A stretch of DNA of 64,000 bases from Hyphococcus sp. (GTDB lineage: Bacteria; Pseudomonadota; Alphaproteobacteria; Caulobacterales; Parvularculaceae), in the NCBI GenBank assembly GCA_021776375.1, contig JAJFGA010000001.1, forward strand, positions 1 to 64,000, written 5' to 3'. Under the pieces are notes generated by a model, which was given only the letters and a program-made list of their open reading frames with translations, ran no database searches and had not been told where the DNA came from. Position 1 is the stretch's first letter; each line of letters starts with the position of its first letter. Below are positions 1 to 64,000 of the stretch, one piece after another. Both the position numbers and the translations under genes were made by a program.

Positions 1-256
1 CATGGCTGTTCTCCCCGTTGCCATATGCGAAAGACCATCGTCCGTCGAAAACAAACCGCTTCGCGCAGATTTGTTGACGTTACATCGTATGTTCCCGGCC
101 TCTTTGAGGCAAGGCCTTCAAGGCTGATCGCCATTTTCGACTTTCGCGGGCGCGGCATTTCGAAGTTTTTGCAAGCGATGCGCCTGTAACGCTTGCTGCG
201 CCGCGCGCTTGGGTTATTGTCCCTTCAGTATCTTCACAACCACGGGAACGCCAACA
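1..256. other. Left-edge intergenic region
   Basis: No gene is recognised here. A minus-strand ATG could lie at bases 3-1, preceded on that strand by GGAGA seven bases away, so a divergent gene may begin just outside the window; three bases are not enough to call it. The stretch would then hold the promoter of the amidohydrolase at 257, but no convincing -35/-10 pair was found. Confidence 0.3.
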
Positions 257-1567
257 ATGTTCAAAAACGCCGCCTTATTCGCCGCAACCGCCATGGTCGC
301 GTTCGCCGCGCCGGCGCTTGCGCAATCCGATCTTCGCGCCGATATTGCGGCCGATTATGCCGCCAATCTCGAGGCGCTGTTTACGCATTTCCATGAAAAT
401 CCGGAACTCTCACATCGCGAGTTTGAAACCTCAAAGCGTCTGGCGAGTGAAATCAGGGCGCTTGGATTTGATGTGACGGAGGGCGTGGGCAAGACCGGCG
501 TGGTGGCGGTCATGGACAATGGCGCCGGACCGACGGTGATGATCCGCGCTGACATGGACGGGCTTCCGGTTCTGGAAGATTCAGGGCTTTCTTATTCCTC
601 GGTCGCACAGCAGGAAGATATTGACGGTAAGACCAAACCGGTGATGCACGCTTGTGGCCATGACACGCATATGACGTCTCTGGTCGGCACAGCGCGGCAG
701 ATGGCGGCGCGTAAAGATCAATGGTCGGGCACGCTTGTCTTGATTGGTCAGCCTGCGGAGGAGCGCATATCCGGCGCCCGCGATATGCTGGAAGACGGAC
801 TTTATAAACGCTTCCCAAAGCCTGATTACGCGCTTGCTTTCCATGTGTACGCGCAAGCGCCGACCGGCCGCATCATGCTTCCGGTCGATATCGCCTATTC
901 AAGCGCCGACAGCGTCGATATTGTCGTTCATGGCGTCGGCGCCCATGGCGCCTCGCCCCATAAGGGGATTGATCCGGTGCTGGTCGCCTCGCAGATCGTT
1001 GTCTCATTGCAGTCGATTGTCTCGCGCTCCATCCCGCCGCAGGAAGCCGGCGTTATTACGGTGGGCTCCATTCATGGCGGGAACAAACACAACATCATCG
1101 GCGACCGCGTGGAGATGCAGCTAACGGTGCGGTCGAACAGTCCGGAAGTGCGGGCTCAGCTTCTCGATGCTATCGACCGAGTGGCCGAAGGCGTCGCCGT
1201 CTCCATGGGCGTTCCGAAAAAACTGATGCCCGAGGTAATCCGTTCAAAGATCGAAACAACTCCGCCAACCATCAACGATCGCGAAACGGCGAACGTCGTG
1301 CGCGCAGCGATCACGGCGCAGATGGGCGAGGGTGTATTGCTTGATGTGCCCCGCGGAGGCATGGGCGCGGAAGATTTTGCGTATTTCATCACGCCGGAAC
1401 TGGGCGTCAAAGGCGTCTATTTCAGAGTTGGCGGCACGCCGGCGAAGGATCTGGAGAAGGCCGCGTCCCACCACTCGCCCTTCTTCAAGGTCGAGCCGGA
1501 ACCCGCGATCAAGACCGGCACGGAAGCAATGGTGACGGCGGCGCTGGCGTTGTTTAATCAAAACTAG
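257..1567 (+). CDS. Exported M20 family amidohydrolase/peptidase
   Basis: Metal-dependent amidohydrolase of the M20D (HipO/AbgB-like) group, which removes acyl groups from N-acyl amino acids or cleaves small peptides. The ATG at 257 is chosen because it begins a clean Sec signal peptide (residues 1-22, ending APALAQ); the longer reading from 209 adds an unlikely leader. Visible motifs are RADMDGLP (97-104), HACGHDTH (131-138, metal ligands) and PAEE (166-169, catalytic glutamate), with a C-terminal HHSPF ligand. The length, 436 aa, is usual for the family plus a signal peptide. It stands alone, 54 bp before argG on the same strand. The substrate cannot be told from sequence; a periplasmic peptide or acyl-amino-acid scavenging role is inferred. 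Confidence 0.9.
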   Translation: MFKNAALFAATAMVAFAAPALAQSDLRADIAADYAANLEALFTHFHENPELSHREFETSKRLASEIRALGFDVTEGVGKTGVVAVMDNGAGPTVMIRADMDGLPVLEDSGLSYSSVAQQEDIDGKTKPVMHACGHDTHMTSLVGTARQMAARKDQWSGTLVLIGQPAEERISGARDMLEDGLYKRFPKPDYALAFHVYAQAPTGRIMLPVDIAYSSADSVDIVVHGVGAHGASPHKGIDPVLVASQIVVSLQSIVSRSIPPQEAGVITVGSIHGGNKHNIIGDRVEMQLTVRSNSPEVRAQLLDAIDRVAEGVAVSMGVPKKLMPEVIRSKIETTPPTINDRETANVVRAAITAQMGEGVLLDVPRGGMGAEDFAYFITPELGVKGVYFRVGGTPAKDLEKAASHHSPFFKVEPEPAIKTGTEAMVTAALALFNQN

Positions 1568-1621
1568 CGTTACGTCTAAAGGCGCGTTATATGCTGCGCT
1601 GCAGCAGGAAAATAATGCGCC

Positions 1622-2845
<1,224 letters not shown>

Positions 2846-2928
2846 TGCGCAATGCGCGCGGCTATCGACGCGGCTCACTGAAATGTGACCGCGTTGCTGC
2901 CGGTCTCCATTGACGTTAAGCGCCGCGT

Positions 2929-2955
2929 CGCCATGTTTGCTCGCGAAACATGGCG
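2929..2955 (+). promoter_or_regulatory. Perfect 10-bp inverted repeat upstream of the AhpD-like gene
   Basis: CGCCATGTTT (2929-2938) and AAACATGGCG (2946-2955) form a perfect inverted repeat with a 7-base centre, 23 bp before the ATG at 2979. It could be an operator or an mRNA hairpin; no T-run follows, so an argG terminator is less likely. Confidence 0.45.
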
Positions 2956-2978
2956 CAAATCAATAAAGGAAACCCAAC

Positions 2979-3548
2979 ATGTCAGAGTTTACAATTCACA
3001 CCGTCGAGACGGCGCCAGATGCGTCTAAGCCGATGCTTGAGGATTCACAAAAGTCCTTCAACTTCATTCCTAACCTTCACGGCGTGTTGGCGCAGTCGCC
3101 ACAAGCGCTGGAGGCGTATAAAGCCCTGTCTGCGCTGTTCGGCGCGACAAGCCTTTCAACGGTCGAGAAAAACGTCGTCTGGATGGCGATCAATGTCGAA
3201 AACCGTTGTGTTTATTGTGTGCCGGCCCATAGCGGCATCGCGAAAATGCAAGGCGTTGATGGCGCGACGGTTGAGGCCTTACGCAATGCCGCGCCGCTCG
3301 CCGATGAGAAACTGGAAGCGTTGCGCGCGTTCACGCTGAAGGTCGTGCGCCAACATGGCGTTGTCGGCGAAAACGATGTTGAAGCGTTTTTGAGCGCTGG
3401 TTTCAGTCAGCAAAATATCCTTGATGTGATTGTCGGCGTCGCCCACAAGACGCTTTCCAATTACGCCAACCACTTCGCCCAGACACCGGTGGACGCAGCT
3501 TTTGCCGGAGAAGCGTGGACACCGCCTGCCGCCGCAGCGGCCGAGTAG
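2979..3548 (+). CDS. AhpD/carboxymuconolactone decarboxylase-family protein
   Basis: Member of the AhpD-like / CMD fold, the group of peroxidase-related alkylhydroperoxidases and decarboxylases. The diagnostic redox motif C77-VY-C80-xxx-H84 is intact within ENRCVYCVPAHSG, with E75 placed as in AhpD-type proton-relay enzymes, so a thiol-based peroxide reductase or disulfide reductase activity is plausible. At 189 aa it is of typical length. The ATG is preceded by AAGGA eight bases upstream. A perfect inverted repeat lies just before it and a GC-rich stem-loop just after it, so it is probably monocistronic. Physiological substrate and reductant are unknown. Confidence 0.88.
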   Translation: MSEFTIHTVETAPDASKPMLEDSQKSFNFIPNLHGVLAQSPQALEAYKALSALFGATSLSTVEKNVVWMAINVENRCVYCVPAHSGIAKMQGVDGATVEALRNAAPLADEKLEALRAFTLKVVRQHGVVGENDVEAFLSAGFSQQNILDVIVGVAHKTLSNYANHFAQTPVDAAFAGEAWTPPAAAAAE

Positions 3549-3570
3549 GCCAGCCTCGCCAGCATATTGA

Positions 3571-3598
3571 CGCCCGGCGACACCCCAGACGCCGGGCG
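3571..3598 (+). terminator. GC-rich stem-loop after the AhpD-like gene
   Basis: CGCCCGGCG (3571-3579) pairs with CGCCGGGCG (3590-3598) around a 10-base loop, 22 bp after the stop codon. There is no T-tract, so it may stabilise the 3' end or stop transcription only weakly. Confidence 0.4.
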
Positions 3599-3673
3599 CC
3601 ATTGGATCGCATTTGCAGTGTACGATCTGAAATTTCGATTCCCCATATTGGTATTTTGTATGGGCTGAATGTT

Positions 3674-3687
3674 TGACGGCGCCGTCA
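3674..3687 (+). promoter_or_regulatory. Perfect 14-bp palindrome upstream of the peroxidase cluster
   Basis: TGACGGCGCCGTCA is a perfect palindrome 131 bp upstream of the di-haem peroxidase start. It overlaps a TTGACG sequence (3673-3678) that could serve as a -35 element. It is a candidate operator for the following three-gene cluster; no matching regulator is encoded next to it. Confidence 0.35.
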
Positions 3688-3818
3688 CACCGGACTTACG
3701 CTGAAGTCGTTCAAGTGCAATTTCTAGTGTTCGGGTGCGCCGCCCAGTTGATCTATATCATAGGCGCCCCTGCCGCTTTACGAAATTGATGGCGATAGAG
3801 CTTCAGGGAGTGCGGTCC

Positions 3819-5117
3819 ATGCGCCATGGTGTAACTATCAGCGTTATTTCAGTGGCTGCATTGCTGGCCGCCGCCTGTGGCGGGCCGAAAGAAGAGGCGG
3901 CGAAAGACGAAACCGCCGCAGTTGAAACGGCGAAAAGCGATGACGCCGCGACAATGTCAGCGGACGCTGATCGCGCGCCGGCCCCACAGGCCGCCATTCA
4001 GTTTGTCGCGCAAATAATGGGCGAACCGCCGCTTGGTTTGCCGCCTGTTTCCGAGCCCGCCGACAATCCGACCACGGCTGAAAAAGTCCGGCTCGGTGAA
4101 ATTCTTTTCAATGATGCGCGCTTTTCCTCAACCGGCGAAGTTTCCTGCGCGACCTGTCATGACGCAACAAAAGCCTTCACCGACGGCCCACTTTCCGTGT
4201 CGGTGGGCGTCAATGGTTTGACCGGCACGCGCAATGCGCCGACGGTGATCAACTCTGCTTACCTCACGTCCCAGTTCTGGGACGGGCGCCGGCCGACGCT
4301 TGAGGCGCAGTCAAAAGACCCCTTCCTAAATCCGGTGGAAATGAATCTGGCGAACCATGATCCCATTCTAGAGATCGTACGCAGTGACGAAGCGTATGGC
4401 GGCCTCTTTCAAGACGCTTTCGGCGTAACCGGCGCCGCCGTCACGATCGATCATGTGGCCAAGGCGATTGCCGCATTTGAGCGTGTGGTCGTCTCCGGAA
4501 ATTCTCCGTTCGATCGCTGGCATTTTGCTGGCGAGGGTGGCGCGATCAGCAAAGCGGCCGAGCGCGGTTTTGATGTGTTTATGAATGACGGGCGCTGCGT
4601 CTCCTGCCATACGATCAGCCAGACCCATGCGCTTTTCACCGACAACAAATTCCACAATCTCGGCATTGGCTTTAACAAGATAGAGGCCGATACCGACCGC
4701 GTTGTCGGACATTTTCTGGAAATTGCGCGCACCGACCAGGAGGTTGACGAAGCGGTTCTGGGCGATGCGCAGATGTCTGAAATCGGACGCTTCGCCGTTA
4801 GCCGCGAAATGCAGGATATCGGTCAGTTCAAAACGATGACCCTGCGCAATATCGCGGCGACCGCGCCCTATATGCATGACGGCAGCCTGAAAACCCTGCG
4901 CCAGGTCGTTGAGTTCTACAATACGACGATCTCTCCGCTTGAAGATCAAAATCAGGCGCCCAACCCGTTTCAGTCCGGCGGCATTCGCCCGCTCAACCTG
5001 ACCGAACAACAGATCGACGATCTGACGGCGTTTCTTGAAACGCTGACAAGCCCGGAATTTGAAGACGCCGCGCGCGCCTCTCTCGCCTATCAGGCGCAGG
5101 CAAGCGGTTCTGAATAA
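3819..5117 (+). CDS. Di-haem cytochrome c peroxidase (MauG/CcpA family), lipoprotein
   Basis: Periplasmic di-haem peroxidase of the CcpA/MauG family; relatives reduce hydrogen peroxide with electrons from small cytochromes, or oxidise protein side chains. The ATG at 3819 (GGGAG eight bases upstream) gives a lipoprotein signal with cysteine 20 in LAAAC, followed by a charged, alanine-rich linker (about 25-55). Two haem motifs are visible, CATCH (110-114) and CVSCH (260-264), and the family signatures TRNAPTVIN and FWDGRR lie between them. It leads a tightly spaced set with a Tat metallophosphoesterase (39 bp on) and a mono-haem cytochrome c. Whether it is a true peroxidase or a MauG-like oxidase is not decided by these motifs. 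Confidence 0.92.
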   Translation: MRHGVTISVISVAALLAAACGGPKEEAAKDETAAVETAKSDDAATMSADADRAPAPQAAIQFVAQIMGEPPLGLPPVSEPADNPTTAEKVRLGEILFNDARFSSTGEVSCATCHDATKAFTDGPLSVSVGVNGLTGTRNAPTVINSAYLTSQFWDGRRPTLEAQSKDPFLNPVEMNLANHDPILEIVRSDEAYGGLFQDAFGVTGAAVTIDHVAKAIAAFERVVVSGNSPFDRWHFAGEGGAISKAAERGFDVFMNDGRCVSCHTISQTHALFTDNKFHNLGIGFNKIEADTDRVVGHFLEIARTDQEVDEAVLGDAQMSEIGRFAVSREMQDIGQFKTMTLRNIAATAPYMHDGSLKTLRQVVEFYNTTISPLEDQNQAPNPFQSGGIRPLNLTEQQIDDLTAFLETLTSPEFEDAARASLAYQAQASGSE

Positions 5118-5156
5118 CGGCCAGACGACTGCCCTTTGAGGCATTGGAGCAAAGAC

Positions 5157-6227
5157 ATGGTCAAAACACTTTCCCGACGTTCGCTGATCAGAGGCGCCTC
5201 CGCGCTGACCGCCGGCGGCGTTCTTGATCTGACGCTTGTCAATCTGGCTTTTGGCCAGGGCGGCGCGCAGCCGGACTTCACCTTCGCCTATATTTCAGAC
5301 TCGCATATCCAGCATGTGAAAGGGACAAAGTTCGTGCGCAACTGGGACCGCGGGCTGAAGCGCGCGGTGGCCGAATGCAATCTGTTAAATCCGAAACCGG
5401 ACTTCGTTGTCTTCGGCGGCGACCTCGCGCAGCTCGGCAAAAAGGAAGAACTCGATCACGGCCTCGAGCTCTTGTCGCCGCTTCGCTATGACGTGAAATA
5501 TGTCCTCGGCGAGCATGATTACTATCTCGATCTCGGTGAATATTGGGCGGACAAGATCAGCCCGCATTATTACAGCTGGGATCATAAGGGCGTTCATTTC
5601 ATTACGCTGAACTCCATCGTCACCCATGACGAATGGACCAACAAATGGTCGAGCGGTGAAGAGCGCATGGGCGTCATGGCGGGCCTCGACGATCCGCGCG
5701 GCTCGCCCTTTATGGTCGGCGCGGCGCAACGCCAATGGCTCGCGAACGACCTTGCAAAAATACCCAAGTCGACGCCGGTCGTCGTCTTTTCTCATTCGCC
5801 ATTGCAGAAGATTTTCAAGAACTGGAATTTCTGGACCGATGACGCGGAAGAGGTGCAAGCGCTGCTCGCCCCGTTCGACAAGGTGACGGTGATCTACGGC
5901 CATGTGCACCAGATCCAATACAACCAGATCGGCAATATCTCCTTCCACTCCGTGATGGCGACAGCGTGGCCGTGGCCCTATCCGGAATCTTATTCGCAGG
6001 CGGAGAATTATTTGCCGGTGATTACGGTGCCGATGAACCGCGCCGATCCGTTCCATGAACGCGACGCCACCGGCTGGCAGTTCATCGATGTGCAGACAGG
6101 CAATCTGGCGATAAATTACAGCCTGCCGGACAACTCTCCGCGCAGGGTCGCCTTCAATCCGGAAACCGGCATGCCGGAAGACAGCGAATTCGAAACGCGG
6201 TCCATTCCGCCGCAAAAGCATTTCTAA
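5157..6227 (+). CDS. Tat-exported calcineurin-like metallophosphoesterase
   Basis: Periplasmic metallophosphoesterase. The ATG at 5157, with TTGGAG upstream, begins a twin-arginine signal (SRRSLIRG, residues 6-13) that ends near AFGQ. All metal-binding blocks of the calcineurin-like fold are present in order: ISDSHI, GGDLAQ, GEHDYY (a GEHD variant of GNHD), FSHSP and GHVHQ, so it should be catalytically competent. Length is 356 aa. It sits between a di-haem peroxidase and a small cytochrome c with short gaps (39 and 23 bp), implying one transcript. Tat export fits a protein that loads its metals in the cytoplasm. The substrate is unknown, and the link with the cytochromes is unusual. Confidence 0.9.
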   Translation: MVKTLSRRSLIRGASALTAGGVLDLTLVNLAFGQGGAQPDFTFAYISDSHIQHVKGTKFVRNWDRGLKRAVAECNLLNPKPDFVVFGGDLAQLGKKEELDHGLELLSPLRYDVKYVLGEHDYYLDLGEYWADKISPHYYSWDHKGVHFITLNSIVTHDEWTNKWSSGEERMGVMAGLDDPRGSPFMVGAAQRQWLANDLAKIPKSTPVVVFSHSPLQKIFKNWNFWTDDAEEVQALLAPFDKVTVIYGHVHQIQYNQIGNISFHSVMATAWPWPYPESYSQAENYLPVITVPMNRADPFHERDATGWQFIDVQTGNLAINYSLPDNSPRRVAFNPETGMPEDSEFETRSIPPQKHF

Positions 6228-6250
6228 ACGCGCTTACCGAGGAGCAGATT

Positions 6251-6655
6251 ATGGCGAAGTCGAAATTTGCAGCCGTCGCGGCGTCGATCGTCGGCGCATG
6301 GGCGTTCTCCGCGTCGGCGGATGAATTCACCGAGGAAGACCTCGCGCTCTGGCAGGCCGAATATATGGCCGCCGTCGATGTTGGCCGCGGCGTCTTTACC
6401 GATCCGGCGCTTGGGACCAACGGCGTCGTTTGCGCCCAGTGCCATCCGAACGGGTCCAATATCCACCCTGAGACCTATCCGAAGTTTCAAAAACAGCTCG
6501 GCCAGGTCGTGCCGCTATGGGTGATGATCAATTGGTGCATCCGCAATCCGCTGGAAGGCGAGGAACTGGCCGCCGATGATCCCCGGATGATTGCGCTCCT
6601 GGCCTATATCACCCATGAGCGCCGGGGCGTAGCGCTGGAGCCGGGCAAGCATTAA
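6251..6655 (+). CDS. Small mono-haem c-type cytochrome
   Basis: Exported cytochrome c of 134 aa. A Sec signal peptide occupies about residues 1-23 (ending AFSASADE) and a single haem-binding CAQCH follows. The C-terminal segment VMINWCIRNPLEGEEL resembles a motif seen in thiosulfate dehydrogenase and SoxAX-type cytochromes, where an INWCI segment follows the haem site. Third gene of the peroxidase / metallophosphoesterase / cytochrome cluster; it is the obvious candidate electron donor or acceptor for the di-haem peroxidase. A hairpin with a downstream T-run follows immediately, so it closes the unit. The specific redox partner is inferred from position only. Confidence 0.85.
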   Translation: MAKSKFAAVAASIVGAWAFSASADEFTEEDLALWQAEYMAAVDVGRGVFTDPALGTNGVVCAQCHPNGSNIHPETYPKFQKQLGQVVPLWVMINWCIRNPLEGEELAADDPRMIALLAYITHERRGVALEPGKH

Positions 6656-6698
6656 GGCCCGCCGCCCTTGCGGGCCGGGCAATATTAACCCTTTTTTA
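6656..6698 (+). terminator. Probable terminator of the cytochrome cluster
   Basis: GGCCCGC (6656-6662) pairs with GCGGGCC (6670-6676) around a 7-base loop, directly after the TAA stop. A TTTTTT run follows at 6693-6698, about 16 bp beyond the stem, further than in a textbook intrinsic terminator. Confidence 0.5.
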
Positions 6699-6793
6699 AG
6701 GTCCCGCTTCGGGCTATGGTTCGCCAAGGTATGGCCGGGCCGCGTCCGGCGTTCGCCCTCTTAAGGGGGCGGAAAGCGTAACGAGGGGTCGTC

Positions 6794-7177
6794 ATGCGAA
6801 ACTTGCAGATCGAAGCATTGTTTGGGGGCGTTCTGGCGCTGGTCGTTTTGGGCGTTGCGATTTACGCGATCGCCAACACCAGTTTTGGCGGACCGGACGA
6901 GGGCGGCGCGAGTGCGCCGGTGACCGTCGCGATCAGCGGCGATCCGGTTGTGTTGACGGCGTCTTCCGGTCAGGACCTGATTTGCGAATGTTACGATTCG
7001 GGCTTTGACCTTGCGGGGAAAGTCAAAGTCATCTCGCCGGAATATCGCACCGGGTTTGAACAGTGCCGCGCCCGCGGCGGCGTTGATGGCGGCGACGCCT
7101 GGACCGCCGGTTGGAACGCGCGTTTGTCGGCCAAGCCCTATGAAGCGAGTTGCCGCGCTTACAAGCGTCGCAGTTAA
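6794..7177 (+). CDS. Small membrane-anchored protein, function unknown
   Basis: Not recognised as a named family. The 127-aa product has one strong N-terminal hydrophobic helix (about residues 9-28) and then a soluble, probably periplasmic domain with four cysteines in ICECYDSG, EQCRARGG and ASCRAYK, which suggests two disulfides outside the cytoplasm. The ATG at 6794 follows an AACGAGGGG stretch with a plausible ribosome binding site. It stands alone between the cytochrome terminator and the convergent YciI-like gene, 9 bp from that gene's end. Codon usage is like its neighbours, so it is probably a real gene. Confidence 0.6.
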   Translation: MRNLQIEALFGGVLALVVLGVAIYAIANTSFGGPDEGGASAPVTVAISGDPVVLTASSGQDLICECYDSGFDLAGKVKVISPEYRTGFEQCRARGGVDGGDAWTAGWNARLSAKPYEASCRAYKRRS

Positions 7178-7186
7178 TCACCGCTT

Positions 7187-7480
7187 TTATTTTGGCGCCA
7201 GCGCGCCGGCGATAATCCGGTAGGGCCGGATTTCCACGTCTTCAAATAACCCGGCAAGCGCATAAGGATCGCCGTCCGCGAAGCTTTGCACGTCGCTTAT
7301 CTGCGCGGCGGCGATGATGAATAAACTGCCGGCGGGATTGTCTTCGCCATCGAAAATCGGACCGGCGAGCAGGATGTCGATATCGGCGCTGGCGACATAG
7401 CTGAGATGTTCGGGGCGGGTTTTAAGGCGCAGCGCGAGGCTATCTTTTTTGTCGTGGCAAAAGAGAATAAATTCGGGCAT
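7187..7480 (-). CDS. YciI-like protein
   Basis: Small (97 aa) protein of the YciI family, dimeric ferredoxin-fold proteins often found beside larger enzymes. Typical features are the N-terminal PEFILFCHDKKDS strand, RPEHLSYV, a GPIFDGEDNPAGSLFIIAA core and a C-terminal segment around YALAGLFEDVEIRPYRI. Its ATG shares one base with the TAA stop of gpsA (TAATG), so the two are translationally coupled; YciI-like proteins follow gpsA in many alphaproteobacteria. Catalytic function is not established for most members. Confidence 0.88.
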   Translation of the reverse strand: MPEFILFCHDKKDSLALRLKTRPEHLSYVASADIDILLAGPIFDGEDNPAGSLFIIAAAQISDVQSFADGDPYALAGLFEDVEIRPYRIIAGALAPK

Positions 7481-8490
7481 TATTTCGCCTCCGTTTTAAA
7501 CGGTCGCGCCAGTAATTCGGCGATGATGTCATCGATTGTCTGCTCGCCGCGCACCAGCTTGGCGACAGCCGCGCAGATCGGCATTTCAATCCCCGCCTGA
7601 TGCGCCAACGCCGTTACCGCCTCGGCGCTCGCCACGCCTTCGCTCACCGTGTTGCGCTCGCCGAGCACATCTTTAAGCGTACGGCCTTTGCCAAGCTCCA
7701 GCCCCAAAGACATGTTGCGCGATTGCGGCGAGGAGGCGGTCAAGATCAGATCGCCGAGACCGGAAAGGCCCGCCATGGTTTGTGGCTTGGCGCCAAGCGC
7801 TACGCCAAGCCGTTGGAATTCGGCAAAGCCGCGGGCAATCAACGCTGCGCGCGCGCTCTCGCCGAGATTGCGGCCGGCGACAGCGCCAGCGGCAATGGCC
7901 AGCACATTTTTCACCGCGCCGCCAAGTTCGGCGCCAATCAGATCATCCGACAGGTAGGGCCGGAAATGCGGCGCGCCAACGCTGGCGACCCAGCGCGCGC
8001 CGAGCGCCGCATCGGCCGCCGCCAAGGTCACCGCCGTCGGCAAGCCGATCGCCACATCGCGGGCAAAGCTTGGACCGGACAGAACCGCCGGCCGCGCGCC
8101 CGGCCACACCTGGCTCAATATATCGGTCATCAACAGACCGGCGCCGCGTTCAACCCCCTTGGCGCAAAGCGCGACCGGCGCATCTTTGGCGGCATGAGCC
8201 CCGAGGTCAGCAAGAACGGGGCGGCTGAATTGCACCGGCACCGCAAAAATAAACGCCTCGCGCTTGCCCGCCTCGGACAGATCGCTGGTTGCGCCAAGCA
8301 CCGGTGACAGAGGAATGCCAGCAAGGAATTCGGTATTTTCATGGCTGCCCGCAACCGCCTCAACGACCGAAAGCTCCCGCGCCCACAGCACCGTATCGAT
8401 ACCGTTATGAGCACATAAATTGGCCAGCGCCGTGCCCCAGGCGCCGCCGCCAATAACCGCGATAGACGAAAAAGGCTGGGCTTTTTCCAT
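7480..8490 (-). CDS. gpsA: Glycerol-3-phosphate dehydrogenase [NAD(P)+]
   Basis: Reduces dihydroxyacetone phosphate to sn-glycerol 3-phosphate for phospholipid synthesis, in the cytoplasm. The Rossmann motif GGGAWGTA is at residues 14-21. The family blocks CAKGVE, LSGPSFARDV, the catalytic GAVKNVLAIAAG segment and GLGDLILT are all present. Length 336 aa is normal. It overlaps the YciI-like gene by one base. Upstream of its ATG lies a short divergent region shared with the TetR-type regulator at 8554. Secure identification. Confidence 0.97.
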   Translation of the reverse strand: MEKAQPFSSIAVIGGGAWGTALANLCAHNGIDTVLWARELSVVEAVAGSHENTEFLAGIPLSPVLGATSDLSEAGKREAFIFAVPVQFSRPVLADLGAHAAKDAPVALCAKGVERGAGLLMTDILSQVWPGARPAVLSGPSFARDVAIGLPTAVTLAAADAALGARWVASVGAPHFRPYLSDDLIGAELGGAVKNVLAIAAGAVAGRNLGESARAALIARGFAEFQRLGVALGAKPQTMAGLSGLGDLILTASSPQSRNMSLGLELGKGRTLKDVLGERNTVSEGVASAEAVTALAHQAGIEMPICAAVAKLVRGEQTIDDIIAELLARPFKTEAK

Positions 8491-8553
8491 GGGCGCCTTG
8501 CAAAATGACGATTGAACAGTTTATATATTAGTCAGGCTTACAAGAAATATCAT

Positions 8554-9192
8554 ATGCCGACTACAAATTTAGACGAAACCGCAAGACAGATCCTGGCCGC
8601 AGCAAGCCGCCGGTTTCTTCATTACGGCTACAAGAAAACGACCATGTCGGAGATTGCGGATGACTGCAACATGTCGTCCGGCAATCTCTACCGGTATTTT
8701 CCGTCAAAACTCGATATCGCCGAAATGTTTGTCCGCGTGTTGCGGGGCGAGCAGGTTGATAATCTGCGCACGGTGCTCGACGCCCCTGGCCGCAGCCCGG
8801 CACAGAAGGTCCGTGATTTTTTCCTGTTGAAGTTCAAGCTCGCCTATGAGCGGTTTCACGACAAACCCAAGGCGTTCGAGCTCTCCTCGGAGCTGATTTT
8901 GGAACGTCCGAAGGTTGCTCTGGAGTGGGAGAACGCAGAAGGGCGGGTGCTTGGCGAAATTCTTAGCGAAGGCAACGCCGACGGCAGCTTTGCAATTGAC
9001 GATGTGCCAGCGATCACGAAGATTTTACAAAACACGGCTTATCGCTTCACTAGCCCTGCATTGTTTCACGAAAGCGGCGAAGAGGCGCTTGCCGTCGAGC
9101 TAAACGGCGTCATTGACCTGGTTTTAGACGGGTTTGCCTGGCGCTCAGCCCATGGGGAACAGGGCAAAACCGTCTCAGCCGCTAGCCGATAA
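8554..9192 (+). CDS. TetR/AcrR family transcriptional regulator
   Basis: DNA-binding regulator of 212 aa. The N-terminal helix-turn-helix is clear: RFLHYGYKKTTMSEIAD followed by MSSGNLYRYFPSK, the recognition helix pattern of TetR proteins. The C-terminal half is helical and probably binds a ligand or dimerises. ATG 8554 is preferred because it sits just before the usual TetR N-terminus; a TTG at 8512 would add 14 residues without similarity. It is divergent from gpsA, 63 bp apart, so it may control itself or gpsA, but no efflux or enzyme target is adjacent on its own strand. Ligand unknown. Confidence 0.88.
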   Translation: MPTTNLDETARQILAAASRRFLHYGYKKTTMSEIADDCNMSSGNLYRYFPSKLDIAEMFVRVLRGEQVDNLRTVLDAPGRSPAQKVRDFFLLKFKLAYERFHDKPKAFELSSELILERPKVALEWENAEGRVLGEILSEGNADGSFAIDDVPAITKILQNTAYRFTSPALFHESGEEALAVELNGVIDLVLDGFAWRSAHGEQGKTVSAASR

Positions 9193-9351
9193 TAGGGCTT
9201 TTATTGCGCGACCTGTCCATTTTATGGGCTTGGCGGGAAATAATTTCTTATCCGCCCCACTCTAACGTATTGATAATGCTCATATTCAGTAAATCTGCGT
9301 TATGATTTAGAAAAAACAGCATTGAAAAATGAATATTTACGATATCGTTCA

Positions 9352-9380
9352 TTGACAATTCTTCAGTGGGCTCCTATCTC
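9352..9380 (+). promoter_or_regulatory. Strong sigma70-like promoter for the 39-aa peptide gene
   Basis: A consensus TTGACA (9352-9357) and TATCTC (9375-9380) are separated by exactly 17 bp in an AT-rich stretch. The expected start near 9387 would give a leader of about 90 nt before the ATG at 9477. This is the best -35 box seen in the window. Confidence 0.6.
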
Positions 9381-9476
9381 CCTCTCATCGCCGCGGCATT
9401 CTGAACGCAGAGCTGCCGGGACGGAAAAACAAGAAACGAGACGATCAAAAAGATCAGAATGAAAAGAGAATACGCC

Positions 9477-9596
9477 ATGACTAATTCCGCTAGAGATTTT
9501 GCCCTCAAAGCCGCCATTTCCCTCACCCTTACAGGAATTCTCGGCGCCGCATTGTTCGGTTTTGCTGATTTTGCAACCCGCGGCGTCATCGCCTAA
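9477..9596 (+). CDS. 39-aa hydrophobic small protein
   Basis: Short ORF beginning MTNSARDFALKAA and ending ATRGVIA. The middle (about residues 13-30) is a hydrophobic stretch rich in Ala, Leu, Ile, Gly and Phe, long enough for one membrane helix, with a mildly basic N-terminus. An AGAG ribosome binding site lies about nine bases upstream. It has its own near-consensus promoter (9352) and a strong intrinsic terminator (9683-9718), an arrangement rarely found around spurious ORFs. I do not recognise the family. The transcript also carries a structured CU-rich 3' region, so it could be a dual-function mRNA/sRNA. Confidence 0.6.
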   Translation: MTNSARDFALKAAISLTLTGILGAALFGFADFATRGVIA

Positions 9597-9619
9597 CACG
9601 CAGTCAAACAAGACCCCTG

Positions 9620-9674
9620 TCGCTGCGGTGGCTGTCCCCTCCCCTGTACGGACACACCTCCCTACCCGCAGCGA
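9620..9674 (+). ncRNA. CU-rich 3' UTR stem-loop, possible sRNA domain
   Basis: TCGCTGCGG (9620-9628) pairs perfectly with CCGCAGCGA (9666-9674). Inside, TGTCC (9633-9637) can pair with GGACA (9650-9654), exposing a loop that contains CCTCCCC; a second CCTCCC lies at 9657-9662. Such CCUCC segments are complementary to ribosome binding sites. The element lies between the 39-aa ORF and its terminator. Regulatory function is inferred from resemblance to alphaproteobacterial anti-Shine-Dalgarno sRNAs. Confidence 0.4.
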
Positions 9675-9682
9675 ATAAGAAG

Positions 9683-9718
9683 CGCGGAAACCGCCCCCCG
9701 GTTTCCGCGTCTTTTTTT
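9683..9718 (+). terminator. Intrinsic terminator of the small-peptide transcript
   Basis: A 10-bp perfect stem, CGCGGAAACC (9683-9692) with GGTTTCCGCG (9700-9709), has a GCCCCCC loop. It is followed at once by a T-rich tail (9710-9718). This is the clearest Rho-independent terminator in the window. Confidence 0.93.
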
Positions 9719-9773
9719 GTTGCGGCGCAAAAAATGCGAACTCCCAGATCTCAGCGATGCTGAGCTACAAAGC

Positions 9774-9793
9774 GTAACTCGGTCAGTTACGTA
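9774..9793 (+). promoter_or_regulatory. Candidate Rrf2 operator, distal copy
   Basis: GTAACT (9774-9779) and AGTTAC (9785-9790) form an inverted repeat with a 5-bp centre, and the sequence runs on to give GTTACGTA (9786-9793). The same octamer recurs at 9917-9924, just before the Rrf2 gene, which suggests a shared binding site. Confidence 0.4.
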
Positions 9794-9913
9794 AATACCG
9801 CCAAGGCCATACCGGCCCTACTTTGGGTTTGGCTTGCGGTTTGCTCTCTAGCGCATCGCGGTGAAAAACTCGCATGCGCGGTTAACGAACTATTTGGAAT
9901 ATCGAGCTACAAC

Positions 9914-9936
9914 TGTGTTACGTACTTAGTTACACA
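9914..9936 (+). promoter_or_regulatory. Candidate Rrf2 operator, proximal copy
   Basis: An imperfect 23-bp palindrome with arms TGTGTTAC (9914-9921) and GTTACACA (9929-9936) ends 17 bp before the Rrf2 start codon and contains GTTACGTA. Its position overlaps the expected promoter, so autoregulation is likely. Confidence 0.45.
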
Positions 9937-9953
9937 ATGCGGAGCCCTAAAGT

Positions 9954-10385
9954 ATGGCCGCTTCCACCCGATTTTGTGTCGCCGTTCACATCTTAGCGGC
10001 GCTGGCGTTGCAGCGCGGCAGGCCAGTCGCGTCGGAGGCGATTGCCGCCAGCGTCGGCACCAATCCGGCAGTGGTTCGCCGCCTCCTGTCGGACCTCGCC
10101 CGCGCCGGGCTGACCCAATCGCAACTTGGCAAGGGCGGCGGCGCGAAGCTCGCTAAGGCCCCAAAGAAGATTTCCCTGTTAGAGATCTATCGCGCCATGG
10201 ATGAGGCGGCCATCGTCGCCCCGCCGCGCAGCGCGGCGGACCAGGCCTGTCTGGTGGGGCGCAATGTTCAGCCGGTGTTGCGCCGGGTGACAGATGCGGC
10301 CGAGGCTGCATTTTTTGACACATTGGCGGCCGCCAGCCTCAAGCAAATCGTCAAGGACATCAAAGCTGACGCAATGGCAGCCTAA
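9954..10385 (+). CDS. Rrf2 family transcriptional regulator
   Basis: Winged-helix regulator of 143 aa. The N-terminal FCVAVHILAALAL and ASEAIAASVGTNPAVVRRLLSDL segments match the Rrf2 helix-turn-helix, and LGKGGGAKLAKAPKKISLLEIYRAMDE is the usual wing and dimerisation entry. Iron-sulfur Rrf2 proteins (IscR, NsrR) have three clustered cysteines near residues 90-106; here only C99 lies in that zone (the other, C8, is N-terminal), so an Fe-S cluster of that type is unlikely and another signal is expected. GGAG lies nine bases before the ATG. No target operon adjoins it; two GTTACGTA-containing sites upstream suggest self-control. Confidence 0.9.
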   Translation: MAASTRFCVAVHILAALALQRGRPVASEAIAASVGTNPAVVRRLLSDLARAGLTQSQLGKGGGAKLAKAPKKISLLEIYRAMDEAAIVAPPRSAADQACLVGRNVQPVLRRVTDAAEAAFFDTLAAASLKQIVKDIKADAMAA

Positions 10386-10444
10386 GCGATAGAGTAACCA
10401 ATGAAGATTGATTTCTCTATTGTTCGTTTTCGCTCGCGGCTAAT

Positions 10445-10504
10445 CCTTGCTACGCAAGGGCCTGCACGGGCGCGGCGCATAAGCGCCGGACTGCGGTCGC
10501 AGTC
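10445..10504 (+). terminator. Three consecutive hairpins between Rrf2 and tsaD
   Basis: The convergent gap holds CCTTG/CAAGG (10445-10459), CGGCGC/GCGCCG (10473-10488) and GACTGCG/CGCAGTC (10489-10504, 2-base loop). The last is followed by TTT only, so termination is probable but not textbook. Confidence 0.45.
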
Positions 10505-10536
10505 TTTATGAAAAACATTCTCTTCATTTCGCTATA

Positions 10537-11622
10537 TCAGGCCTTCGGGCCTTTGCGCCCGCCGCCATGCGCTGCGCCCTCGGGCGGCGGCGCCAGCGGC
10601 CAACGCGCGCGCGGCGCGAGCGCGAGCGCTTCGGCGATGGGCGGCGCCATGCCTGCGGCAAGCCGCTCCGCCCCGGCCCAGGCGATCATCGCGCCATTAT
10701 CGGTGCAATATTGCACGGGCGGTGTAATCAACACCCACCCATTACGTTCACAAACTGAACCCAGCATTGATTTAACAACGCCATTCGCGGCGACACCGCC
10801 TGCGACAACCAGCCTGTGGGCCTGCCCATCTGCCGGGGCCATCTCCATCGCCCGCTCAGTGCGCTGCGCCAAATGGCGTGCGGCGGCGAACTGAAACGAT
10901 GCGGCGATATCGGCGATATCAGCCTGCGTCGGCGCGGCCATACTTTGCGCCGCCTCGCGCACAGCCGTTTTCAGCCCGGAAAATGAGAAATCACATCCGG
11001 GCCGCTGCGCCAAAGGTTTTGGGAAGTCATACCGGTCGGCATGGCCTTTCACGGAGGCGGCCTCAATGCGCGGGCCGCCAGGCTGACCGAGACCGAGTAG
11101 TTTTGCGGTCTTGTCGAACGCTTCGCCAGCCGCATCATCGATAGTCGTGCCAAGGCGGCGATAATCGCCGAGCCCGGCAACCCAGACCAGCTGGGTATGG
11201 CCGCCGGAAATCAGGAGCAGCAGATAAGGAAAATCTGCCGCTTCCGTCATCCGCGCCGACAGCGCATGACCTTCCAGGTGGTTGATGGCGAGCAGCGGTT
11301 TTGAATGCGCCAGGCAAATGGCTTTTGCGGTGGTCAGGCCGACCATCACCCCGCCGACCAGCCCTGGTCCGGCGGTGGCCGCAACGGCGTCGATTTCGTC
11401 AAACGAAAGCCCGGAGGCGCGGACGGCTTTCTCAATGGTGATGTCCAGCCGTTCTACATGGCTGCGCGCGGCAATTTCCGGCACCACGCCGCCATAGGCC
11501 GCATGGTCATCATAATCGGTCCAGACCTCGTCGGACAAAATCTGGCAGCCGCCATCGCCGCCGCGGCGCACCACAGAGGCTGCGGTGTCGTCGCAACTTG
11601 TTTCAATCCCGAGAACGACCAA
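10537..11622 (-). CDS. tsaD: tRNA N6-adenosine threonylcarbamoyltransferase
   Basis: Transfers threonylcarbamoyl to A37 of ANN-decoding tRNAs, working with TsaB, TsaC and TsaE. The ASKHA-fold start VLGIETSCDDTAASVV is at the N-terminus, and the metal-binding NHLEGHALSAR, SGGHTQLVWV, DDAAGEAFDKTAKLLGL and GGVAANGVVK blocks are all intact. The 361-aa length is normal, with a proline/glycine-rich tail. It is divergent from hemD across about 200 bp. In many alphaproteobacteria hemC lies in that gap; here it does not. Identification is secure. Confidence 0.97.
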   Translation of the reverse strand: MVVLGIETSCDDTAASVVRRGGDGGCQILSDEVWTDYDDHAAYGGVVPEIAARSHVERLDITIEKAVRASGLSFDEIDAVAATAGPGLVGGVMVGLTTAKAICLAHSKPLLAINHLEGHALSARMTEAADFPYLLLLISGGHTQLVWVAGLGDYRRLGTTIDDAAGEAFDKTAKLLGLGQPGGPRIEAASVKGHADRYDFPKPLAQRPGCDFSFSGLKTAVREAAQSMAAPTQADIADIAASFQFAAARHLAQRTERAMEMAPADGQAHRLVVAGGVAANGVVKSMLGSVCERNGWVLITPPVQYCTDNGAMIAWAGAERLAAGMAPPIAEALALAPRARWPLAPPPEGAAHGGGRKGPKA

Positions 11623-11818
11623 ATCTTTATGTAACGCCGGGCCTTTATATGCGGATGGAACAGACAGCCTATGATACTCCGAGTGAATGAGCGCATGAAC
11701 AGCTTCATCGCTATGAAAGCAAGGCCCGCACGCCTGATTTCATCGCTGCCGTGTTTGTTCCGGGCATAAAACGAGTGCGGCGACAAAACGTCTTTGAGGG
11801 TAGCAGCGGCAAAGGACA

Positions 11819-12520
11819 ATGATGCAAGTTTTGGTAACGCGCCCCGAACCGGATGCAAGCGAATTTGCAGCGCTGTGCCGGGAAAGCGAACTGGCGCCAG
11901 TGTTATGCCCGCTTATGCAGGTGGTTTTTGAGGACGCGGCGGTCGATTTAGAGGGGGTTGGGGCGCTTGCCTTCACCTCCGCCAATGGCGTGCGTGCTTA
12001 TCTTGCAAACAGCGCTGACAAAACCTTGCCGGTTTTTGCCGTTGGCGAGGCGACGGCACAAACCGCTGCGGATGCCGGTTTTGACAAGGTCAACATCGCC
12101 GGCGGCGATGTTGAGGCGCTTGCCGGGCTGATCTCAGACCGTCGGGAGAGCCTTTCGGGCGCGGTTCTTCATATCGCGGGCGTCGCGCGCGCCGGCGACC
12201 TCATAGCGGCGCTGAATGCTCAAAATATCGCTGCCCGGCGGGTGACGCTTTATGCAACGCAAGAGGCCGAGGCGCTGCCGTCGGGCGCTCTTTCGCTAGA
12301 GGCGCCGGGCTGGGTGGCCTTGTTCTCGCCGCGTACGGCGGCGCTTTTAGTGCGGCTAGTCGATCGTGCTGGCGCAGGCGAACGTTTCGGTAAGATGCGC
12401 GCGGCATGTTTGAGTGATGCGGTGGCCGAGGCGGCGGGCGCGATGGCGTGGCGATCTGTTGATGTCGCTGGCGCCCGCAATTCTGTGGCGATGATCGCTT
12501 TGATGAAGGACAATGCTTGA
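11819..12520 (+). CDS. hemD: Uroporphyrinogen-III synthase
   Basis: Closes and inverts ring D of hydroxymethylbilane in haem biosynthesis. HemD sequences diverge strongly; support comes from the N-terminal VLVTRPEPDASEFAALC, the LAFTSANGVRAYL segment, the PGWVALFSPRTAALLVRLV region and the 233-aa length. Context agrees: it is followed by a mitofilin-like and a HemY-like gene, the usual alphaproteobacterial order. ATG 11819 is followed directly by a second ATG (11822); either could be used. No hemC is upstream, so the preceding enzyme must be encoded elsewhere. Confidence 0.85.
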   Translation: MMQVLVTRPEPDASEFAALCRESELAPVLCPLMQVVFEDAAVDLEGVGALAFTSANGVRAYLANSADKTLPVFAVGEATAQTAADAGFDKVNIAGGDVEALAGLISDRRESLSGAVLHIAGVARAGDLIAALNAQNIAARRVTLYATQEAEALPSGALSLEAPGWVALFSPRTAALLVRLVDRAGAGERFGKMRAACLSDAVAEAAGAMAWRSVDVAGARNSVAMIALMKDNA

Positions 12521-12578
12521 GAGCCAATCGCGCGGCGCGTAACAAGGCGCCAAGTGCGAGTGAGACAAAAGGCGGCTA

Positions 12579-14096
12579 ATGACTGACGATAAAAAACATC
12601 GAGATGAAGGCGCGCCGTCTGAACCGGCGTCATCGATTCCGGAAGTCGAAGCTGAAATTGTCGGCGAGGATGAAGCGCCCCGGCTTGGCGCCGGCTTTGA
12701 GGCCAGCGAAGAGACCGTTACGGAGGAGGCTATTGCAGACGGGCCCGTTCCTGCGGCGCCAAAAGCATGGCTGACGCCGGGAGTGATGTTGCTCACCGGC
12801 TTCGTCCTTGTGGCGGTTGTCGTTGTGGTTTGGCGCCTCCAGTCTGGCGGTCAAGGCGAGGGCCAAACGCCACCGCCCGTGGCGGCGTCGCAAGATGATG
12901 CCCTGCTTGGTGCAGATAAGCTTGAGGACGAAGAAGCGCCGGACCCTACACAAAGCGAAGCGCCGCCGCCGTCGCAAGATGACGGCGCCGATGCAGAAAA
13001 AATAACCAATTATGACGGCAAGATAATAAAACAGGCCATAGGCGAGGCGGCTGTTGACGATAATACTCAGCAGGCAGACGATATACCCTCTCTGCCGCTT
13101 TCGGATGATGGAAAAATAGACGCGCAGCCCTTGGGCGAGGGATTGAAGGATGCGCTTCAGGCCCCCGGCGACGCGCCGGAACGTGATGTTGAGGCGCCGC
13201 AGGATGCGCCGGTGACGTTTGAATTTGAGGACGCCGTCGCGCCCCCACTGGAAGAGGCGCCCGTCGCAGACGCCGTAGACACAGTTGACGCTGCCGAAAT
13301 CACCCAGGAACCGGTTGCACCGCTGGTTGAGGAAGTCGCTGTGGCTCCCGGCATAGATACGGCCAAAATCGAAAATGATATTGGTGCGCTAAAAGAGATT
13401 GTGCGTTTACAAACCGCAGAGATCGCCGCCGCCCTTGAAGACGAGCGCGCGCGCTCGGCGGCTCTAGAAGATGAAATAAAAGCCCTGCGCCAGGATTTTG
13501 CCGCCGCGCTAGAGGAGCGCGATGCGCGCGCGGCCGAGCAATTGTCGTCGATCCGCGCAGATCTCGACAAGATCCAGAATGTTGACGGCATCGCTCCGGC
13601 GCAGTTTGCCGCCGGCATTGTCGCCTTGAGCGCGCTGGAGCGGGCGGTGAAAACGGGCGCGCCCTATGCGCGGGAACTGGACTTGCTGGCGGGCATTGCG
13701 CCGGATGCAGCCGCGATTGGGGCTTTGCGCGCTCATGCCGATAGCGGCGTTCCGGCGCTTTCTGTGCTACAAGAGGGCTTCGGTGCAGCCGCGCGCGCTG
13801 GCCTCGCGGCGGCGGGCGCGGAAAAGCATGGGGCCATTCTTGCGCGGTTGATGGGCCTCGTCAGTGTGCGCCCCGCTGAACCAGAAGTTGGAGACAGCCC
13901 TGCGGCGATTATCTCCAGAGCCGAAAGTGCGGTTCGTCAAAATGACATAGCGCGCGCCTTAGATGAGCTGACCGCATTGCCGGCGCCGGCCCGCAGCGCC
14001 ATGAACGGCTGGCTGGAACAGGCGCGTGCGCGCGCCGAGGCAGAGAAGGCGGTTGCGGCATTGAGCGAGCATCTTGCAAAAGCGGGCGGGAAATAG
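12579..14096 (+). CDS. Mitofilin-like inner-membrane protein (COG4223)
   Basis: Alphaproteobacterial relative of mitochondrial Mic60/mitofilin, proposed to shape or anchor the inner membrane. The order is an acidic cytoplasmic N-terminus (1-60), one transmembrane helix (about 64-86), a long acidic low-complexity stretch rich in Pro, Glu and Asp (about 90-260), a coiled coil (about 265-330) and a conserved helical C-terminal domain beginning around FAAGIVALSALERAV. Length is 505 aa. The gene lies 58 bp after hemD and 10 bp before the HemY-like gene, the position where such Mic60 homologues are known. The membrane-shaping role is inferred from family and context. Confidence 0.85.
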   Translation: MTDDKKHRDEGAPSEPASSIPEVEAEIVGEDEAPRLGAGFEASEETVTEEAIADGPVPAAPKAWLTPGVMLLTGFVLVAVVVVVWRLQSGGQGEGQTPPPVAASQDDALLGADKLEDEEAPDPTQSEAPPPSQDDGADAEKITNYDGKIIKQAIGEAAVDDNTQQADDIPSLPLSDDGKIDAQPLGEGLKDALQAPGDAPERDVEAPQDAPVTFEFEDAVAPPLEEAPVADAVDTVDAAEITQEPVAPLVEEVAVAPGIDTAKIENDIGALKEIVRLQTAEIAAALEDERARSAALEDEIKALRQDFAAALEERDARAAEQLSSIRADLDKIQNVDGIAPAQFAAGIVALSALERAVKTGAPYARELDLLAGIAPDAAAIGALRAHADSGVPALSVLQEGFGAAARAGLAAAGAEKHGAILARLMGLVSVRPAEPEVGDSPAAIISRAESAVRQNDIARALDELTALPAPARSAMNGWLEQARARAEAEKAVAALSEHLAKAGGK

Positions 14097-14106
14097 GCGG
14101 CGTATT

Positions 14107-15636
14107 ATGATCCGTATATTAATCTTTTTGCTAACGATGGTCTTGTTTGCCGGGACCATCACATACTTTGCCAGCCTTGATAGCCGGATCTCCGGCGAGG
14201 CATTCGGCTACAGATTTGACGGGCCTTCAGGTTTGATCGCGGGCGCTTTGTTCGCCGCCTTCCTGATCGTGATTTACGTTACCCACAAGATTAAAGACAT
14301 CATTGCGCTGCCGGGAAAGATCAAGGCGCGCGACAAAGAAGTTCGGCAGGGTCGCGGCATTGCCGCGCTCACAAGAGGGCTTGAGGCGGTTGCTGTTGGC
14401 GATGCGGCGGATGCGTCGCACCATGCAAAAGTCGCCCAGCGCCATCTTGATGACTTGGCATTGACCCGGCTGCTTGGCGCCCAGGCCGCACATTTGAGCG
14501 GTGATGAAGCGGCGGCGAAGGTTGCTTATTCGGCGATGCTGGAGGCGCCGGAGACGGAGTTTCTGGGCCTTAAAGGGCTCTACTTGCAAGCCATGGCGAA
14601 GGGCGACCGGGCGGCGGCGCGTGAGCATGCTGAGCATGCCTTTCGCCTGCGCTCCAATGCGCGCTGGGCGTTTGACAGCGTTATCGAGCTGGGGTTGGAG
14701 CGCGGCGCCTGGGGCGAGACCCGCGATGCGATCGCCCGCGGCCGGCACAATAATCTGATTGCCGCCGACAAGGCCGACCGTGCAAGGGCGGCGCTGTTAT
14801 CGGCAGATGCTTATGCTGCGTACTTAAGCGACGACAAAAAAGCCGCGCTAACCGACGTCGAAGCGGCGTTGAAGCTGGCGCCGTCTTTTGCGCCCGCCGC
14901 TGTGCTCGCCGCCAGGCTTTATGGCGATGCCGGAAAAACCGGCAAGGCGGCAAAAGTCATCGAGTTGGCTTTTACAGCACAGGCCCATCCCGCCTATGTT
15001 CAAATTTATGATAGGCTTTATACGGATGAAGCCGCAGAAAAGCGCGCCGAGCATTTGCGCAAGCTCGCCGCGAAAAACCCGTCTTGCCGTGAGGCGAAGC
15101 TTCTCGAAGCGCGCGCCGACAATCTCATGAACGAATGGACCAGCGCGATCAAGGCGCTGGAGCCGCTGTTGACCGACGCGCCGACAGCGCTTGAATATTC
15201 CCTGATGGCGAGCGCGGTCGGCGGGCTTGGCGGCGAGGATGCGGCGCGTATCTGGCTTGAGCGCGCGGCTGCCGCGCCGCGCGATCCGCGCCCCGGCGCA
15301 GAGGGTGAGTTTCATTTCACGCGTGAAGGCTGGGCCCGGCTGGTGCGCGAATATACGGATTTTGCACGCCTCGCGCCGCCGCCGCTTGAAGATATTGCAG
15401 CGGGTGTTTCAGCGGAAGAAATCCGCCTCCTGACAGCGCCCAAAGCGCCGGTTGCGCCGCTAGATGCAGCGCCGGTTCAGGGCGTCGAGGAAGGCGCCGT
15501 GCAGGAAGTCTCGACAACCGAGCCGACGGCGCCGACAGACGCAGCCGCGCCGCAAGCGCCGCCCGATGGTGGTAAGGGCATTGCCGACGACGAAGATGTT
15601 GAACGCATTGCCGCCGAGGCCAGAAAAGTTTCGTAG
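14107..15636 (+). CDS. HemY-like TPR membrane protein
   Basis: HemY N-domain protein with tetratricopeptide repeats. This is the gammaproteobacterial/alphaproteobacterial HemY-like protein, not protoporphyrinogen oxidase. ATG 14107 starts two transmembrane helices (about 1-20 and 41-60) separated by a short periplasmic loop, followed by RDKEVRQGRGIAALTRGLEAVAVGD, typical of the HemY_N region. TPR-like helical pairs fill residues 80-400, and the C-terminus is an acidic, alanine/proline-rich tail. It sits 10 bp after the mitofilin-like gene. Its biochemical role is unsettled; a scaffold near haem synthesis is the common proposal. A dispersed repeat starts three bases after its stop. Confidence 0.88.
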   Translation: MIRILIFLLTMVLFAGTITYFASLDSRISGEAFGYRFDGPSGLIAGALFAAFLIVIYVTHKIKDIIALPGKIKARDKEVRQGRGIAALTRGLEAVAVGDAADASHHAKVAQRHLDDLALTRLLGAQAAHLSGDEAAAKVAYSAMLEAPETEFLGLKGLYLQAMAKGDRAAAREHAEHAFRLRSNARWAFDSVIELGLERGAWGETRDAIARGRHNNLIAADKADRARAALLSADAYAAYLSDDKKAALTDVEAALKLAPSFAPAAVLAARLYGDAGKTGKAAKVIELAFTAQAHPAYVQIYDRLYTDEAAEKRAEHLRKLAAKNPSCREAKLLEARADNLMNEWTSAIKALEPLLTDAPTALEYSLMASAVGGLGGEDAARIWLERAAAAPRDPRPGAEGEFHFTREGWARLVREYTDFARLAPPPLEDIAAGVSAEEIRLLTAPKAPVAPLDAAPVQGVEEGAVQEVSTTEPTAPTDAAAPQAPPDGGKGIADDEDVERIAAEARKVS

Positions 15637-15638
15637 AG

Positions 15639-15737
15639 CTAGACTGCGTTCACTTTTTATCGAATCAAGGACGCAGTCTAGCGTTTTAGTGGCGCGTGTT
15701 CGAACCCAAAAACCGCACACACTTTTTGTGAACACGC
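15639..15737 (+). repeat. Dispersed double-hairpin repeat, copy A
   Basis: About 99 bp. The first hairpin has arms CTAGACTGCGT (15639-15649) and ACGCAGTCTAG (15671-15681); the second has GCGTGTTC (15694-15701) and GAACACGC (15730-15737). Each loop carries a CACTTTTT sequence, so the two halves look like diverged duplicates. A close copy in the same orientation is at 57011-57111. It lies in a convergent gap, where it may also end transcription. Confidence 0.85.
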
Positions 15738-15757
15738 TCTAAATCGCTTGCGTCAAC

Positions 15758-17566
15758 CTATTCAGCGGCGTCCTTGTTAACGTCATCTGAATCATCATTG
15801 GCCGCCGTCGGGCCGGGCTCGTCTTCAACGATTACCTCTTCAGTGGTCCCGTCTTCGACAGTTGTTTTTTCGGCGGCTTCTGCGGCGGTTTTCTCCGCAA
15901 CTTTAGCCTCGCGTTCGGCGCGCTTGTTTTCGTCGCGTTCTTGCGCCGCGCGCTTTTTTAGCTCGCGTTTGGAAGGTTCCGGTTCAGCTTCCACATTTGC
16001 ATTCGCCAGCGCTTCAAGACCTTCTTCTGCGAGGGTTTTGACGGCTAAGAAATTTATCTTGCCGGTGCCCTGAACCGGCATTTCTTCAACGCAGATAATT
16101 TTTTTCGGAACCGCAAGTTCAGCAACGCCGTGTGATTGCGCCCAGGCGAGAAGAAGTTCGCGCGGGGCCGATGTGCAATCCGTCACCAGAATAATCTGTT
16201 CGCCCTTCCTGGCGTCAGGCAAGATCGCCGCGGCGTGGAGATTGTCCGGCCAAACCGCAGAGGCGCAGTTTTCAACGACCGCAAGCGAGACCATTTCGCC
16301 GCCGATTTTTGCAAACCGCTTCAGCCGCCCGCGAATAGAGACATATCCTTCATCGTTGATAGCAACGACGTCGCCGGTATCGTGCCAGCCTTCTTCGAGC
16401 GGCTTAATCACGCCGGGCTCGTCCGCGGTGATGTAGCCTTTCATGATATTGAGCCCGCGCACCTGTAATCGTCCAGAATTTTCAAGGCCTTCCACCGGCT
16501 CAAGGCGCCACTCGATGCCCGGCAGTAACTGGCCGACTGTGCCTGAGCGAATATCGCCGGGTTGATTGGCGGCCAGCACTGGCGAGCCTTCAGTAACGCC
16601 GTAGCCTTCTAAAACCTCAAAGCCAAAGCGGCGTTCCGCAGCGGCGCGGGTCTCGTCGCGCACCCGCTCTGCGCCGCAAACAGCAATCCGCAGCGACGAC
16701 ATCGCGCCGTCAGCGCTGGCGCGCATATATTGCGAAAGGAACGTGTCGGTAGCAAATAAAACCGTCGAGCCAGTTTCAAAGATCCGTTTAGGGATGATTT
16801 TCGTCTGCAACGGTGAAGGATGCAGCACCACGCGGTGGCCGTTGAGGATTGGCCATAAGGCCCCGGCGGTCAGCCCATAACAGTGGAAGGTTGGCAGCGG
16901 ATTAAAGAAAATATCGGTCGGCAGCAAAGTCACATGCGCGGATATCTGTTCGGTATTGGCGATGATATTGCGGTGAGAAAGCACTACGCCTTTCGGCGTT
17001 CCCTCCGTTCCGGAAGTAAACAAAATAACGCCGGGCTCATCATAATGCGGCTGCGCGGCGAGCAGCTTCGGCAGATACGGCCCGAGCACAGCCAGCACCT
17101 TGTCGCTTCTGGTGAGCTCGCCGCGGAGGTCTTCAAGATAGATGATTTCGACCGTAGGGCTCAGCTCATCGATTAAATTTTGCAGATTGGCGAGTTCAAT
17201 AAACTTCCTGGCGGTGACGATGCGGCTGACCTCGGCGGCCTTGCAGGCGAGCAGAAGGTTGCGGGCGCCGGAAGTGAAGTTGAGCATCGCCGGCACACGG
17301 CCGCGCGACAGAAGGGCAAAAAATGCGATCAGCGAACCGGCGCCGGTCGGCAGTAAAACGCCGACATGCTCTTTTTTCGCCATCTTGCGCGCCAGCGCGC
17401 CGCCAAGCGCAAAGGCCGCTCGGGTCAGCTCTTGGAAGGTAAATTCCTTGCCGTCGCCGTCAATCAGCGCGACAGTTGACCCACCGCTTTTGCGCGCGCG
17501 GGTTAGAAAGGCGGAGAAGATCGTCCGCTTTGATCGGCGCTCAATGCGCTTGATGGGATCGCCCAT
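15758..17566 (-). CDS. AMP-binding acyl-CoA/acyl-ACP synthetase (Aas-like) with charged tail
   Basis: Adenylate-forming enzyme that activates a fatty acid or similar carboxylate. Core motifs are present: ILFTSGTEGTPKGVVLSHRN (P-loop-like), GYGVTEGSPVL, the aspartate of WHDTGDVV, GRLKRFAKIGGEMVS and a C-terminal catalytic lysine in GTGKINFLA. The sequence resembles the acyl-ACP synthetase half of Aas, but the acyltransferase and LplT-type domains usually fused or adjacent are missing. From about residue 520 the protein is a lysine/glutamate-rich, coiled-coil-like tail ending in an acidic run, unusual for the family. It lies 82 bp after pyrF on the same strand. Substrate is inferred only loosely. 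Confidence 0.85.
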   Translation of the reverse strand: MGDPIKRIERRSKRTIFSAFLTRARKSGGSTVALIDGDGKEFTFQELTRAAFALGGALARKMAKKEHVGVLLPTGAGSLIAFFALLSRGRVPAMLNFTSGARNLLLACKAAEVSRIVTARKFIELANLQNLIDELSPTVEIIYLEDLRGELTRSDKVLAVLGPYLPKLLAAQPHYDEPGVILFTSGTEGTPKGVVLSHRNIIANTEQISAHVTLLPTDIFFNPLPTFHCYGLTAGALWPILNGHRVVLHPSPLQTKIIPKRIFETGSTVLFATDTFLSQYMRASADGAMSSLRIAVCGAERVRDETRAAAERRFGFEVLEGYGVTEGSPVLAANQPGDIRSGTVGQLLPGIEWRLEPVEGLENSGRLQVRGLNIMKGYITADEPGVIKPLEEGWHDTGDVVAINDEGYVSIRGRLKRFAKIGGEMVSLAVVENCASAVWPDNLHAAAILPDARKGEQIILVTDCTSAPRELLLAWAQSHGVAELAVPKKIICVEEMPVQGTGKINFLAVKTLAEEGLEALANANVEAEPEPSKRELKKRAAQERDENKRAEREAKVAEKTAAEAAEKTTVEDGTTEEVIVEDEPGPTAANDDSDDVNKDAAE

Positions 17567-17648
17567 AAGTCCTGCCTTTCTAGTCGCGCCGAGCGTAGCC
17601 GATCAGCAGCGCGCGCGTAAAGGTTGACAGGGTGATCAAGGGGGGTGA

Positions 17649-18344
17649 TCAGGCGCCGATCTCGATTTCTGCGAGGATCGCCCGTGCGGCCTTGGCGCGG
17701 TCGTCAGCGGCGATAATTGGCCGTCCGACCACCAGATAATCCGCGCCGGCGCGAATGGCGTCTGCTGGCGTCGCGATGCGGCTTTGGTCGTTGGCGTCCG
17801 CGCCGGCGGGGCGAATGCCGGGGGTGACAATCGTCAACGCATCGCCAAACCGCGCCCGGATCGCGGCGGCTTCTTGTGCAGAGGCGATAACACCATCGGC
17901 GCCCGCCTCGGCGGCAAATTCTGCGCGTTTCAAAACCAGCGCCTCAACCGACATATCGATACCGGATTGGCGAAGGCTGTCGCGGTTGAGGCTGGTCAAA
18001 ACCGTAACGGCAAGAATTTTCAACCGCGCATCGTCGCCGCGCCCATCAACGGCGCCCTTCAAAACATCCGGCTCGGCATGAACGGTCAGAAAATCCCCGC
18101 CAAACTTGCAGATGCTTTTCACACCGCGCTCCACCGTCGCGCCGATATCGTGAAATTTAAAGTCGAGGAACACCTTTTTGCCTTCGGCAGAAAGCCGTTC
18201 GGCAAGCGCCAGTCCACCGATCGGCATTAGCTGATAGCCGATTTTGTAAAACTGGCCGGCAGGCCCGATGGCGTCAATCACCTCTTGCGCCGCCACAGAG
18301 GTCGGCAGGTCCAGGGCGATGATCAGGCGGGTATTGGCGCTCAT
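17649..18344 (-). CDS. pyrF: Orotidine 5'-phosphate decarboxylase
   Basis: Last step of UMP synthesis, in the cytoplasm. The N-terminal IIALDLPTS, the catalytic FLDFKFHDIGATV block, GVIASAQEA, IVTPGIRPAG and DYLVVGRPI segments define the short prokaryotic class I enzyme. Length 231 aa is normal. Its ATG overlaps the nth stop by four bases (ATGA), so the two genes are translationally coupled; that pairing with a DNA repair enzyme has no obvious functional reason. Identification is secure. Confidence 0.96.
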   Translation of the reverse strand: MSANTRLIIALDLPTSVAAQEVIDAIGPAGQFYKIGYQLMPIGGLALAERLSAEGKKVFLDFKFHDIGATVERGVKSICKFGGDFLTVHAEPDVLKGAVDGRGDDARLKILAVTVLTSLNRDSLRQSGIDMSVEALVLKRAEFAAEAGADGVIASAQEAAAIRARFGDALTIVTPGIRPAGADANDQSRIATPADAIRAGADYLVVGRPIIAADDRAKAARAILAEIEIGA

Positions 18345-19090
18345 GCGGGAGCCTTCCGTTTTGCTTTTCGTTTCGGCCGGGCGGATTTTAATTTTGGCGT
18401 GCCGGCCATTTTACGTTTGGGTTTTGTCGGCTTTTGGGCCTCGCCTTTAAAGGCTTTATCTTTGTAAAGACAAAGGTCGACAATTGAGCAGGCGTCACAA
18501 TCGGGCGTGCGTGCTTTGCAGACATAACGGCCATGGAGGATCAGCCAGTGATGGGCGTGGCGCTTAAATTCCGGCGGGGTGATTTTTTCCAGGCCAGCCT
18601 CAACCTCAAGCGGGTTTTTTCCCGGCGCGAGGCCGGTTCTGTTCGACACCCGGAAAATGTGCGTATCGACGGCAATGGTCTCCGCGCCGAAGGCGACATT
18701 CATCACCACATTGGCGGTCTTGCGGCCAACGCCGGGCAGGCGCTCCAGCGCGGCGCGGTCTTCCGGCACGGCGCCGCCATAGTCGGCCAGCAACATCTTT
18801 GACAGCCCGATCACGTTCTTGGCTTTGTTGCGCCACAACCCGATGGTCTTGATGTAATCGCCGAGCTTTTTCTCACCGAGCGCGACCATGGCCTGCGGCG
18901 TATCGGCGGCGGCGAAGAGCTTTTTAGTGGCCTTGTTGACCCCCTCATCGGTCGCCTGCGCCGACAAGGCGACGGCGACGGTGAGCGTGAACGGGTCTTT
19001 ATAATAAAGCTCGGTTTGTGGTTCTGGCGTGTGCTCGGCGAGGCGCACAAAGATCTGTGCGGCGTCAGCTTTTTTTAGTTTTCGAGGCAT
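18341..19090 (-). CDS. nth: Endonuclease III
   Basis: Bifunctional DNA glycosylase/AP lyase for oxidised pyrimidines. The helix-hairpin-helix LPGVGRKTANVV carries catalytic K124, and D142 lies in VDTHIFR. The [4Fe-4S] ligands are C191, C198, C201 and C207, in the exact CX6CX2CX5C spacing. ATG 19090 is chosen; an in-frame TTG at 19099 adds three residues. The C-terminus has an extra lysine/arginine-rich tail beyond the cluster, common in alphaproteobacteria. It overlaps pyrF by four bases. The upstream region is AT-rich and holds a small putative membrane gene on the same strand. Confidence 0.97.
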   Translation of the reverse strand: MPRKLKKADAAQIFVRLAEHTPEPQTELYYKDPFTLTVAVALSAQATDEGVNKATKKLFAAADTPQAMVALGEKKLGDYIKTIGLWRNKAKNVIGLSKMLLADYGGAVPEDRAALERLPGVGRKTANVVMNVAFGAETIAVDTHIFRVSNRTGLAPGKNPLEVEAGLEKITPPEFKRHAHHWLILHGRYVCKARTPDCDACSIVDLCLYKDKAFKGEAQKPTKPKRKMAGTPKLKSARPKRKAKRKAPA

Positions 19091-19105
19091 AATTCTCAAT
19101 GTGAA

Positions 19106-19318
19106 TTATTTTTCTGATATTTTCTCGTCTGTCGTATCTTGTTCCAAAAATATTTCCAGTATTACGACGAATGATAGGAAGACCAAAGCGAATATCGAAA
19201 ACCTAGCCTGCTCGGTAAGGAGGCCATAGAAAAAGATAAATTCACCTGTAATCGCAAAAATGATGCGATGCATAACCGCCTGAACTCTAAACGGCAGCCA
19301 AGGAAGAATGTTTTCCAT
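19106..19318 (-). CDS. Small putative membrane protein
   Basis: Seventy codons from ATG 19318, encoding two hydrophobic segments (about residues 16-34 and 41-58) with a short loop and a charged C-terminus ending DEKISEK. The stretch is clearly AT-richer than its neighbours. No family is recognised and the ribosome binding site is weak, so it is a tentative gene. It ends 15 bp before nth on the same strand. The hydrophobic pattern is better than expected for a random frame in this GC-rich genome. Confidence 0.45.
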   Translation of the reverse strand: MENILPWLPFRVQAVMHRIIFAITGEFIFFYGLLTEQARFSIFALVFLSFVVILEIFLEQDTTDEKISEK

Positions 19319-19497
19319 CAATCAAAATCTCTAGTTGGGGCAGGCCTAGAGGGGCTAATCTCACCTTAACAGGAAACAAGAAACGGTAAAGTTTCGATGC
19401 GACAATTGCCCCTGCGCCCCGGCGCGACTATCCTCGCCGCCTTGGGCCGGGCGCTGTTCTGGTCTAAAGTTTGTATTCGTTGTCGGGTAATCCCCAA

Positions 19498-20040
19498 ATG
19501 GTCTGGTTCTTTGTCATTATCACGATCCCGCTGGTTGCTGCGGCGGTGTTTTATTGGCGCTGGCGGTGCGTGATTGACGCAGAAGTTACGGAAGGCGCGG
19601 CTATTGAATGGGCGCATCTGCAAAAAACTGAGCCGGAGTTTTTGGCCGGCATCAGCGAGGAAAAATTCCGCAAGATTTACGCCCTGGTGCACACGCCGCG
19701 CTTTCCGGGCTACGCACTGGCGATGATTACGACATTTTTTGTCTCCCTGCCGGTGACCTTTGCGGTCCTGGCTCTGGTGCTTTTGGGAGTGCAAGCCGTT
19801 GGCGTTGCGCCGGAGCCGGTGGACGTCGCCAATCGTCTGTTGCTGGATGGTGGAAAGTTGATGTTCTTCCGCTCGACGCCGCCGGAAGCGGCGCTTTATT
19901 ATATCCGCGATCTTGCCGGGTTTTATTATTTCTTCGGCGTCCTCGCCGTCTGGCTCGGCATTGTCGCCTTTTTCATGCGCCGGTTTCATCGCCGACGTCC
20001 GGGTTATCTGCGCGATGAAATCATCCGCACCCGCGAGTAA
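19498..20040 (+). CDS. Membrane protein of unknown function
   Basis: 180-aa protein with three probable transmembrane helices: near the N-terminus (about 2-19), the middle (about 75-100) and the C-terminus (about 145-166). A soluble loop carries EFLAGISEEKFRKIYALVHTPRF. The ATG at 19498 is preferred over an upstream TTG at 19471 because hydrophobic sequence begins there. It stops 13 bp before glyoxalase I and is probably cotranscribed with it. Similar proteins are known to me only as alphaproteobacterial hypotheticals, so no function is proposed. Confidence 0.75.
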   Translation: MVWFFVIITIPLVAAAVFYWRWRCVIDAEVTEGAAIEWAHLQKTEPEFLAGISEEKFRKIYALVHTPRFPGYALAMITTFFVSLPVTFAVLALVLLGVQAVGVAPEPVDVANRLLLDGGKLMFFRSTPPEAALYYIRDLAGFYYFFGVLAVWLGIVAFFMRRFHRRRPGYLRDEIIRTRE

Positions 20041-20053
20041 ACAGGAGGCATAG

Positions 20054-20494
20054 TTGCAATTTCTTCACACCATGGTCCGTGTCCGCGATCTCGATATTTC
20101 GCTGGATTTTTATTGTAACAAGCTCGGCCTGATGGAAGTGAACCGCTATGAGAACGAACATGCGCGCTTCACATTAGTGTTTCTCGCCGCGCCAAATGAT
20201 GTCGTCCGCGCCAAAGATGATCAGGCGCCGCTGGTGGAGCTTACCTATAATTGGGACACGGAAGATTATGATGGCGGGCGCAATTTCGGCCATCTCGCCT
20301 ATCGGGTCGATGATATTTACGCCTTGTGTCAGCGCCTGATGGATGGCGGCGTCACCATCAACCGGCCGCCGCGCGATGGGCATATGGCGTTTGTGCGCTC
20401 GCCTGATGGGATTTCAATCGAACTTCTGCAAAAAGGCGAGGCGCTAAGCCCGGCGGCGCCATGGGCGGAGATGGAAAATACGGGAAACTGGTAA
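20054..20494 (+). CDS. gloA: Lactoylglutathione lyase (glyoxalase I)
   Basis: Converts the methylglyoxal-glutathione hemithioacetal to S-lactoylglutathione. The start is a TTG at 20054: AGGAGG ends five bases before it, and the sequence MQFLHTMVRVRDLDISLDFY matches the normal GloA N-terminus, whereas the next ATG (20072) would cut into it. Metal-site regions are visible in the N-terminal H5, ELTYNW, the GHLAYRVDD segment and the C-terminal ISIELLQK glutamate. Length 146 aa. Follows the membrane protein gene by 13 bp. Confidence 0.94.
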   Translation: MQFLHTMVRVRDLDISLDFYCNKLGLMEVNRYENEHARFTLVFLAAPNDVVRAKDDQAPLVELTYNWDTEDYDGGRNFGHLAYRVDDIYALCQRLMDGGVTINRPPRDGHMAFVRSPDGISIELLQKGEALSPAAPWAEMENTGNW

Positions 20495-20564
20495 TTGGAC
20501 GACTTCTTTATTGCTTCTTTAACACGCTTTAGCTGATAAAATTGTAACGCTTAAAGGCCTATCG

Positions 20565-21539
20565 ATGACGGAAATATCCGTTTCTCTCAACCACGTCACC
20601 AAACGCTATGGCGCCTTTACGGCGGTCGATGATCTCTCATTTGACGTGGCGAAAGGCGAAATCTACGGATTTTTGGGACCTAATGGCGCCGGTAAAACCT
20701 CAACATTGCGGATGATGCTCGACATTATCCGTCCGAGCGCCGGGACCTTGGAAATCCTTGGCTCGACATCGGCCGTCACGGTTCGTCAGCGGATTGGTTA
20801 TCTCCCCGAGGAGCGCGGGCTATACCGGAAAATGAAAGCCGCCGAATCGATTGCCTATTTTGCGCAGCTGCGCGGGGTTCCGAAAAAGAAGGCCTATGCG
20901 AAAGCCTATGAACTGCTCGAACAATTCGGCCTTGAAAAATTCGCCCGCTCCAAAACCGAAGCGCTGTCCAAGGGCATGGCGCAAAAGGTTCAGTTGCTGA
21001 CCACCATCGCCCATGAGCCGGAGCTGCTTATTCTTGACGAGCCGTTTTCCGGTCTTGATCCAATCAATCAGCAGACGCTGGAAGAATTGATCAAACATCA
21101 AAGTGAAAGCGGGCGGACGATCATTTTTTCAACCCATGTGATGCAGCATGCTGAACGCTTATGCGACCGGTTCCTGATTATCGCCGAGGGCAAAAAGCGG
21201 TTTGAGGGCACCCTTAGTGAGGCGCGCGCAGCCTTCGCTCAGCGCCTGCATGTGCGCACCAATGCTTCAGCGCAAGCGTTAAGGGCGCTTGGCGCGGTCT
21301 TGGACATTCGCGTCGAAGAAGCGGGGCGGGAAGGCGAGGAGACGACCTATGAAATCGAGCTTGAAGACGGGGCTGACCCGCAGGAATTTTTGAAAAAAGC
21401 AATCGTCGCCGGCATCGCCATTTCCCGCTTTGAACAAGCCGGGGCGACGTTGCATGATATTTTCGTCGCGCTTGCAGGCGAGGAACAGGACGCAGCGCAA
21501 ACGGGCGTCGCGACGTTGCGCAAGGCGGCTGCGGAATGA
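20565..21539 (+). CDS. ABC transporter ATP-binding protein (NatA-like)
   Basis: Cytoplasmic ATPase of an ABC-2 exporter. Walker A GPNGAGKTST is near residue 38, followed by the Q-loop region YLPEERGLYRKM, the signature LSKGMAQKVQ (a variant of LSGGQ), Walker B LLILDEPFSGLD and the switch histidine in FSTHVMQHAE. The C-terminal extension (about 230-324) is typical of the NatA/DrrA branch. Its stop overlaps the permease start by four bases, so the two are one unit. LSKGM with EERGLY is characteristic of sodium-efflux-type NatA relatives; the real substrate is unknown. Confidence 0.93.
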   Translation: MTEISVSLNHVTKRYGAFTAVDDLSFDVAKGEIYGFLGPNGAGKTSTLRMMLDIIRPSAGTLEILGSTSAVTVRQRIGYLPEERGLYRKMKAAESIAYFAQLRGVPKKKAYAKAYELLEQFGLEKFARSKTEALSKGMAQKVQLLTTIAHEPELLILDEPFSGLDPINQQTLEELIKHQSESGRTIIFSTHVMQHAERLCDRFLIIAEGKKRFEGTLSEARAAFAQRLHVRTNASAQALRALGAVLDIRVEEAGREGEETTYEIELEDGADPQEFLKKAIVAGIAISRFEQAGATLHDIFVALAGEEQDAAQTGVATLRKAAAE

Positions 21540-23062
21540 ATTCGATCCGTCTCATCGCCTGGCGCGAATACAAGCAATATGTGTTTTCGCGGGGGTTTCT
21601 GCTGTTTCTCATCATGTTTCCCCTGGGCATGGTTCTCATTGGCGGCGCCATGGGCTTGCTGGAGCGCTCCAAGCCGACACGGCATTTTGTCGTCTATGAT
21701 GAAACCGGATTGTATACAGATGATATCGATCGCGAAATTGCGCGTCGCCACTTGCGGTCGTCGATAAATGTCTGGGATATGTATCTCAGCGTCAATGCCG
21801 ATCCGGCAGCGCTTGAGGCGGGCTCAATTCCGGCGCCTTTTTCGGCGCCGGACTTAACCGACCGGCGTGTCGCAGCTTTTGAAGAGGCGGGCGGGTTTGA
21901 TGCGGCCGCGGCCGCTGCCGCACCCTTTTTGAAGCCGGGCGCGGCGGCGTTTGTTCGGCCAAAGCTGCTGTTTCGCCGAATTGAGCTGCCGGCGGAAGCC
22001 GTCGCAGCAACCAGCCTTGCATCGGCCGAAGAAGCTTTGCGTCCCTATCTCCTTGAGCAACGCCTGGCGCCCATTAGCGAGGGTGATGCGGCGCGATTAT
22101 TTGCAGCGGTATTAATTCCGAAAACTTTCGGCGCCGATGAGGATGCAGCACCAGCGCAATATTGGAGCCGCAACCTTACCGATCAGGCGCTGGAGGCGAT
22201 CGTCACATCGGCGCTCAATTCGGCGTTGCAGCGCCAGGCGATTATCGATTTCGGACTGCCGCGCGAGGCGCTTGACGAAGTGGCGGCGATTGATGCGCCG
22301 GTCTCGGCGTTTCGACCCGACCGGGCGCGGAGTAAAGCCGAACTTGGTCTGAAGGACAGAATTGAAACCGCGCTGCCGGCTGTCCTTACCTATATGCTTT
22401 TGGTGATTATTTTTGGCGTCGGCAATTTGTTGTTGACCAATACGATTGAAGAACGCTCCAACAAGATTGTCGAGATCCTGCTGTCCTCGGTCACCGCCAA
22501 CCAGTTGATGATGGGGAAACTCATCGGCATCGCCGCCGTCGGCATGACCATGCCGACGATTTTTCTGGTCGGCGGTCTGGCGATGGCCATGGCCACCGGC
22601 GGTGACGCCAATGTTATGGGGATGGCGGTTGAAACCTTGTTTTCGACCAATTTGTTGTTGATCTATCTGTTCTATTTTCTCTGCGCCTATCTGATTTTTT
22701 CCATGATCTTTCTGGCGATCGGCGCGGTCTCGAACTCTTTGCAGGATGCACAATCTTATATGGGGCCGGTGATGCTTTTGGTATTTGCGCCCCTGCCGTT
22801 CATGATCATGGTTTTCCAAAACCCCAATGGTCTGGTCGCCACCATTCTCACATGGATCCCGATTTACACCCCTTATGCGGTGATGATGCGGGCGGCGGCT
22901 GATCCGCCCATGTGGGAAATTCTTGGCGCCACCGCGCTGATGCTCGCCTTCACACTCTTCCTGATGCGGATCATGGGGCGGATCTTCCGTCAGGCGATCC
23001 TGCAGGCCTCGCCGCCAAAAATCCGCGAAGTCTGGAAACTGGCGAGGAAGGAAAAGGCGTAG
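21536..23062 (+). CDS. ABC-2 type permease (NatB-like)
   Basis: 508-aa membrane partner of the preceding ATPase. One transmembrane helix lies at about residues 20-42, then a large extracytoplasmic domain (about 45-270), then five or six helices between about 280 and 495. The segment NTIEERSNKIVEILLSSVTANQLMMGKLIG is the conserved cytoplasmic coupling region of NatB/ABC-2 permeases, and the C-terminus is short and basic. ATG overlaps the ATPase TGA by four bases. Export of a small ion or compound is the family role; the substrate cannot be read from sequence. Confidence 0.92.
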   Translation: MNSIRLIAWREYKQYVFSRGFLLFLIMFPLGMVLIGGAMGLLERSKPTRHFVVYDETGLYTDDIDREIARRHLRSSINVWDMYLSVNADPAALEAGSIPAPFSAPDLTDRRVAAFEEAGGFDAAAAAAAPFLKPGAAAFVRPKLLFRRIELPAEAVAATSLASAEEALRPYLLEQRLAPISEGDAARLFAAVLIPKTFGADEDAAPAQYWSRNLTDQALEAIVTSALNSALQRQAIIDFGLPREALDEVAAIDAPVSAFRPDRARSKAELGLKDRIETALPAVLTYMLLVIIFGVGNLLLTNTIEERSNKIVEILLSSVTANQLMMGKLIGIAAVGMTMPTIFLVGGLAMAMATGGDANVMGMAVETLFSTNLLLIYLFYFLCAYLIFSMIFLAIGAVSNSLQDAQSYMGPVMLLVFAPLPFMIMVFQNPNGLVATILTWIPIYTPYAVMMRAAADPPMWEILGATALMLAFTLFLMRIMGRIFRQAILQASPPKIREVWKLARKEKA

Positions 23063-23298
23063 CAGCCACCTTCGTTCAGTGTTGGCTCAACCGGTCGCCG
23101 CAACACATACATTAAACCTGTCTGCTGGTGTTTCAAAATGCTCTCGCCTCGGTCAGGCCTCTAGATAAAGTGAGGGAAATGGGCTAAATTGGGCTCAGAC
23201 TCTAATATCCAGAAAAATATCATAAAATAGATTGTTGGCGCATGTGATCGGCCAACATTTTTTGATTTTAATCGCGACCCCAGGAAAGTTTTACAACG

Positions 23299-24294
23299 AT
23301 GAAAAGTTTTGGATTAATTATAATTGCGGCTGTCGCGGCAGTGGCGCACTTTTCGACACCCGCTCTCGCGGATCAAGATATTGAGAATGATCCATCGTTG
23401 GCGCTGCATGGTGCTGGCGAATATGTCGAAACGGTTCACGGAAAGCTTTATTACGAATCCGAAGGATCAGGACCGGTTGTTATGTTGGTGGCCGGCGGGC
23501 CGGGCAGCGGTCACGCTTCATTTCACCCATGGTTTTCACGCCTCGCAGACGATCACACTGTCATTTATTTTGATAACATTGGACGCGGTCGATCTGATCG
23601 GCTGGTGGATAATTCTATGTATACTGTGGAGCGGGACGCAGAAGACATCGAAGCGTTGCGCAAGGCGCTTGGAATTGAACAATTCGCGCTCATTGGGCAT
23701 TCATATGGTGGGATGCCCGCTCTTGCCTATGCGGTAAAGTATTCCAACAGGCTAACGCGGTTAGTTCTTTCCGACACAATTCATAGCGGAGAAGGTTGGC
23801 AACAAAATATTGACAGCGCAAACAATATTGCACGCAACCAGTTTCCGGAAGTGTGGCGGAGCCTTATGAAAATGCGAGAGCAAGGCGTCCTCTCCTCGGC
23901 CGATGCATATGCCAATCCATATGGCGGCGCATTAGGGGATCTCTATTGGCATGACTTTGGGAAAAGAAAACTACTTTTTCGTTCTGGGCAGCCAGAAGAC
24001 GCCTTCAATGGCGATGTATATTTTGCAATTTTGGGCGACGATCCTGAGTGGAAAGTAGGAGGCCCTATGGCGACGTTTGATCCTCGTCAAAAACTTGCTG
24101 AGATTGATACAAAAGTTTTAATTGCGGTTGGGCGCTATGACCGTGTCGCAACACCAAAAGTTGCGCTTGAACTTTTTGATGCTTTCGGTGCTGACAATGC
24201 TGAAATCGTTGTGTTTGAAAATAGCGCCCACCGGCCATGGATTGAAGAATCCGACGCCTACTTTGAGCGTATAGGCGAGTTTCTGGGTGAATAA
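23299..24294 (+). CDS. Exported alpha/beta hydrolase (proline iminopeptidase-like)
   Basis: Alpha/beta hydrolase with a Sec signal peptide (residues 1-24, ending TPALADQ). The fold's oxyanion block AGGPGSGH, the nucleophile elbow GHSYGG, a plausible catalytic Asp in GRYDRVATP and His in ENSAHRPW are in the order seen in proline iminopeptidases and related S33 enzymes. Length 331 aa. AGGAAAG precedes the ATG. Codon usage and base composition are noticeably AT-richer than in flanking genes (many ATT, AAA, TTT codons), and the flanks are AT-rich too, so the gene may be a recent arrival. Substrate is unknown. Confidence 0.88.
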   Translation: MKSFGLIIIAAVAAVAHFSTPALADQDIENDPSLALHGAGEYVETVHGKLYYESEGSGPVVMLVAGGPGSGHASFHPWFSRLADDHTVIYFDNIGRGRSDRLVDNSMYTVERDAEDIEALRKALGIEQFALIGHSYGGMPALAYAVKYSNRLTRLVLSDTIHSGEGWQQNIDSANNIARNQFPEVWRSLMKMREQGVLSSADAYANPYGGALGDLYWHDFGKRKLLFRSGQPEDAFNGDVYFAILGDDPEWKVGGPMATFDPRQKLAEIDTKVLIAVGRYDRVATPKVALELFDAFGADNAEIVVFENSAHRPWIEESDAYFERIGEFLGE

Positions 24295-24453
24295 TGCCGG
24301 CCAGTTTCAGGTCAATGCAGGCATTCTTTGAAGCAGTGTAGGCGTCCGTTTTCGGCGAGAATTTGACGGATTGATAAGTATCGCCCCAGGTATTTAACTG
24401 TAGGAAGCACTCTCACCGTTCATCCGTTCAGAGTTTTCGGGTAGGCTATAATT

Positions 24454-24699
24454 ATGAACGAGAAAAACCTATGGACGTTCGTCGTAGATTATGACGGCGG
24501 GACATATGTAAGCCAATTTAGAGCGTCAGACATTGAGGGCGCTATCTCTTTGTATAACAGTTCCGATCCATCGGGGCAGGGTGCTGTCCCAGTTGATTAT
24601 GCAGTAAAGCTTGACGGTCTGTCCTCAGCCTATTGTACTTCTGGTAACGGCAGTTCTGGTTTGCCCATACTCATCAACATCATACGCACGGCGCACTAA
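24454..24699 (+). CDS. Small hypothetical protein in an AT-rich patch
   Basis: 81 aa, beginning MNEKNLWTFVVDYDGGTYVSQF, reminiscent of small orphan proteins with a W-T-F-(VI)-(VM)-D-Y/F-x-GGTY N-terminal signature, but I cannot name a family. GGTAGG lies eight bases before the ATG. No signal peptide or membrane segment is seen. It follows the alpha/beta hydrolase on the same strand by 159 bp and shares its lower GC content. Function unknown; the WTFVVDYDGGTY pattern makes a real gene more likely than not. Confidence 0.5.
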   Translation: MNEKNLWTFVVDYDGGTYVSQFRASDIEGAISLYNSSDPSGQGAVPVDYAVKLDGLSSAYCTSGNGSSGLPILINIIRTAH

Positions 24700-24740
24700 T
24701 AAGATATTTGCTTCATCCAGCCTTTGGGGTGATCCACCTA

Positions 24741-24929
24741 CTACGCAGCGTCGCCTTCAGCCCGATAGATAAACTTACGGTCGCAATAGCCGCATTCGGC
24801 CTCGCCGTCGTCGAGGGAATACCACACCAGCGGGTGGCCAAGCGGGCCGCCGCCATCGCAGGAGATGCGGCGCTTGTCGACATAGATAATTTCCGGGTCC
24901 CGCGCGGGGGTGGTTTTGGTGTCGCTCAT
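24741..24929 (-). CDS. Small zinc-finger protein (zf-CHCC family)
   Basis: 62-aa protein of the CHCC zinc-finger family, related to the C-terminal zinc site of respiratory complex I subunit NDUFS6. Ligand pattern: C in RISCDGGG, H in LGHPLVW, and CxxC in ECGYCDRKF. ATG 24929 (MSDTKTTP) is favoured over the upstream in-frame start because other members begin just before this point. Alphaproteobacteria usually carry one such gene as a short unlinked unit. It may act in complex I maturation or zinc binding, but its bacterial role is unproven. Confidence 0.9.
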   Translation of the reverse strand: MSDTKTTPARDPEIIYVDKRRISCDGGGPLGHPLVWYSLDDGEAECGYCDRKFIYRAEGDAA

Positions 24930-25056
24930 GACGCGGCTCATTTCTGTTGTTTAAACTGCATTGCAGCCGTCAAATCGGTTCGTCAAGGGCGCCGCGACGT
25001 TGACCTTCGCACCCCCCGCCATGATATGACCCCGACAACAGTTTGAAAGCGCCCTT

Positions 25057-26019
25057 ATGAGCCAAAACCCCGATACCGGCGATTACGCCATCGCCGCACG
25101 CGGCGTCAGAAAAATCTATGCCGGGGATAAGAAGTCACCCCCGAAGGAAGCGCTTCGTGGCATCGACCTGATGATCCCGCGCGGGTCGATCTTTGGGCTT
25201 TTGGGGCCGAACGGGGCAGGCAAATCGACCTTCATCAATATTCTCGCGGGGTTGGTTCGTAAAACCGAAGGCTCGGTCTCGGTCTGGGGCTTTGACATTG
25301 ACAAAAACCCGCGCCAGGCGCGCGCCTCAATCGGGATCGTGCCGCAGGAAATCAACATGGATGTCTTCTTCACGCCGAAGGAGGCGCTGGAGATACAAGC
25401 CGGGCTTTACGGCGTGGCGAAGAAAAGCCGCCGCACCATGGAAATTCTTGGCGCGCTCGGCCTCGACGACAAGGCCGATGCTTATGTGCGCCAGCTATCG
25501 GGCGGCATGAAGCGCCGATTGCTGATCGCCAAGGCGATGGTGCATTCGCCGCCGATCCTGGTGCTCGATGAGCCGACAGCGGGCGTTGATATCGAGCTGC
25601 GCAAACAATTATGGGAATATGTCCTGGAGCTGCATGAAGCCGGCGTGACCATTGTTCTGACCACGCATTACCTTGAAGAAGCGCAAGAGCTTTGCGATCA
25701 AATCGCCATCATTCACGAAGGCGATGTTGTCGCTTGCGAGCCCACCGAAAAGTTGATTGCCTCGCTCGACCGTAAAACCTTGATGGTAACGCCGCTGGCG
25801 GAAATTGGCCCCGCGCCGGATTTGTCTCCCTATAGGGCGGAACTTACTCCGGATGGGCGCCTGGCGATCCCCTATCAACCGAGCAAGGCGCAGGTTGCAG
25901 AGATATTGGAGCGCGTCTCGGCCGCCGGTATCGGTGTTAAAGACCTGTCGACGGTAGAGGCCGATCTTGAGGATGTCTTTCTCGAGCTGACCTATAAAAC
26001 GACAAAGAAAATCGCCTGA
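25057..26019 (+). CDS. ABC transporter ATP-binding protein without adjacent permease
   Basis: ABC-2 exporter ATPase, 320 aa. Walker A GPNGAGKSTF, the Q-loop in GIVPQEI, signature LSGGMKRRL, Walker B ILVLDEPTAGVD and the switch His in TTHYLEEAQ are intact. The YadG/CcmA-type C-terminal domain ends with LEDVFLELT, usual for DrrA-like subunits. The next gene downstream is on the opposite strand, so the permease is not linked here; a partner must be elsewhere or have been lost. A dispersed palindrome follows its stop. Substrate unknown. Confidence 0.93.
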   Translation: MSQNPDTGDYAIAARGVRKIYAGDKKSPPKEALRGIDLMIPRGSIFGLLGPNGAGKSTFINILAGLVRKTEGSVSVWGFDIDKNPRQARASIGIVPQEINMDVFFTPKEALEIQAGLYGVAKKSRRTMEILGALGLDDKADAYVRQLSGGMKRRLLIAKAMVHSPPILVLDEPTAGVDIELRKQLWEYVLELHEAGVTIVLTTHYLEEAQELCDQIAIIHEGDVVACEPTEKLIASLDRKTLMVTPLAEIGPAPDLSPYRAELTPDGRLAIPYQPSKAQVAEILERVSAAGIGVKDLSTVEADLEDVFLELTYKTTKKIA

Positions 26020-26020
26020 A

Positions 26021-26065
26021 GCGTGATCAGGAAAACCGGGCCCTGGTTTTCCGCTTCGATCACGC
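26021..26065 (+). repeat. 45-bp imperfect palindrome of a common alphaproteobacterial type
   Basis: Outer arms GCGTGATC (26021-26028) and GATCACGC (26058-26065) enclose inner arms GGAAAACC (26030-26037) and GGTTTTCC (26045-26052) around GGGCCCT. From memory, palindromes with GTGATC or CATGATC ends and GAAAACCGG cores are dispersed in many alphaproteobacterial genomes. Here it separates two convergent genes. A partial TAGAGCAGGATC follows at 26081. Confidence 0.55.
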
Positions 26066-26089
26066 GACCACAAACACCCTAGAGCAGGA

Positions 26090-26953
26090 TCATACCAAAG
26101 CCCGCCAGGGCTTGCCCGCGATCACATCTTCAACGGCGTGCGCGCGCAGCGCCGCTGCGACCTCGACTGAATCTCCCTTTAGAAGGTCTGGCGATATGGC
26201 TGGACCAAAAGCGATCCTATAGGACTTGCCTTTCTTGTTGAGCAATTCGTGAAAGAGCGTGACGTCGCGCAATTCCTCGTTGAGTTTCCAGAACCAGTAA
26301 TAAAGCCACGAGTTTCGCGCGGTGATATGCGCGGGAATAATCGGGCAGTTATATTTACGAGCGAACACCGCAACCGATTGCAGCCACTCCTGTTCGGTGA
26401 GAACTTTGTCATCATTCATAAAAGCCAGCCGGCCGGACGGAAACAGGACCACGCATTTCTCGGCGTTGAAGGCGCGGATTGCGGAAACCAGCGTCTCGCG
26501 CGTGCGCATGCGGGTGCGTTTATGCTCGACCCACTCAACCGGAATGATCATGTCGTCAAGGCCGGGCGCGGCGCGCAGCGCATCGCGGTTTGCAAAAAAT
26601 GTCATATCGGGGCGGCGTTGCTTCAACGCATCATACATCGCCACGCCGTCGGGGATGCCGGTGGGGTGTGTTGATGCAATCAGCACACGTCCGGTTTTGG
26701 GAATATGTTCAAGCCCGGTTGCCTCCAGATCAAGATGGAGAAGATCGCTGACATGATCGAAAACGCCGCGTGCAGGTAGGGCGGCGATCGCGTCAGCCAT
26801 CCGCACCGCCGGTCCATGCAGCAAGACGGGATACAAGATTGTCTTATAGAGCGGCCAAAACGGCGAGCGCGTCAGCTTTTCCGCACGTTCTTCAATCAGC
26901 ACATCGACAATATGCTTTTCAGACGTGGTCTTGTCAGGTGCAGGCGGGTTCAA
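26090..26953 (-). CDS. 1-acyl-sn-glycerol-3-phosphate acyltransferase-like protein
   Basis: PlsC-domain acyltransferase of 287 aa. The catalytic box is STHPTGIPDG, a His-x5-Asp form like the HPLGGLDG seen in OlsA/hemolysin-type acyltransferases rather than the classical HX4D. A phosphate-binding segment VVLFPSGRLAF replaces the usual EGTRS block. No strong transmembrane helix is seen, so it is probably membrane-associated. It is convergent with the ABC ATPase. Likely function is acylation of a lysolipid or ornithine-type lipid; the acceptor is not certain. Confidence 0.85.
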   Translation of the reverse strand: MNPPAPDKTTSEKHIVDVLIEERAEKLTRSPFWPLYKTILYPVLLHGPAVRMADAIAALPARGVFDHVSDLLHLDLEATGLEHIPKTGRVLIASTHPTGIPDGVAMYDALKQRRPDMTFFANRDALRAAPGLDDMIIPVEWVEHKRTRMRTRETLVSAIRAFNAEKCVVLFPSGRLAFMNDDKVLTEQEWLQSVAVFARKYNCPIIPAHITARNSWLYYWFWKLNEELRDVTLFHELLNKKGKSYRIAFGPAISPDLLKGDSVEVAAALRAHAVEDVIAGKPWRALV

Positions 26954-27060
26954 GGGAAGGGCGCTCCAATATTGCGCTATCGCAATATCGTTCGGAATCT
27001 AAACATATTGCGCCGTTGGTCAAAATTGAAATTGCAACGGTTGCGTGGTGTCAGCGCACT

Positions 27061-27315
27061 TTAGTGGTTTTTTTCTTCTGGCATCTCACGATAGGGCTCG
27101 CTGGCGAGATGGAGGGTCAAAAAGGCGCCGGCGATCAACAGCGCGACAGCGGCGACCCCGCCGCCATGATTGCCGAGCCAGTTGCCGACAATGCCAACGA
27201 AACCAACTAGCGCATAGGGCGTCATCGGCGGTGTTTCATGACGCTGGCGCACGAAAAACAGCACTGCTGTCGCGCTGAATAAAAGCGCCGCCAAAATGTC
27301 GAAAATCGTTTCCAT
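27061..27315 (-). CDS. Small membrane protein, function unknown
   Basis: 84-aa protein with three short hydrophobic segments (about 4-21, 35-49 and 54-70) and a charged C-terminus. The ATG at 27315 is set by GAGGAG eight bases upstream; the longer reading to 27498 runs through the intergenic region and the M28 gene end. It lies downstream of the M28 peptidase on the same strand, separated by about 130 bp. No family is recognised. Confidence 0.7.
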   Translation of the reverse strand: METIFDILAALLFSATAVLFFVRQRHETPPMTPYALVGFVGIVGNWLGNHGGGVAAVALLIAGAFLTLHLASEPYREMPEEKNH

Positions 27316-27445
27316 GGGGCCGGTCTCCTCGATAGGAGATTTGAGGCCGTCAGGGTTAAAAAATCGATTAGGGATTATAAACAAAGCTGAATAAAAACAG
27401 CGCGCCGCCAGGATTTGGCGGCGCGCTGCATAAGTCGGCGTAGAG

Positions 27446-29140
27446 CTATTCGCCGGCGCGTTGGGCGTCGCGAAGGGCGCGGAATTCATTGCCCTCATAC
27501 CAGTTCGGCCAGTCGTCGGAATAGGCTATCGAAGCGCCGGTCTCATAGAGGATTTCGACGATTTCGGTCATCCCTTCCATGTTCCAGCTGGCGTCATATT
27601 CATCGCTCGGCGCGTGATAGTTGTTTTGAACATAGTCTTCGCCGTATTTTTTGCCGGATTCCTCGCCGCCCTCGCGAAGGTCAAACCCGCCATCCGCATA
27701 GAGCATGGGAACGCCCTTTTTCGCCAGCGAGATATGGTCGGAGCGATAGAAATACCCTTTTTCCGGCTCCGCATCGGGACGCAAATACCGATCATGGGTT
27801 TCAGCGACGGCGCTTAAAATATCTTCAAGCTCCGAGGCGCCGTAGCCGACGACGATAATATCCTTGGTTGGCGGGACGGGCAGGATCGCGTCAATATTGA
27901 CGCCGCCGACAATATTTTTAAGCGGCACGGGCGGGGCTTCAGCCATATAGGCCGAACCTAAGAGACCGGATTCTTCGGCTGTAACGGCTGCAATGATAAC
28001 CGAGCGCAGTGGCGGCTCGTCGGCATTGGCGAATTTCTCGGCGATCTCCAACAGCGCCGCGACGCCGGTGGCGTTATCGACCGCGCCATTATAAATTTTG
28101 TCGTCGCCTTCTGTCGTCGGATTAATGCCGAGATGGTCCCAATGCCCCATATAAAGAACATAGTCGTCAGGATATTGCGATCCCTCGATAACGCCGATGA
28201 CATTGGCGTCTTCGCTGCGGCGGATGGTGGTGTTGAGCGCGGCCGATGCGGTTAGTCCGGGCATGGCGACGGCTTTGAAGTCTGCTGATGTGGCGCTTGC
28301 GCCTAACGCGTCAAGATCAAGCCCGGCCGCGTCAAACAACGCATGCGCGGCTTCATTGGAGAACCACCCCTCGGCGATGGCGCGCCCGGCGCCGCCATCG
28401 GGGGTCTCCAGGTCAAGTTGCGCCCCAGACCATGAGCCCTCAACAACGCTCCAGCCATAGGCGGCCGGCGCGGTGTCGTGAATGACGATGGCGGCGGCGG
28501 CGCCCTGGCGCGCGGCCTCTTCATACTTATAGGTCCAGCGGCCGTAATAGGTCATGGCGTTGCCGTTAAAGAGGTCCGGGTTCTGGGTTGCAAAGCCCGG
28601 ATCGTTGACCAGAATGACAACGGTTTTGTCTTTGACGTCGACGCCCTCATAATCGTTCCAGCCATATTCCGGCGCAACCACGCCATAGCCGACAAACACC
28701 ATCTCTGTGTCTTCGAAAGCGAGATGCTCTTCAACGCGTTTTGTCCAGTAGACGATGTCTTTTTTGTATTCGAGATCGCGCGCACCCGTTGGCGTGGTGA
28801 CGCGAAAATAGGACGTGTCCGGATCAAGCGTCGCTTCGACCATGGGAACGCGCTGGAAGAAGTTGTCGCCGACCGGCTTCATGCCGAGGCGCGTATATTG
28901 ATCGGCGATATAGGCGCGCGCCTTTTCTCCGCCCGGCGTTGTCGGCGCGCGGCCCTCAAATTCGTCAGATGCGAGGGTGGCGATGTGGAGGGCGAGATCG
29001 TCTCCAGTGATAGAAGGGCTGGTTTTGTTCGCAGGCGCAGCATCTGCGGCGGCCCCGGCATCGGGCGCCTCAACCTCGGCGCTGCAGGCGACAGCCAAAG
29101 CGAAACAGGGCGTTAAAATCCCCAATCGGTTGAATCTCAT
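27446..29140 (-). CDS. M28 family aminopeptidase with PA domain, lipoprotein
   Basis: Exported zinc aminopeptidase, 564 aa. The start at 29140 (or 29143, ATGATG) follows GGAGGAG and gives a lipoprotein signal with cysteine 19 in ALAVACS. A protease-associated domain lies at about 130-290. Zinc ligands are visible in order: H in GHWDHLG, D in DNATGVAALLEIA, the E-E pair in VTAEESGLLG, D in GVNIDAILPV and H in YRSDHISLAKKG. It is divergent from pckA. Members cleave N-terminal residues from peptides in the periplasm or at the cell surface; this fits a protein-degrading heterotroph. Secure at family level. Confidence 0.93.
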   Translation of the reverse strand: MRFNRLGILTPCFALAVACSAEVEAPDAGAAADAAPANKTSPSITGDDLALHIATLASDEFEGRAPTTPGGEKARAYIADQYTRLGMKPVGDNFFQRVPMVEATLDPDTSYFRVTTPTGARDLEYKKDIVYWTKRVEEHLAFEDTEMVFVGYGVVAPEYGWNDYEGVDVKDKTVVILVNDPGFATQNPDLFNGNAMTYYGRWTYKYEEAARQGAAAAIVIHDTAPAAYGWSVVEGSWSGAQLDLETPDGGAGRAIAEGWFSNEAAHALFDAAGLDLDALGASATSADFKAVAMPGLTASAALNTTIRRSEDANVIGVIEGSQYPDDYVLYMGHWDHLGINPTTEGDDKIYNGAVDNATGVAALLEIAEKFANADEPPLRSVIIAAVTAEESGLLGSAYMAEAPPVPLKNIVGGVNIDAILPVPPTKDIIVVGYGASELEDILSAVAETHDRYLRPDAEPEKGYFYRSDHISLAKKGVPMLYADGGFDLREGGEESGKKYGEDYVQNNYHAPSDEYDASWNMEGMTEIVEILYETGASIAYSDDWPNWYEGNEFRALRDAQRAGE

Positions 29141-29353
29141 CATCGAACTCCTCCGCAATATGGTTAGCGCGCGATCTTGCATGGCGGGCGGGTTGAGACA
29201 AGTCGATTTGTCGCCGGCACACCCCGCTAACCTGTGGTCATGGCCCGATTTTTGGATTAATAGCCGTGATGTGGCCGAGAATGGGTTCGAATGCGTATTT
29301 GTCGACCCAGGATGGCGCGCGGCCTCAATTTTGAGGCATCGGGAGGAAGATGA

Positions 29354-30946
29354 ATGAGCGTTTCTGTTTCGTCGGCGCATGGCGCCGCGAGATCGTTTGA
29401 GCTATGCGCGCCGCAGCGCCTGTCGAACCTGACTGCGGAAGTGCTTTACCAACATGCTGTGAAGCGCGGCGAGGGCGATATCGCCAAAGATGGGCCTTTG
29501 GTAGTCAAGACCGGCGAACATACCGGACGCTCGGCGCTGGATAAATTTATTGTCCGCCATGAAGACATCGACGCCAAAATCTGGTGGGACGCCAATCAGG
29601 CGATCACGCCGGAGCAGTTCGATTGCCTCCACGCTGACATGCTCGCCTATGCGGTCGATCACGAACTTTACATGCAAGATCTCCGCGGCGGCGCGGACAA
29701 AAAATATGCGATCAATGTGCGCGTCTTTACCGAATATGCCTGGCATAGCTTGTTTATCCAGCATTTGTTGGTGCGCCCGCCAATGGATGAACGTGGGGCC
29801 GCGCCGGATTTCACGATTGTCGACCTGCCAGGCTTTGAAGCCGACCCATTGGTGCATGGCTGCCGCGGCAAGACCGTGATCGCGGTCGACTTCGTGCGCC
29901 GCCTCGTCCTCATCGGCGGCACATCTTACGCGGGTGAGATGAAGAAGTCCGTATTCACCATATTGAATTTTCTACTTCCCGAAGACGGCGTGATGCCGAT
30001 GCATTGCTCGGTCAATGTTGGCGAGCGCGCCGATCCGGCAATTTTCTTCGGCCTTTCCGGCACCGGCAAGACAACGCTTTCAGCCGATCCGAAGCGTACG
30101 TTGATCGGCGATGACGAGCATGGCTGGGGGCCGAACGGGCTGTTTAATTTTGAAGGCGGCTGTTACGCCAAGATGATCCGCCTGTCGTCCTCGGCGGAAC
30201 CTGAAATTTACGCCACCACCAAGCGGTTCGGCACGGTGCTGGAAAATGTGGTGATGGATCCGCAAACCCGCGAGCTTGACCTTGATGACGCCAGCCTTGC
30301 GGAAAACTCGCGCGGCGCCTATCCGATCAATTTTATTCCAAACGCCAGCCTTGATGGCCGTACCGGGCATCCGAACAATATCATTATGCTGACTTGCGAT
30401 GCGTTCGGGGTAATGCCGCCGATTGCAAAGCTCACCCCGGCGCAGGCGATGTATATGTTCCTGTCGGGCTATACTGCGAAAGTTGCGGGCACGGAAAAAG
30501 GCCTCGGCAAGGAACCCCAGGCGACCTTTTCCACCTGCTTTGGCGCGCCGTTCATGCCGCGTCATCCGTCGGAATATGGCAAGCTCTTGGGGTCTTTAAT
30601 CGACAAGCATGACGTTGATTGCTGGCTGGTCAACACCGGCTGGACAGGCGGGCCATTTGGGACGGGTATGCGTATGCCGATCAAGGCGACCCGCGCGCTT
30701 CTCGCCGCCGCGCTTGACGGCTCTCTCAATGTTGCGCCAATGACCGTCGACCCGATTTTTGGCTTCGCTGTGCCGAGCGATGTTGCAATGGTCGATCCCC
30801 AAATTTTAACGCCGCGCAACACCTGGGACGATCCCGCCGCCTATGACGCGCAGGCGCAAAAGCTCGCGGCGATGTTCGTCAAGAACTTTAAAATCTTCGA
30901 GCCTTATGTCGATGATGACGTGAAAGCGGCTGCGCCAAAGACCTAA
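29354..30946 (+). CDS. pckA: Phosphoenolpyruvate carboxykinase (ATP)
   Basis: First committed step of gluconeogenesis: oxaloacetate plus ATP to phosphoenolpyruvate and CO2. The ATP-type enzyme is identified by [16 protein letters not shown] (P-loop about 233-243), the preceding [23 protein letters not shown] and the C-terminal [10 protein letters not shown] block. Length 530 aa is normal. GGAGG lies seven bases before ATG 29354. It is divergent from an M28 peptidase, across about 210 bp that must hold both promoters. It ends three bases from the end of convergent grpE, an unusually tight gap. Very secure. Confidence 0.98.
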
Positions 30947-30949
30947 ATT

Positions 30950-31630
30950 TTAAGCGCGGGTGTCCAGGCGCGCGCCGGGCTCGGCGTCGTCACCGCCTTG
31001 CTGGGCGCCGGCGCCTGAGGAGACGGTCACCATTGCCGCGCGCAACACCCGCTCGCCAATGGTAAAGCCCGGCTGGGCGACGTCGATGACATGGCCGACC
31101 GGCACGGCCGCGTCCGGAATTTGCGCCACTGCCTGGTGCAGATTAGGATCGAATTTCTCGCCCTTGGGAAACACCCGGCGAATGCCGTGGCGCTCCATCA
31201 CAGAGAGTAGCTCTTTTTCCGTCATCTGAAGGCCGGAGACGATACCCGATAGCGCTTCGGCGGAGGCGGGGGCGTCGTCACTGCCGGCGGCCTCAAGCGC
31301 ACGCTCGAAATTGTCGGTGACGCCGAGAAGATCGCGGGCGAAATTGGCAATCGCATATCGCCCGGCGTCGGCCTTTTCCCGCTCGCTGCGACGGCGGGTG
31401 TTTTCCAGCTCCGCCGCCAACCGCAACACCCGGTCATTCAGCTCGGTCAGTTGTCTTTCATGGCGCAACGACTTGTCCTCATCGCCCTTTTTTGTATCGC
31501 CCGGCGCATGGCTTTGGTTTGCGCTGGCGATCTCGTCGGCGACGGCGCGGTCATCCTCCGTCAGGTCAACTGGTTGGCCGCCAGCTACTGGGCTCTGGTC
31601 TTTATTCGGGGGGTAATCGTGATCACTCAT
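30950..31630 (-). CDS. grpE: Nucleotide exchange factor GrpE
   Basis: Co-chaperone that releases ADP from DnaK. ATG 31630 (MSDHDYPPNKDQ) is used; the longer frame from 31678 lacks family similarity. The order is an acidic N-terminus, a long coiled coil (about 60-110) and the C-terminal beta domain with GIRRVFPKGEKFDPNLHQAV and GFTIGERVLRAAMV. Length 226 aa. It follows hrcA by 65 bp on the same strand, the standard heat-shock pairing. No CIRCE element was seen near it. Confidence 0.97.
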   Translation of the reverse strand: MSDHDYPPNKDQSPVAGGQPVDLTEDDRAVADEIASANQSHAPGDTKKGDEDKSLRHERQLTELNDRVLRLAAELENTRRRSEREKADAGRYAIANFARDLLGVTDNFERALEAAGSDDAPASAEALSGIVSGLQMTEKELLSVMERHGIRRVFPKGEKFDPNLHQAVAQIPDAAVPVGHVIDVAQPGFTIGERVLRAAMVTVSSGAGAQQGGDDAEPGARLDTRA

Positions 31631-31695
31631 ATTCGGTTCTAATTCTTTAACTGCTTTTTTTTGATGGGCAGGCGCCATTTACGGCTCCGCTGCGG

Positions 31696-32724
31696 TTATT
31701 TCAACATCCGTGAGACAACTTCGGCGGTATAATCGACGATTGGGATGACTTTGGCGTAATTCAGCCGCGTTGGCCCGATCACCCCCAAGACCCCAACGAT
31801 TTTGCGGGCCTCGTCGCGATAGGGCGCGGCGATCACCGATGAGCCTGACAGTGAGAACAGGTTGCTCTCCGAGCCGATGAAGATTTTAACGCCTTCGCCC
31901 CCCTTTGCGGCGGTTAAAAGCTCAATCACGTCGCGCTTCTGCTCAAGATCGTCAAACAGCATCCGCACCCGCTCGATATCTTGCAGCGCGCTGTCCTCAA
32001 TCAAACGACCGCGCCCGCGAACGATCAGTGACCAATCCTCGCCGCCGCTGACCTCCGCCACGCCCTGACGGACAAGTTTGGCGGTGATCGCATCGAGTTC
32101 TGCACGGTTGTTTTGCACCTCATCGAGGATCTGCGCGCGGGTCTCATTCAGCGACCGGCCGCGCAAGCGCGCATTGAGGTAGTTGCCGGCGGCGATCAGC
32201 GCGGAGGAAGGAAGGTTATCCGGGATTTCAATCAGCCGGTTTTCAACCCGGCCATCTTCAAACACCAAAATCACTAGCGATTTGCCGGGCCGGGTTGAGA
32301 CAAATTCAATCTGGCGCAGCGGCGCATCGGATTTTTGCGTCAGTACGAGGCTCGCCGCCTGGGTCAGGCCCGATAGCTTTGCCGCCGCCTTAGCCAGCAC
32401 ATTTTCGACATCGTCGTTGCGGGTTTCCAGGTCGATGGCGCGGCGTTCGTCGCCGGTCAGCTCGCCGACCTGCATCAGCCCGTCGACAAAAAGTCTCAAA
32501 CCCCGTTCGGTCGGCAGCCGCCCGGCTGAGACATGCGGCGCATGCAACAGGCCAGCTTCGGTCAAGTCCGCCATCACATTGCGGATCGTCGCGGCTGAGA
32601 ACGGGATGGTTTGATCGTGGCTGAGCGTGCGCGAGCCCACCGGCTCGCCAGTGGAGAGATAGGTCTCTACGAGCTGGCGGAAGATGTCGCGGGAGCGCTC
32701 GTCAATATCGTTTAATACGTCCAT
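31696..32724 (-). CDS. hrcA: Heat-inducible transcription repressor HrcA
   Basis: Repressor of groESL-type genes, acting at CIRCE. ATG 32724 ([15 protein letters not shown]) is the usual HrcA start; the longer reading to 32802 crosses the promoter. The winged helix is visible in [18 protein letters not shown] and [37 protein letters not shown]. The C-terminus ends [27 protein letters not shown], the family's signature. Length 342 aa. Divergent from rph, as in most alphaproteobacteria. No CIRCE palindrome is present here, so its targets lie elsewhere. Confidence 0.97.
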
Positions 32725-32900
32725 GGCCCGAACTCGTATCCGGTAATTAAGTGTCAGGTGGAAAATAGGCGCAGTTGCGCCAACATTCAAAGGGGTAGGC
32801 AAGGGGGCGGGCCAAGAAGCGAGATATACCGCGATTGCGGGTCGACAAGCCGGCCTGCGCAGCGTTAGGAACGCCTCACTTTATTTTGGAGAAGAATATA

Positions 32901-33611
32901 ATGAGACCGTCAGGCCGTACCTTCAATGAACTGCGCTCGATTGAGCTGGTTCCGAGTTTTTCAAAACATGCCGAGGGCTCTTGCCTGGTCAAATGCGGCG
33001 ACACCCATGTGCTTTGTACGGCGAGCTGGGATGAAACCACGCCGCCATGGCTGCGCGGCGGCGGGCGCGGTTGGGTGACGGCGGAATATGGCATGCTGCC
33101 ACGCTCCACCGGCGGACGGATGAAACGCGAGGCCAAGCGTGGTCAATCCGGCCGCACCCAGGAGATCCAACGGCTGATCGGCCGCTCGCTGCGTGCGGTG
33201 GTTGATCTGAAGGTGCTCGGCGAGCGCCAGATCCTGGTCGACTGTGATGTTATTCAGGCCGATGGCGGCACCAGAACCGCGTCGGTTACCGGCGCCTGGG
33301 TGGCGATGAACGAGGCTTGCAAATGGGCGCTGGAGCAAGGGATCATAAAAACCAACCCGATCCGTGACCGGGTCGCGGCGATTTCCTGCGGCCTTGTCGC
33401 CAGCGCGCCGGCGCTCGACCTCGATTATGACGAGGATTCCTCAGCGCAAGCCGACGCCAATTTTGTCATCACCGGTTCCGGCGGGTTGGTTGAAGTGCAA
33501 GCAACCGCAGAGGGTGATCCGTTCACAGAGGAGCAATTTGCAGCGCTGTTGTCTCTGGCGAAGGATGGCTGTGCAGAAATTTCAAAAATGCAGGCGGAGA
33601 GTACTCGCTAG
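32901..33611 (+). CDS. rph: Ribonuclease PH
   Basis: Phosphorolytic 3'-5' exoribonuclease that trims tRNA 3' ends. ATG 32901 ([16 protein letters not shown]), with GGAGA nine bases upstream, is the conserved family start. Typical blocks are [60 protein letters not shown] and the phosphate-site region. Length 236 aa. Divergent from hrcA. The commonly linked rdgB/hemW genes do not follow; an MscS channel does. A hairpin lies just after the stop. Confidence 0.97.
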
Positions 33612-33616
33612 ATTGA

Positions 33617-33646
33617 GCGCACAAACATTAGGCGTGATTTGTGCGC
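33617..33646 (+). terminator. Inverted repeat after rph
   Basis: GCGCACAAA (33617-33625) pairs perfectly with TTTGTGCGC (33638-33646) around a 12-base loop, starting five bases after the rph stop. No T-tract follows. It may be a 3'-end stabiliser, a weak terminator, or an operator for the following MscS gene. Confidence 0.45.
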
Positions 33647-33709
33647 CGGCGGCGACACATGTTAGGCGCGACGGGCATCTTTACTAGATCCCGCCCAAGA
33701 GGAGTTTGA

Positions 33710-35131
33710 ATGCTTCAGGAAGACGTCGCTCCAGCCGAAGGCCAACCCGACGTCTCGGGCATTGAATCCCTGGTCGGCTTCGACGCCTTGCGTGATAAGT
33801 CCGCTGAGTGGATCGCCGGGCTGCAAAATCAGGTGCTTTCCATTGATGTCGCCATTCAGGCGGGCATCCTCTTTTTTGCGCTGGCGCCGGCGGCGATTTT
33901 TGGCCCGCAGCTCAAAAAACTGATCCAAAGCCAGATTGCTCCGCGCGTGCCGTTTGGCGTGCTGCGCCGTGCGGCAAACGCGTTTGCACATATCGCAACG
34001 CCGATTGCCTTGTTAATCACCCTGCAAACGGCGGTTGGCGTTCTCGGCTGGACCGGTATTTCCAGCGGACTTGTCGCCGCCGGCGTCAGCCTTTTGAGCG
34101 CTTGGATTGTCATCCGGCTGGTGGCGCTGGTTATCCGCTCGCCATTCTGGTCGCGGGTGGCGATTTCCGTCGCCTGGCCGATTGCGGCGCTGGATATTCT
34201 CGGTGTCCTCGACGATGTCGTGCGCCAGCTTGATGCGTTTTCCATACCGCTAGGAACGGACGAAGCCGGTAATGCGCAACAATTTTCAGCGCTGGACTTT
34301 GTCCGCACCCTGGCGATTTTCGCACTTCTGTTCTGGGGCGCCAGTTTCGCCAGCAAATTTGTCAAAGGCCGCATCAGCGCGATTGATGAGCTGACGGTCT
34401 CATTTAAGGCGTTACTGTCAAAAATCCTTGATGTGATGTTGCCGATCATTGCGCTGATTGCAGCGCTGCAGATTGTCGGTTTTCCGTTCGGGACATTGGC
34501 GATCTTCGGTGGCGCTGTTGGTCTCGGCATCGGCCTCGGGATGCAGCGCACGGTGTCGAACTTCTTTGCGGGCTTTACTCTGATTGCAGATAAATCGATT
34601 AAACCCGGCGATGTCATCGAAGTTGGCGGCACCTATGGCTGGGTGACGCAGATGAATTCGCGTTATGTGTCGATCCGCACCCGTGACGGCACGGCGCATC
34701 TGATCCCGAACGATATTTTTATCAATGAAGGGGTGACCAACTGGTCTCACTCCGACCGGGTTGTTCGTCTCCATGCGCCCTTTGGGGTGTCTTACAACAC
34801 CAAAGATCTGCGCGGCCTCGCCAAACGCGCCGAGGAAACTGCGCTGAGCGTCGAGCGGGTTCTCAAATCGCCCGTCCCGCGCTGCAATCTGATGGAATTT
34901 GGCGATAATTCCGTCAATTTTGATTTGCGGTTCTGGATTAATGACGCCGCCAACGGCACCTCCAATGTGCGCAGCGATGTGTTGCTGGCGATATGGGACA
35001 TGCTCGCAAAAGAGGGCGTTGAAATTCCATTCCCGCAGCGCGATTTGCACATAAAATCAGCGCCCAAGGCCCTGCGTGATACGCTGGAAAGCGATGAGCT
35101 AACCCTGGTTTCAAATCCCCGCGAGGGTTAG
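33710..35131 (+). CDS. MscS-family mechanosensitive ion channel
   Basis: Inner-membrane channel that opens under tension. Several N-terminal helices (between about 45 and 240) precede the pore-lining and beta domain: FGGAVGLGIGLGMQRTVSNFFAG is the TM3-like glycine/alanine-rich pore helix, followed by ADKSIKPGDVIEVGG and the cage entry RDGTAHLIPNDIF. Length is 473 aa, longer than E. coli MscS because of extra N-terminal helices. GAGG lies before the ATG. It is a stand-alone gene between rph and a lipoprotein gene. Ion preference and gating threshold cannot be judged. Confidence 0.93.
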   Translation: MLQEDVAPAEGQPDVSGIESLVGFDALRDKSAEWIAGLQNQVLSIDVAIQAGILFFALAPAAIFGPQLKKLIQSQIAPRVPFGVLRRAANAFAHIATPIALLITLQTAVGVLGWTGISSGLVAAGVSLLSAWIVIRLVALVIRSPFWSRVAISVAWPIAALDILGVLDDVVRQLDAFSIPLGTDEAGNAQQFSALDFVRTLAIFALLFWGASFASKFVKGRISAIDELTVSFKALLSKILDVMLPIIALIAALQIVGFPFGTLAIFGGAVGLGIGLGMQRTVSNFFAGFTLIADKSIKPGDVIEVGGTYGWVTQMNSRYVSIRTRDGTAHLIPNDIFINEGVTNWSHSDRVVRLHAPFGVSYNTKDLRGLAKRAEETALSVERVLKSPVPRCNLMEFGDNSVNFDLRFWINDAANGTSNVRSDVLLAIWDMLAKEGVEIPFPQRDLHIKSAPKALRDTLESDELTLVSNPREG

Positions 35132-35214
35132 TCCGCGGCGTCATTACGCCTTTTCAGTGTCCGGCCGCCGGTCTATGATCGCCGCCTGGGCAATAGTGCG
35201 GCGATAGTCGGGAG

Positions 35215-35778
35215 ATGATGATGATCAAGGTTTTGACAATAGGCGGTGTGGCGCTGCTGATGGCGGCATGTGTGACGGCAACGCCCTATGCGCCAGCGTC
35301 AGGTGATCGCGGTTATGGATTTTCAGAACAGCAGATCGAACAAGGCCGATACCGGATTACGTTTCGCGGCAATTCCTCGACAGCGCGTGAAACGGTAGAA
35401 AACTCACTGCTGTACCGGGCGGCGGAGCTCACCGTTCAGGGTGGTTACGATTATTTTGTGGTGGTTGAAAACGAGACCGAAGCGCGCACAAGTTATAGCA
35501 GCACATCGGCCTATCCGGCCTTCTATGGGCGTTATGGCTATGGCCATCCATTCCACCGTTCATCTTATGCCTTTCCCTATTATGCCTATGGCTTCGGTTG
35601 GGGCTATCCCTATGACAGCTATTCACGCGAGATCACCCGTTACTCTGCGGTTGCATTTGTGGCGATGTATCGCGGGGAAAAACCTGAAGGTGACACGCGA
35701 GCGTTTTCCGCACGTGAAGTCATCGCTAATTTGGGGCCAGTGGTATTGGGCGAACAGCCTGCGGGCGCTGGCTATTAA
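35215..35778 (+). CDS. CC0125/CC1285 family lipoprotein
   Basis: 187-aa lipoprotein; the signal peptide ends at cysteine 19 in LLMAAC. The mature part begins with a low-complexity linker and then SEQQIEQGRYRITFRGNSSTARETVE and LLYRAAELTVQGGYDYFVVVE, the hallmark of the CC0125/CC1285 family found mainly in Caulobacter-related bacteria. The middle (about 95-135) is rich in Tyr, Gly, Phe and Pro. The function of the family is unknown. It supports the taxonomic guess for the window. Convergent with the PilZ gene, six bases apart. Confidence 0.88.
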   Translation: MMMIKVLTIGGVALLMAACVTATPYAPASGDRGYGFSEQQIEQGRYRITFRGNSSTARETVENSLLYRAAELTVQGGYDYFVVVENETEARTSYSSTSAYPAFYGRYGYGHPFHRSSYAFPYYAYGFGWGYPYDSYSREITRYSAVAFVAMYRGEKPEGDTRAFSAREVIANLGPVVLGEQPAGAGY

Positions 35779-35784
35779 ACCTGT

Positions 35785-36366
35785 TTAAACCGCATGTAGA
35801 ATTGCGTGTGGTTTTTGGCTCTTGGATTCATAGACAACAACAAAACCACGCGGCGTGTGCCTTACGACCACGCCGCATTGCTGGCCAATGTGAATTTCTG
35901 ATCCAATCGGCGGCCGTCGCGGCGCCTCTACGGATACGCCGTCTACGGACATATCGATAATCCGGACATAAAGTGAGGTGCCGTCGGCAAGGCGGCTGCT
36001 TGTGCGCACGTCCGAGCGACGGTGCCGTAGTGTTGTGCGCCGGTCGCCAAGCCCTTCTGCAAAGGGCTGATTGGCGAGTAAAATGAGCTTTTCGGTGAGT
36101 TGCGAGCGCCGGCGTTTTGATAACATGAAGGATACCGCAAACCCGTCGGGGAAAGTCCTCGCCACCGTTCCCTCAATTACATCGAGGTCTTTGACCCGGA
36201 TAATGACGGCGTCGCCTGGCGCTGCGTTGGTGTCGGCAATCAGCGCCATACCGCCTGGCGAGATATTCAAAAGCCGCCCCTCAAACTCATCGACGGCGTT
36301 AATGACAATATGCGCCGGCATATTGAGGCTAACGCGCTTGAAGCGACGGGCGTCGGGTTTCGCCAT
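35785..36366 (-). CDS. Tandem PilZ-domain protein
   Basis: Putative cyclic-di-GMP receptor with two PilZ domains in 193 aa. The first carries RRFKR and NISPGGM (RxxxR and [D/N]xSxxG); the second carries an arginine-rich RHRRSDVR and DMSVDGV. ATG 36366 follows AGGAAA; an in-frame ATG at 36390 has a poorer site. No output domain is attached, so it would act by binding a partner. It is divergent from the prolyl oligopeptidase gene, which has no known link to c-di-GMP. Confidence 0.88.
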   Translation of the reverse strand: MAKPDARRFKRVSLNMPAHIVINAVDEFEGRLLNISPGGMALIADTNAAPGDAVIIRVKDLDVIEGTVARTFPDGFAVSFMLSKRRRSQLTEKLILLANQPFAEGLGDRRTTLRHRRSDVRTSSRLADGTSLYVRIIDMSVDGVSVEAPRRPPIGSEIHIGQQCGVVVRHTPRGFVVVYESKSQKPHAILHAV

Positions 36367-36573
36367 TGATAAATTTCCTAATAGAGACATAGCCTTGCCA
36401 GTAGCAGCAAACTATCGGCCAGCGCTCAAACCTTCTCTAAAAGGTAAGATACATTTTTATCGATCTTCGAGGATTTATTGGGGCCCGGCGATGGCGGGTT
36501 TGCGGGGGCGGACAAGCTTTTGTATGGTTAATCACCAGGCGGGGCGCCTATCAATCTCTGGAGTTTTCGCAAA

Positions 36574-38673
36574 ATGAACAAAACAATGGCCGCAGCAATG
36601 ACGGCTGCGATGGCGGTAATGGCAACAGCAAACGCAACAGACCCCTATTTGTGGCTTGAAGACGTTGAAAGCGAGCAAGCGCTCGATTGGGTGCGCGCAC
36701 AAAACAAACGCTCTCTGGATGAGTTGGAGAACGATCCGCGTTTTGCTGACCTCTACAAAGATGCGCTTTCGGTTTTAACTTCAGATGCGCGCCTTGCTTA
36801 TGGGGAAATTCATAACGGTCAGGTCTATAATTTCTGGCAGGATGAGACCCATGTGCGCGGGCTGTGGCGGCGGGCGGAAGTTGAGAGCTACCGCAATGGC
36901 GACCCCGACTGGGAAACGCTCATAGACTTTGACGCGCTGGCCGAGGTTGAGGGGGAGAACTGGATCAAGGGCGACATCGCCTGCCTGTCTCCGCAATATC
37001 GCCACTGTATGATCGAGCTTTCTGACGGCGGAAAAGACGCCGCCTATTGGCGCGAGTTTGATCTTGAAACCAAGACCTTTGTTGACGGCGGCTTTTATCT
37101 ACCCGAAGCAAAGTCCTGGCTCTCCTGGGTCGATGCGGACACGCTCCTTGTGGGGACCGATTGGGGCGCTGACGCTTTGACGGCCTCCGGCTATCCGAGA
37201 CAAGTCCGGCGATGGGCGCGCGGCGTCTCAAAGGACGATGCTGAGATTATCATGACGGTTGGCGTTGATGATTTCTGGGCGTTCCCGGTCGTCGAACATG
37301 AAGGCGACGACACTTATGAATTCATACTGCGCGGCCCATCGTTCTTCGAGCGGGAATATCACCAGGTCGGCGACGACGGCGCCCTGGCCAAGCTCCCGCT
37401 GCCGTTCAATGCCGACATGCAAGGCGTTCTTGACGGCAGCGCGATCTTTCTCCTGCGCGAAGACTGGACCTATCGCGACAATGATTATGCGCAAGGCGCG
37501 CTGATCGGTTATGACCTCAAAAGCGGTGATGTTGAACACGTATTCGCCGCCAGCGCCAGCCAGTCGATTGAAGGCGTTGGCGTCGGCAAGTCGAGCCTTA
37601 TTGTTCAGTATCTTGATGATGTTTCAGGAAAGGCCGCACGCTTTTCGCGAGGCAAAAAGGGCGGGTGGAAATCTAAAGACTTAAAATTACCAGCCAACGG
37701 CGTTGTCGCTATTGTTTCAACAGGCGGTGGAACTGACGACGCGATGCTGTCCTTTGAAAATCTGACGACGCCGGATTCGCTTTTCTATGTGACGGCAAAA
37801 AATAAGGTGTCAAAAATCGCTGAGACGGCGCCGTTTTATGACGCAACCGGCGTTATGGTGGAACAGCGTTTTGCGACCTCCGCAGACGGAACAAAGGTTC
37901 CCTATTTTATCATGGGCCAGGATGCGGTCCTGAAACAGGGCAATGCGCCGACTATCCAATACGGCTATGGCGGTTTTCTGGCGCCAATTCTGCCGGCCTA
38001 TTATGAAGACCCGGCAAGACCGCAACATGGCGCTCTGGCCGGTCTGATGTGGGTCAAGCGCGGGGGTGTTATGGTGCTGACCAATATTCGCGGCGGTTCG
38101 GAATATGGGCCGCGCTGGCACGAAGCGGCGCTGAAGGAAAACCGTCAGCGTTCGTTTGATGATTTTATCGCGATCTCGGAAGATCTCATTGAGACCGGCG
38201 TTACCAGCCCATCAAGGCTCGGCATTATTGGCCGCTCCAATGGCGGCTTGTTGATGGGGGCGATGTTGACCCAGCGGCCGGAGCTTTATGCCGCGATCGA
38301 TATCGGCGTGCCGCTATTTGACATGAAGCGATATAACAAGCTGCTCGCCGGCGCGTCGTGGATGGGTGAATATGGCAATCCCGATATTCCCGAAGAGTGG
38401 GACTATATTTCCAAATATTCGCCCTATCAAAATCTTGAGGCGGGTAAGCCCTATCCGAAGGTGCTGTTCTATACCTCCACCAAGGACGACCGCGTCCATC
38501 CCGGCCATGCGCGCAAGGCGGCGGCCAAGCTTACCGAGCTTGGCTATGATTTTTATTATTACGAAAACATCGAAGGCGGTCATGGCGGCACAGCGAACCA
38601 GGACCAACTCGCCCGGCGCACCGCGATTGAATATATCTATTTCGTCCGCCAGCTGATGGGCGCGGCGGAGTAA
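36574..38673 (+). CDS. Exported prolyl oligopeptidase (S9A family)
   Basis: Serine peptidase cutting after proline in short peptides. A Sec signal peptide occupies about residues 1-22. The beta-propeller domain follows (about 60-420), then the alpha/beta hydrolase domain with IRGGSEYG (oxyanion), GRSNGG (S555), TSTKDDRV (Asp near 638) and EGGHGG (H670). Length 699 aa is normal. The N-terminal DPYLWLEDVESEQALDWV is diagnostic. A monocistronic gene; together with the M28, M20 and M24 enzymes in the window it points to peptide feeding. Confidence 0.94.
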   Translation: MNKTMAAAMTAAMAVMATANATDPYLWLEDVESEQALDWVRAQNKRSLDELENDPRFADLYKDALSVLTSDARLAYGEIHNGQVYNFWQDETHVRGLWRRAEVESYRNGDPDWETLIDFDALAEVEGENWIKGDIACLSPQYRHCMIELSDGGKDAAYWREFDLETKTFVDGGFYLPEAKSWLSWVDADTLLVGTDWGADALTASGYPRQVRRWARGVSKDDAEIIMTVGVDDFWAFPVVEHEGDDTYEFILRGPSFFEREYHQVGDDGALAKLPLPFNADMQGVLDGSAIFLLREDWTYRDNDYAQGALIGYDLKSGDVEHVFAASASQSIEGVGVGKSSLIVQYLDDVSGKAARFSRGKKGGWKSKDLKLPANGVVAIVSTGGGTDDAMLSFENLTTPDSLFYVTAKNKVSKIAETAPFYDATGVMVEQRFATSADGTKVPYFIMGQDAVLKQGNAPTIQYGYGGFLAPILPAYYEDPARPQHGALAGLMWVKRGGVMVLTNIRGGSEYGPRWHEAALKENRQRSFDDFIAISEDLIETGVTSPSRLGIIGRSNGGLLMGAMLTQRPELYAAIDIGVPLFDMKRYNKLLAGASWMGEYGNPDIPEEWDYISKYSPYQNLEAGKPYPKVLFYTSTKDDRVHPGHARKAAAKLTELGYDFYYYENIEGGHGGTANQDQLARRTAIEYIYFVRQLMGAAE

Positions 38674-38681
38674 AACCGTAT

Positions 38682-38742
38682 TTGCACCGATCGGCAGGGC
38701 CTAAAATGGCGGTAGGGCTTTCGCGGTCGGTGCAACTATAAT
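38682..38742 (+). promoter_or_regulatory. Inverted repeat and -10 box ahead of the SDF symporter
   Basis: TTGCACCGA (38682-38690) and TCGGTGCAA (38727-38735) form a perfect 9-bp inverted repeat with a 36-bp centre. A consensus TATAAT (38737-38742) begins two bases after the right arm, 33 bp before the ATG. A repressor bridging the arms would cover the promoter. No good -35 was found. Confidence 0.45.
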
Positions 38743-38774
38743 AGACCGCAAGACAACAAATAGGGAGCGGCGAC

Positions 38775-40043
38775 ATGGCCTGGTGGTTTGGCATAAAATT
38801 ATGGAAACGCGTTTTTCTGGGTCTGGTCCTCGGCGTCGCCTTCGGTCTTGCGGTCACGCAAAGCATGGGGCCGGAAGCTGGCGAGGCGCTGCTGGTTAAA
38901 GTCAAAGTCATCGGCGATATCTTCATCCGTTTGATACGGATGATTGTCGTGCCGCTGGTATTCTTCACGCTAGTCTCCGGCATCTATGCGATGGGCGAGC
39001 CGAAGAAGCTTGGCACCATCGGTATTAAAGCCTTTGCCCTCTATCTCATGACGACGTTTTTCGCCAACCTCATCGGTCTCGGCATGGGCACGATCTTTCA
39101 GCCCGGAAAGGGCGTTGATCTCGGCGGCGCCGTACCCAAGCAAATGGGCGAAGCGCAGCCCATCGGCGAACGTTTGATGGGCATCATTCCTGAAAATCCG
39201 TTCCAGGCGTTAGTTGAGGGCGACATTCTTGCGGTGATCTTTTTTGCGCTTCTGCTCGGCGTCGGCATTTTAATGGCTGGCGAAACCGGGAAGGCGGCGG
39301 GAAAATTTTTCGAAGCCGTCGCCGAAGGCGTCCTCAAGATGACGCATATTATAATGGAGCTTGCGCCCTTCGGCGTCTTTGCCCTGATCGCCTATGTTGC
39401 AGGCACGCAAGGGGTCGCGACGTTCACGGCGATTCTCTCGCTGACGCTTGCGGTTTATCTCGGCGCCGCATTGCATATGTTGATCGTTTATGGCGGGCTT
39501 ATCCGTATTGTTTTAAACCTGCCCTTTGTGGATTTCTTCCGCGGTATTCTTGACCCGATGATGGTCGCCTATTCAACGTCTTCTTCTTCTGCGACATTGC
39601 CGGTGACGATCCGGTCCGCACAGGAAAATCTTGGCATTAGTAAATCCGTCGCCGGCTCGGTTCTGCCGCTCGGGGCGACGATCAATATGGACGGGACGTC
39701 GCTGTATCTCGGCATCGTCGCGCTCTTTACCGCGCAAGCCTTCGGTTACACGCTGGAGCCGCAACATTATATCTTGATTGCACTGACTTGCGCCCTTGTT
39801 TCGATCGGCACAGCGGGTGTGCCGTCTGCGTCACTGTTTTTACTGGCGATCGTACTGGAAGTTTTTGAGGTGACGCCAGAGCACACAGCGCTCGTTGTCG
39901 GCTTTATTTTCCCGTTTGACCGTCTCCTCGACATGATGCGCACCGTCACCAATGTCACCGGCGACATCACCGTCGCCACTGCGGTTGCCAAATGGGAGGG
40001 CGAGCTGGACGAAGACGTGTTCCGGTCGCGGCCGCTGTCGTAA
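38775..40043 (+). CDS. Dicarboxylate/amino-acid:cation symporter (SDF/DAACS family)
   Basis: Inner-membrane sodium- or proton-coupled transporter for C4-dicarboxylates or acidic amino acids. The serine-rich hairpin STSSSSATLP, the LPLGATINMDGTSLY motif and the C-terminal FPFDRLLDMMRTVTNVTGD block, carrying the substrate-binding Asp and Arg/Asn, are intact. About eight transmembrane helices plus two re-entrant loops fit 422 aa. GGGAG precedes the ATG. It is convergent with the M24 peptidase, only three bases apart. Whether glutamate, aspartate or succinate is carried cannot be decided. Confidence 0.94.
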   Translation: MAWWFGIKLWKRVFLGLVLGVAFGLAVTQSMGPEAGEALLVKVKVIGDIFIRLIRMIVVPLVFFTLVSGIYAMGEPKKLGTIGIKAFALYLMTTFFANLIGLGMGTIFQPGKGVDLGGAVPKQMGEAQPIGERLMGIIPENPFQALVEGDILAVIFFALLLGVGILMAGETGKAAGKFFEAVAEGVLKMTHIIMELAPFGVFALIAYVAGTQGVATFTAILSLTLAVYLGAALHMLIVYGGLIRIVLNLPFVDFFRGILDPMMVAYSTSSSSATLPVTIRSAQENLGISKSVAGSVLPLGATINMDGTSLYLGIVALFTAQAFGYTLEPQHYILIALTCALVSIGTAGVPSASLFLLAIVLEVFEVTPEHTALVVGFIFPFDRLLDMMRTVTNVTGDITVATAVAKWEGELDEDVFRSRPLS

Positions 40044-40046
40044 TCG

Positions 40047-40898
40047 TTACGCCGCCGCCTTGTGCGCGGCCCAACGGCGTGTGTGTGGCAGGTCATCATC
40101 GAGCCAGTAGGCTTTGTCTTTGTCGATGACGAGAATCTCCTCGAACTTAACCCCGACGCCGTCCCGCGCGATGTGCGGCTCCATCGCCCATAGCCCGTCT
40201 CTTGGTTTGGTCCGGCATTGACGCGAGGCGTTCCAGTTTGGCGTCGCCGCTGGTGCGCCCAGCCGGGATTGAAAGCTTTTATAGAAAAACCAGCTCACCT
40301 GGCGCGGCGCGAGGCCCCAGATCTTCGGCATGCGGATCGGGTATTGCGGCGCATAGGAAAGGCGATGACCAAGCACCGCGCCGATATGTTTTTTATGACA
40401 ATTTTCAAAGCCCGTTTCTTTAATACGGTCGTCAATTTTCCAGGCGACCTCACGGTAAGATAGCCCGTCTTGGATCAGACTGACGAGCAGATCGCGAAAC
40501 TGAACAAGGGCGGCGTCTGCGGCGTCAAACGGCGCATTCTCGCCGAAACGGAATGCATAAGACGTGTCGATTTTATAGCCGTCAAAAATCGGAGCCGCAT
40601 CGAGAATAACCGCGTCGCCATGTTTCAGTACGCGGTCCGTTGAGATCGCCTCAAAGGGACCAAAGGCGCCAGGATAGGCGGTGCGATCGCCGAACAAGAC
40701 GACCGGCACATGAAAATACCCGCGCGCGCCGGCAAGGTGGAAACCCTTGCGCATAATCCGCGCGGCGTCCTGCTCGGTCATGCCGGCTTTGAGCGAGGCG
40801 GCGCAATCTTCCAGTATTTCATATGACCGCCGCTGATGGTGTCTAAATTTTTCAAGCTGGGCGTCGGAAAAGCAGTCTTGCTGGATGATGAACGCCAT
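40047..40898 (-). CDS. M24 family metallopeptidase
   Basis: Creatinase/aminopeptidase-fold enzyme of 283 aa (Xaa-Pro dipeptidase or methionine aminopeptidase-like). Metal ligands are recognisable: D in VILDAAPIFDG, D in IDTSYAFRFG, H in HIGAVLGHRL, E in WAMEPHIA and E in KFEEILVID. ATG 40898 is set by AGGGAAA upstream. There is no signal peptide, so it is cytoplasmic, and it lacks the creatinase N-terminal domain. It lies 52 bp downstream of an enoyl-CoA hydratase gene on the same strand, possibly one transcript; the two have no evident shared pathway. Confidence 0.86.
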   Translation of the reverse strand: MAFIIQQDCFSDAQLEKFRHHQRRSYEILEDCAASLKAGMTEQDAARIMRKGFHLAGARGYFHVPVVLFGDRTAYPGAFGPFEAISTDRVLKHGDAVILDAAPIFDGYKIDTSYAFRFGENAPFDAADAALVQFRDLLVSLIQDGLSYREVAWKIDDRIKETGFENCHKKHIGAVLGHRLSYAPQYPIRMPKIWGLAPRQVSWFFYKSFQSRLGAPAATPNWNASRQCRTKPRDGLWAMEPHIARDGVGVKFEEILVIDKDKAYWLDDDLPHTRRWAAHKAAA

Positions 40899-40950
40899 CG
40901 ATTTTTCCCTGTCGTTTGAGGTCAGTATAACATCGTCCAAGACACTGGCA

Positions 40951-41820
40951 TTATTTATCTTTGCGTCCGTCTACGGATCGCTCTCCATAATCACCGAACG
41001 GCCGGTCGCGGTCGCGCACCGCTTCACGAAAACCCACCTCTTCAGAGCGTTTGACGAAATCAAGACCTTCCTGGGTGTGCCGGGCGACGCCGTCAAACAG
41101 CGTGCCCAACAGCCGTGAGCCGGCCGGGTCATACATCTGCCGCGCAATTTCATTAAGGTTGAGCTTGACCATCTGTAACTGATTTAAGGGTATCTGCGCC
41201 ATACGGTTTGCAAGCGCCGTTGCGCGTTCCGCCAGCGCGTCATTGGGCACGCATTCCAGCACCGCGCCCCAGGCGGCGGCTTGCGCGCCGGTAAACTCAT
41301 CGCCGGTCAACATATAGCGACGCGTTCTTTCAAGGCCGAGCCGCGCGACCCAGGTCCATGGTGCTTCAGGCACGCCCCAGACCCGGGACGGTGGGTAGCC
41401 GAACCGGGCAGACTCCGCTGCGATGATAATGTCGGCGTTAAAGACGATGTTGGTCCCGCCGGCGATACACCAGCCAGAGACCGCCGCTATTGTTGGCTTG
41501 GCAAGCTCGTGCAATCGCGCCCAGGTTTTTGCATAGCGTCCAATTTCACGCAGATCCGTAACGCTGTCCCAGACACGATCCGGGTTATCGCCTGTGATGG
41601 AACCGCTGCGCGCTGACCAATCGAGGCCATATCCAGCGCAAAATGCCGGTCCTTCCGCGTCGAGCAGCACGACCCTGACGGTGTCATCGTTCTCGGCGCC
41701 ATCAAGGGCCGCGGACAATTCGTCACGAAAGCCTGGCGTGATGGTGTTGTATTCTTTTGCGCGGCAAAAGGTCAGGCGACGTACAGCGCCTTCGGTTGCG
41801 ATCCTGATTGCGTCACTCAT
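40951..41820 (-). CDS. Enoyl-CoA hydratase/isomerase family protein
   Basis: Crotonase-fold enzyme, 289 aa. The N-terminal RLTFCRAKEYNTITPGF, the oxyanion regions GPAFCAGYGLDW and GWCIAGGTNIVFNADI, and the following FGYPPSRVWGVPEAPW block fit the family. The catalytic glutamates of classical hydratases are not both obvious, so a different acyl-CoA reaction is possible. AAGGAG lies five bases before the ATG. First gene of a probable pair with the M24 peptidase; no other beta-oxidation genes are near. Confidence 0.9.
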   Translation of the reverse strand: MSDAIRIATEGAVRRLTFCRAKEYNTITPGFRDELSAALDGAENDDTVRVVLLDAEGPAFCAGYGLDWSARSGSITGDNPDRVWDSVTDLREIGRYAKTWARLHELAKPTIAAVSGWCIAGGTNIVFNADIIIAAESARFGYPPSRVWGVPEAPWTWVARLGLERTRRYMLTGDEFTGAQAAAWGAVLECVPNDALAERATALANRMAQIPLNQLQMVKLNLNEIARQMYDPAGSRLLGTLFDGVARHTQEGLDFVKRSEEVGFREAVRDRDRPFGDYGERSVDGRKDK

Positions 41821-42180
41821 AAAGGCTCCTTGAAACCGGCGGTGGCTGGTTACGGGTTAGTCTGTGGTCCAATCACTATGCCGGTCAAATCATTATCGCA
41901 GCCGGTCTGCCCTGGGGTGACTTGGCGGTCAAGGCGCCTGGGCGGCATAGAACCGGCGCCAAAGTGACAGAGATCAGTCGGGGGGCTGCCGCCACGAATG
42001 AATTGTTAACCGGCTGGCTATGGCCCAGTATCGAAATTTTCGAATATGAGAATGGATATTATCTATTTTACATCGGAAAAAATCTCCTGCATTGCAAAAA
42101 GGCTTACCGGGGCTCGGGTGACCGACCCGTAATGAAAGTGGGAAAGTTCACAACGAGCTTTCACCTGTCAGGGGCAAAGT

Positions 42181-42232
42181 AGGAAACAGGGCGATTCTGC
42201 TTGTGTCTCCCCCTAAGCGCGTCCTGTTTCCT
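42181..42232 (+). other. Strong stem-loop in the ffh-operon upstream region
   Basis: AGGAAACAGG (42181-42190) pairs perfectly with CCTGTTTCCT (42223-42232); pairing can extend inward past one mismatch. The 32-base loop is CU-rich (TGTGTCTCCCCC). No T-tract follows. It could belong to a leader RNA or a small RNA; it is an observed structure without a known family. Confidence 0.4.
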
Positions 42233-42452
42233 CGCTTTGCTTGCTTTGTCCCTATCAACCGCCTATAGAGCCCGCAGTTTTCGGGAAATCTAAGCTTTCC
42301 CGCGTTTGCCGGCACGATCCCCTGATGACAGGGATGGGGCTGGGGATGCACCGCCGCCGGGGTAACGCCCTCGCGGCGGGTCGTTGCGTTTTGCGAGTGT
42401 TGCGCTCCTGTTGAAGTGGTGGCGCATATTGCGCCGCGAGATTTTTTAGTTT

Positions 42453-42468
42453 GCGGGCGTTCGCCCGC
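42453..42468 (+). other. Compact GC hairpin in the cupin leader
   Basis: GCGGGCG (42453-42459) and CGCCCGC (42462-42468) form a 7-bp stem with a 2-base turn, 42 bp before the preferred TTG start of the cupin. It is too far to mask the ribosome binding site by itself. Confidence 0.4.
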
Positions 42469-42510
42469 GGGTTGCGGCGGCGAGTGGCGCTTGGTTTGAA
42501 GGATACGGGT

Positions 42511-42831
42511 TTGGACTATCGGATCGACTTTTCTTGTATTGACTGGGCGCCGGCGCTTGAGGGGACGGCGCGGCTGAAGCGCATTACACGCGGCGGCAAG
42601 GTTTTCCGCCTGGTCGAGATGACGCCGGCTTCCGAGCACCCCGAATGGTGTGAGGTTGGCCATATCGGCATGGTCGTCGAGGGTGAACTTGAAATCGACT
42701 TTGATGGGGAAAATACCATTTTTCATGCCGGTGATGCGCTGTTCATTCCGGATGGCGCGAGCGACCGCCATCGCCCGCGCGCGATTTCTGATCGTGCGGT
42801 GATGTTCTTAATTGAAGACGAGGACGCCTGA
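42511..42831 (+). CDS. Cupin-domain protein upstream of ffh
   Basis: Single small cupin barrel of about 106 aa. The readable frame continues upstream, but TTG 42511, with AAGGA seven bases before it, is preferred; other TTGs lie at 42496 and 42451. Recognisable cupin parts are GHIGMVVEGELEIDFDG and the second motif GDALFIPDGASDRHRP, with two histidines available for metal. Its TGA overlaps the ffh ATG by one base (TGATG), so they are coupled. A second cupin flanks ffh on the other side and shares an H-x-GMVV-x-G core. No substrate is known. Confidence 0.82.
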   Translation: MDYRIDFSCIDWAPALEGTARLKRITRGGKVFRLVEMTPASEHPEWCEVGHIGMVVEGELEIDFDGENTIFHAGDALFIPDGASDRHRPRAISDRAVMFLIEDEDA

Positions 42832-44354
42832 TGTTTGATACCCTTAGCGATCGGTTAGGCGCCATCTTCGAGGGCCTCAGAGGAAGAGGCGCACTCGAAG
42901 AAAAGGACGTCGTTGCGGCTTTGCGCGAAGTGCGTGTTGCGCTGCTTGAGGCGGACGTTGCGCTGCCCGTGGCGAAGGATTTCATCGCCAAAGTGAAAGA
43001 GCGCGCGATCGGCGCGGAAGTTTTGCGTTCGGTGACGCCCGGCCAGCAGGTCGTCAAAATTGTGCATGATGCGCTCGCCGATATGCTTGGCGGCGATCAG
43101 GACGCATCGCTGAGTTTTCAAACAACGCCGCCGGCGGCGATCATGATGGTCGGCCTTCAGGGCTCGGGCAAAACCACTTCGACCGCGAAGATCGCCCTGC
43201 GGCTGACAAAACGCGACAAGAAACGCGTCCTCATGGCTTCGCTCGACACAAACCGCCCGGCGGCACAGGAGCAGTTAGAAATTCTTGGGCGCCAGGCTGA
43301 GGTCAAAACCCTGCCGATTATCGCCGGCCAAACCCCGCGCGATATTGCCAGCCGCGCGATGGAAGCGGGCCGGCTTGGCGGCTTTGATGTCGTCATGCTC
43401 GATACCGCCGGCCGGCTCTCCATCGACGAGCAGTTGATGGCCGAGATCGCCGATATCAACCGCGAAACCAATCCGATAGAAATCTTGCTGGTCGTCGATG
43501 CGCTGACCGGGCAGGATGCGGTGCAGACGGCGGAGAAATTTAAAAGCCGCGTACCCGTCACCGGGATCGTCATGACACGGATTGACGGTGATGCGCGCGG
43601 CGGCGCCGCATTGTCGATGCGCGCGGTCACTGGCGCGCCGATTAAATTTATCGGCGTCGGTGAAAAGTTGGACGAGCTCGACACGTTCGAGCCGGAGCGC
43701 ATGGCCGGCCGCATTCTCGGCATGGGCGACATTGTTTCGCTGGTGGAAAAAGCCAGCGAGGAAATGGATGTCGAAAAAGCCAAGAAGGCCGCCAAGAAGA
43801 TGGCCAAAGGCGAGTTCGACATGAACGATCTTGCCGATCAGTTCCGCCAAATGCGCAAAATGGGCGGCATGGGCGCGATCCTCGGGCTGATGCCCGGCAT
43901 GGGCAAAATGAAGAAAATGGTCGATCAGGCCGGCGGCCTTGAAGACAAAGAAATCGTTCATCAAGAAGCGATCATCTCTTCCATGACGAAAGCCGAGCGC
44001 AAGACGCCGAAGCTGCTCAATGCGAGCCGTAAAAAGCGCATCGCGAGAGGCTCCGGCACCAGCGTTCAGGAAATCAACAAGCTCGTCAAAGCCCACCGTC
44101 AGATGGCGGACATGATGAAGAAAATGGGCAAAGGCGGCATGAAAGGCATGGCCAAACAGCTTGCCGGGATGGGCGGAATGGGTGGCGGGATGCCGGGCGG
44201 CGCCCCGGACCCGGCGCTGCTGGAAGCGGCAAAAGGCGGAAAAGGTCAGGGGTCGGAAGAAGTTGATTTCGACGCGATCGAAAAAGCGCTGTCAGGGCAG
44301 GCGCCTATGCCGCCGGGGCTAGCCGGTCTACCCGGTTTGGGGAAGAAGAAGTGA
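42831..44354 (+). CDS. ffh: Signal recognition particle protein Ffh (SRP54)
   Basis: GTPase that, with 4.5S RNA and FtsY, delivers nascent membrane proteins to the translocon. The N domain (1-90) leads to the GTPase with GLQGSGKTTSTAKIA (about 107-121), DTAGRLSIDEQ and TRIDGDARGG. The methionine-rich M domain covers about 330-505, with many MGGM and MKKM repeats and SGTSVQEINKLVK. Length 507 aa. It is translationally coupled to cupin genes on both sides. Very secure. Confidence 0.98.
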   Translation: MFDTLSDRLGAIFEGLRGRGALEEKDVVAALREVRVALLEADVALPVAKDFIAKVKERAIGAEVLRSVTPGQQVVKIVHDALADMLGGDQDASLSFQTTPPAAIMMVGLQGSGKTTSTAKIALRLTKRDKKRVLMASLDTNRPAAQEQLEILGRQAEVKTLPIIAGQTPRDIASRAMEAGRLGGFDVVMLDTAGRLSIDEQLMAEIADINRETNPIEILLVVDALTGQDAVQTAEKFKSRVPVTGIVMTRIDGDARGGAALSMRAVTGAPIKFIGVGEKLDELDTFEPERMAGRILGMGDIVSLVEKASEEMDVEKAKKAAKKMAKGEFDMNDLADQFRQMRKMGGMGAILGLMPGMGKMKKMVDQAGGLEDKEIVHQEAIISSMTKAERKTPKLLNASRKKRIARGSGTSVQEINKLVKAHRQMADMMKKMGKGGMKGMAKQLAGMGGMGGGMPGGAPDPALLEAAKGGKGQGSEEVDFDAIEKALSGQAPMPPGLAGLPGLGKKK

Positions 44355-44728
44355 CCCCATCAACCCAAACCATCCTCAAACGCTTTGACCAACCCGATGA
44401 GATTCGCAAATTCTCAAAAGGCAAATTCGAGATCGTGCATATTGGCGGGATGACCATCGGGCGCGCGACATACCAGCCCGGCTGGAAATGGTCCGAAGAT
44501 GTCGGCAAGGCCATGGGCGATGCGTTCTGCACCATCGAGCATGTCGGCATGGTTGTTTCCGGCTGCGCCACCGCCGCGATGAAAGACGGCGAGACGCATG
44601 AGATGCGCGCCGGCGATATTTTTTACGTGCCGTCCCACCCTCACGACAGCTGGGTGGTTGGCAATGAGCCCTACGTCTCGTTCCATTTTCTCGGTGCGGA
44701 CAAATACACTACTGAAAAATCTGAATAG
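44351..44728 (+). CDS. Cupin-domain protein between ffh and rpsP
   Basis: 125-aa cupin barrel. The start is a GTG at 44351 sharing four bases with the ffh stop (GTGA). Motif 1 is around [11 protein letters not shown] and [10 protein letters not shown], motif 2 is [17 protein letters not shown], giving several metal-ligand histidines. Similar cupins are common but functionally diverse (dioxygenases, isomerases, sugar-binding). Its strict placement between SRP protein and ribosomal protein S16 genes, with coupled translation, is unusual. 17 bp separate it from rpsP. No signal peptide. Confidence 0.85.
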
Positions 44729-44745
44729 AAAGAAGGAAGACCAAC

Positions 44746-45198
44746 ATGTCACTGAAAATCAGACTCGCCCGGGGCGGCGCGAAGAAACGTCCCTATTACA
44801 ATATCGTTGTTGCGGATTCGCGCATGCCGCGTGATGGCCGCTTCATCGAGAAGGTTGGACATTACAATCCGCTGCTCGCCAAGACGGATGAAAACCGCGT
44901 GGCGTATAATGAAGAGCGCATCAAACATTGGCTCGGCGTCGGCGCCAAACCGACAAACCGCGTCGCGCGCTTCCTGGCTGCGAACGATCTCGTAAAATGG
45001 GAACACGGCAATAACCCCAATAAAGGCAAGCCCGGCGAGAAAGCCCAAGAGCGCGAGCAGGAAAAGAAAGACAAAGCAGAAGCCGTTGCCGCAGCGCTTG
45101 AAGAAGCCAAAAACGCACCCGTAGAAGCGCCTGCGGAAGAAGCGCCCGCTATGGACGAAGCGGCGGCTGAACCCGCCGGAGACAAAGCAGAAGCCTAG
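44746..45198 (+). CDS. rpsP: 30S ribosomal protein S16
   Basis: Ribosomal protein needed for 30S assembly. The first 85 residues are the conserved core ([54 protein letters not shown]). The C-terminal 65 residues are an Ala/Glu/Lys-rich extension, common in alphaproteobacteria. Total 150 aa. AAGGAAG lies before the ATG. In many bacteria rpsP is followed by rimM, trmD and rplS; here those genes are about 15 kb away on the other strand. Confidence 0.98.
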
Positions 45199-45227
45199 AC
45201 CATCGGGCGATTAGGAGAAAAAAGTAA

Positions 45228-45269
45228 GGGGGCGGTTCACAGGCTGCTAGGTTGAACGCCTCCGCTTTT
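45228..45269 (+). terminator. Terminator of the cupin-ffh-cupin-rpsP operon
   Basis: An 11-bp stem with one bulged G pairs 45228-45239 with 45253-45263 around a 13-base loop; TTTT follows at 45266-45269. It begins 30 bp after the rpsP stop. Confidence 0.6.
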
Positions 45270-45349
45270 GGTTTCTCTTATAAAAACGCCGTGCGTCTTT
45301 GCGCGATGTTCACGTTCAGTCACTGAAGGGTCGCCAGAAACGGCCCGGT

Positions 45350-45898
45350 TCAATCTGCCGATTTACGTTGTTTGCGTTCAGGAAACTCATCGACAAACGC
45401 CGGGTCTTCAATCTCCAGAAAGGCGGCGATCTCTTCTTTGCGGCTCCAGATTTCATCATAATCGACGAAAAGAAGATGCGGCAGGCCGGCTTCGGACCAG
45501 CTGCGCTTTTGCGCATCGACCGCGCGTGCGAAATGGCGGTGTTTGGCGTCGCCTTTCGCCAGAAGGCCGGCGACGCAGCCTAGCTTGCAGCAATGGTGAT
45601 CAAGGTAACCGCGACGCTCCAGGCTTTTGGATATTTCCCCGGCGTCGCCAGAAACAAAAAGCACCGCAACCGCATTGCCAGGAAACGCTCGTGGCGGGCG
45701 TGGAAGGTGCTTTAGGTGATCGTCATCGCCAAAATGATTAGTGGATTTGAAGCGGCGGATATGGTGCATCAGGAAAGTCGTCCCGACACCGCCGGGTGAA
45801 ATAACCAACACCGGCGCCCAACTGTCAGGCGTCGGCAGCCAGAATTTTCGGGCAATAGTCCTGCCGAGTGTGCGCATAGGCCGTGGTATCTGGTTCAC
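45350..45898 (-). CDS. P-loop protein, possibly sulfotransferase-like
   Basis: 182 aa with a clear nucleotide-binding loop, ISPGGVGTTFLMHHI (about 33-47). This resembles the 5'-phosphosulfate-binding loop of sulfotransferase-like proteins in polysaccharide clusters more than a Walker A motif, since the GK[ST] lysine is missing. LKHLPRPP and HHCCKLGC follow. The start is taken as GTG 45898, with ATG 45877 the alternative. No glycan genes adjoin it. I recognise the general pattern but not a named family; sulfotransferase activity is a guess. Confidence 0.65.
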   Translation of the reverse strand: MNQIPRPMRTLGRTIARKFWLPTPDSWAPVLVISPGGVGTTFLMHHIRRFKSTNHFGDDDHLKHLPRPPRAFPGNAVAVLFVSGDAGEISKSLERRGYLDHHCCKLGCVAGLLAKGDAKHRHFARAVDAQKRSWSEAGLPHLLFVDYDEIWSRKEEIAAFLEIEDPAFVDEFPERKQRKSAD

Positions 45899-46026
45899 AT
45901 GACCGCCTGTAGTTTAAGATCCTGCCTAATGGAAGTGGCCTTGAGAGACAATCGCGCCGATAGGCGGTCTTGGATGGCGCCCGCTGACTAGCATGACGAG
46001 CCCGCACAGTTTCTGGCGCTAGACTT

Positions 46027-47025
46027 TCAGCGCCTAGGATTGGTTGCGGGAACGATGATGGAAAATCCATCGAACTGATATTCAAAAGCGCCGTCTGTTT
46101 CCACATAGGCGGCGCTTTTTGAGTCTATCGTCTCGAACGCACCCTGAACACGGCTGAGATATGCGGGCTCCGCCACCGGGACATTATGCGCCGTCAGCAA
46201 ATGATCGACCTCCGGTTCAAGTGCGGCGAGCCGGTCAATCGACGCCATATAGTCGGCGACGTTTGAGCCCTTGAGGTGGGCGTAGAGCGGGGCCAGATAA
46301 AATGTGTCGCCGGTAAACAACCTTCGCCCCGCGCGGTCGAGAAGACAAATCGAATCCGGCGAATGGCCAGGCGTCACTAAGATTTCAAGCCGCCGTTCGC
46401 CAAGATCGATAATGTCGCCATCCTCGAAGAGTGTCGTTACCTGATAGGGATGGATTTTATAGGCCTCCGGATCAAACCCATCCGGGGTTTTCTTCCACAA
46501 CCAGTCGCCGGTTACATAGCGGGCGACTTTTTCAGGTCCGGCGCCTTTCGCTTGTGCGTGGGCATAGTCAACGTCAACGCCGCCAATTTCTGAAAACTCA
46601 TAATTGCCGCCAATGTGGTCGTAATGGCCGTGGGAATTTAAAACCATAACGTCGAGATTGGTGAGGCGTGTGATAACCGGGCGAAGCTTGGCAATGCCGA
46701 GCCCCGTGTCGAACAGCAACGCCCGCGTCTCGCCGACAATCAGGAACGAAATGACTTCCTCAAACTGGCCCGGCTCGTAAATCGCATAAACATCGGAAAA
46801 TACTCGGTAGACTTCAAACCACTCAAGGTCATCGGCGACGCGCTCGTAATTCGCCCATTGCGCCCGCGGAAGCTTTTCCCGCCATTTTGCAGTGTCGCCG
46901 CCGCGGCCTTCGACTTTTTGTGTATCGCTGTTGGTGCGCGTGTTCTCGTCGGCGCAGCCAAACGTCAGCACCGCCACGGCGAATAAAACCCCGGCTGCTC
47001 CTGAATTTATGTGTTTTCTCGCCAT
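46027..47025 (-). CDS. MBL-fold metallo-hydrolase, putative lipoprotein
   Basis: 332-aa beta-lactamase-fold hydrolase. The N-terminal signal ends LTFGC (cysteine 24), a lipoprotein-like but not canonical lipobox. The metal-binding set is complete: NSHGHYDH, a His in VTPGHSPDS, Asp in FTGDTFY and a C-terminal His in LTAHNVPV. Substrates of this fold range from thioesters and lactones to phosphodiesters and beta-lactams; none is indicated here. It lies 74 bp downstream of the Rac-like GTPase gene on the same strand and could be cotranscribed; both products carry export signals, which is the one visible link between them. Confidence 0.87.
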   Translation of the reverse strand: MARKHINSGAAGVLFAVAVLTFGCADENTRTNSDTQKVEGRGGDTAKWREKLPRAQWANYERVADDLEWFEVYRVFSDVYAIYEPGQFEEVISFLIVGETRALLFDTGLGIAKLRPVITRLTNLDVMVLNSHGHYDHIGGNYEFSEIGGVDVDYAHAQAKGAGPEKVARYVTGDWLWKKTPDGFDPEAYKIHPYQVTTLFEDGDIIDLGERRLEILVTPGHSPDSICLLDRAGRRLFTGDTFYLAPLYAHLKGSNVADYMASIDRLAALEPEVDHLLTAHNVPVAEPAYLSRVQGAFETIDSKSAAYVETDGAFEYQFDGFSIIVPATNPRR

Positions 47026-47099
47026 ATCAACAGTTTATCGTACCCAATGGCGTGGGGGCAAGCACGATAAGCCTTGCTCGATTGAGACGGCCTGCCGGC

Positions 47100-47798
47100 C
47101 TACTGGTCTGGCAAGGGCTGCGTCAGCGGGCGGTTTTTCAGGCGCGGCTTTTTCTTGCGCTTGAGGGGATCGATTATGTATGGCCGTCTGAGAAGGTTGG
47201 CGCCAAGCGTTCCGCGCGTAAGGCGCACGGCGTCGTCAAACATATTTTTCAGCCCTGCCTGGGTAAGCGCGGAACATTCCCGATAAACCAGCCCCAAGGA
47301 CCGGGCGCGGGCTGCGCCTTCCGAAGCGCTTTTGGCGAGTTTTGCGGCGTTGCGGTCGGCGCGCAAATCGGTTTTAAACCCGGCCAGCAAGATAGGCGCG
47401 CCCGGAACATGGTGACGAATTTCCGGTATCCATTTGCTGGAGACGTTGTCGAAGCTGGAGGGGGAGATAATCGAATAGGCGATGATGAAGACATCCGTCT
47501 GCGGATAGCTTAAAGGCCGCAGGCGATCATAGTCCTCTTGGCCTGCCGTATCGAACAACTCCAGGTTCGTCATTTTACCGTCGACGGTTGCGTTGACGCG
47601 AGTCACGTCAAAGACTGTCGGAATATACTCCGTCGGAAAGGCGTTTGTAGAATAGGAAATGATAGCGCTTGTTTTGCCGACGGCGCCATCTCCGACGACC
47701 ACCAGTTTCGTGTGTCCTGTTTTAGCCTGTGCGGAAGCGGCAAAGCCGCCCGTAAGACCGAATACGACCCCCGTTTTGAGTAGTTTGCGCCGTTGCAT
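47100..47798 (-). CDS. Rac/Rho-like small GTPase with Tat-type signal peptide
   Basis: 232 aa. After QRRKLLKTG (2-10), a hydrophobic stretch and an AQA cleavage site (about 23-25), the protein is plainly a Ras-superfamily GTPase of the Rho/Rac type: G1 GDGAVGKT (36-43), switch I EYIPTVFD (57-64) with T61, G3 DTAGQ (83-87), the Rac/Cdc42-like [17 protein letters not shown] (88-104) and G5 ECSAL (174-178). G4 is FKTD (141-144) where Rac has TKLD. The Rho insert region is about eight residues shorter than in Rac1. A polybasic KRKKKPRL (213-220) remains, but no CaaX cysteine. GGGAGG five bases before the ATG shows the signal peptide is translated. Codon use resembles the neighbours. Family assignment is secure; export and function are inferred. 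Confidence 0.9.
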
Positions 47799-48121
47799 AT
47801 GGGCCTCCCGTTAGAGTGGCGATACAACCGCCATTTCCTGAGTCATGACCAATTTTGAAGCATCATACGCGATCAAGCGGACTTTAGAAGGAAGAACTCC
47901 GCCAGCGGCGATGAATTTGAGCATGGGCTCCATTATGGGGAGCCGCCTCAAGGCGCGCCGACAAAGAGGTTCGCCGGAGCAACGCCTGGCCTAAGAATTA
48001 CGCCGAATGATGGGGATTTTCAGCAGCGCACTTGCTCGAAGGGGGCGGGCCCGCCTAATGTCATCCGCAATTTTTCTAATCAAGCGCCGGCCACGGGGCG
48101 GCATAAGGGGTACTGAGCGGC
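47799..48121. other. Divergent intergenic region, GTPase / AGCS symporter
   Basis: No gene is supported in these 323 bp. It must hold the promoters of both divergent genes. A small hairpin GGCTCC/GGAGCC (47926-47944) and a perfect palindrome GGCGGGCCCGCC (48044-48055) are visible. No clear -35/-10 pair was found. Confidence 0.5.
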
Positions 48122-49543
48122 ATGGAAAGTTTCTACACCGGCGTTGATAATGTTAGCGGCTTCATCTGGGGCGGCACATGGAATGGAGCCGTTATATTGC
48201 CGCTCGCGCCCATGGTGGTTGTGCTCTTGGGCACTGGGCTGTTCTTTATGATCCGGCTTAAAGGTTTGCCGATAAGGCGGTTGATCCCTGCCTTCGTCAA
48301 CCTGTTTACCGGCAGCCGCAAGGCAAGTACTGACCCAGACGCCAGCGGCGAGATCACGCCGTGGAACGCGCTTTCAACGGCGCTGTCCGGCCAGGTCGGC
48401 ACCGGCAATCTCGCTGGCGTTGCGACCGCGATCACGCTTGGCGGGCCCGGTGCGATTTTCTGGATGTGGGTGACGGCGCTGTTCGGCATGGCGGCGTCAT
48501 TTGCCGAATCGAGCCTTGCGGTGAAGTATCGCGAAACCCATCCCGACGGCCACGTTCATGGCGGGCCGATGTTCTACATCAAGAACGGCCTCGGCAAGAA
48601 GTGGGGGTGGCTTGCGGTCTTCTTTGCGCTTGGAACGATTTTTTCCGCCATCGTCACCGGCAATATGACGCAAGCCAATTCCATCGCAACGGCTGCGGAG
48701 GCGGCCGCGGGTATCCCGACCTGGATTTCCGGCGCCGTCATCGCGGTTCTGGCTTTCATCGTCATCATTGGCGGCATCAAATCCATCGGCTCCGTTGCCG
48801 GTAAAGTCGTGCCGGCGATGGCGCTCGGTTATATTGTTGTTGGCGTCATTATGCTGATCATTAACGCTGAGCATGTGCCGGCGGCGTTCATGGAGATATT
48901 CACTTACGCATTTGGTCTCGAACAGGCCGGTGGCGGCGTTGCCGGTTTTGCGGTGTTGCAGGCGGTGCGGTTTGGCGTTGCGCGCGGGCTATTTTCAAAT
49001 GAAGCCGGGCAAGGCTCAACGGCGATTGCCCATGCGGCGGCGAAAACCGACGATCCGGTGCGCCAGGGTGAGATCGCCATGCTCGGTTCATTCATCGATA
49101 CGATTGTGATTTGCACCATGACGGCGCTGGTTATTTTGTCGGTGAAGGGGCAGTTCCCAGGTGTTGACGGCGCTGTAGTGGATTATGCTTGGCAATCCAC
49201 CTTGCAAGGGGCGCAGGTGACAACGGCCGTGTTCAGCCAGGGCATGCCGTTTGGCGGTATTTTCATTGCGGTCGCACTCGCGCTGTTTGCATTCACGACC
49301 ATTCTTGGCTGGTCCTATTACATGGAGCAGGCGGCGACCTATCTGTTTGGCGACTGGATCGCCAAACCCATGCGCTTTATTTGGGTTAGCATGGTGTTTA
49401 TCGGCGCGCTGCAGCAAATCGATTTTATCTGGAAGTTTGGCGATCTCGCTAACGCTTCCATGGCCTTCCCCAACCTGATTGCGATCTTGCTGTTGAGCCC
49501 CGTCGTGGTGGCGATGGCGCGTGAGAAGGGGCGTCTAAAATAA
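48122..49543 (+). CDS. Alanine/glycine:cation symporter (AGCS family)
   Basis: Sodium-coupled amino-acid importer in the inner membrane, 473 aa with about ten or eleven transmembrane helices. Signatures are GQVGTGNLAGVATAITLGGPGAIFWM split by the usual pattern, FAESSLAVKYRE, and GLFSNEAGQGSTAIAHAAAKT, which are diagnostic. The ATG lies at the end of a GC-rich leader with GGGGTACTGAG upstream. Divergent from the Rac-like GTPase across 323 bp. Alanine or glycine uptake is the family function. Confidence 0.95.
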   Translation: MESFYTGVDNVSGFIWGGTWNGAVILPLAPMVVVLLGTGLFFMIRLKGLPIRRLIPAFVNLFTGSRKASTDPDASGEITPWNALSTALSGQVGTGNLAGVATAITLGGPGAIFWMWVTALFGMAASFAESSLAVKYRETHPDGHVHGGPMFYIKNGLGKKWGWLAVFFALGTIFSAIVTGNMTQANSIATAAEAAAGIPTWISGAVIAVLAFIVIIGGIKSIGSVAGKVVPAMALGYIVVGVIMLIINAEHVPAAFMEIFTYAFGLEQAGGGVAGFAVLQAVRFGVARGLFSNEAGQGSTAIAHAAAKTDDPVRQGEIAMLGSFIDTIVICTMTALVILSVKGQFPGVDGAVVDYAWQSTLQGAQVTTAVFSQGMPFGGIFIAVALALFAFTTILGWSYYMEQAATYLFGDWIAKPMRFIWVSMVFIGALQQIDFIWKFGDLANASMAFPNLIAILLLSPVVVAMAREKGRLK

Positions 49544-49634
49544 CGTCAAATTTCCGGTGAGTTGATCGCGGGCTTCTTGCCCCGCGATCCACGCGCGGGT
49601 TAGTCTGTGTAAAAGAGGCAAAGGAGTTGGCCCA

Positions 49635-50327
49635 GTGAAACGAGTGGTTGCGTATTTGGCGGGGATGTTGGTTTGCGGCTCTAGTGCGTTCGCGCAAGAC
49701 CGCGCCGCGTCTGACGGGGTCTATGTCCGCATCGGCGGCGGCGTATCCTTCGCCTCCGACTGGAGCCAGGATTATACCTTCAATCCTAATGTCGCGTTTG
49801 CCGGCGGGCCGCCCACCGGGCAGACGCTCGCGAATGGCGACGGCTATGTCATCGGCGGAGCCATCGGTTTTGACTACGCCGACGGCATCCGCACCGAGCT
49901 CGAATATCGCTACGCCTCGACCAGTATCGACACCGTCACCATCAACGATCCGTTGCTCGGGCCGACCCTGGCGACGCCGGTCAATGACGAGATTAATGTG
50001 CATTTTCTGATGTCGAATTTTTATTTCGACTGGCGCAATGACAGTCGCTTTACGCCGTTTATTGGCGGCGGCGTCGGCGGCGCCTTTGTTGAAAACGAAA
50101 CCGGCGCCCGCGACGCTGCGCTCGCCTACCAAGGTCGCGCCGGCGTCTCATTTGATGTCGGCGGCGGATTTTCCCTCGATACCGAATACATCTATCTTCG
50201 CACCAGTAAATTATCCTACGGTCCGGAAGACGAAGATTTCACCGCAGCCGGTCCGGTCGGTCCGCGCATCGATGGCGACCGCTATGAAGCCTCGAATGTG
50301 ATGGTCTCTGTGCGCAAACAATTCTGA
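49635..50327 (+). CDS. Outer-membrane beta-barrel protein
   Basis: 230-aa exported protein; signal peptide about residues 1-19 (ending SAFAQD). The GTG at 49635 is the start, with AAGGAG eight bases upstream. The mature chain has repeated alternating hydrophobic strands: YVRIGGGVSF, GYVIGGAIGFDY, TELEYRY, INVHFLMSNFYFDW, TPFIGGGVGGAF and a terminal NVMVSVRKQF ending in phenylalanine, the classic barrel-assembly signal. It fits the small 8-stranded OmpA-barrel or P44-like group. A structural or surface role is likely; no transport specificity is visible. Confidence 0.88.
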   Translation: MKRVVAYLAGMLVCGSSAFAQDRAASDGVYVRIGGGVSFASDWSQDYTFNPNVAFAGGPPTGQTLANGDGYVIGGAIGFDYADGIRTELEYRYASTSIDTVTINDPLLGPTLATPVNDEINVHFLMSNFYFDWRNDSRFTPFIGGGVGGAFVENETGARDAALAYQGRAGVSFDVGGGFSLDTEYIYLRTSKLSYGPEDEDFTAAGPVGPRIDGDRYEASNVMVSVRKQF

Positions 50328-50426
50328 TCCGTCTGAGCGGCTACCATGGCTAGCAATGTAGCTGGGCAAATATATCGCGGCCCGAAAACCCCGCAGCGGC
50401 TTTCAAACCTCATCGCCATCGGCTAG

Positions 50427-51449
<1,023 letters not shown>

Positions 51450-51472
51450 TGCGCCAAGGTTAAAGACCAAGC

Positions 51473-51829
51473 CTATCGGCCGGAATAAAACCCGTGCCGG
51501 TAGCGCCGCGACGGATAAGCTTTGCCGGAATAAAACCCTTGCCTGCGCAACCCGCGAAAGGAACGCCAGACTAATTTTGGCGCTGCAATCTCAATACGGA
51601 TGATACGGTTTTGTGTAAGCTCAGCCGGCTGGGTCTCGTCGCTCGGCGTAGCTTTGCTTCCGCGAAACAGATGAACCCCGTTGAGCTCTTCAAACGAGAC
51701 CCCTTGTGTCATCGCCGAGCGCTCATTGGCGCCGCCGGCGGTTAATATTTCTGATCCCGGATGTGCGGATGCGTCAGCGACGATCAAGCTTGTGCAGGCC
51801 GCACCTGCGAGGATGAATGTTAGACGCAT
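51473..51829 (-). CDS. Small secreted protein with FYSG repeat
   Basis: 118 aa. A Sec signal peptide covers about residues 1-22 (ending ADASAHP). The mature chain is short and polar; the basic C-terminus contains two FYSG units (RQGFYSGKAY and RHGFYSGR), reflected in the DNA as two copies of GCCGGAATAAAACCC. No family is recognised. The gene is convergent with mdh, 23 bp apart. The signal peptide and normal codon usage make it a credible gene. Confidence 0.65.
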   Translation of the reverse strand: MRLTFILAGAACTSLIVADASAHPGSEILTAGGANERSAMTQGVSFEELNGVHLFRGSKATPSDETQPAELTQNRIIRIEIAAPKLVWRSFRGLRRQGFYSGKAYPSRRYRHGFYSGR

Positions 51830-52016
51830 ATTCTAGTCTCCTGCTCACATCCCAGCAGCCTGCTCCGCTGACGAGGCTTTCGCAAGCGCTGGCCCATGTT
51901 TAGCATGCGCTTCGTCAAGATTTCTTCGGTTCCGACATCTTTGCGGCGAGGCGGCGGCAATATTTCGCCCATCGCGCGTATTGTAAGCCGCGCGCATCAC
52001 GATAAGACGGTATGCC

Positions 52017-53186
52017 ATGAAGTTCCTCTATTCCCACCGGACGCGCTCTGCCGACGGCCAATATGTACATATCCGTGAACTGACGGATGCACTGCGCGCG
52101 CGCGGTCACGATATTGTCATGGCTGGTCCGCGCGGCGAGAAGGAAAGCCTTTCGAAGGATCTGAACGCTGGCGGCGGGCAGTGGCGCTCGGCGCTGCCGG
52201 GCGCGCTCTATGAGCTGGGCGAGCTTGCCTATTGCGCGCCGGCTTATTGGCGGCTTAGGAAATTATATTCAAGCGTCCGGCCTGATATTCTCTATCAACG
52301 CTACAATCTTTTTTACTATCCTGGCGTCTGGTTGAGGCAGGCGAAAAACATCCCGCTGATGATTGAAGTGAATGCACCGCTTGCTGAAGAACGCGTGCGT
52401 CACGGCGGGCTTAGCCTTGAAGGTGCGGCGCGTAAAAGCGAAGCAGCAATCTGGCGCGCCGCCGACATGGTGTTGCCGGTGAGCAATGTGATGGCTGCGA
52501 AGGTCCGCGCGGCGGGCGTGCCGGATGAGAATATTACGGTTATTCAAAATGGCGCCAGCGAAGATTTTTTAGCCCCCCATGATGGGGGCGCTGTTCGCGC
52601 CCGCTACAATCTTGAAGGCAAGCTAATCCTCGGATTTTCCGGTTTCGTGCGCGACTGGCATGGTGTCGACCGGGTTGTCAGGGCGATTGCGAGACAAAAC
52701 CGCCCTAATCTGCATTTATTACTGGTCGGAGACGGGCCGGCGCGGGCAGGGCTGGAGGCATTGGCGCGTGAGCTTGGCGTTGCCTCGCAGCTTACCATCA
52801 CTGGCGTCGTACAGCGCGGCGAGATGCCGGATCACATTGCTGCATTTGATATTGCGTTACAGCCGGCGGTGACGGAATACGCCTCGCCGTTAAAGGTCTT
52901 TGAATATATGGCGCTCGCAAAACCGATCCTGGCGCCGGCAAGCGTCAATATTTGCGAAGTGCTCAAAGACCAGGAAGACGCAGCGCTATTCGCTGAACAA
53001 AATGGCGCCGATTTTGATCATATACTGGAGGCGCTGATCGCAGATGAGGGTTTGCGCGCCCGGCTCGGTGCGGCGGCGCGGGCTAGCCTTATTCGTCAGG
53101 ATTTAACCTGGGCCGGCAACGCCAGACGCGTAGAAGCGATAGCGCAAACGCTTCTCGGAAGAAAATTTACAGGAGACAAGATATGA
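52017..53186 (+). CDS. Glycosyltransferase family 4
   Basis: GT-B fold glycosyltransferase of 389 aa. The N-terminal half starts with KFLYSHRTRSADGQYVHI, an acceptor-side glycine-free variant. The C-terminal donor half has LILGFSGFVRDWHGVDRVV, LLLVGDGPARAGLE and ITGVVQRGEMPDHI. Its nucleotide-sugar E-x7-E-like block reads EYASPLKVFEYMALAKPILA. GT4 enzymes build lipopolysaccharide, capsule or glycolipid. Its stop overlaps a GNAT acetyltransferase start by four bases, so the two are one unit, but no larger polysaccharide locus is present. Donor and acceptor are unknown. Confidence 0.92.
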   Translation: MKFLYSHRTRSADGQYVHIRELTDALRARGHDIVMAGPRGEKESLSKDLNAGGGQWRSALPGALYELGELAYCAPAYWRLRKLYSSVRPDILYQRYNLFYYPGVWLRQAKNIPLMIEVNAPLAEERVRHGGLSLEGAARKSEAAIWRAADMVLPVSNVMAAKVRAAGVPDENITVIQNGASEDFLAPHDGGAVRARYNLEGKLILGFSGFVRDWHGVDRVVRAIARQNRPNLHLLLVGDGPARAGLEALARELGVASQLTITGVVQRGEMPDHIAAFDIALQPAVTEYASPLKVFEYMALAKPILAPASVNICEVLKDQEDAALFAEQNGADFDHILEALIADEGLRARLGAAARASLIRQDLTWAGNARRVEAIAQTLLGRKFTGDKI

Positions 53187-53719
53187 CCATCCGTATCGAG
53201 ACGGACCGTTTGATTTTACGCCCATTGGAGCCCGGCGATGCCGATGCGCATATTGAGATGATGGGCGATGCAGATGTTGCCTCTTTCCTTACGGCGGACA
53301 AAACGCCCGCGTCGCGAGAAGATCGATGGCGGCAATTCGCCAGCTATCTTGGCCACTGGCAAATGCTTGATTTTGGCTGGTTTTCTGTTCTCGAAAAAGA
53401 CACCGGCGAATGGGTCGGCCGCGTCGGCCCGTGGATGCCGGAGGGCTGGCCGGGCCTTGAATGCGGCTGGTCGATAGCGCGCGAATATTGGGGCAAGGGC
53501 TATGCGCCAGAGGCAGCGATCGCCTCGATCAAATGGACATTTGAGAAGTTTCCAGATCTTGACCGGATCATATCGGTAATCGATCCGGACAATCAAAATA
53601 GCCAGGCGGTGGCGCGCAAGATCGGCGAAGAAAATACTGGTGAGGAATATGATTACTGGGGCTTCAAACTCGAGATTTGGGCGGCGGAGCGCAATGTGTG
53701 GCTCGACCAATTCGGGTGA
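53183..53719 (+). CDS. GNAT family acetyltransferase (RimJ/RimL-like)
   Basis: 178-aa N-acetyltransferase. The start TIRIETDRLILRPLEPGDADAH is typical of the RimJ/RimL branch, with GWSIAREYWGKGYAPEAA as the acetyl-CoA pyrophosphate-binding motif and IISVIDPDNQNSQAVARKIG as the C-terminal conserved block. ATG overlaps the glycosyltransferase TGA by four bases; AGGAGA lies upstream. It could acetylate a sugar or an amino group on the product of the glycosyltransferase, but such enzymes are widespread and substrate prediction is unsafe. Confidence 0.92.
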   Translation: MTIRIETDRLILRPLEPGDADAHIEMMGDADVASFLTADKTPASREDRWRQFASYLGHWQMLDFGWFSVLEKDTGEWVGRVGPWMPEGWPGLECGWSIAREYWGKGYAPEAAIASIKWTFEKFPDLDRIISVIDPDNQNSQAVARKIGEENTGEEYDYWGFKLEIWAAERNVWLDQFG

Positions 53720-53789
53720 GTCCCGCCTTGTTGACGTTGTGTGGAATCTGGTGAGGATGGCGTCAACAAAACAGACGGGATTTTGTAAA

Positions 53790-55214
53790 ATGTTGAACAG
53801 GAAATTCGGCGTCCACATAGCGCTTGTTGCTGGGCTGTGCGCGGCGGCCTCTGCCGACCTGGCGGTGGCGCAGGACGATGAAGACAAATTCACCACAGCC
53901 AAACAAGAACAAACCGCAAAGCGGCTGATCGGGGAAGGGCTGAAGAACGACACCGCCTGGACGCTGCTTGAAAGCCTGACGACGGAGATCGGCCCGCGCC
54001 TGGCCGGGTCCGATGCAGAAGCGCGCGCCCGCCTTTGGGGTGTTCAGACGTTGAAGCGGTTGGGATTTAGAAACGTTCGCATAGAGACGTTTGAATTGAC
54101 TCATTGGAGCAGGGTCTCCGAACGCGCCGAAATTGTCTCGCCATTTCCGCAGAGGCTGGTCATCACCGCGCTTGGGCATTCGCCGTCAACACCGGCCGGC
54201 GGGGTAATCGGCGAGGTGGTGCGGTTCGAAACCCTCGATGCGCTTGAGACAACCCAGGTCGATCTCAACGGTAAAATTATCTTTGTCGATGAACCGATGA
54301 CCCGCACGCAAGACGGGTCAGGCTATGGAGCGGCAGTGCAAAAGCGCAGCCGCGCAGCGGTCGTCGCTGCTGAGAAAAACGCCGTCGCCGCGCTCATCCG
54401 TTCGGTCGGTACTGACAGTCACCGCAACCCCCATACCGGCGGCTCTGTTCGTGGCGGCGCAGAGTTGGCGCCTGCGCCGACCGCAGCGCTTTCCAATCCG
54501 GATGCAGATCAATTAGCGCGGGCATTGAAGCTTGCAAAAGAACCGGTGCGCGTTCTGCTCGATATTCAAACTGAGTTTGAAAAATCGGCGATCTCAGGCA
54601 ATGTGATCGGAGAAATTCCCGGCAAGAGTGAGGAGCTTATTGTTGTCGGCGGCCATCTTGATAGCTGGGATTTGGGCACCGGCGCCATTGACGATGGGGC
54701 GGGGGTCGCGATCACTGTGGCGGCGGCAAAGCTGGTCGGAGACCTTAAAGGCAAGCCGGCCCGCACCATTCGTGTCGTCATGTGGGGGGCGGAAGAAACC
54801 GGCCTTTGGGGCGCAAAGGCTTATGCTAAGGCGCACGAAAAAGAGCTGGCGCAGCATGTTCTGGCGGCCGAATCCGATTTTGGCGCGGGGCGCATCTGGA
54901 AGTTTCAGACACGTTTTGGCGAGACAATGCTCGCAAAGGCTAAGCCCTTTCAGCAGCTGTTGCATCCGCTTGGCATCGGCGCCGGCGACAATCAGGCTTT
55001 CGGCGGGCCGGATGTATCGCCTCTAAGCGCTGCTGGCGTTCCCGTGATTGATCTTTATCAGGACGGGTTGGATTATTTTGATCTCCATCACACGCCAGAC
55101 GATACGCTCGACAAAGTTGATCCGAAGGCGGTTCAGCAAAATGTCGCCGCTTGGGCGGCGACCATCTATCTCGCCTCGGAAATGGATGGCGGCTTTCGCG
55201 ACGGGACGGATTGA
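53790..55214 (+). CDS. M28 family peptidase (carboxypeptidase Q-like)
   Basis: Exported zinc peptidase of 474 aa. ATG 53790 starts a Sec signal peptide ending LAVAQDD; the longer frame crosses the GNAT gene. A PA-like insert spans about 140-260. Zinc-site blocks in order are VGGHLDSWDLGTG, DDGAGVAITVAAAK, WGAEETGLWG, AAESDFGAG and a C-terminal HHTPDDTLDKV with the last His. This is the order in carboxypeptidase Q/PGCP relatives, which cleave dipeptides. It follows the GNAT gene by 70 bp. Confidence 0.92.
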   Translation: MLNRKFGVHIALVAGLCAAASADLAVAQDDEDKFTTAKQEQTAKRLIGEGLKNDTAWTLLESLTTEIGPRLAGSDAEARARLWGVQTLKRLGFRNVRIETFELTHWSRVSERAEIVSPFPQRLVITALGHSPSTPAGGVIGEVVRFETLDALETTQVDLNGKIIFVDEPMTRTQDGSGYGAAVQKRSRAAVVAAEKNAVAALIRSVGTDSHRNPHTGGSVRGGAELAPAPTAALSNPDADQLARALKLAKEPVRVLLDIQTEFEKSAISGNVIGEIPGKSEELIVVGGHLDSWDLGTGAIDDGAGVAITVAAAKLVGDLKGKPARTIRVVMWGAEETGLWGAKAYAKAHEKELAQHVLAAESDFGAGRIWKFQTRFGETMLAKAKPFQQLLHPLGIGAGDNQAFGGPDVSPLSAAGVPVIDLYQDGLDYFDLHHTPDDTLDKVDPKAVQQNVAAWAATIYLASEMDGGFRDGTD

Positions 55215-55246
55215 TTGGCAACAACATTTGTACGCCGGCTATCTTC

Positions 55247-55921
55247 CTACGTAGAAGAAAACCGAAAGCGGCACGCATTCGCGCCTGTCGCCATGCAAGA
55301 GGCGTGTTCGACTTCCGCGCCCGCCGCCTCACGTAAGAAGGCAAGGTCGAGCGCACACACGTCCGGATGCGTCTTGGCGAGCGTATGATAGATGCAGTTG
55401 TAGGCGCGGATTTCAGGCGGCGCTTGCAGGCCGGCTGATGCATCGACCTCTGCATCGAAACCCAGCTCCTGCAGAATGGTGGCAATGGCGTGAATGCGCG
55501 CGTCGAGATCTTTACCGTTTAGGCGGGGCGCGCAATCTTGCGCCAGTTTGCGGCCAATTTGTTCCAGAATAGTGTGGGTTTGCTCAGCACCCAGAGCGCC
55601 GATCAGCGCTTCGAGTGCATGTAACGAAAATGCATCATAGTTTTTTGGAAACCGGTGTAACCCGCTTTCCGTTAGCGCGTAGACCCGCCCGGGCCGCCCG
55701 CCGGTCGCGACAACATCGTTGCTGGCAATATGGCCGTCGCGTTCCAGCGCAGTCAAATGTTGGTTAACAGCGGTTCGTGTGACGCCGATTTCACCAGCGA
55801 TACGATCAACGGTCAGGCCGGGCTTGTTGTGTAGCAAAAGCCGCAACAGGGCGCTTTGTGTTGCACCAAAACCGGCCACTGGCTCCGTACTTTCTAACGC
55901 CTGTTCAGTTTTTCGTGACAT
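55247..55921 (-). CDS. Winged-helix regulator with four C-terminal cysteines (SufR-like)
   Basis: 224-aa regulator of the COG2345 type. The N-terminal winged helix is visible as LLHNKPGLTVDRIAGEIGVTRTAVNQHL with the wing GGRPGRVYALTESG. The C-terminus carries C176, C189, C209 and C217 (CX12CX19CX7C), reminiscent of the Fe-S cluster site of SufR-type repressors, although the spacing differs. It is divergent from the DUF4142-cupredoxin pair, with a 28-bp palindrome between them that is an obvious operator. Redox or metal sensing is inferred; suf genes are not nearby. Convergent with the M28 peptidase. Confidence 0.85.
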   Translation of the reverse strand: MSRKTEQALESTEPVAGFGATQSALLRLLLHNKPGLTVDRIAGEIGVTRTAVNQHLTALERDGHIASNDVVATGGRPGRVYALTESGLHRFPKNYDAFSLHALEALIGALGAEQTHTILEQIGRKLAQDCAPRLNGKDLDARIHAIATILQELGFDAEVDASAGLQAPPEIRAYNCIYHTLAKTHPDVCALDLAFLREAAGAEVEHASCMATGANACRFRFSST

Positions 55922-55959
55922 CGGGTCCGCCTGTGTTGCGTTCTATCATCATATAATGT

Positions 55960-55987
55960 AGTTATGACATATAAATATGTTATAACT
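55960..55987 (+). promoter_or_regulatory. 28-bp near-perfect palindrome, likely operator
   Basis: AGTTATGACATAT (55960-55972) and ATATGTTATAACT (55975-55987) are inverted around AA with a single mismatch. It lies 39 bp from the regulator start and 80 bp from the DUF4142 start, in an AT-rich island. Its position fits binding by the divergently encoded winged-helix dimer to control both directions. Confidence 0.7.
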
Positions 55988-56066
55988 GAGTAAACTTAAG
56001 ACTCTCCCATGGCCTACGGCGGCGATCATGCAGCCGCCGGCCGCATCAAAACAAAGGAATTCGACG

Positions 56067-56600
56067 ATGTTTCGTAAAATTTTTCTATCATGCGCCGCCG
56101 GGCTGCTTGCCGTTCTGGGCGCCTCGTCTGCAAATGCTGAAGATGGCGGTCTTAACGATATGCAAATTGCTCATATCGCTTATGTCGCCGGTCAGATCGA
56201 CATTCAATACGCCAATATTGCGCTGGAACGCTCTCACAATACCGATGTTCGCGCTTTCGCCGAAACGATGCTACGGGATCATAAATCGGTCAATGACGCC
56301 GCTCTCGCCTTACTTGAAAAGCTTGGCGCCTCGCCAGAGGACAACCCGACCAGCCAGTCGCTGCAAGCGTCGGCCGCCGCCAAGCGCGCCGAACTGAAGG
56401 CGTTGAAAGGCGCGGCGTTTGACCGCGCCTATGCAGCCAATGAGCTTGCCTATCACCAGTTCGTCAACAAAACCGTTGAGGGCACGTTTATTCCGGCAGC
56501 GCAAAACGCAGAATTCAAGGACCTTCTCGGCGTCGCCTTGGCGACCTTTAAAGTTCATGAAGGTCATGCTGAAGCACTAGTTGGAAAATTGGGCAAGTGA
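56067..56600 (+). CDS. DUF4142 exported protein
   Basis: 177-aa periplasmic protein. The signal peptide covers about residues 1-24 (ending SSANAED). The mature chain is a helical bundle with DMQIAHIAYVAGQIDIQYANIAL, FAETMLRDHKSVNDAAL and YQFVNKTVEGTFIPAA-like helices (written YHQFVNKTVEG here), matching the ferritin-like DUF4142 domain. AAAGGA lies upstream of ATG 56067. It is coupled to the following cupredoxin gene, whose start overlaps its stop. Many DUF4142 genes occur with stress or copper genes; the function is not established. Confidence 0.85.
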   Translation: MFRKIFLSCAAGLLAVLGASSANAEDGGLNDMQIAHIAYVAGQIDIQYANIALERSHNTDVRAFAETMLRDHKSVNDAALALLEKLGASPEDNPTSQSLQASAAAKRAELKALKGAAFDRAYAANELAYHQFVNKTVEGTFIPAAQNAEFKDLLGVALATFKVHEGHAEALVGKLGK

Positions 56601-56953
56601 TGGCCAGCCTGGGCGTTAAAGTAATGAGACCGGGGTTATGGATTGGTCTCGGCGTGATGATCGCTGGCGGTGTGTTATCGCTGGCGACATCGGCGGCGGC
56701 GGAAACCCATGTGGTGGAAATGCGCGGCTTTGAGTTTTTTCCAGCGGAGGTCAACGTTGCTATTGGTGACACCATCGTCTGGGTAAACAAAGACGTCGTC
56801 CCTCACACGGCAACGGCTGGAGACGGTGCGTGGGATTCCGGGTTGATGGAAACGGGCGATGAATTTTCACTGGTCGTGGAAGATACCGTCAACGTTGGCG
56901 ATTATGTCTGCACGTTCCACCCAACCATGGTCGGCGTGATCAGCGTCGATTAA
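56600..56953 (+). CDS. Plastocyanin/azurin-like blue copper protein
   Basis: 117-aa exported cupredoxin. The signal region is about residues 1-34, ending SAAAET. The copper site is complete: H69 in VVPHTAT, C104 and H107 in YVCTFHPTM, and M110, the order and spacing of type 1 copper proteins. ATG 56600 overlaps the DUF4142 stop (TGATG); a GTG at 56597 is the alternative. It would carry electrons in the periplasm or bind copper. Together with the cysteine-rich regulator and the palindrome upstream it suggests a redox- or copper-responsive unit. Confidence 0.9.
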   Translation: MASLGVKVMRPGLWIGLGVMIAGGVLSLATSAAAETHVVEMRGFEFFPAEVNVAIGDTIVWVNKDVVPHTATAGDGAWDSGLMETGDEFSLVVEDTVNVGDYVCTFHPTMVGVISVD

Positions 56954-57010
56954 ATATCTGAGCGAACAAGTCACCATCGCTTGCGGTGGTGACGATCCCT
57001 TCGCGGCGTA

Positions 57011-57111
57011 CTAGACTGCGTTCACTTTTTGTCGAATCTGGAACGCAGTCTAGATTCTTTAGTGGTCGCGTGTTCGAACCCAAAAACCGCCTACACTTTT
57101 TGTGAACACGC
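57011..57111 (+). repeat. Dispersed double-hairpin repeat, copy B
   Basis: 101 bp, closely matching 15639-15737 in the same orientation. Here the first hairpin is a perfect 13-bp stem, CTAGACTGCGTTC (57011-57023) with GAACGCAGTCTAG (57041-57053); the second is GCGTGTTC (57068-57075) with GAACACGC (57104-57111). It lies 31 bp upstream of bioB, so the bioB transcript must begin in it, cross it, or start in the short gap. Confidence 0.85.
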
Positions 57112-57142
57112 TATATGCTGGCGCGCGGCGAAGGGATTTTTT

Positions 57143-58105
57143 ATGGATGGTGATTTGAGGGCTGGCGCTGGCGCGCGGATTTGGGCGCGCGAAGACATTG
57201 AAGCGTTGATGGCGCTTGCCTTCACGGAGTTGATCTTTCGCGCGGCGGAGATCCATCGTCAGAATTTTAATCCAACCGAAGTTCAAGCCTCCCGGCTGAT
57301 GTCGATTAAAACTGGCGGCTGCCCCGAAGATTGCGGCTATTGCAGTCAGTCAGCGCATTTTAAGACCGGGCTGAAAGCCTCAAAAATGACTGCCGTGGGT
57401 GCTGTTGTTGCGGAGGCCAAGCGCGCAAAAATAGAAGGCGCTTCACGATTTTGCATGGGCGCGGCGTGGCGCTCGCCCAACGCCCGTGACATGGCGGCTT
57501 TGTGCGAGATGGTGGGGGAGGTCAAAGCGCTCGGCCTTGAGACCTGCATGACGCTTGGCATGTTGTCGGATGAACAAGCCGCGCAGCTTAGCGAGGCCGG
57601 CCTTGAATATTACAATCATAATATCGACACCTCGCCGGAATATTATAACCGTATGGTCTCGACACGGACGTTTAAGGATCGCATCGATACGCTGGAGCGG
57701 GTCCGCAAATCCGGCATGAAAGTTTGCTGCGGCGGCATTGTCGGCATGGGCGAGGCGGCCGAAGACCGGGTCGGGTTTCTGCTGGCGCTCGCCAATATGG
57801 CGCCGCCGCCGGAGTCAGTCCCGATCAACGCCCTGATGCCAATAGAGGGAACCCCGCTTGGCGACGCCGAGCCGATTGCAGCCATCGAGTTCGCCCGCCT
57901 CATCGCTGTCGCGCGCATTCTGATGCCGACTTCGTATGTGCGATTGTCGGCAGGCCGCGAGAACATGAGCGATGAAGCCCAGGCGCTGTGTTTTCTTGCG
58001 GGCGCAAACTCAATCTTCATTGGTGATGAGTTGCTGACAACAAATAATCCGGGTCAGGACAAAGACGCGGCGTTGTTTGAGCGATTGGGTGTGCGGTTGG
58101 TGTAG
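57143..58105 (+). CDS. bioB: Biotin synthase
   Basis: Radical SAM enzyme inserting sulfur into dethiobiotin. The cluster motif is C60-PED-C64-GY-C67 in [13 protein letters not shown]. Downstream blocks include [19 protein letters not shown]-like [36 protein letters not shown] and [13 protein letters not shown], all typical. ATG 57143 (320 aa) follows AAGGGA; the frame continues upstream into the dispersed repeat but has no family similarity there. No other bio genes adjoin it. Confidence 0.97.
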
Positions 58106-58182
58106 TTATTTTGCGCAGGCGTGCAGCGTTATGGTGTTGTGCTATGCGACAGTAAACTTACCGAGTAATGTGGAGGGTGGCA

Positions 58183-59349
58183 GTGTTAAGGCAAATGCTT
58201 TTAGGTGCGGCTGTTGCGATGCTTACCGGATGTTCGAGCATCCATGATGGTGCGCGCAGCCTTGTATCGAGTGCTACTGATAATATTGCTCCTGAAGCGC
58301 CGGACGGCGCCATCCGTGCTGTGCCGATGCCCGCCGCGGCGCTTGACGCCAACAAAACCCTGACGCGGATCATCTTTGCTTCCTGCGGTCATCAAAACGA
58401 AGACCAATCGATATGGGACCAGCTCGCCGCCGAAAACCCGGACCTGATCCTCTATGTCGGCGACAATGTTTATGGCGATGCGCGTTTTGACGATCCGTCG
58501 CTGCCGACGCTGAAGGCGGCCTATATGCGCCTTGCGCAGTCCGAGCCGTTTTCCAGAGCCCGCGCTGCCGCGCCGATGCTGACGGTCTGGGACGATCATG
58601 ATTATGGCGCTAATGACGGCGGGAAAGACTATCCGTTTAAAGAACAATCAGAGGCGTTGTTTGAATATGTCTGGGCGCTGCCCAAAGATGATCCGCGCCG
58701 CGCCCATCCGGGTGCGTACGGCTCATGGATGATAGGGGCTGAGGATGGCCGGCGCGTTCAAATCATCATGCTCGATACGCGCTATTTTCGCTCGCCGCTG
58801 AAGCGGACCGATGAGCCTGGCGCAAAAGGCAAGGAGCGCTATGTTCCCGATCCCGACCCTTCAAAAACCATGCTTGGCGATGCGCAATGGGCGTGGCTGG
58901 AAGCGGAGTTGAAAAAGCCCGCAGATTTGCGCCTTCTCGTCTCATCGGTGCAGGTTATTTCTGACGGCCATGGCTGGGAGGGGTGGAAAATGCTGCCCGC
59001 AGACCGCAGCCGTCTTTACACAGTAATCGATGAGACGGATGCGGATAATCTCATCATCCTTTCCGGCGACCGCCACTCGGGATCGCTCTATCGCAAACAG
59101 GGCGTCAATGCGCATTCATTGTTTGAGGCGACATCGTCGTCGTTAAACCTGCCGGCTTCGAAGTGGCGCGCCGAATCTGGCGAGTCCTGGGTTGAGCCGG
59201 GGCCAAACCGTATTTCGGAAATGTATTACGACGTCAATTACGGGGTGATTGATATTGATTGGGAAAAGGGCGCCGTTGACGTCGCAATTCGCAATGGGAC
59301 GGGTGAAACTATGATGAACGAAACGGTCGCGTTTGCGCATTCGCAGTAG
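58183..59349 (+). CDS. PhoD-like alkaline phosphatase, lipoprotein
   Basis: Exported metallophosphatase of the PhoD family. The start is taken as GTG 58183, five bases after GGAGGG; it gives a short lipoprotein signal with cysteine 17 in LTGC. An upstream ATG at 58168 would place the ribosome binding site inside the gene. Metal-site blocks are FASCGHQNED, LYVGDNVYGDAR, VWDDHDYGANDGG, IMLDTRYF and ILSGDRHSGS. Length 388 aa. Substrate may be a phosphodiester or phospholipid; no pho box was found. Convergent with rplS. Confidence 0.9.
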   Translation: MLRQMLLGAAVAMLTGCSSIHDGARSLVSSATDNIAPEAPDGAIRAVPMPAAALDANKTLTRIIFASCGHQNEDQSIWDQLAAENPDLILYVGDNVYGDARFDDPSLPTLKAAYMRLAQSEPFSRARAAAPMLTVWDDHDYGANDGGKDYPFKEQSEALFEYVWALPKDDPRRAHPGAYGSWMIGAEDGRRVQIIMLDTRYFRSPLKRTDEPGAKGKERYVPDPDPSKTMLGDAQWAWLEAELKKPADLRLLVSSVQVISDGHGWEGWKMLPADRSRLYTVIDETDADNLIILSGDRHSGSLYRKQGVNAHSLFEATSSSLNLPASKWRAESGESWVEPGPNRISEMYYDVNYGVIDIDWEKGAVDVAIRNGTGETMMNETVAFAHSQ

Positions 59350-59354
59350 CTAAC

Positions 59355-59376
59355 AAAAAACGGCCCCGAAGGGCCA
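59355..59376 (-). terminator. Intrinsic terminator of the rimM-trmD-rplS operon
   Basis: On the minus strand GGCCC, loop TTCG, GGGCC is followed by G and a six-T run (59360-59355), 28 bp after the rplS stop. The plus-strand reading has a weaker T-rich flank, so it may also serve the convergent PhoD gene. Confidence 0.88.
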
Positions 59377-59403
59377 CTTTTAAATTCCTGATTTTCGCTC
59401 GCT

Positions 59404-59781
59404 CTACTTCGCGGCTTTCTTGCCGCGACGGTCGACCTTTTCTTTGATGCGTGCGGATTTTCCGCGGCGCTCGCGCAGGTAATAAAGCTTCGCGCGGCGC
59501 ACCTTGCCGCGGCGGACAACGTCGATGCTATCGACCAGCGGCGAGTAGATCGGAAACACCCGCTCAACGCCTTCGCCGAACGAGATTTTGCGGACCGTAA
59601 AGCTCTCATTGAGCCCGCCGCCCTTGCGTGCGATGCAGACGCCTTCAAACGCCTGGATGCGTTCGCGCTCGCCTTCTTTGACTTTGACATTGACGCGCAC
59701 GGTATCGCCCGGCGCAAATTCCGGCACTTGTTTGCCTAATTCTTCGATATGCTCTTTTTCGAGCTGCTCGATGATGTTCAT
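59404..59781 (-). CDS. rplS: 50S ribosomal protein L19
   Basis: Ribosomal protein at the 30S-50S interface, 125 aa. The N-terminal [67 protein letters not shown] and [22 protein letters not shown] blocks are conserved. Its ATG overlaps the trmD stop by four bases. Last gene of the operon, followed by an intrinsic terminator. Very secure. Confidence 0.98.
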
Positions 59782-60503
59782 CGTTTCGGTTCCTTGTTTT
59801 TATCGCGCCGGATAGGACCGTCAGCTAAAAACCTCTCCCAGAGGTCCGGTCGTCGCGTCCGCGTTATTTTTTCCGCTTCTTCGCGCCGCCATTTCGCGAT
59901 TCTTTGATGATCGCCAGAAAGCAGCACGTCCGGGATCGCCCGGCCTTCAAATTCCCGGGGCCGCGTATACTGGGGGTATTCCAGCAAACCGCCCTCAAAG
60001 CTTTCCTCACGCACGGAGGAAGCCGAGCCCAATACCCCGGGGATGAGCCGGACGCAAGCCTCTATAAGGGCCATGGCGGCGATTTCCCCACCGGCCAGGA
60101 CAAAATCCCCGACTGAGACTTCCTCAATGTCCCGAGCGGCGAAAACCCGCTCGTCTATGCCTTCAAAACGGCCGCAAACGGCAATCAACCCGCCGCCGCT
60201 GGCCAGCGTGTGGGCGCGCGCTTGCGTAAGTGGGGCGCCGCGCGGGGTCAGACAGACAATTGGTCTGCCGTCTTTCGGGACCGCGTCGATCGCCTGGGCC
60301 AGAATATCGGCGCGCATTACCAGTCCGGCGCCGCCGCCAGCGGGCGTGTCATCGACCGAGCCATATTTATTGTCGGAAAAGTCACGGATATTAAGCGTGT
60401 CGAGCGCCCAATGGCCTTCCGCCCGGCCGCGCCCCAGCACCGAAGCGTCGAGCGGGCCGGGAAACATCTCCGGAAAGAGCGTGAGAACAGTTGCGCGCCA
60501 CAT
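59778..60503 (-). CDS. trmD: tRNA (guanine-N1)-methyltransferase
   Basis: Methylates G37 of tRNAs reading C-starting codons; a trefoil-knot SAM enzyme. ATG 60503 ([18 protein letters not shown]) is the family start; a longer frame reaches 60521. Conserved blocks are [52 protein letters not shown] and [15 protein letters not shown]. Length 241 aa. Coupled to rplS downstream; rimM lies 51 bp upstream. Confidence 0.97.
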
Positions 60504-60554
60504 AAGGGGCTCAGATCGCATGACGGCGCGAGCGGGGCAAGGGAGGCGTTCCGC

Positions 60555-61115
60555 CTAACCGCCATCCTCGCCAGCTTCAGGGGCGACACCTTCATCAACC
60601 ACAACCGCCGCCCGCCGCACGGTGATTTTACCGCCCGTAACATCAACGCTCGGAACATTTTCCTTGGTGAAGCGCACCAGCCGCATGCCGTTTAATCCCG
60701 GAATGCCCATAAGTTCGATGACGTCGCCGGCGCCGAAATTATAAACCGCGTTGACGGCGCCGAGCGGGGCGCCCTCCTCGTCAACCGCTTCCAGGCCGAC
60801 AAGATCGTTTAAATAAAATTCGTCTTCGTCCGGCGCGGGGAGTTTGTCGCGGTCCACATAAAAGCGGGCGCCTTTCAAAATTTCTGCGTCCTCGCGGCTG
60901 TGGATTTCCGGCGCTCGCACCAGAACAAAGTCCGCTTTCAAGTTGCGTATGACGGTAAGTGTGAACTGGCGCTTGCCGTCTTCGGTCTCAACCGGGCCGT
61001 AGGCGGCGATATTGCTCGGGTCTTCGGTGAAGCACTTGACCTTCGCCTCGCCTCTGACGCCATGGGCGCCGGCAAAGGCGCCGAGGCATATGCGGGTTTG
61101 GGTAGTGTCGCTCAT
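60555..61115 (-). CDS. rimM: 16S rRNA processing protein RimM
   Basis: 30S maturation factor that contacts S19. ATG 61115 (MSDTTQTRICLGAFAGAHGVRGEAKV) is typical; the N-terminal barrel is followed by a PRC-barrel with EDEFYLNDLVGLEAVDEEG and a C-terminal FVPFTKE-like end (written LVRFTKENVP here). Length 186 aa. It overlaps an upstream MFS transporter gene by four bases. Its usual partner rpsP is elsewhere in this window. Confidence 0.96.
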   Translation of the reverse strand: MSDTTQTRICLGAFAGAHGVRGEAKVKCFTEDPSNIAAYGPVETEDGKRQFTLTVIRNLKADFVLVRAPEIHSREDAEILKGARFYVDRDKLPAPDEDEFYLNDLVGLEAVDEEGAPLGAVNAVYNFGAGDVIELMGIPGLNGMRLVRFTKENVPSVDVTGGKITVRRAAVVVDEGVAPEAGEDGG

Positions 61116-62353
61116 GGCTGCGCATCCGGCGCGTGTTGTTGAAACAGAACCCCTTTTTCCGCCCACAGGATAACCAGCAACGCGGCGACGCCGAGCCAGG
61201 CAAAGCCCATAATAATCGGCGTGGTTGTACCGTCATAATACTGGCCGATAACGCCGCCGAGAAATCCTGCAAGCGTAGTTCCGGCAAACCCGTTTGCCGC
61301 TGCGGCAGAGCCGGCGATATGCCCCATCGGCTCCATCGCCAACGCATTTGCATTCGGCCCGATAAGCCCAAGCGCAAAGAATGAGATCGACATAAACGCC
61401 ATGAACATCATGAAGCTTTCGCCATTGCTGGCGGCGGCAATCAGGTGAAAGAGATTGGCGACGATAAAAATTAGGATCGCCGTATGGGATATCCGCCGCA
61501 TGCCAAACCGCGAGACCAGGCGTGCATTGATCAGCGTAGCCGCCGCCAGTGAGCCGGCAATGGCCGCAAAGGCGATTGGAAAGCGTTGACCGAGGTTGAA
61601 AGTTTCAAGGAAAACCTGCTCAGCGGTGCTGATATATCCAAACAATGCGCCGAAACAAAGGGCTGAGGCCAGCGTATAGCCGATGGCGACCCGGTTGCGG
61701 ATAAACTCAAGATAGTTTGTGAGAATGGGTCCGGGCTGCAACGGTTTGCGGTGCTCTGGCGCAAGCGTCTCCGGTAGCCGCCAGCCAAGCCATAGCGCCA
61801 ACACGACGCCATATATAAGCAGTGTAAGGAAAATCCCCCGCCATGGGCCAGCCATGAGAACAAGCTGGCCGAGCCCGGGGGCGAGAATGGGCGCCGCCAT
61901 GAAAACAGTAATGGCGAGCGACATGACTTCGGCCATGCGGCGGCCCGAACATTGATCGCGAACAATCGCAATTGCAGCGACCCGCGTCGCCGCGGTCGCG
62001 ACACCCTGAAACGCGCGCGCTGCAAGCAGCAATGCAAATGACGACGCCATAATGGTGAGCGCAGAGCCGACGATATATCCGCCAAGCGCCCACATCAGCA
62101 CGCGCTTGCGCCCAAAGCGATCGACCATCGGACCGAAGAAAAGCTGGGCGACGCCATTGCCGAGTACATAGACAACGATGATGAGCTGGCGGTCATTACC
62201 CTGGGCGGCGCCAAATTCATCGCCGATCAGACCCAGCGCCGGCAGCATCATATCGATCGCCAATGCATTGAGCGCCATCACGCCGGCAACGATGGCGACA
62301 AGCTCCGCAAACGCAATGCGCGGCATGACGAAGGGTTTGGTTTCGGCGTCCAT
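61112..62353 (-). CDS. Bcr/CflA-type MFS drug exporter
   Basis: Inner-membrane proton antiporter, 413 aa with 12 transmembrane helices. The DHA1 signature ALAIDMMLPALGLIGDEF near the N-terminus, LFFGPMVDRFGRKRVLMWALG between helices 2 and 3, and RAFQGVATAATRVAAIAIVRD identify the Bcr/CflA group. ATG 62353 is preferred; a longer frame to 62524 would run through the divergent gene's promoter. Its stop overlaps the rimM start by four bases, so a drug-type pump is cotranscribed with ribosome assembly genes. Substrates cannot be predicted. Confidence 0.9.
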   Translation of the reverse strand: MDAETKPFVMPRIAFAELVAIVAGVMALNALAIDMMLPALGLIGDEFGAAQGNDRQLIIVVYVLGNGVAQLFFGPMVDRFGRKRVLMWALGGYIVGSALTIMASSFALLLAARAFQGVATAATRVAAIAIVRDQCSGRRMAEVMSLAITVFMAAPILAPGLGQLVLMAGPWRGIFLTLLIYGVVLALWLGWRLPETLAPEHRKPLQPGPILTNYLEFIRNRVAIGYTLASALCFGALFGYISTAEQVFLETFNLGQRFPIAFAAIAGSLAAATLINARLVSRFGMRRISHTAILIFIVANLFHLIAAASNGESFMMFMAFMSISFFALGLIGPNANALAMEPMGHIAGSAAAANGFAGTTLAGFLGGVIGQYYDGTTTPIIMGFAWLGVAALLVILWAEKGVLFQQHAPDAQP

Positions 62354-62486
62354 CCCCCGGGTTACGCCGCAGGGTATGGTTTTGCAATGGTCTTCAACTG
62401 GGATGAGTAAGCGAGCGGTAAAGGGATGCATTGCGCGCGCGATCTGTCTTATAGTGCCCGATGATTTGCAGTAATGGAGGCGCGAA

Positions 62487-62768
62487 GTGGACCATAAATC
62501 AGATAAGTCTGAGCCCGCCGACAATCTGAAGCTTTACTGGCGAGAGAATATAAAACTGGTCTGCGGCCTGCTTGTGATTTGGTTTGCGGTTTCCTTCGGC
62601 GCCGGTATTTTGTTTGTTGATATTTTGAACAAGGTGCAACTCGGCGGCGTTCCCTTAGGGTTTTGGTTTGCGCAACAGGGTTCAATCCTGGTTTTTGTTG
62701 TGTTGATTTTTGTCTATGTCGGGCGGGTCCACGTCATAGAAAAGCGCTTCGGCGTTAATGACGAATAG
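62487..62768 (+). CDS. DUF4212 small subunit of a sodium:solute symporter
   Basis: 93-aa protein with two transmembrane helices (about 25-48 and 63-84) and a conserved start around [26 protein letters not shown], the DUF4212 signature. The start is GTG 62487, with GGAGG six bases upstream. Such small proteins sit directly before VC_2705-type sodium:solute symporters and are thought to be their accessory subunit, as here: the symporter starts eight bases after its stop. Confidence 0.93.
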
Positions 62769-62775
62769 CGCGGCC

Positions 62776-64000
62776 ATGGACACGCAAACGCTTACCTATA
62801 TTTTCGTCGGGTTTTCCTTCGCGCTTTATATTGGCATCGCGATCTGGTCGCGCGCGCGCTCGACAGCTGAGTTCTACGTTGCTGGCGGCGATGTCCATCC
62901 GATCGCCAACGGCATGGCTACCGCCGCGGACTGGATGAGCGCCGCCTCGTTCATTTCGATGGCAGGCATCATCGCCTTTTCAGGCTATGATGCGAGCGTT
63001 TACCTGATGGGCTGGACCGGCGGCTATGTTTTGCTGGCGCTGTTGCTGGCGCCTTATTTGCGGAAATTCGGGCAGTTCACGGTGCCCGATTTTATCGGCG
63101 AGCGCTATTATTCAAAGACCGCGCGCGTGGTTGCTGTGATTTGCCTGATCATCATTTCGTTTACCTATATTGCCGGGCAGATGCGTGGTGTCGGCGTGGT
63201 CTTTTCCCGGTTCCTTGAGTTACCCATCGAATGGGGCGTCATTGTTGGTATGGGGATTGTCTTCTTCTACGCCGTTCTTGGTGGCATGAAGGGCATCACC
63301 TATACGCAGGTTGCACAATATTGTGTGTTGATATTCGCCTATCTTGTACCGGCGGTTTTTATCTCGATCTTGATGACCGGCAATCCGGTTCCCCAGCTTG
63401 GGCTCGGCTCCGATGTCGTCGGCGGCGATGTTTCCGTATTGGCGCGGCTCGACGGCGCGCTTGTCGACCTTGGGTTTACGGCGTTTACGGAAGGCTCGAA
63501 ATCAAAGCTTGATATGTTTGCGATCACGCTCGCCCTGATGGTCGGCACGGCCGGTCTGCCGCATGTGATTGTACGGTTCTTCACTGTACCCAAAGTCTCC
63601 GATGCGCGCCGGTCTGCAGGCTACGCTCTGGTCTTTATCGCCCTTCTTTATACAACCGCGCCGGCGGTTGGCGCTTTCGCGCGGCTCAACTTTATCCATA
63701 GTGTCGATGAGCAACCCTATGCAGAGGCGCCCGGCTGGGTGAAAACCTGGGAAGGGATCGGCCTGATTGCGTGGATGGATAAAAATGACGACGGCGTCAT
63801 CCAATATGGCGCCGGCGCGCCGTTTGAAGGCCGCGCTGATTATACTGGCGAGGCGGGGACGCATGGTGAGCGGTTGCTTGCCAACAAACCGACTGGCGCC
63901 GTCAACGAGATTGTTGTCGACCGCGATATTATGGTGCTCGCCAATCCGGAAATTGCCGGCTTGCCGCCATGGGTGGTGGCGCTGGTGGCGGCTGGCGGGG
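62776..64000 (+). CDS. Sodium:solute symporter (VC_2705/ActP-like), cut by window end
   Basis: SSS-family transporter, N-terminal 408 codons only; the frame is open at base 64000. ATG 62776 begins [20 protein letters not shown], followed by [32 protein letters not shown], the conserved first-helix region, and [13 protein letters not shown]. Several further helices are visible. An unusually long loop after the [10 protein letters not shown] segment contains an acidic D-K-N-D-D-G stretch, as in VC_2705-like members. Paired with DUF4212 such carriers import acetate or other short carboxylates with sodium; the actual substrate is inferred only. Confidence 0.9.

Follow-up and report, generated by a model that had tools for sequence, protein, structure and literature searches.

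Rho GTPases are regarded as distinctive of eukaryotes, and small GTPases are seen as inherently cytoplasmic proteins that depend on the GTP found there. In Rac, switch II is the usual partner-binding face. The known cargo of the twin-arginine (Tat) export route consists mostly of redox enzymes and hydrolases, and to our knowledge a small GTPase is not among its familiar cargo. The prokaryotic small GTPases include the MglA and Rup families (PMC4316618), and the passages on Rho in that paper name no Rho-type bacterial protein. For Tat signals, the relevant passages of PMC13243786 give an extended consensus S-R-R-x-F-L-K and describe a basic residue as frequent in the c-region.

We analysed a window of 64,000 nucleotides from Hyphococcus sp. 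(contig JAJFGA010000001.1, positions 1 to 64,000). The host genome, a 3.1 Mb assembly in 92 contigs that is 84.4% complete, belongs to the same order as the Robiginitomaculum and Maricaulis genomes that carry related genes. An open reading frame on the minus strand at 47100-47798 starts with ATG and encodes 232 amino acids. Its features are:

47103..47798, minus strand: coding sequence of the predicted exported Rac-like GTPase, 232 amino acids (stop codon at 47100-47102)
47804..47809, minus strand: Shine-Dalgarno sequence GGGAGG, five bases 5' of the ATG, read from the sequence
47724..47798, minus strand: predicted twin-arginine signal, residues 1-25 (QRRKLL ... AQA; the cleavage site is our own reading)
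47211..47717, minus strand: Rac-type G domain, residues 28-196, from the Pfam Ras match (31-192), the PDB matches to Rac3/Rac1 and the AlphaFold elements
47103..47210, minus strand: C-terminal tail, residues 197-232, basic and proline-rich, without CAAX and mostly with pLDDT <50, from sequence and AlphaFold

The preliminary description of this gene is right in nearly every detail. The GGGAGG that it placed five bases before the ATG is found exactly there, the protein motifs that it quoted are all present in the translation, and its figure of roughly 80 of about 115 positions identical to human Rac1 comes to 80/114 over window residues 31-144. The N-terminus, which it read as an arginine-pair signal with a hydrophobic stretch and AQA, fits ZRRx(phi)(phi), an h-region and an AxA site. 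Twelve further loci share this layout, which is therefore not a matter of chance, and GGAG is seen by eye upstream of the start in 12/13 loci.

The Rac likeness also holds in profile and PDB searches. Pfam Ras matches residues 31-192 (E = 5e-44), and the top PDB chains are human Rac3/Rac1 (E 8e-64 to 5e-63), followed by Cdc42 (about 1e-58). Over 169-170 aligned residues the window protein is 61% identical to Rac1, 60% to Cdc42, 51% to a barley ROP and 49% to RhoA; an archaeal control (L029) is 36% identical to Rac1. The Rho-type G1-G5 sequence is present in the G domain, and AlphaFold, given 13 sequences, yields the strand and helix order of a G domain over residues 28-195 (E28-35 to H183-195). 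The model of the window protein has a mean pLDDT of 71.6 and a pTM of 0.69, with block means of 62-92 across residues 31-200 and values below 50 for residues 1-25 and most of 203-232. On sequence and profile grounds the window protein is assigned to the Rho family, as a GTPase of the Rac type.

We scanned 84,980 species genomes by pattern and identified 133 relatives, of which the best 80 were kept. Among these best 80 of 133 are six Robiginitomaculum and five Maricaulis loci with the same layout, two Zetaproteobacterial loci, one 'Deltaproteobacteria' record, one Verrucomicrobiaceae record and 65 archaeal small GTPases with weaker E-values; the bacterial Rac-type records among them number 13 (11 with the signal, 2 without). 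The 11 signal-bearing relatives (L015-L019, L021, L022, L024-L026 and L028, the same records as L004-L013 and L117) lie on named bacterial contigs of 13-857 kb. Together with the window copy and L014 they bring the signal-bearing loci to 13, of which 12 are intact; in the thirteenth, L025 (5692-6702, Maricaulis sp. HCUG1439-2), a single in-frame TAG breaks the reading frame. L014 (1501-2157), from another family of the order, is a divergent member with the motifs GDPLVGKT and DTSGDEG; it keeps the arginine-pair signal, and its switch I and parts of its G motifs drift.

The gene is rare. By whole-genome search it is present in 12/398 genomes of the order and, in a sample of the class at E 1e-15, in 1/385, the window's own genome being counted in both. 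Eleven of the 137 genomes in the family of genome G356 carry it, as do 6/18 in the genus of G356 (6/11 among good assemblies there). Querying a phylum sample with L023 at E 1e-10 returned 3/398 genomes, namely that of the window and those of a pair of congeneric Zetaproteobacteria. The same query at E 0.001 matched 30/78 Zetaproteobacterial genomes. Rac-type proteins come from just two of these, one being the query and the other 71% identical to it; the best matches of the other 28 were at E 3e-7 or worse. On viral contigs 30 stretches fit the pattern and none is a relative; no relative was found on plasmids or in phages, and Rfam had no match in 46500-48500. Apart from the GTPase gene and its antisense frame, no conserved operon partner was seen in 15 loci, since neighbouring frames are common to small subsets only (L015/L017/L028, L021/L026 and L024/L025, and one family shared by L018 and L025 that lies away from the GTPase gene).

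The two Zetaproteobacterial proteins, L023:5938-6552 and L020:1016-1627, are Rac-like (68-71% identical to human Rac1) and have a basic N-terminal extension, no signal and no C-terminal tail; the window protein is 58% identical to L023. By eye, the 144 kb contig of L023 also holds panB/panC-like and htpG-like reading frames, and in L020 the Rac-like gene is closely preceded, on its own strand, by a gene of the phage-lysozyme family (Pfam PF00959, 379-888). The 'Deltaproteobacteria' MAG sequence (L027:1-798) is Rho-like, and its last residues, CCAIQ, resemble a prenylation site; in the Verrucomicrobiaceae MAG the Rho-like sequence (L067:5935-6682) has a frame broken perhaps by introns. Both are possibly eukaryotic contamination.

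In the window the GTPase gene lies in a one-gene insertion about 950 bases long, as follows from empty sites in same-genus genomes and an exact 9-base repeat at the insert bounds:

47082..48030, no strand: one-gene insertion comprising the gene and about 230 bases upstream, missing in same-genus genomes
47073..47081, plus strand: left copy of the 9-base direct repeat CTTGCTCGA, probable target-site duplication
48031..48039, plus strand: right copy of the 9-base direct repeat CTTGCTCGA, probable target-site duplication

All 27 other genomes of the genus contain matches to the 6.1 kb surrounding the gene, and none of the 27 carries the GTPase gene. In three of them (G019, G026 and G006) the metallo-beta-lactamase and sodium:alanine symporter genes, which in the window stand on either side of the GTPase gene, adjoin and the GTPase site is empty, with six unaligned bases in G026 in place of the window's 964. 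A fourth same-genus locus (L122), with both flanks and 553 unaligned bases between them, was left out of the comparison. Counted by eye, the site with one repeat copy is 27 bases, the same length as the empty G026 site; a shared word of at least 9 bases turned up by chance in 25 of 5000 random placements with boxes of the same size. The longest exact inverted match between the insert ends is 6 bases, and no longer terminal inverted repeats were found. For the upstream part of the inserted unit, nothing significant was matched across 12 loci (best E 0.29). Downstream of the GTPase gene, 46027-47025 encodes a metallo-beta-lactamase-fold protein with a lipoprotein-like N-terminus; since the insertion the two genes have run in the same direction across a 74-base gap. 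As a part of the inserted unit the metallo-beta-lactamase-fold gene was ruled out, since the empty-site genomes place it in the ancestral site.

Trees were built without L025 (stop codon), L067 (frame broken) and 43 of the 65 archaeal loci, and contain no Ras, MglA or Rup rows. The first tree has 45 rows (12 family, 2 Zetaproteobacterial, 8 eukaryotic, 22 archaeal and 1 'delta'); in the second, on which the AU test was run, L014, Sec4 and L072 were dropped as long branches. The signal-bearing family is one clade (98/92 in the first tree, 99/92 in the second), which the two Zetaproteobacterial proteins join (94/78 and 92/83), and within it six Robiginitomaculum proteins and the window protein form a group of 7 rows (95/90 and 93/90). 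The bacterial rows, together with Rac, Cdc42, RhoA, ROP and the 'delta' row, are split from the archaeal rows and Sec4 at 100/100 by a long branch, and the 100/100 split from the archaeal rows (21-22) holds in both trees. The best trees place the bacterial clade, weakly supported, amid Rac, Cdc42, RhoA and ROP. The AU test rejects neither the seven eukaryotic Rho rows as one clade beside the bacteria (p = 0.188) nor the bacteria beside animal Rac (p = 0.511).

Taken together, tree, identity and rarity in bacteria favour passage of a Rac-type gene from a eukaryote into bacteria. A reversed relationship, in which the eukaryotic Rho family is sister to the bacterial proteins or descends from them, draws on the AU result of p = 0.188 and is nonetheless quite improbable: L020 shares 71% identity with human Rac1, more than barley RACB does (65%), the best trees spread Rac, Cdc42, RhoA and ROP over several branches around the bacteria, if with weak support, and the relatives include just the 13 bacterial records among the best 80 of 133 from 84,980 species genomes. 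That the gene is a eukaryotic contaminant or a misassembly might be thought from the rarity of the family, its mostly MAG sources and the two doubtful records L027 and L067; the flanks contradict it (6.1 kb matched in 27/27 same-genus genomes), as do the GC content of the gene (0.566 vs 0.572 for the window), the arginine-pair signal, the Shine-Dalgarno sequence and the 11 signal-bearing relatives on bacterial contigs (13-857 kb) plus L014, and the idea has practically no chance of being right. Membership in MglA or Rup, both families of prokaryotic small GTPases, would suit the bacterial host and is just as hard to credit, given 61% identity to Rac1 against 36% for the archaeal control, no Roadblock match in the own genome, and a tree, if one without MglA and Rup rows, that places the family in Rho.

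The preliminary description had suggested transfer from a eukaryote followed by capture into an export route. For the family the eukaryotic origin is supported, in that the phylogeny falls in the Rho family at 100/100 against the archaeal rows, with the AU test not rejecting the eukaryotic-clade topology (p = 0.188) and with MglA and Rup rows absent from the tree. A direct transfer into this genome seems unlikely: the window gene, as a one-gene insertion that groups among Robiginitomaculum copies, was probably received from bacteria and not directly from a eukaryote. For the capture, the sequence part agrees (the arginine pair in 13/13 loci, TAT_signal matches in 6/9 members and TatC in the genome), and the localisation part is inferred.

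The signals are Tat-like throughout the family. All 13 loci, the broken L025 included, fit M-x(0-4)-Z-R-R-x-phi-phi, and by eye 7/13 have RRxFLK or RRxLLK. The h-regions are short and only weakly hydrophobic, with 1.24-1.85 as the best mean over 12 residues in the 13 loci, and are followed, as judged by eye, by AxA-like sites; before AQA, the c-region of the window protein lacks basic residues. Of the 9 members examined, 6 match Pfam TAT_signal (E up to 10; best 3.8e-4), the isolated N-terminus of L015 scores above the cut-off of that model, and two NCBIfam TAT models match one member each (E 0.066 and 0.11). Neither Pfam TAT_signal nor the NCBIfam TAT models match the window protein. TatC is encoded in the host genome (E 7.5e-66). 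From these signal features, export of the family by Tat is likely.

For translation to start after the signal, the window gene offers, among in-frame ATG, GTG and TTG codons before the P-loop, only the GTG of codon 33, which falls within the first strand. Other copies differ. In L015, L018 and L019 (Robiginitomaculum) an ATG at codon 11 or 13 lies inside the signal, and the Maricaulis copies L021, L022, L024 and L026, as well as the broken L025, have a Met/ATG shortly before the G domain; with these internal starts, unsignalled or shorter forms are possible in such copies. One pre-domain Met, in AGMQNIKCV, resembles the Rac1 start MQAIKCV, and the Met in the Maricaulis copies looks like a relic of the original Rac start; the signal would then have been added in front of a complete Rac frame. 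No clear Shine-Dalgarno sequence precedes it. The domains of the 12 intact members contain one cysteine in 6/12, two in 3 and three or four in 3, as compared with 5 in Rac1/Cdc42/RhoA, 4-5 in the two Zetaproteobacterial proteins and 3-4 in plant ROPs; the loss of cysteines speaks weakly for export, since the plant ROPs also have only 3-4.

We compared the domain over the 12 intact members, with positions in Rac1 numbering. Lys16, Thr17, Asp57, Gly60, Lys116, Asp118, Ser158 and Ala159 are kept in 12/12 and Thr35 in 11/12; the nucleotide-binding residues are intact in the family. Gln61, which the window protein has, is kept in 6/12 and was lost at least twice on the tree. The first G4 residue, Thr115 in Rac1, is hydrophobic in 12/12 (Phe/Tyr/Leu/Met), with Thr and Cys in the Zetaproteobacteria; a literature search on Rac1 Thr115 gave no paper that names it. 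The Rho-insert stretch has 29-32 residues, 6-9 fewer than that of Rac1, as compared with 34-38 in 7 eukaryotic rows and 38 in the Zetaproteobacteria. A CAAX prenylation site is absent in 12/12, with a basic, proline-rich tail in its place. This absence is expected in a bacterium, and the domain is therefore a Rac-derived one and not a canonical Rac.

Measured against Rac1, the family is 92% identical over switch II (57-76) and 80% over switch I (26-45), and falls to 53% for 77-111 and 30% for 138-154; for Cdc42, RhoA and three ROPs the corresponding values are 87%, 67%, 60% and 45%. By this alignment the gradient is partly general to Rho proteins but appears steeper in the bacterial family, because the switches are nearer Rac1 than those of the eukaryotic paralogues and the remainder is further away. 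A scan of 121 windows of 13 residues, made on 9 of the 12 rows without the G-motif columns, ranked residues 64-76 first for conservation, level with 63-75 (0.953 as against a column mean of 0.587). Over 57-76 the family, at 0.86 (12 rows; 0.90 with 9 rows), is conserved no more strongly than six eukaryotic Rho rows (0.87), and Tyr64, Leu67 and Leu70 of switch II are kept in 12/12. In switch I the window protein lost Asn39 and Tyr40, L019 also lost Tyr40, and L014 lost part of the switch. The domain dN/dS is 0.09-0.32 (8 pairs), and the Rac-derived domain is under purifying selection.

We propose, with a probability of about 0.6, that a Rac domain of eukaryotic origin is exported folded by Tat and serves as a binding module that does not cycle. 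A Rac-type GTPase gene would have moved from a eukaryote into bacteria, and a twin-arginine signal, whose architecture is seen in the present copies, would have been joined to the Rac domain in an ancestor of the Robiginitomaculum and Maricaulis copies; later the gene moved into the genome of the window as the one-gene insertion that the empty sites reveal. The protein would fold in the cytoplasm with guanine nucleotide bound and, because Tat exports folded, cofactor-loaded proteins, would leave with its nucleotide for the periplasmic side, where it may be released or held by its basic tail. Reloading would be impossible outside the cytoplasm, and the nucleotide may be kept as a structural part. 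The want of a GTP pool there fits the freedom at Gln61 and the change in G4, and the Gln61 variation, the hydrophobic G4 residue, the shortened insert and the missing CAAX fit a binding module better than a cycling switch. Provided that the protein is exported, such a non-cycling module is fairly likely. The conserved switch II face would bind a partner, and a partner is likely because this most conserved face is the one by which Rac usually binds partners; bacterial proteins and protist Rac machinery were both considered, a eukaryotic partner being doubtful. A search for Roadblock/MglB in the own genome (84% complete) gave no match, and the control matched in 3/14.

The nearest competitor to this scheme keeps the Tat export and makes the protein a secreted Rac mimic that engages the Rac partners of protist grazers or hosts through switches I and II. 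It would account for switches closer to Rac1 (92% and 80%) than those of the eukaryotic paralogues (87% and 67%), with further drift over 77-111 (53 vs 60%) and 138-154 (30 vs 45%), and for the constancy of Tyr64, Leu67 and Leu70 (12/12); RhoGAP is found in 0/15 carrier genomes, a nearly uninformative result as the control matched nowhere. Yet Tyr40 is lost in the window protein and in L019, as is part of switch I in L014, the conserved switch II may merely report structure or a bacterial partner, and the few neighbours looked at are neither effector nor secretion genes, which leaves mimicry rather unlikely. Less probable still is an uncleaved N-terminal membrane anchor that replaces the prenyl tail and lets the GTPase act at the inner membrane. 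Eukaryotic Rac requires a lipid anchor, yet CAAX is absent in 12/12, and a hydrophobic stretch is present; however, the arginine pair ahead of that stretch predicts a domain on the periplasmic side and would be needless for a plain anchor, although it is kept in 13/13, and the h-regions are short and weak (1.24-1.85) with AxA-like sites.

In the literature searched, which left subscription papers mostly uncovered, we found no report of a bacterial Rho-type GTPase with an export signal. The domain itself, a Rho GTPase, is known; the export architecture and the bacterial domestication are new. A Rac domain under purifying selection behind a Tat signal would mean that a GTPase is used outside the cytoplasm and, if the proposed scheme is true, would show clearly that bacteria have domesticated a signalling gene from a eukaryote. 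Should the mimic reading hold against the odds, the family would be one of exported small GTPases, nucleotide-loaded, that bind protist Rac partners.

Compared with known Tat substrates, the family shares ZRRx(phi)(phi), a short h-region, AxA and a host genome that encodes TatC, and differs in having a small GTPase as cargo. From the MglA and Rup families, as far as gene content goes, it differs in having no MglB/Roadblock partner in its own genome. The Zetaproteobacterial proteins L020 and L023 fall in the same bacterial clade in the best trees, but have no signal, a full-length insert stretch, Thr/Cys at position 115 and 4-5 cysteines. With the Rac/Cdc42 branch the window protein has in common the G1-G5 motifs, switch II, ECSALTQ at G5 and 61% identity to human Rac1, whereas the bacterial family departs from that branch in its Tat-type signal, the absence of CAAX, a shortened Rho-insert stretch, a hydrophobic first G4 residue and the loss of Gln61 in 6/12 members.
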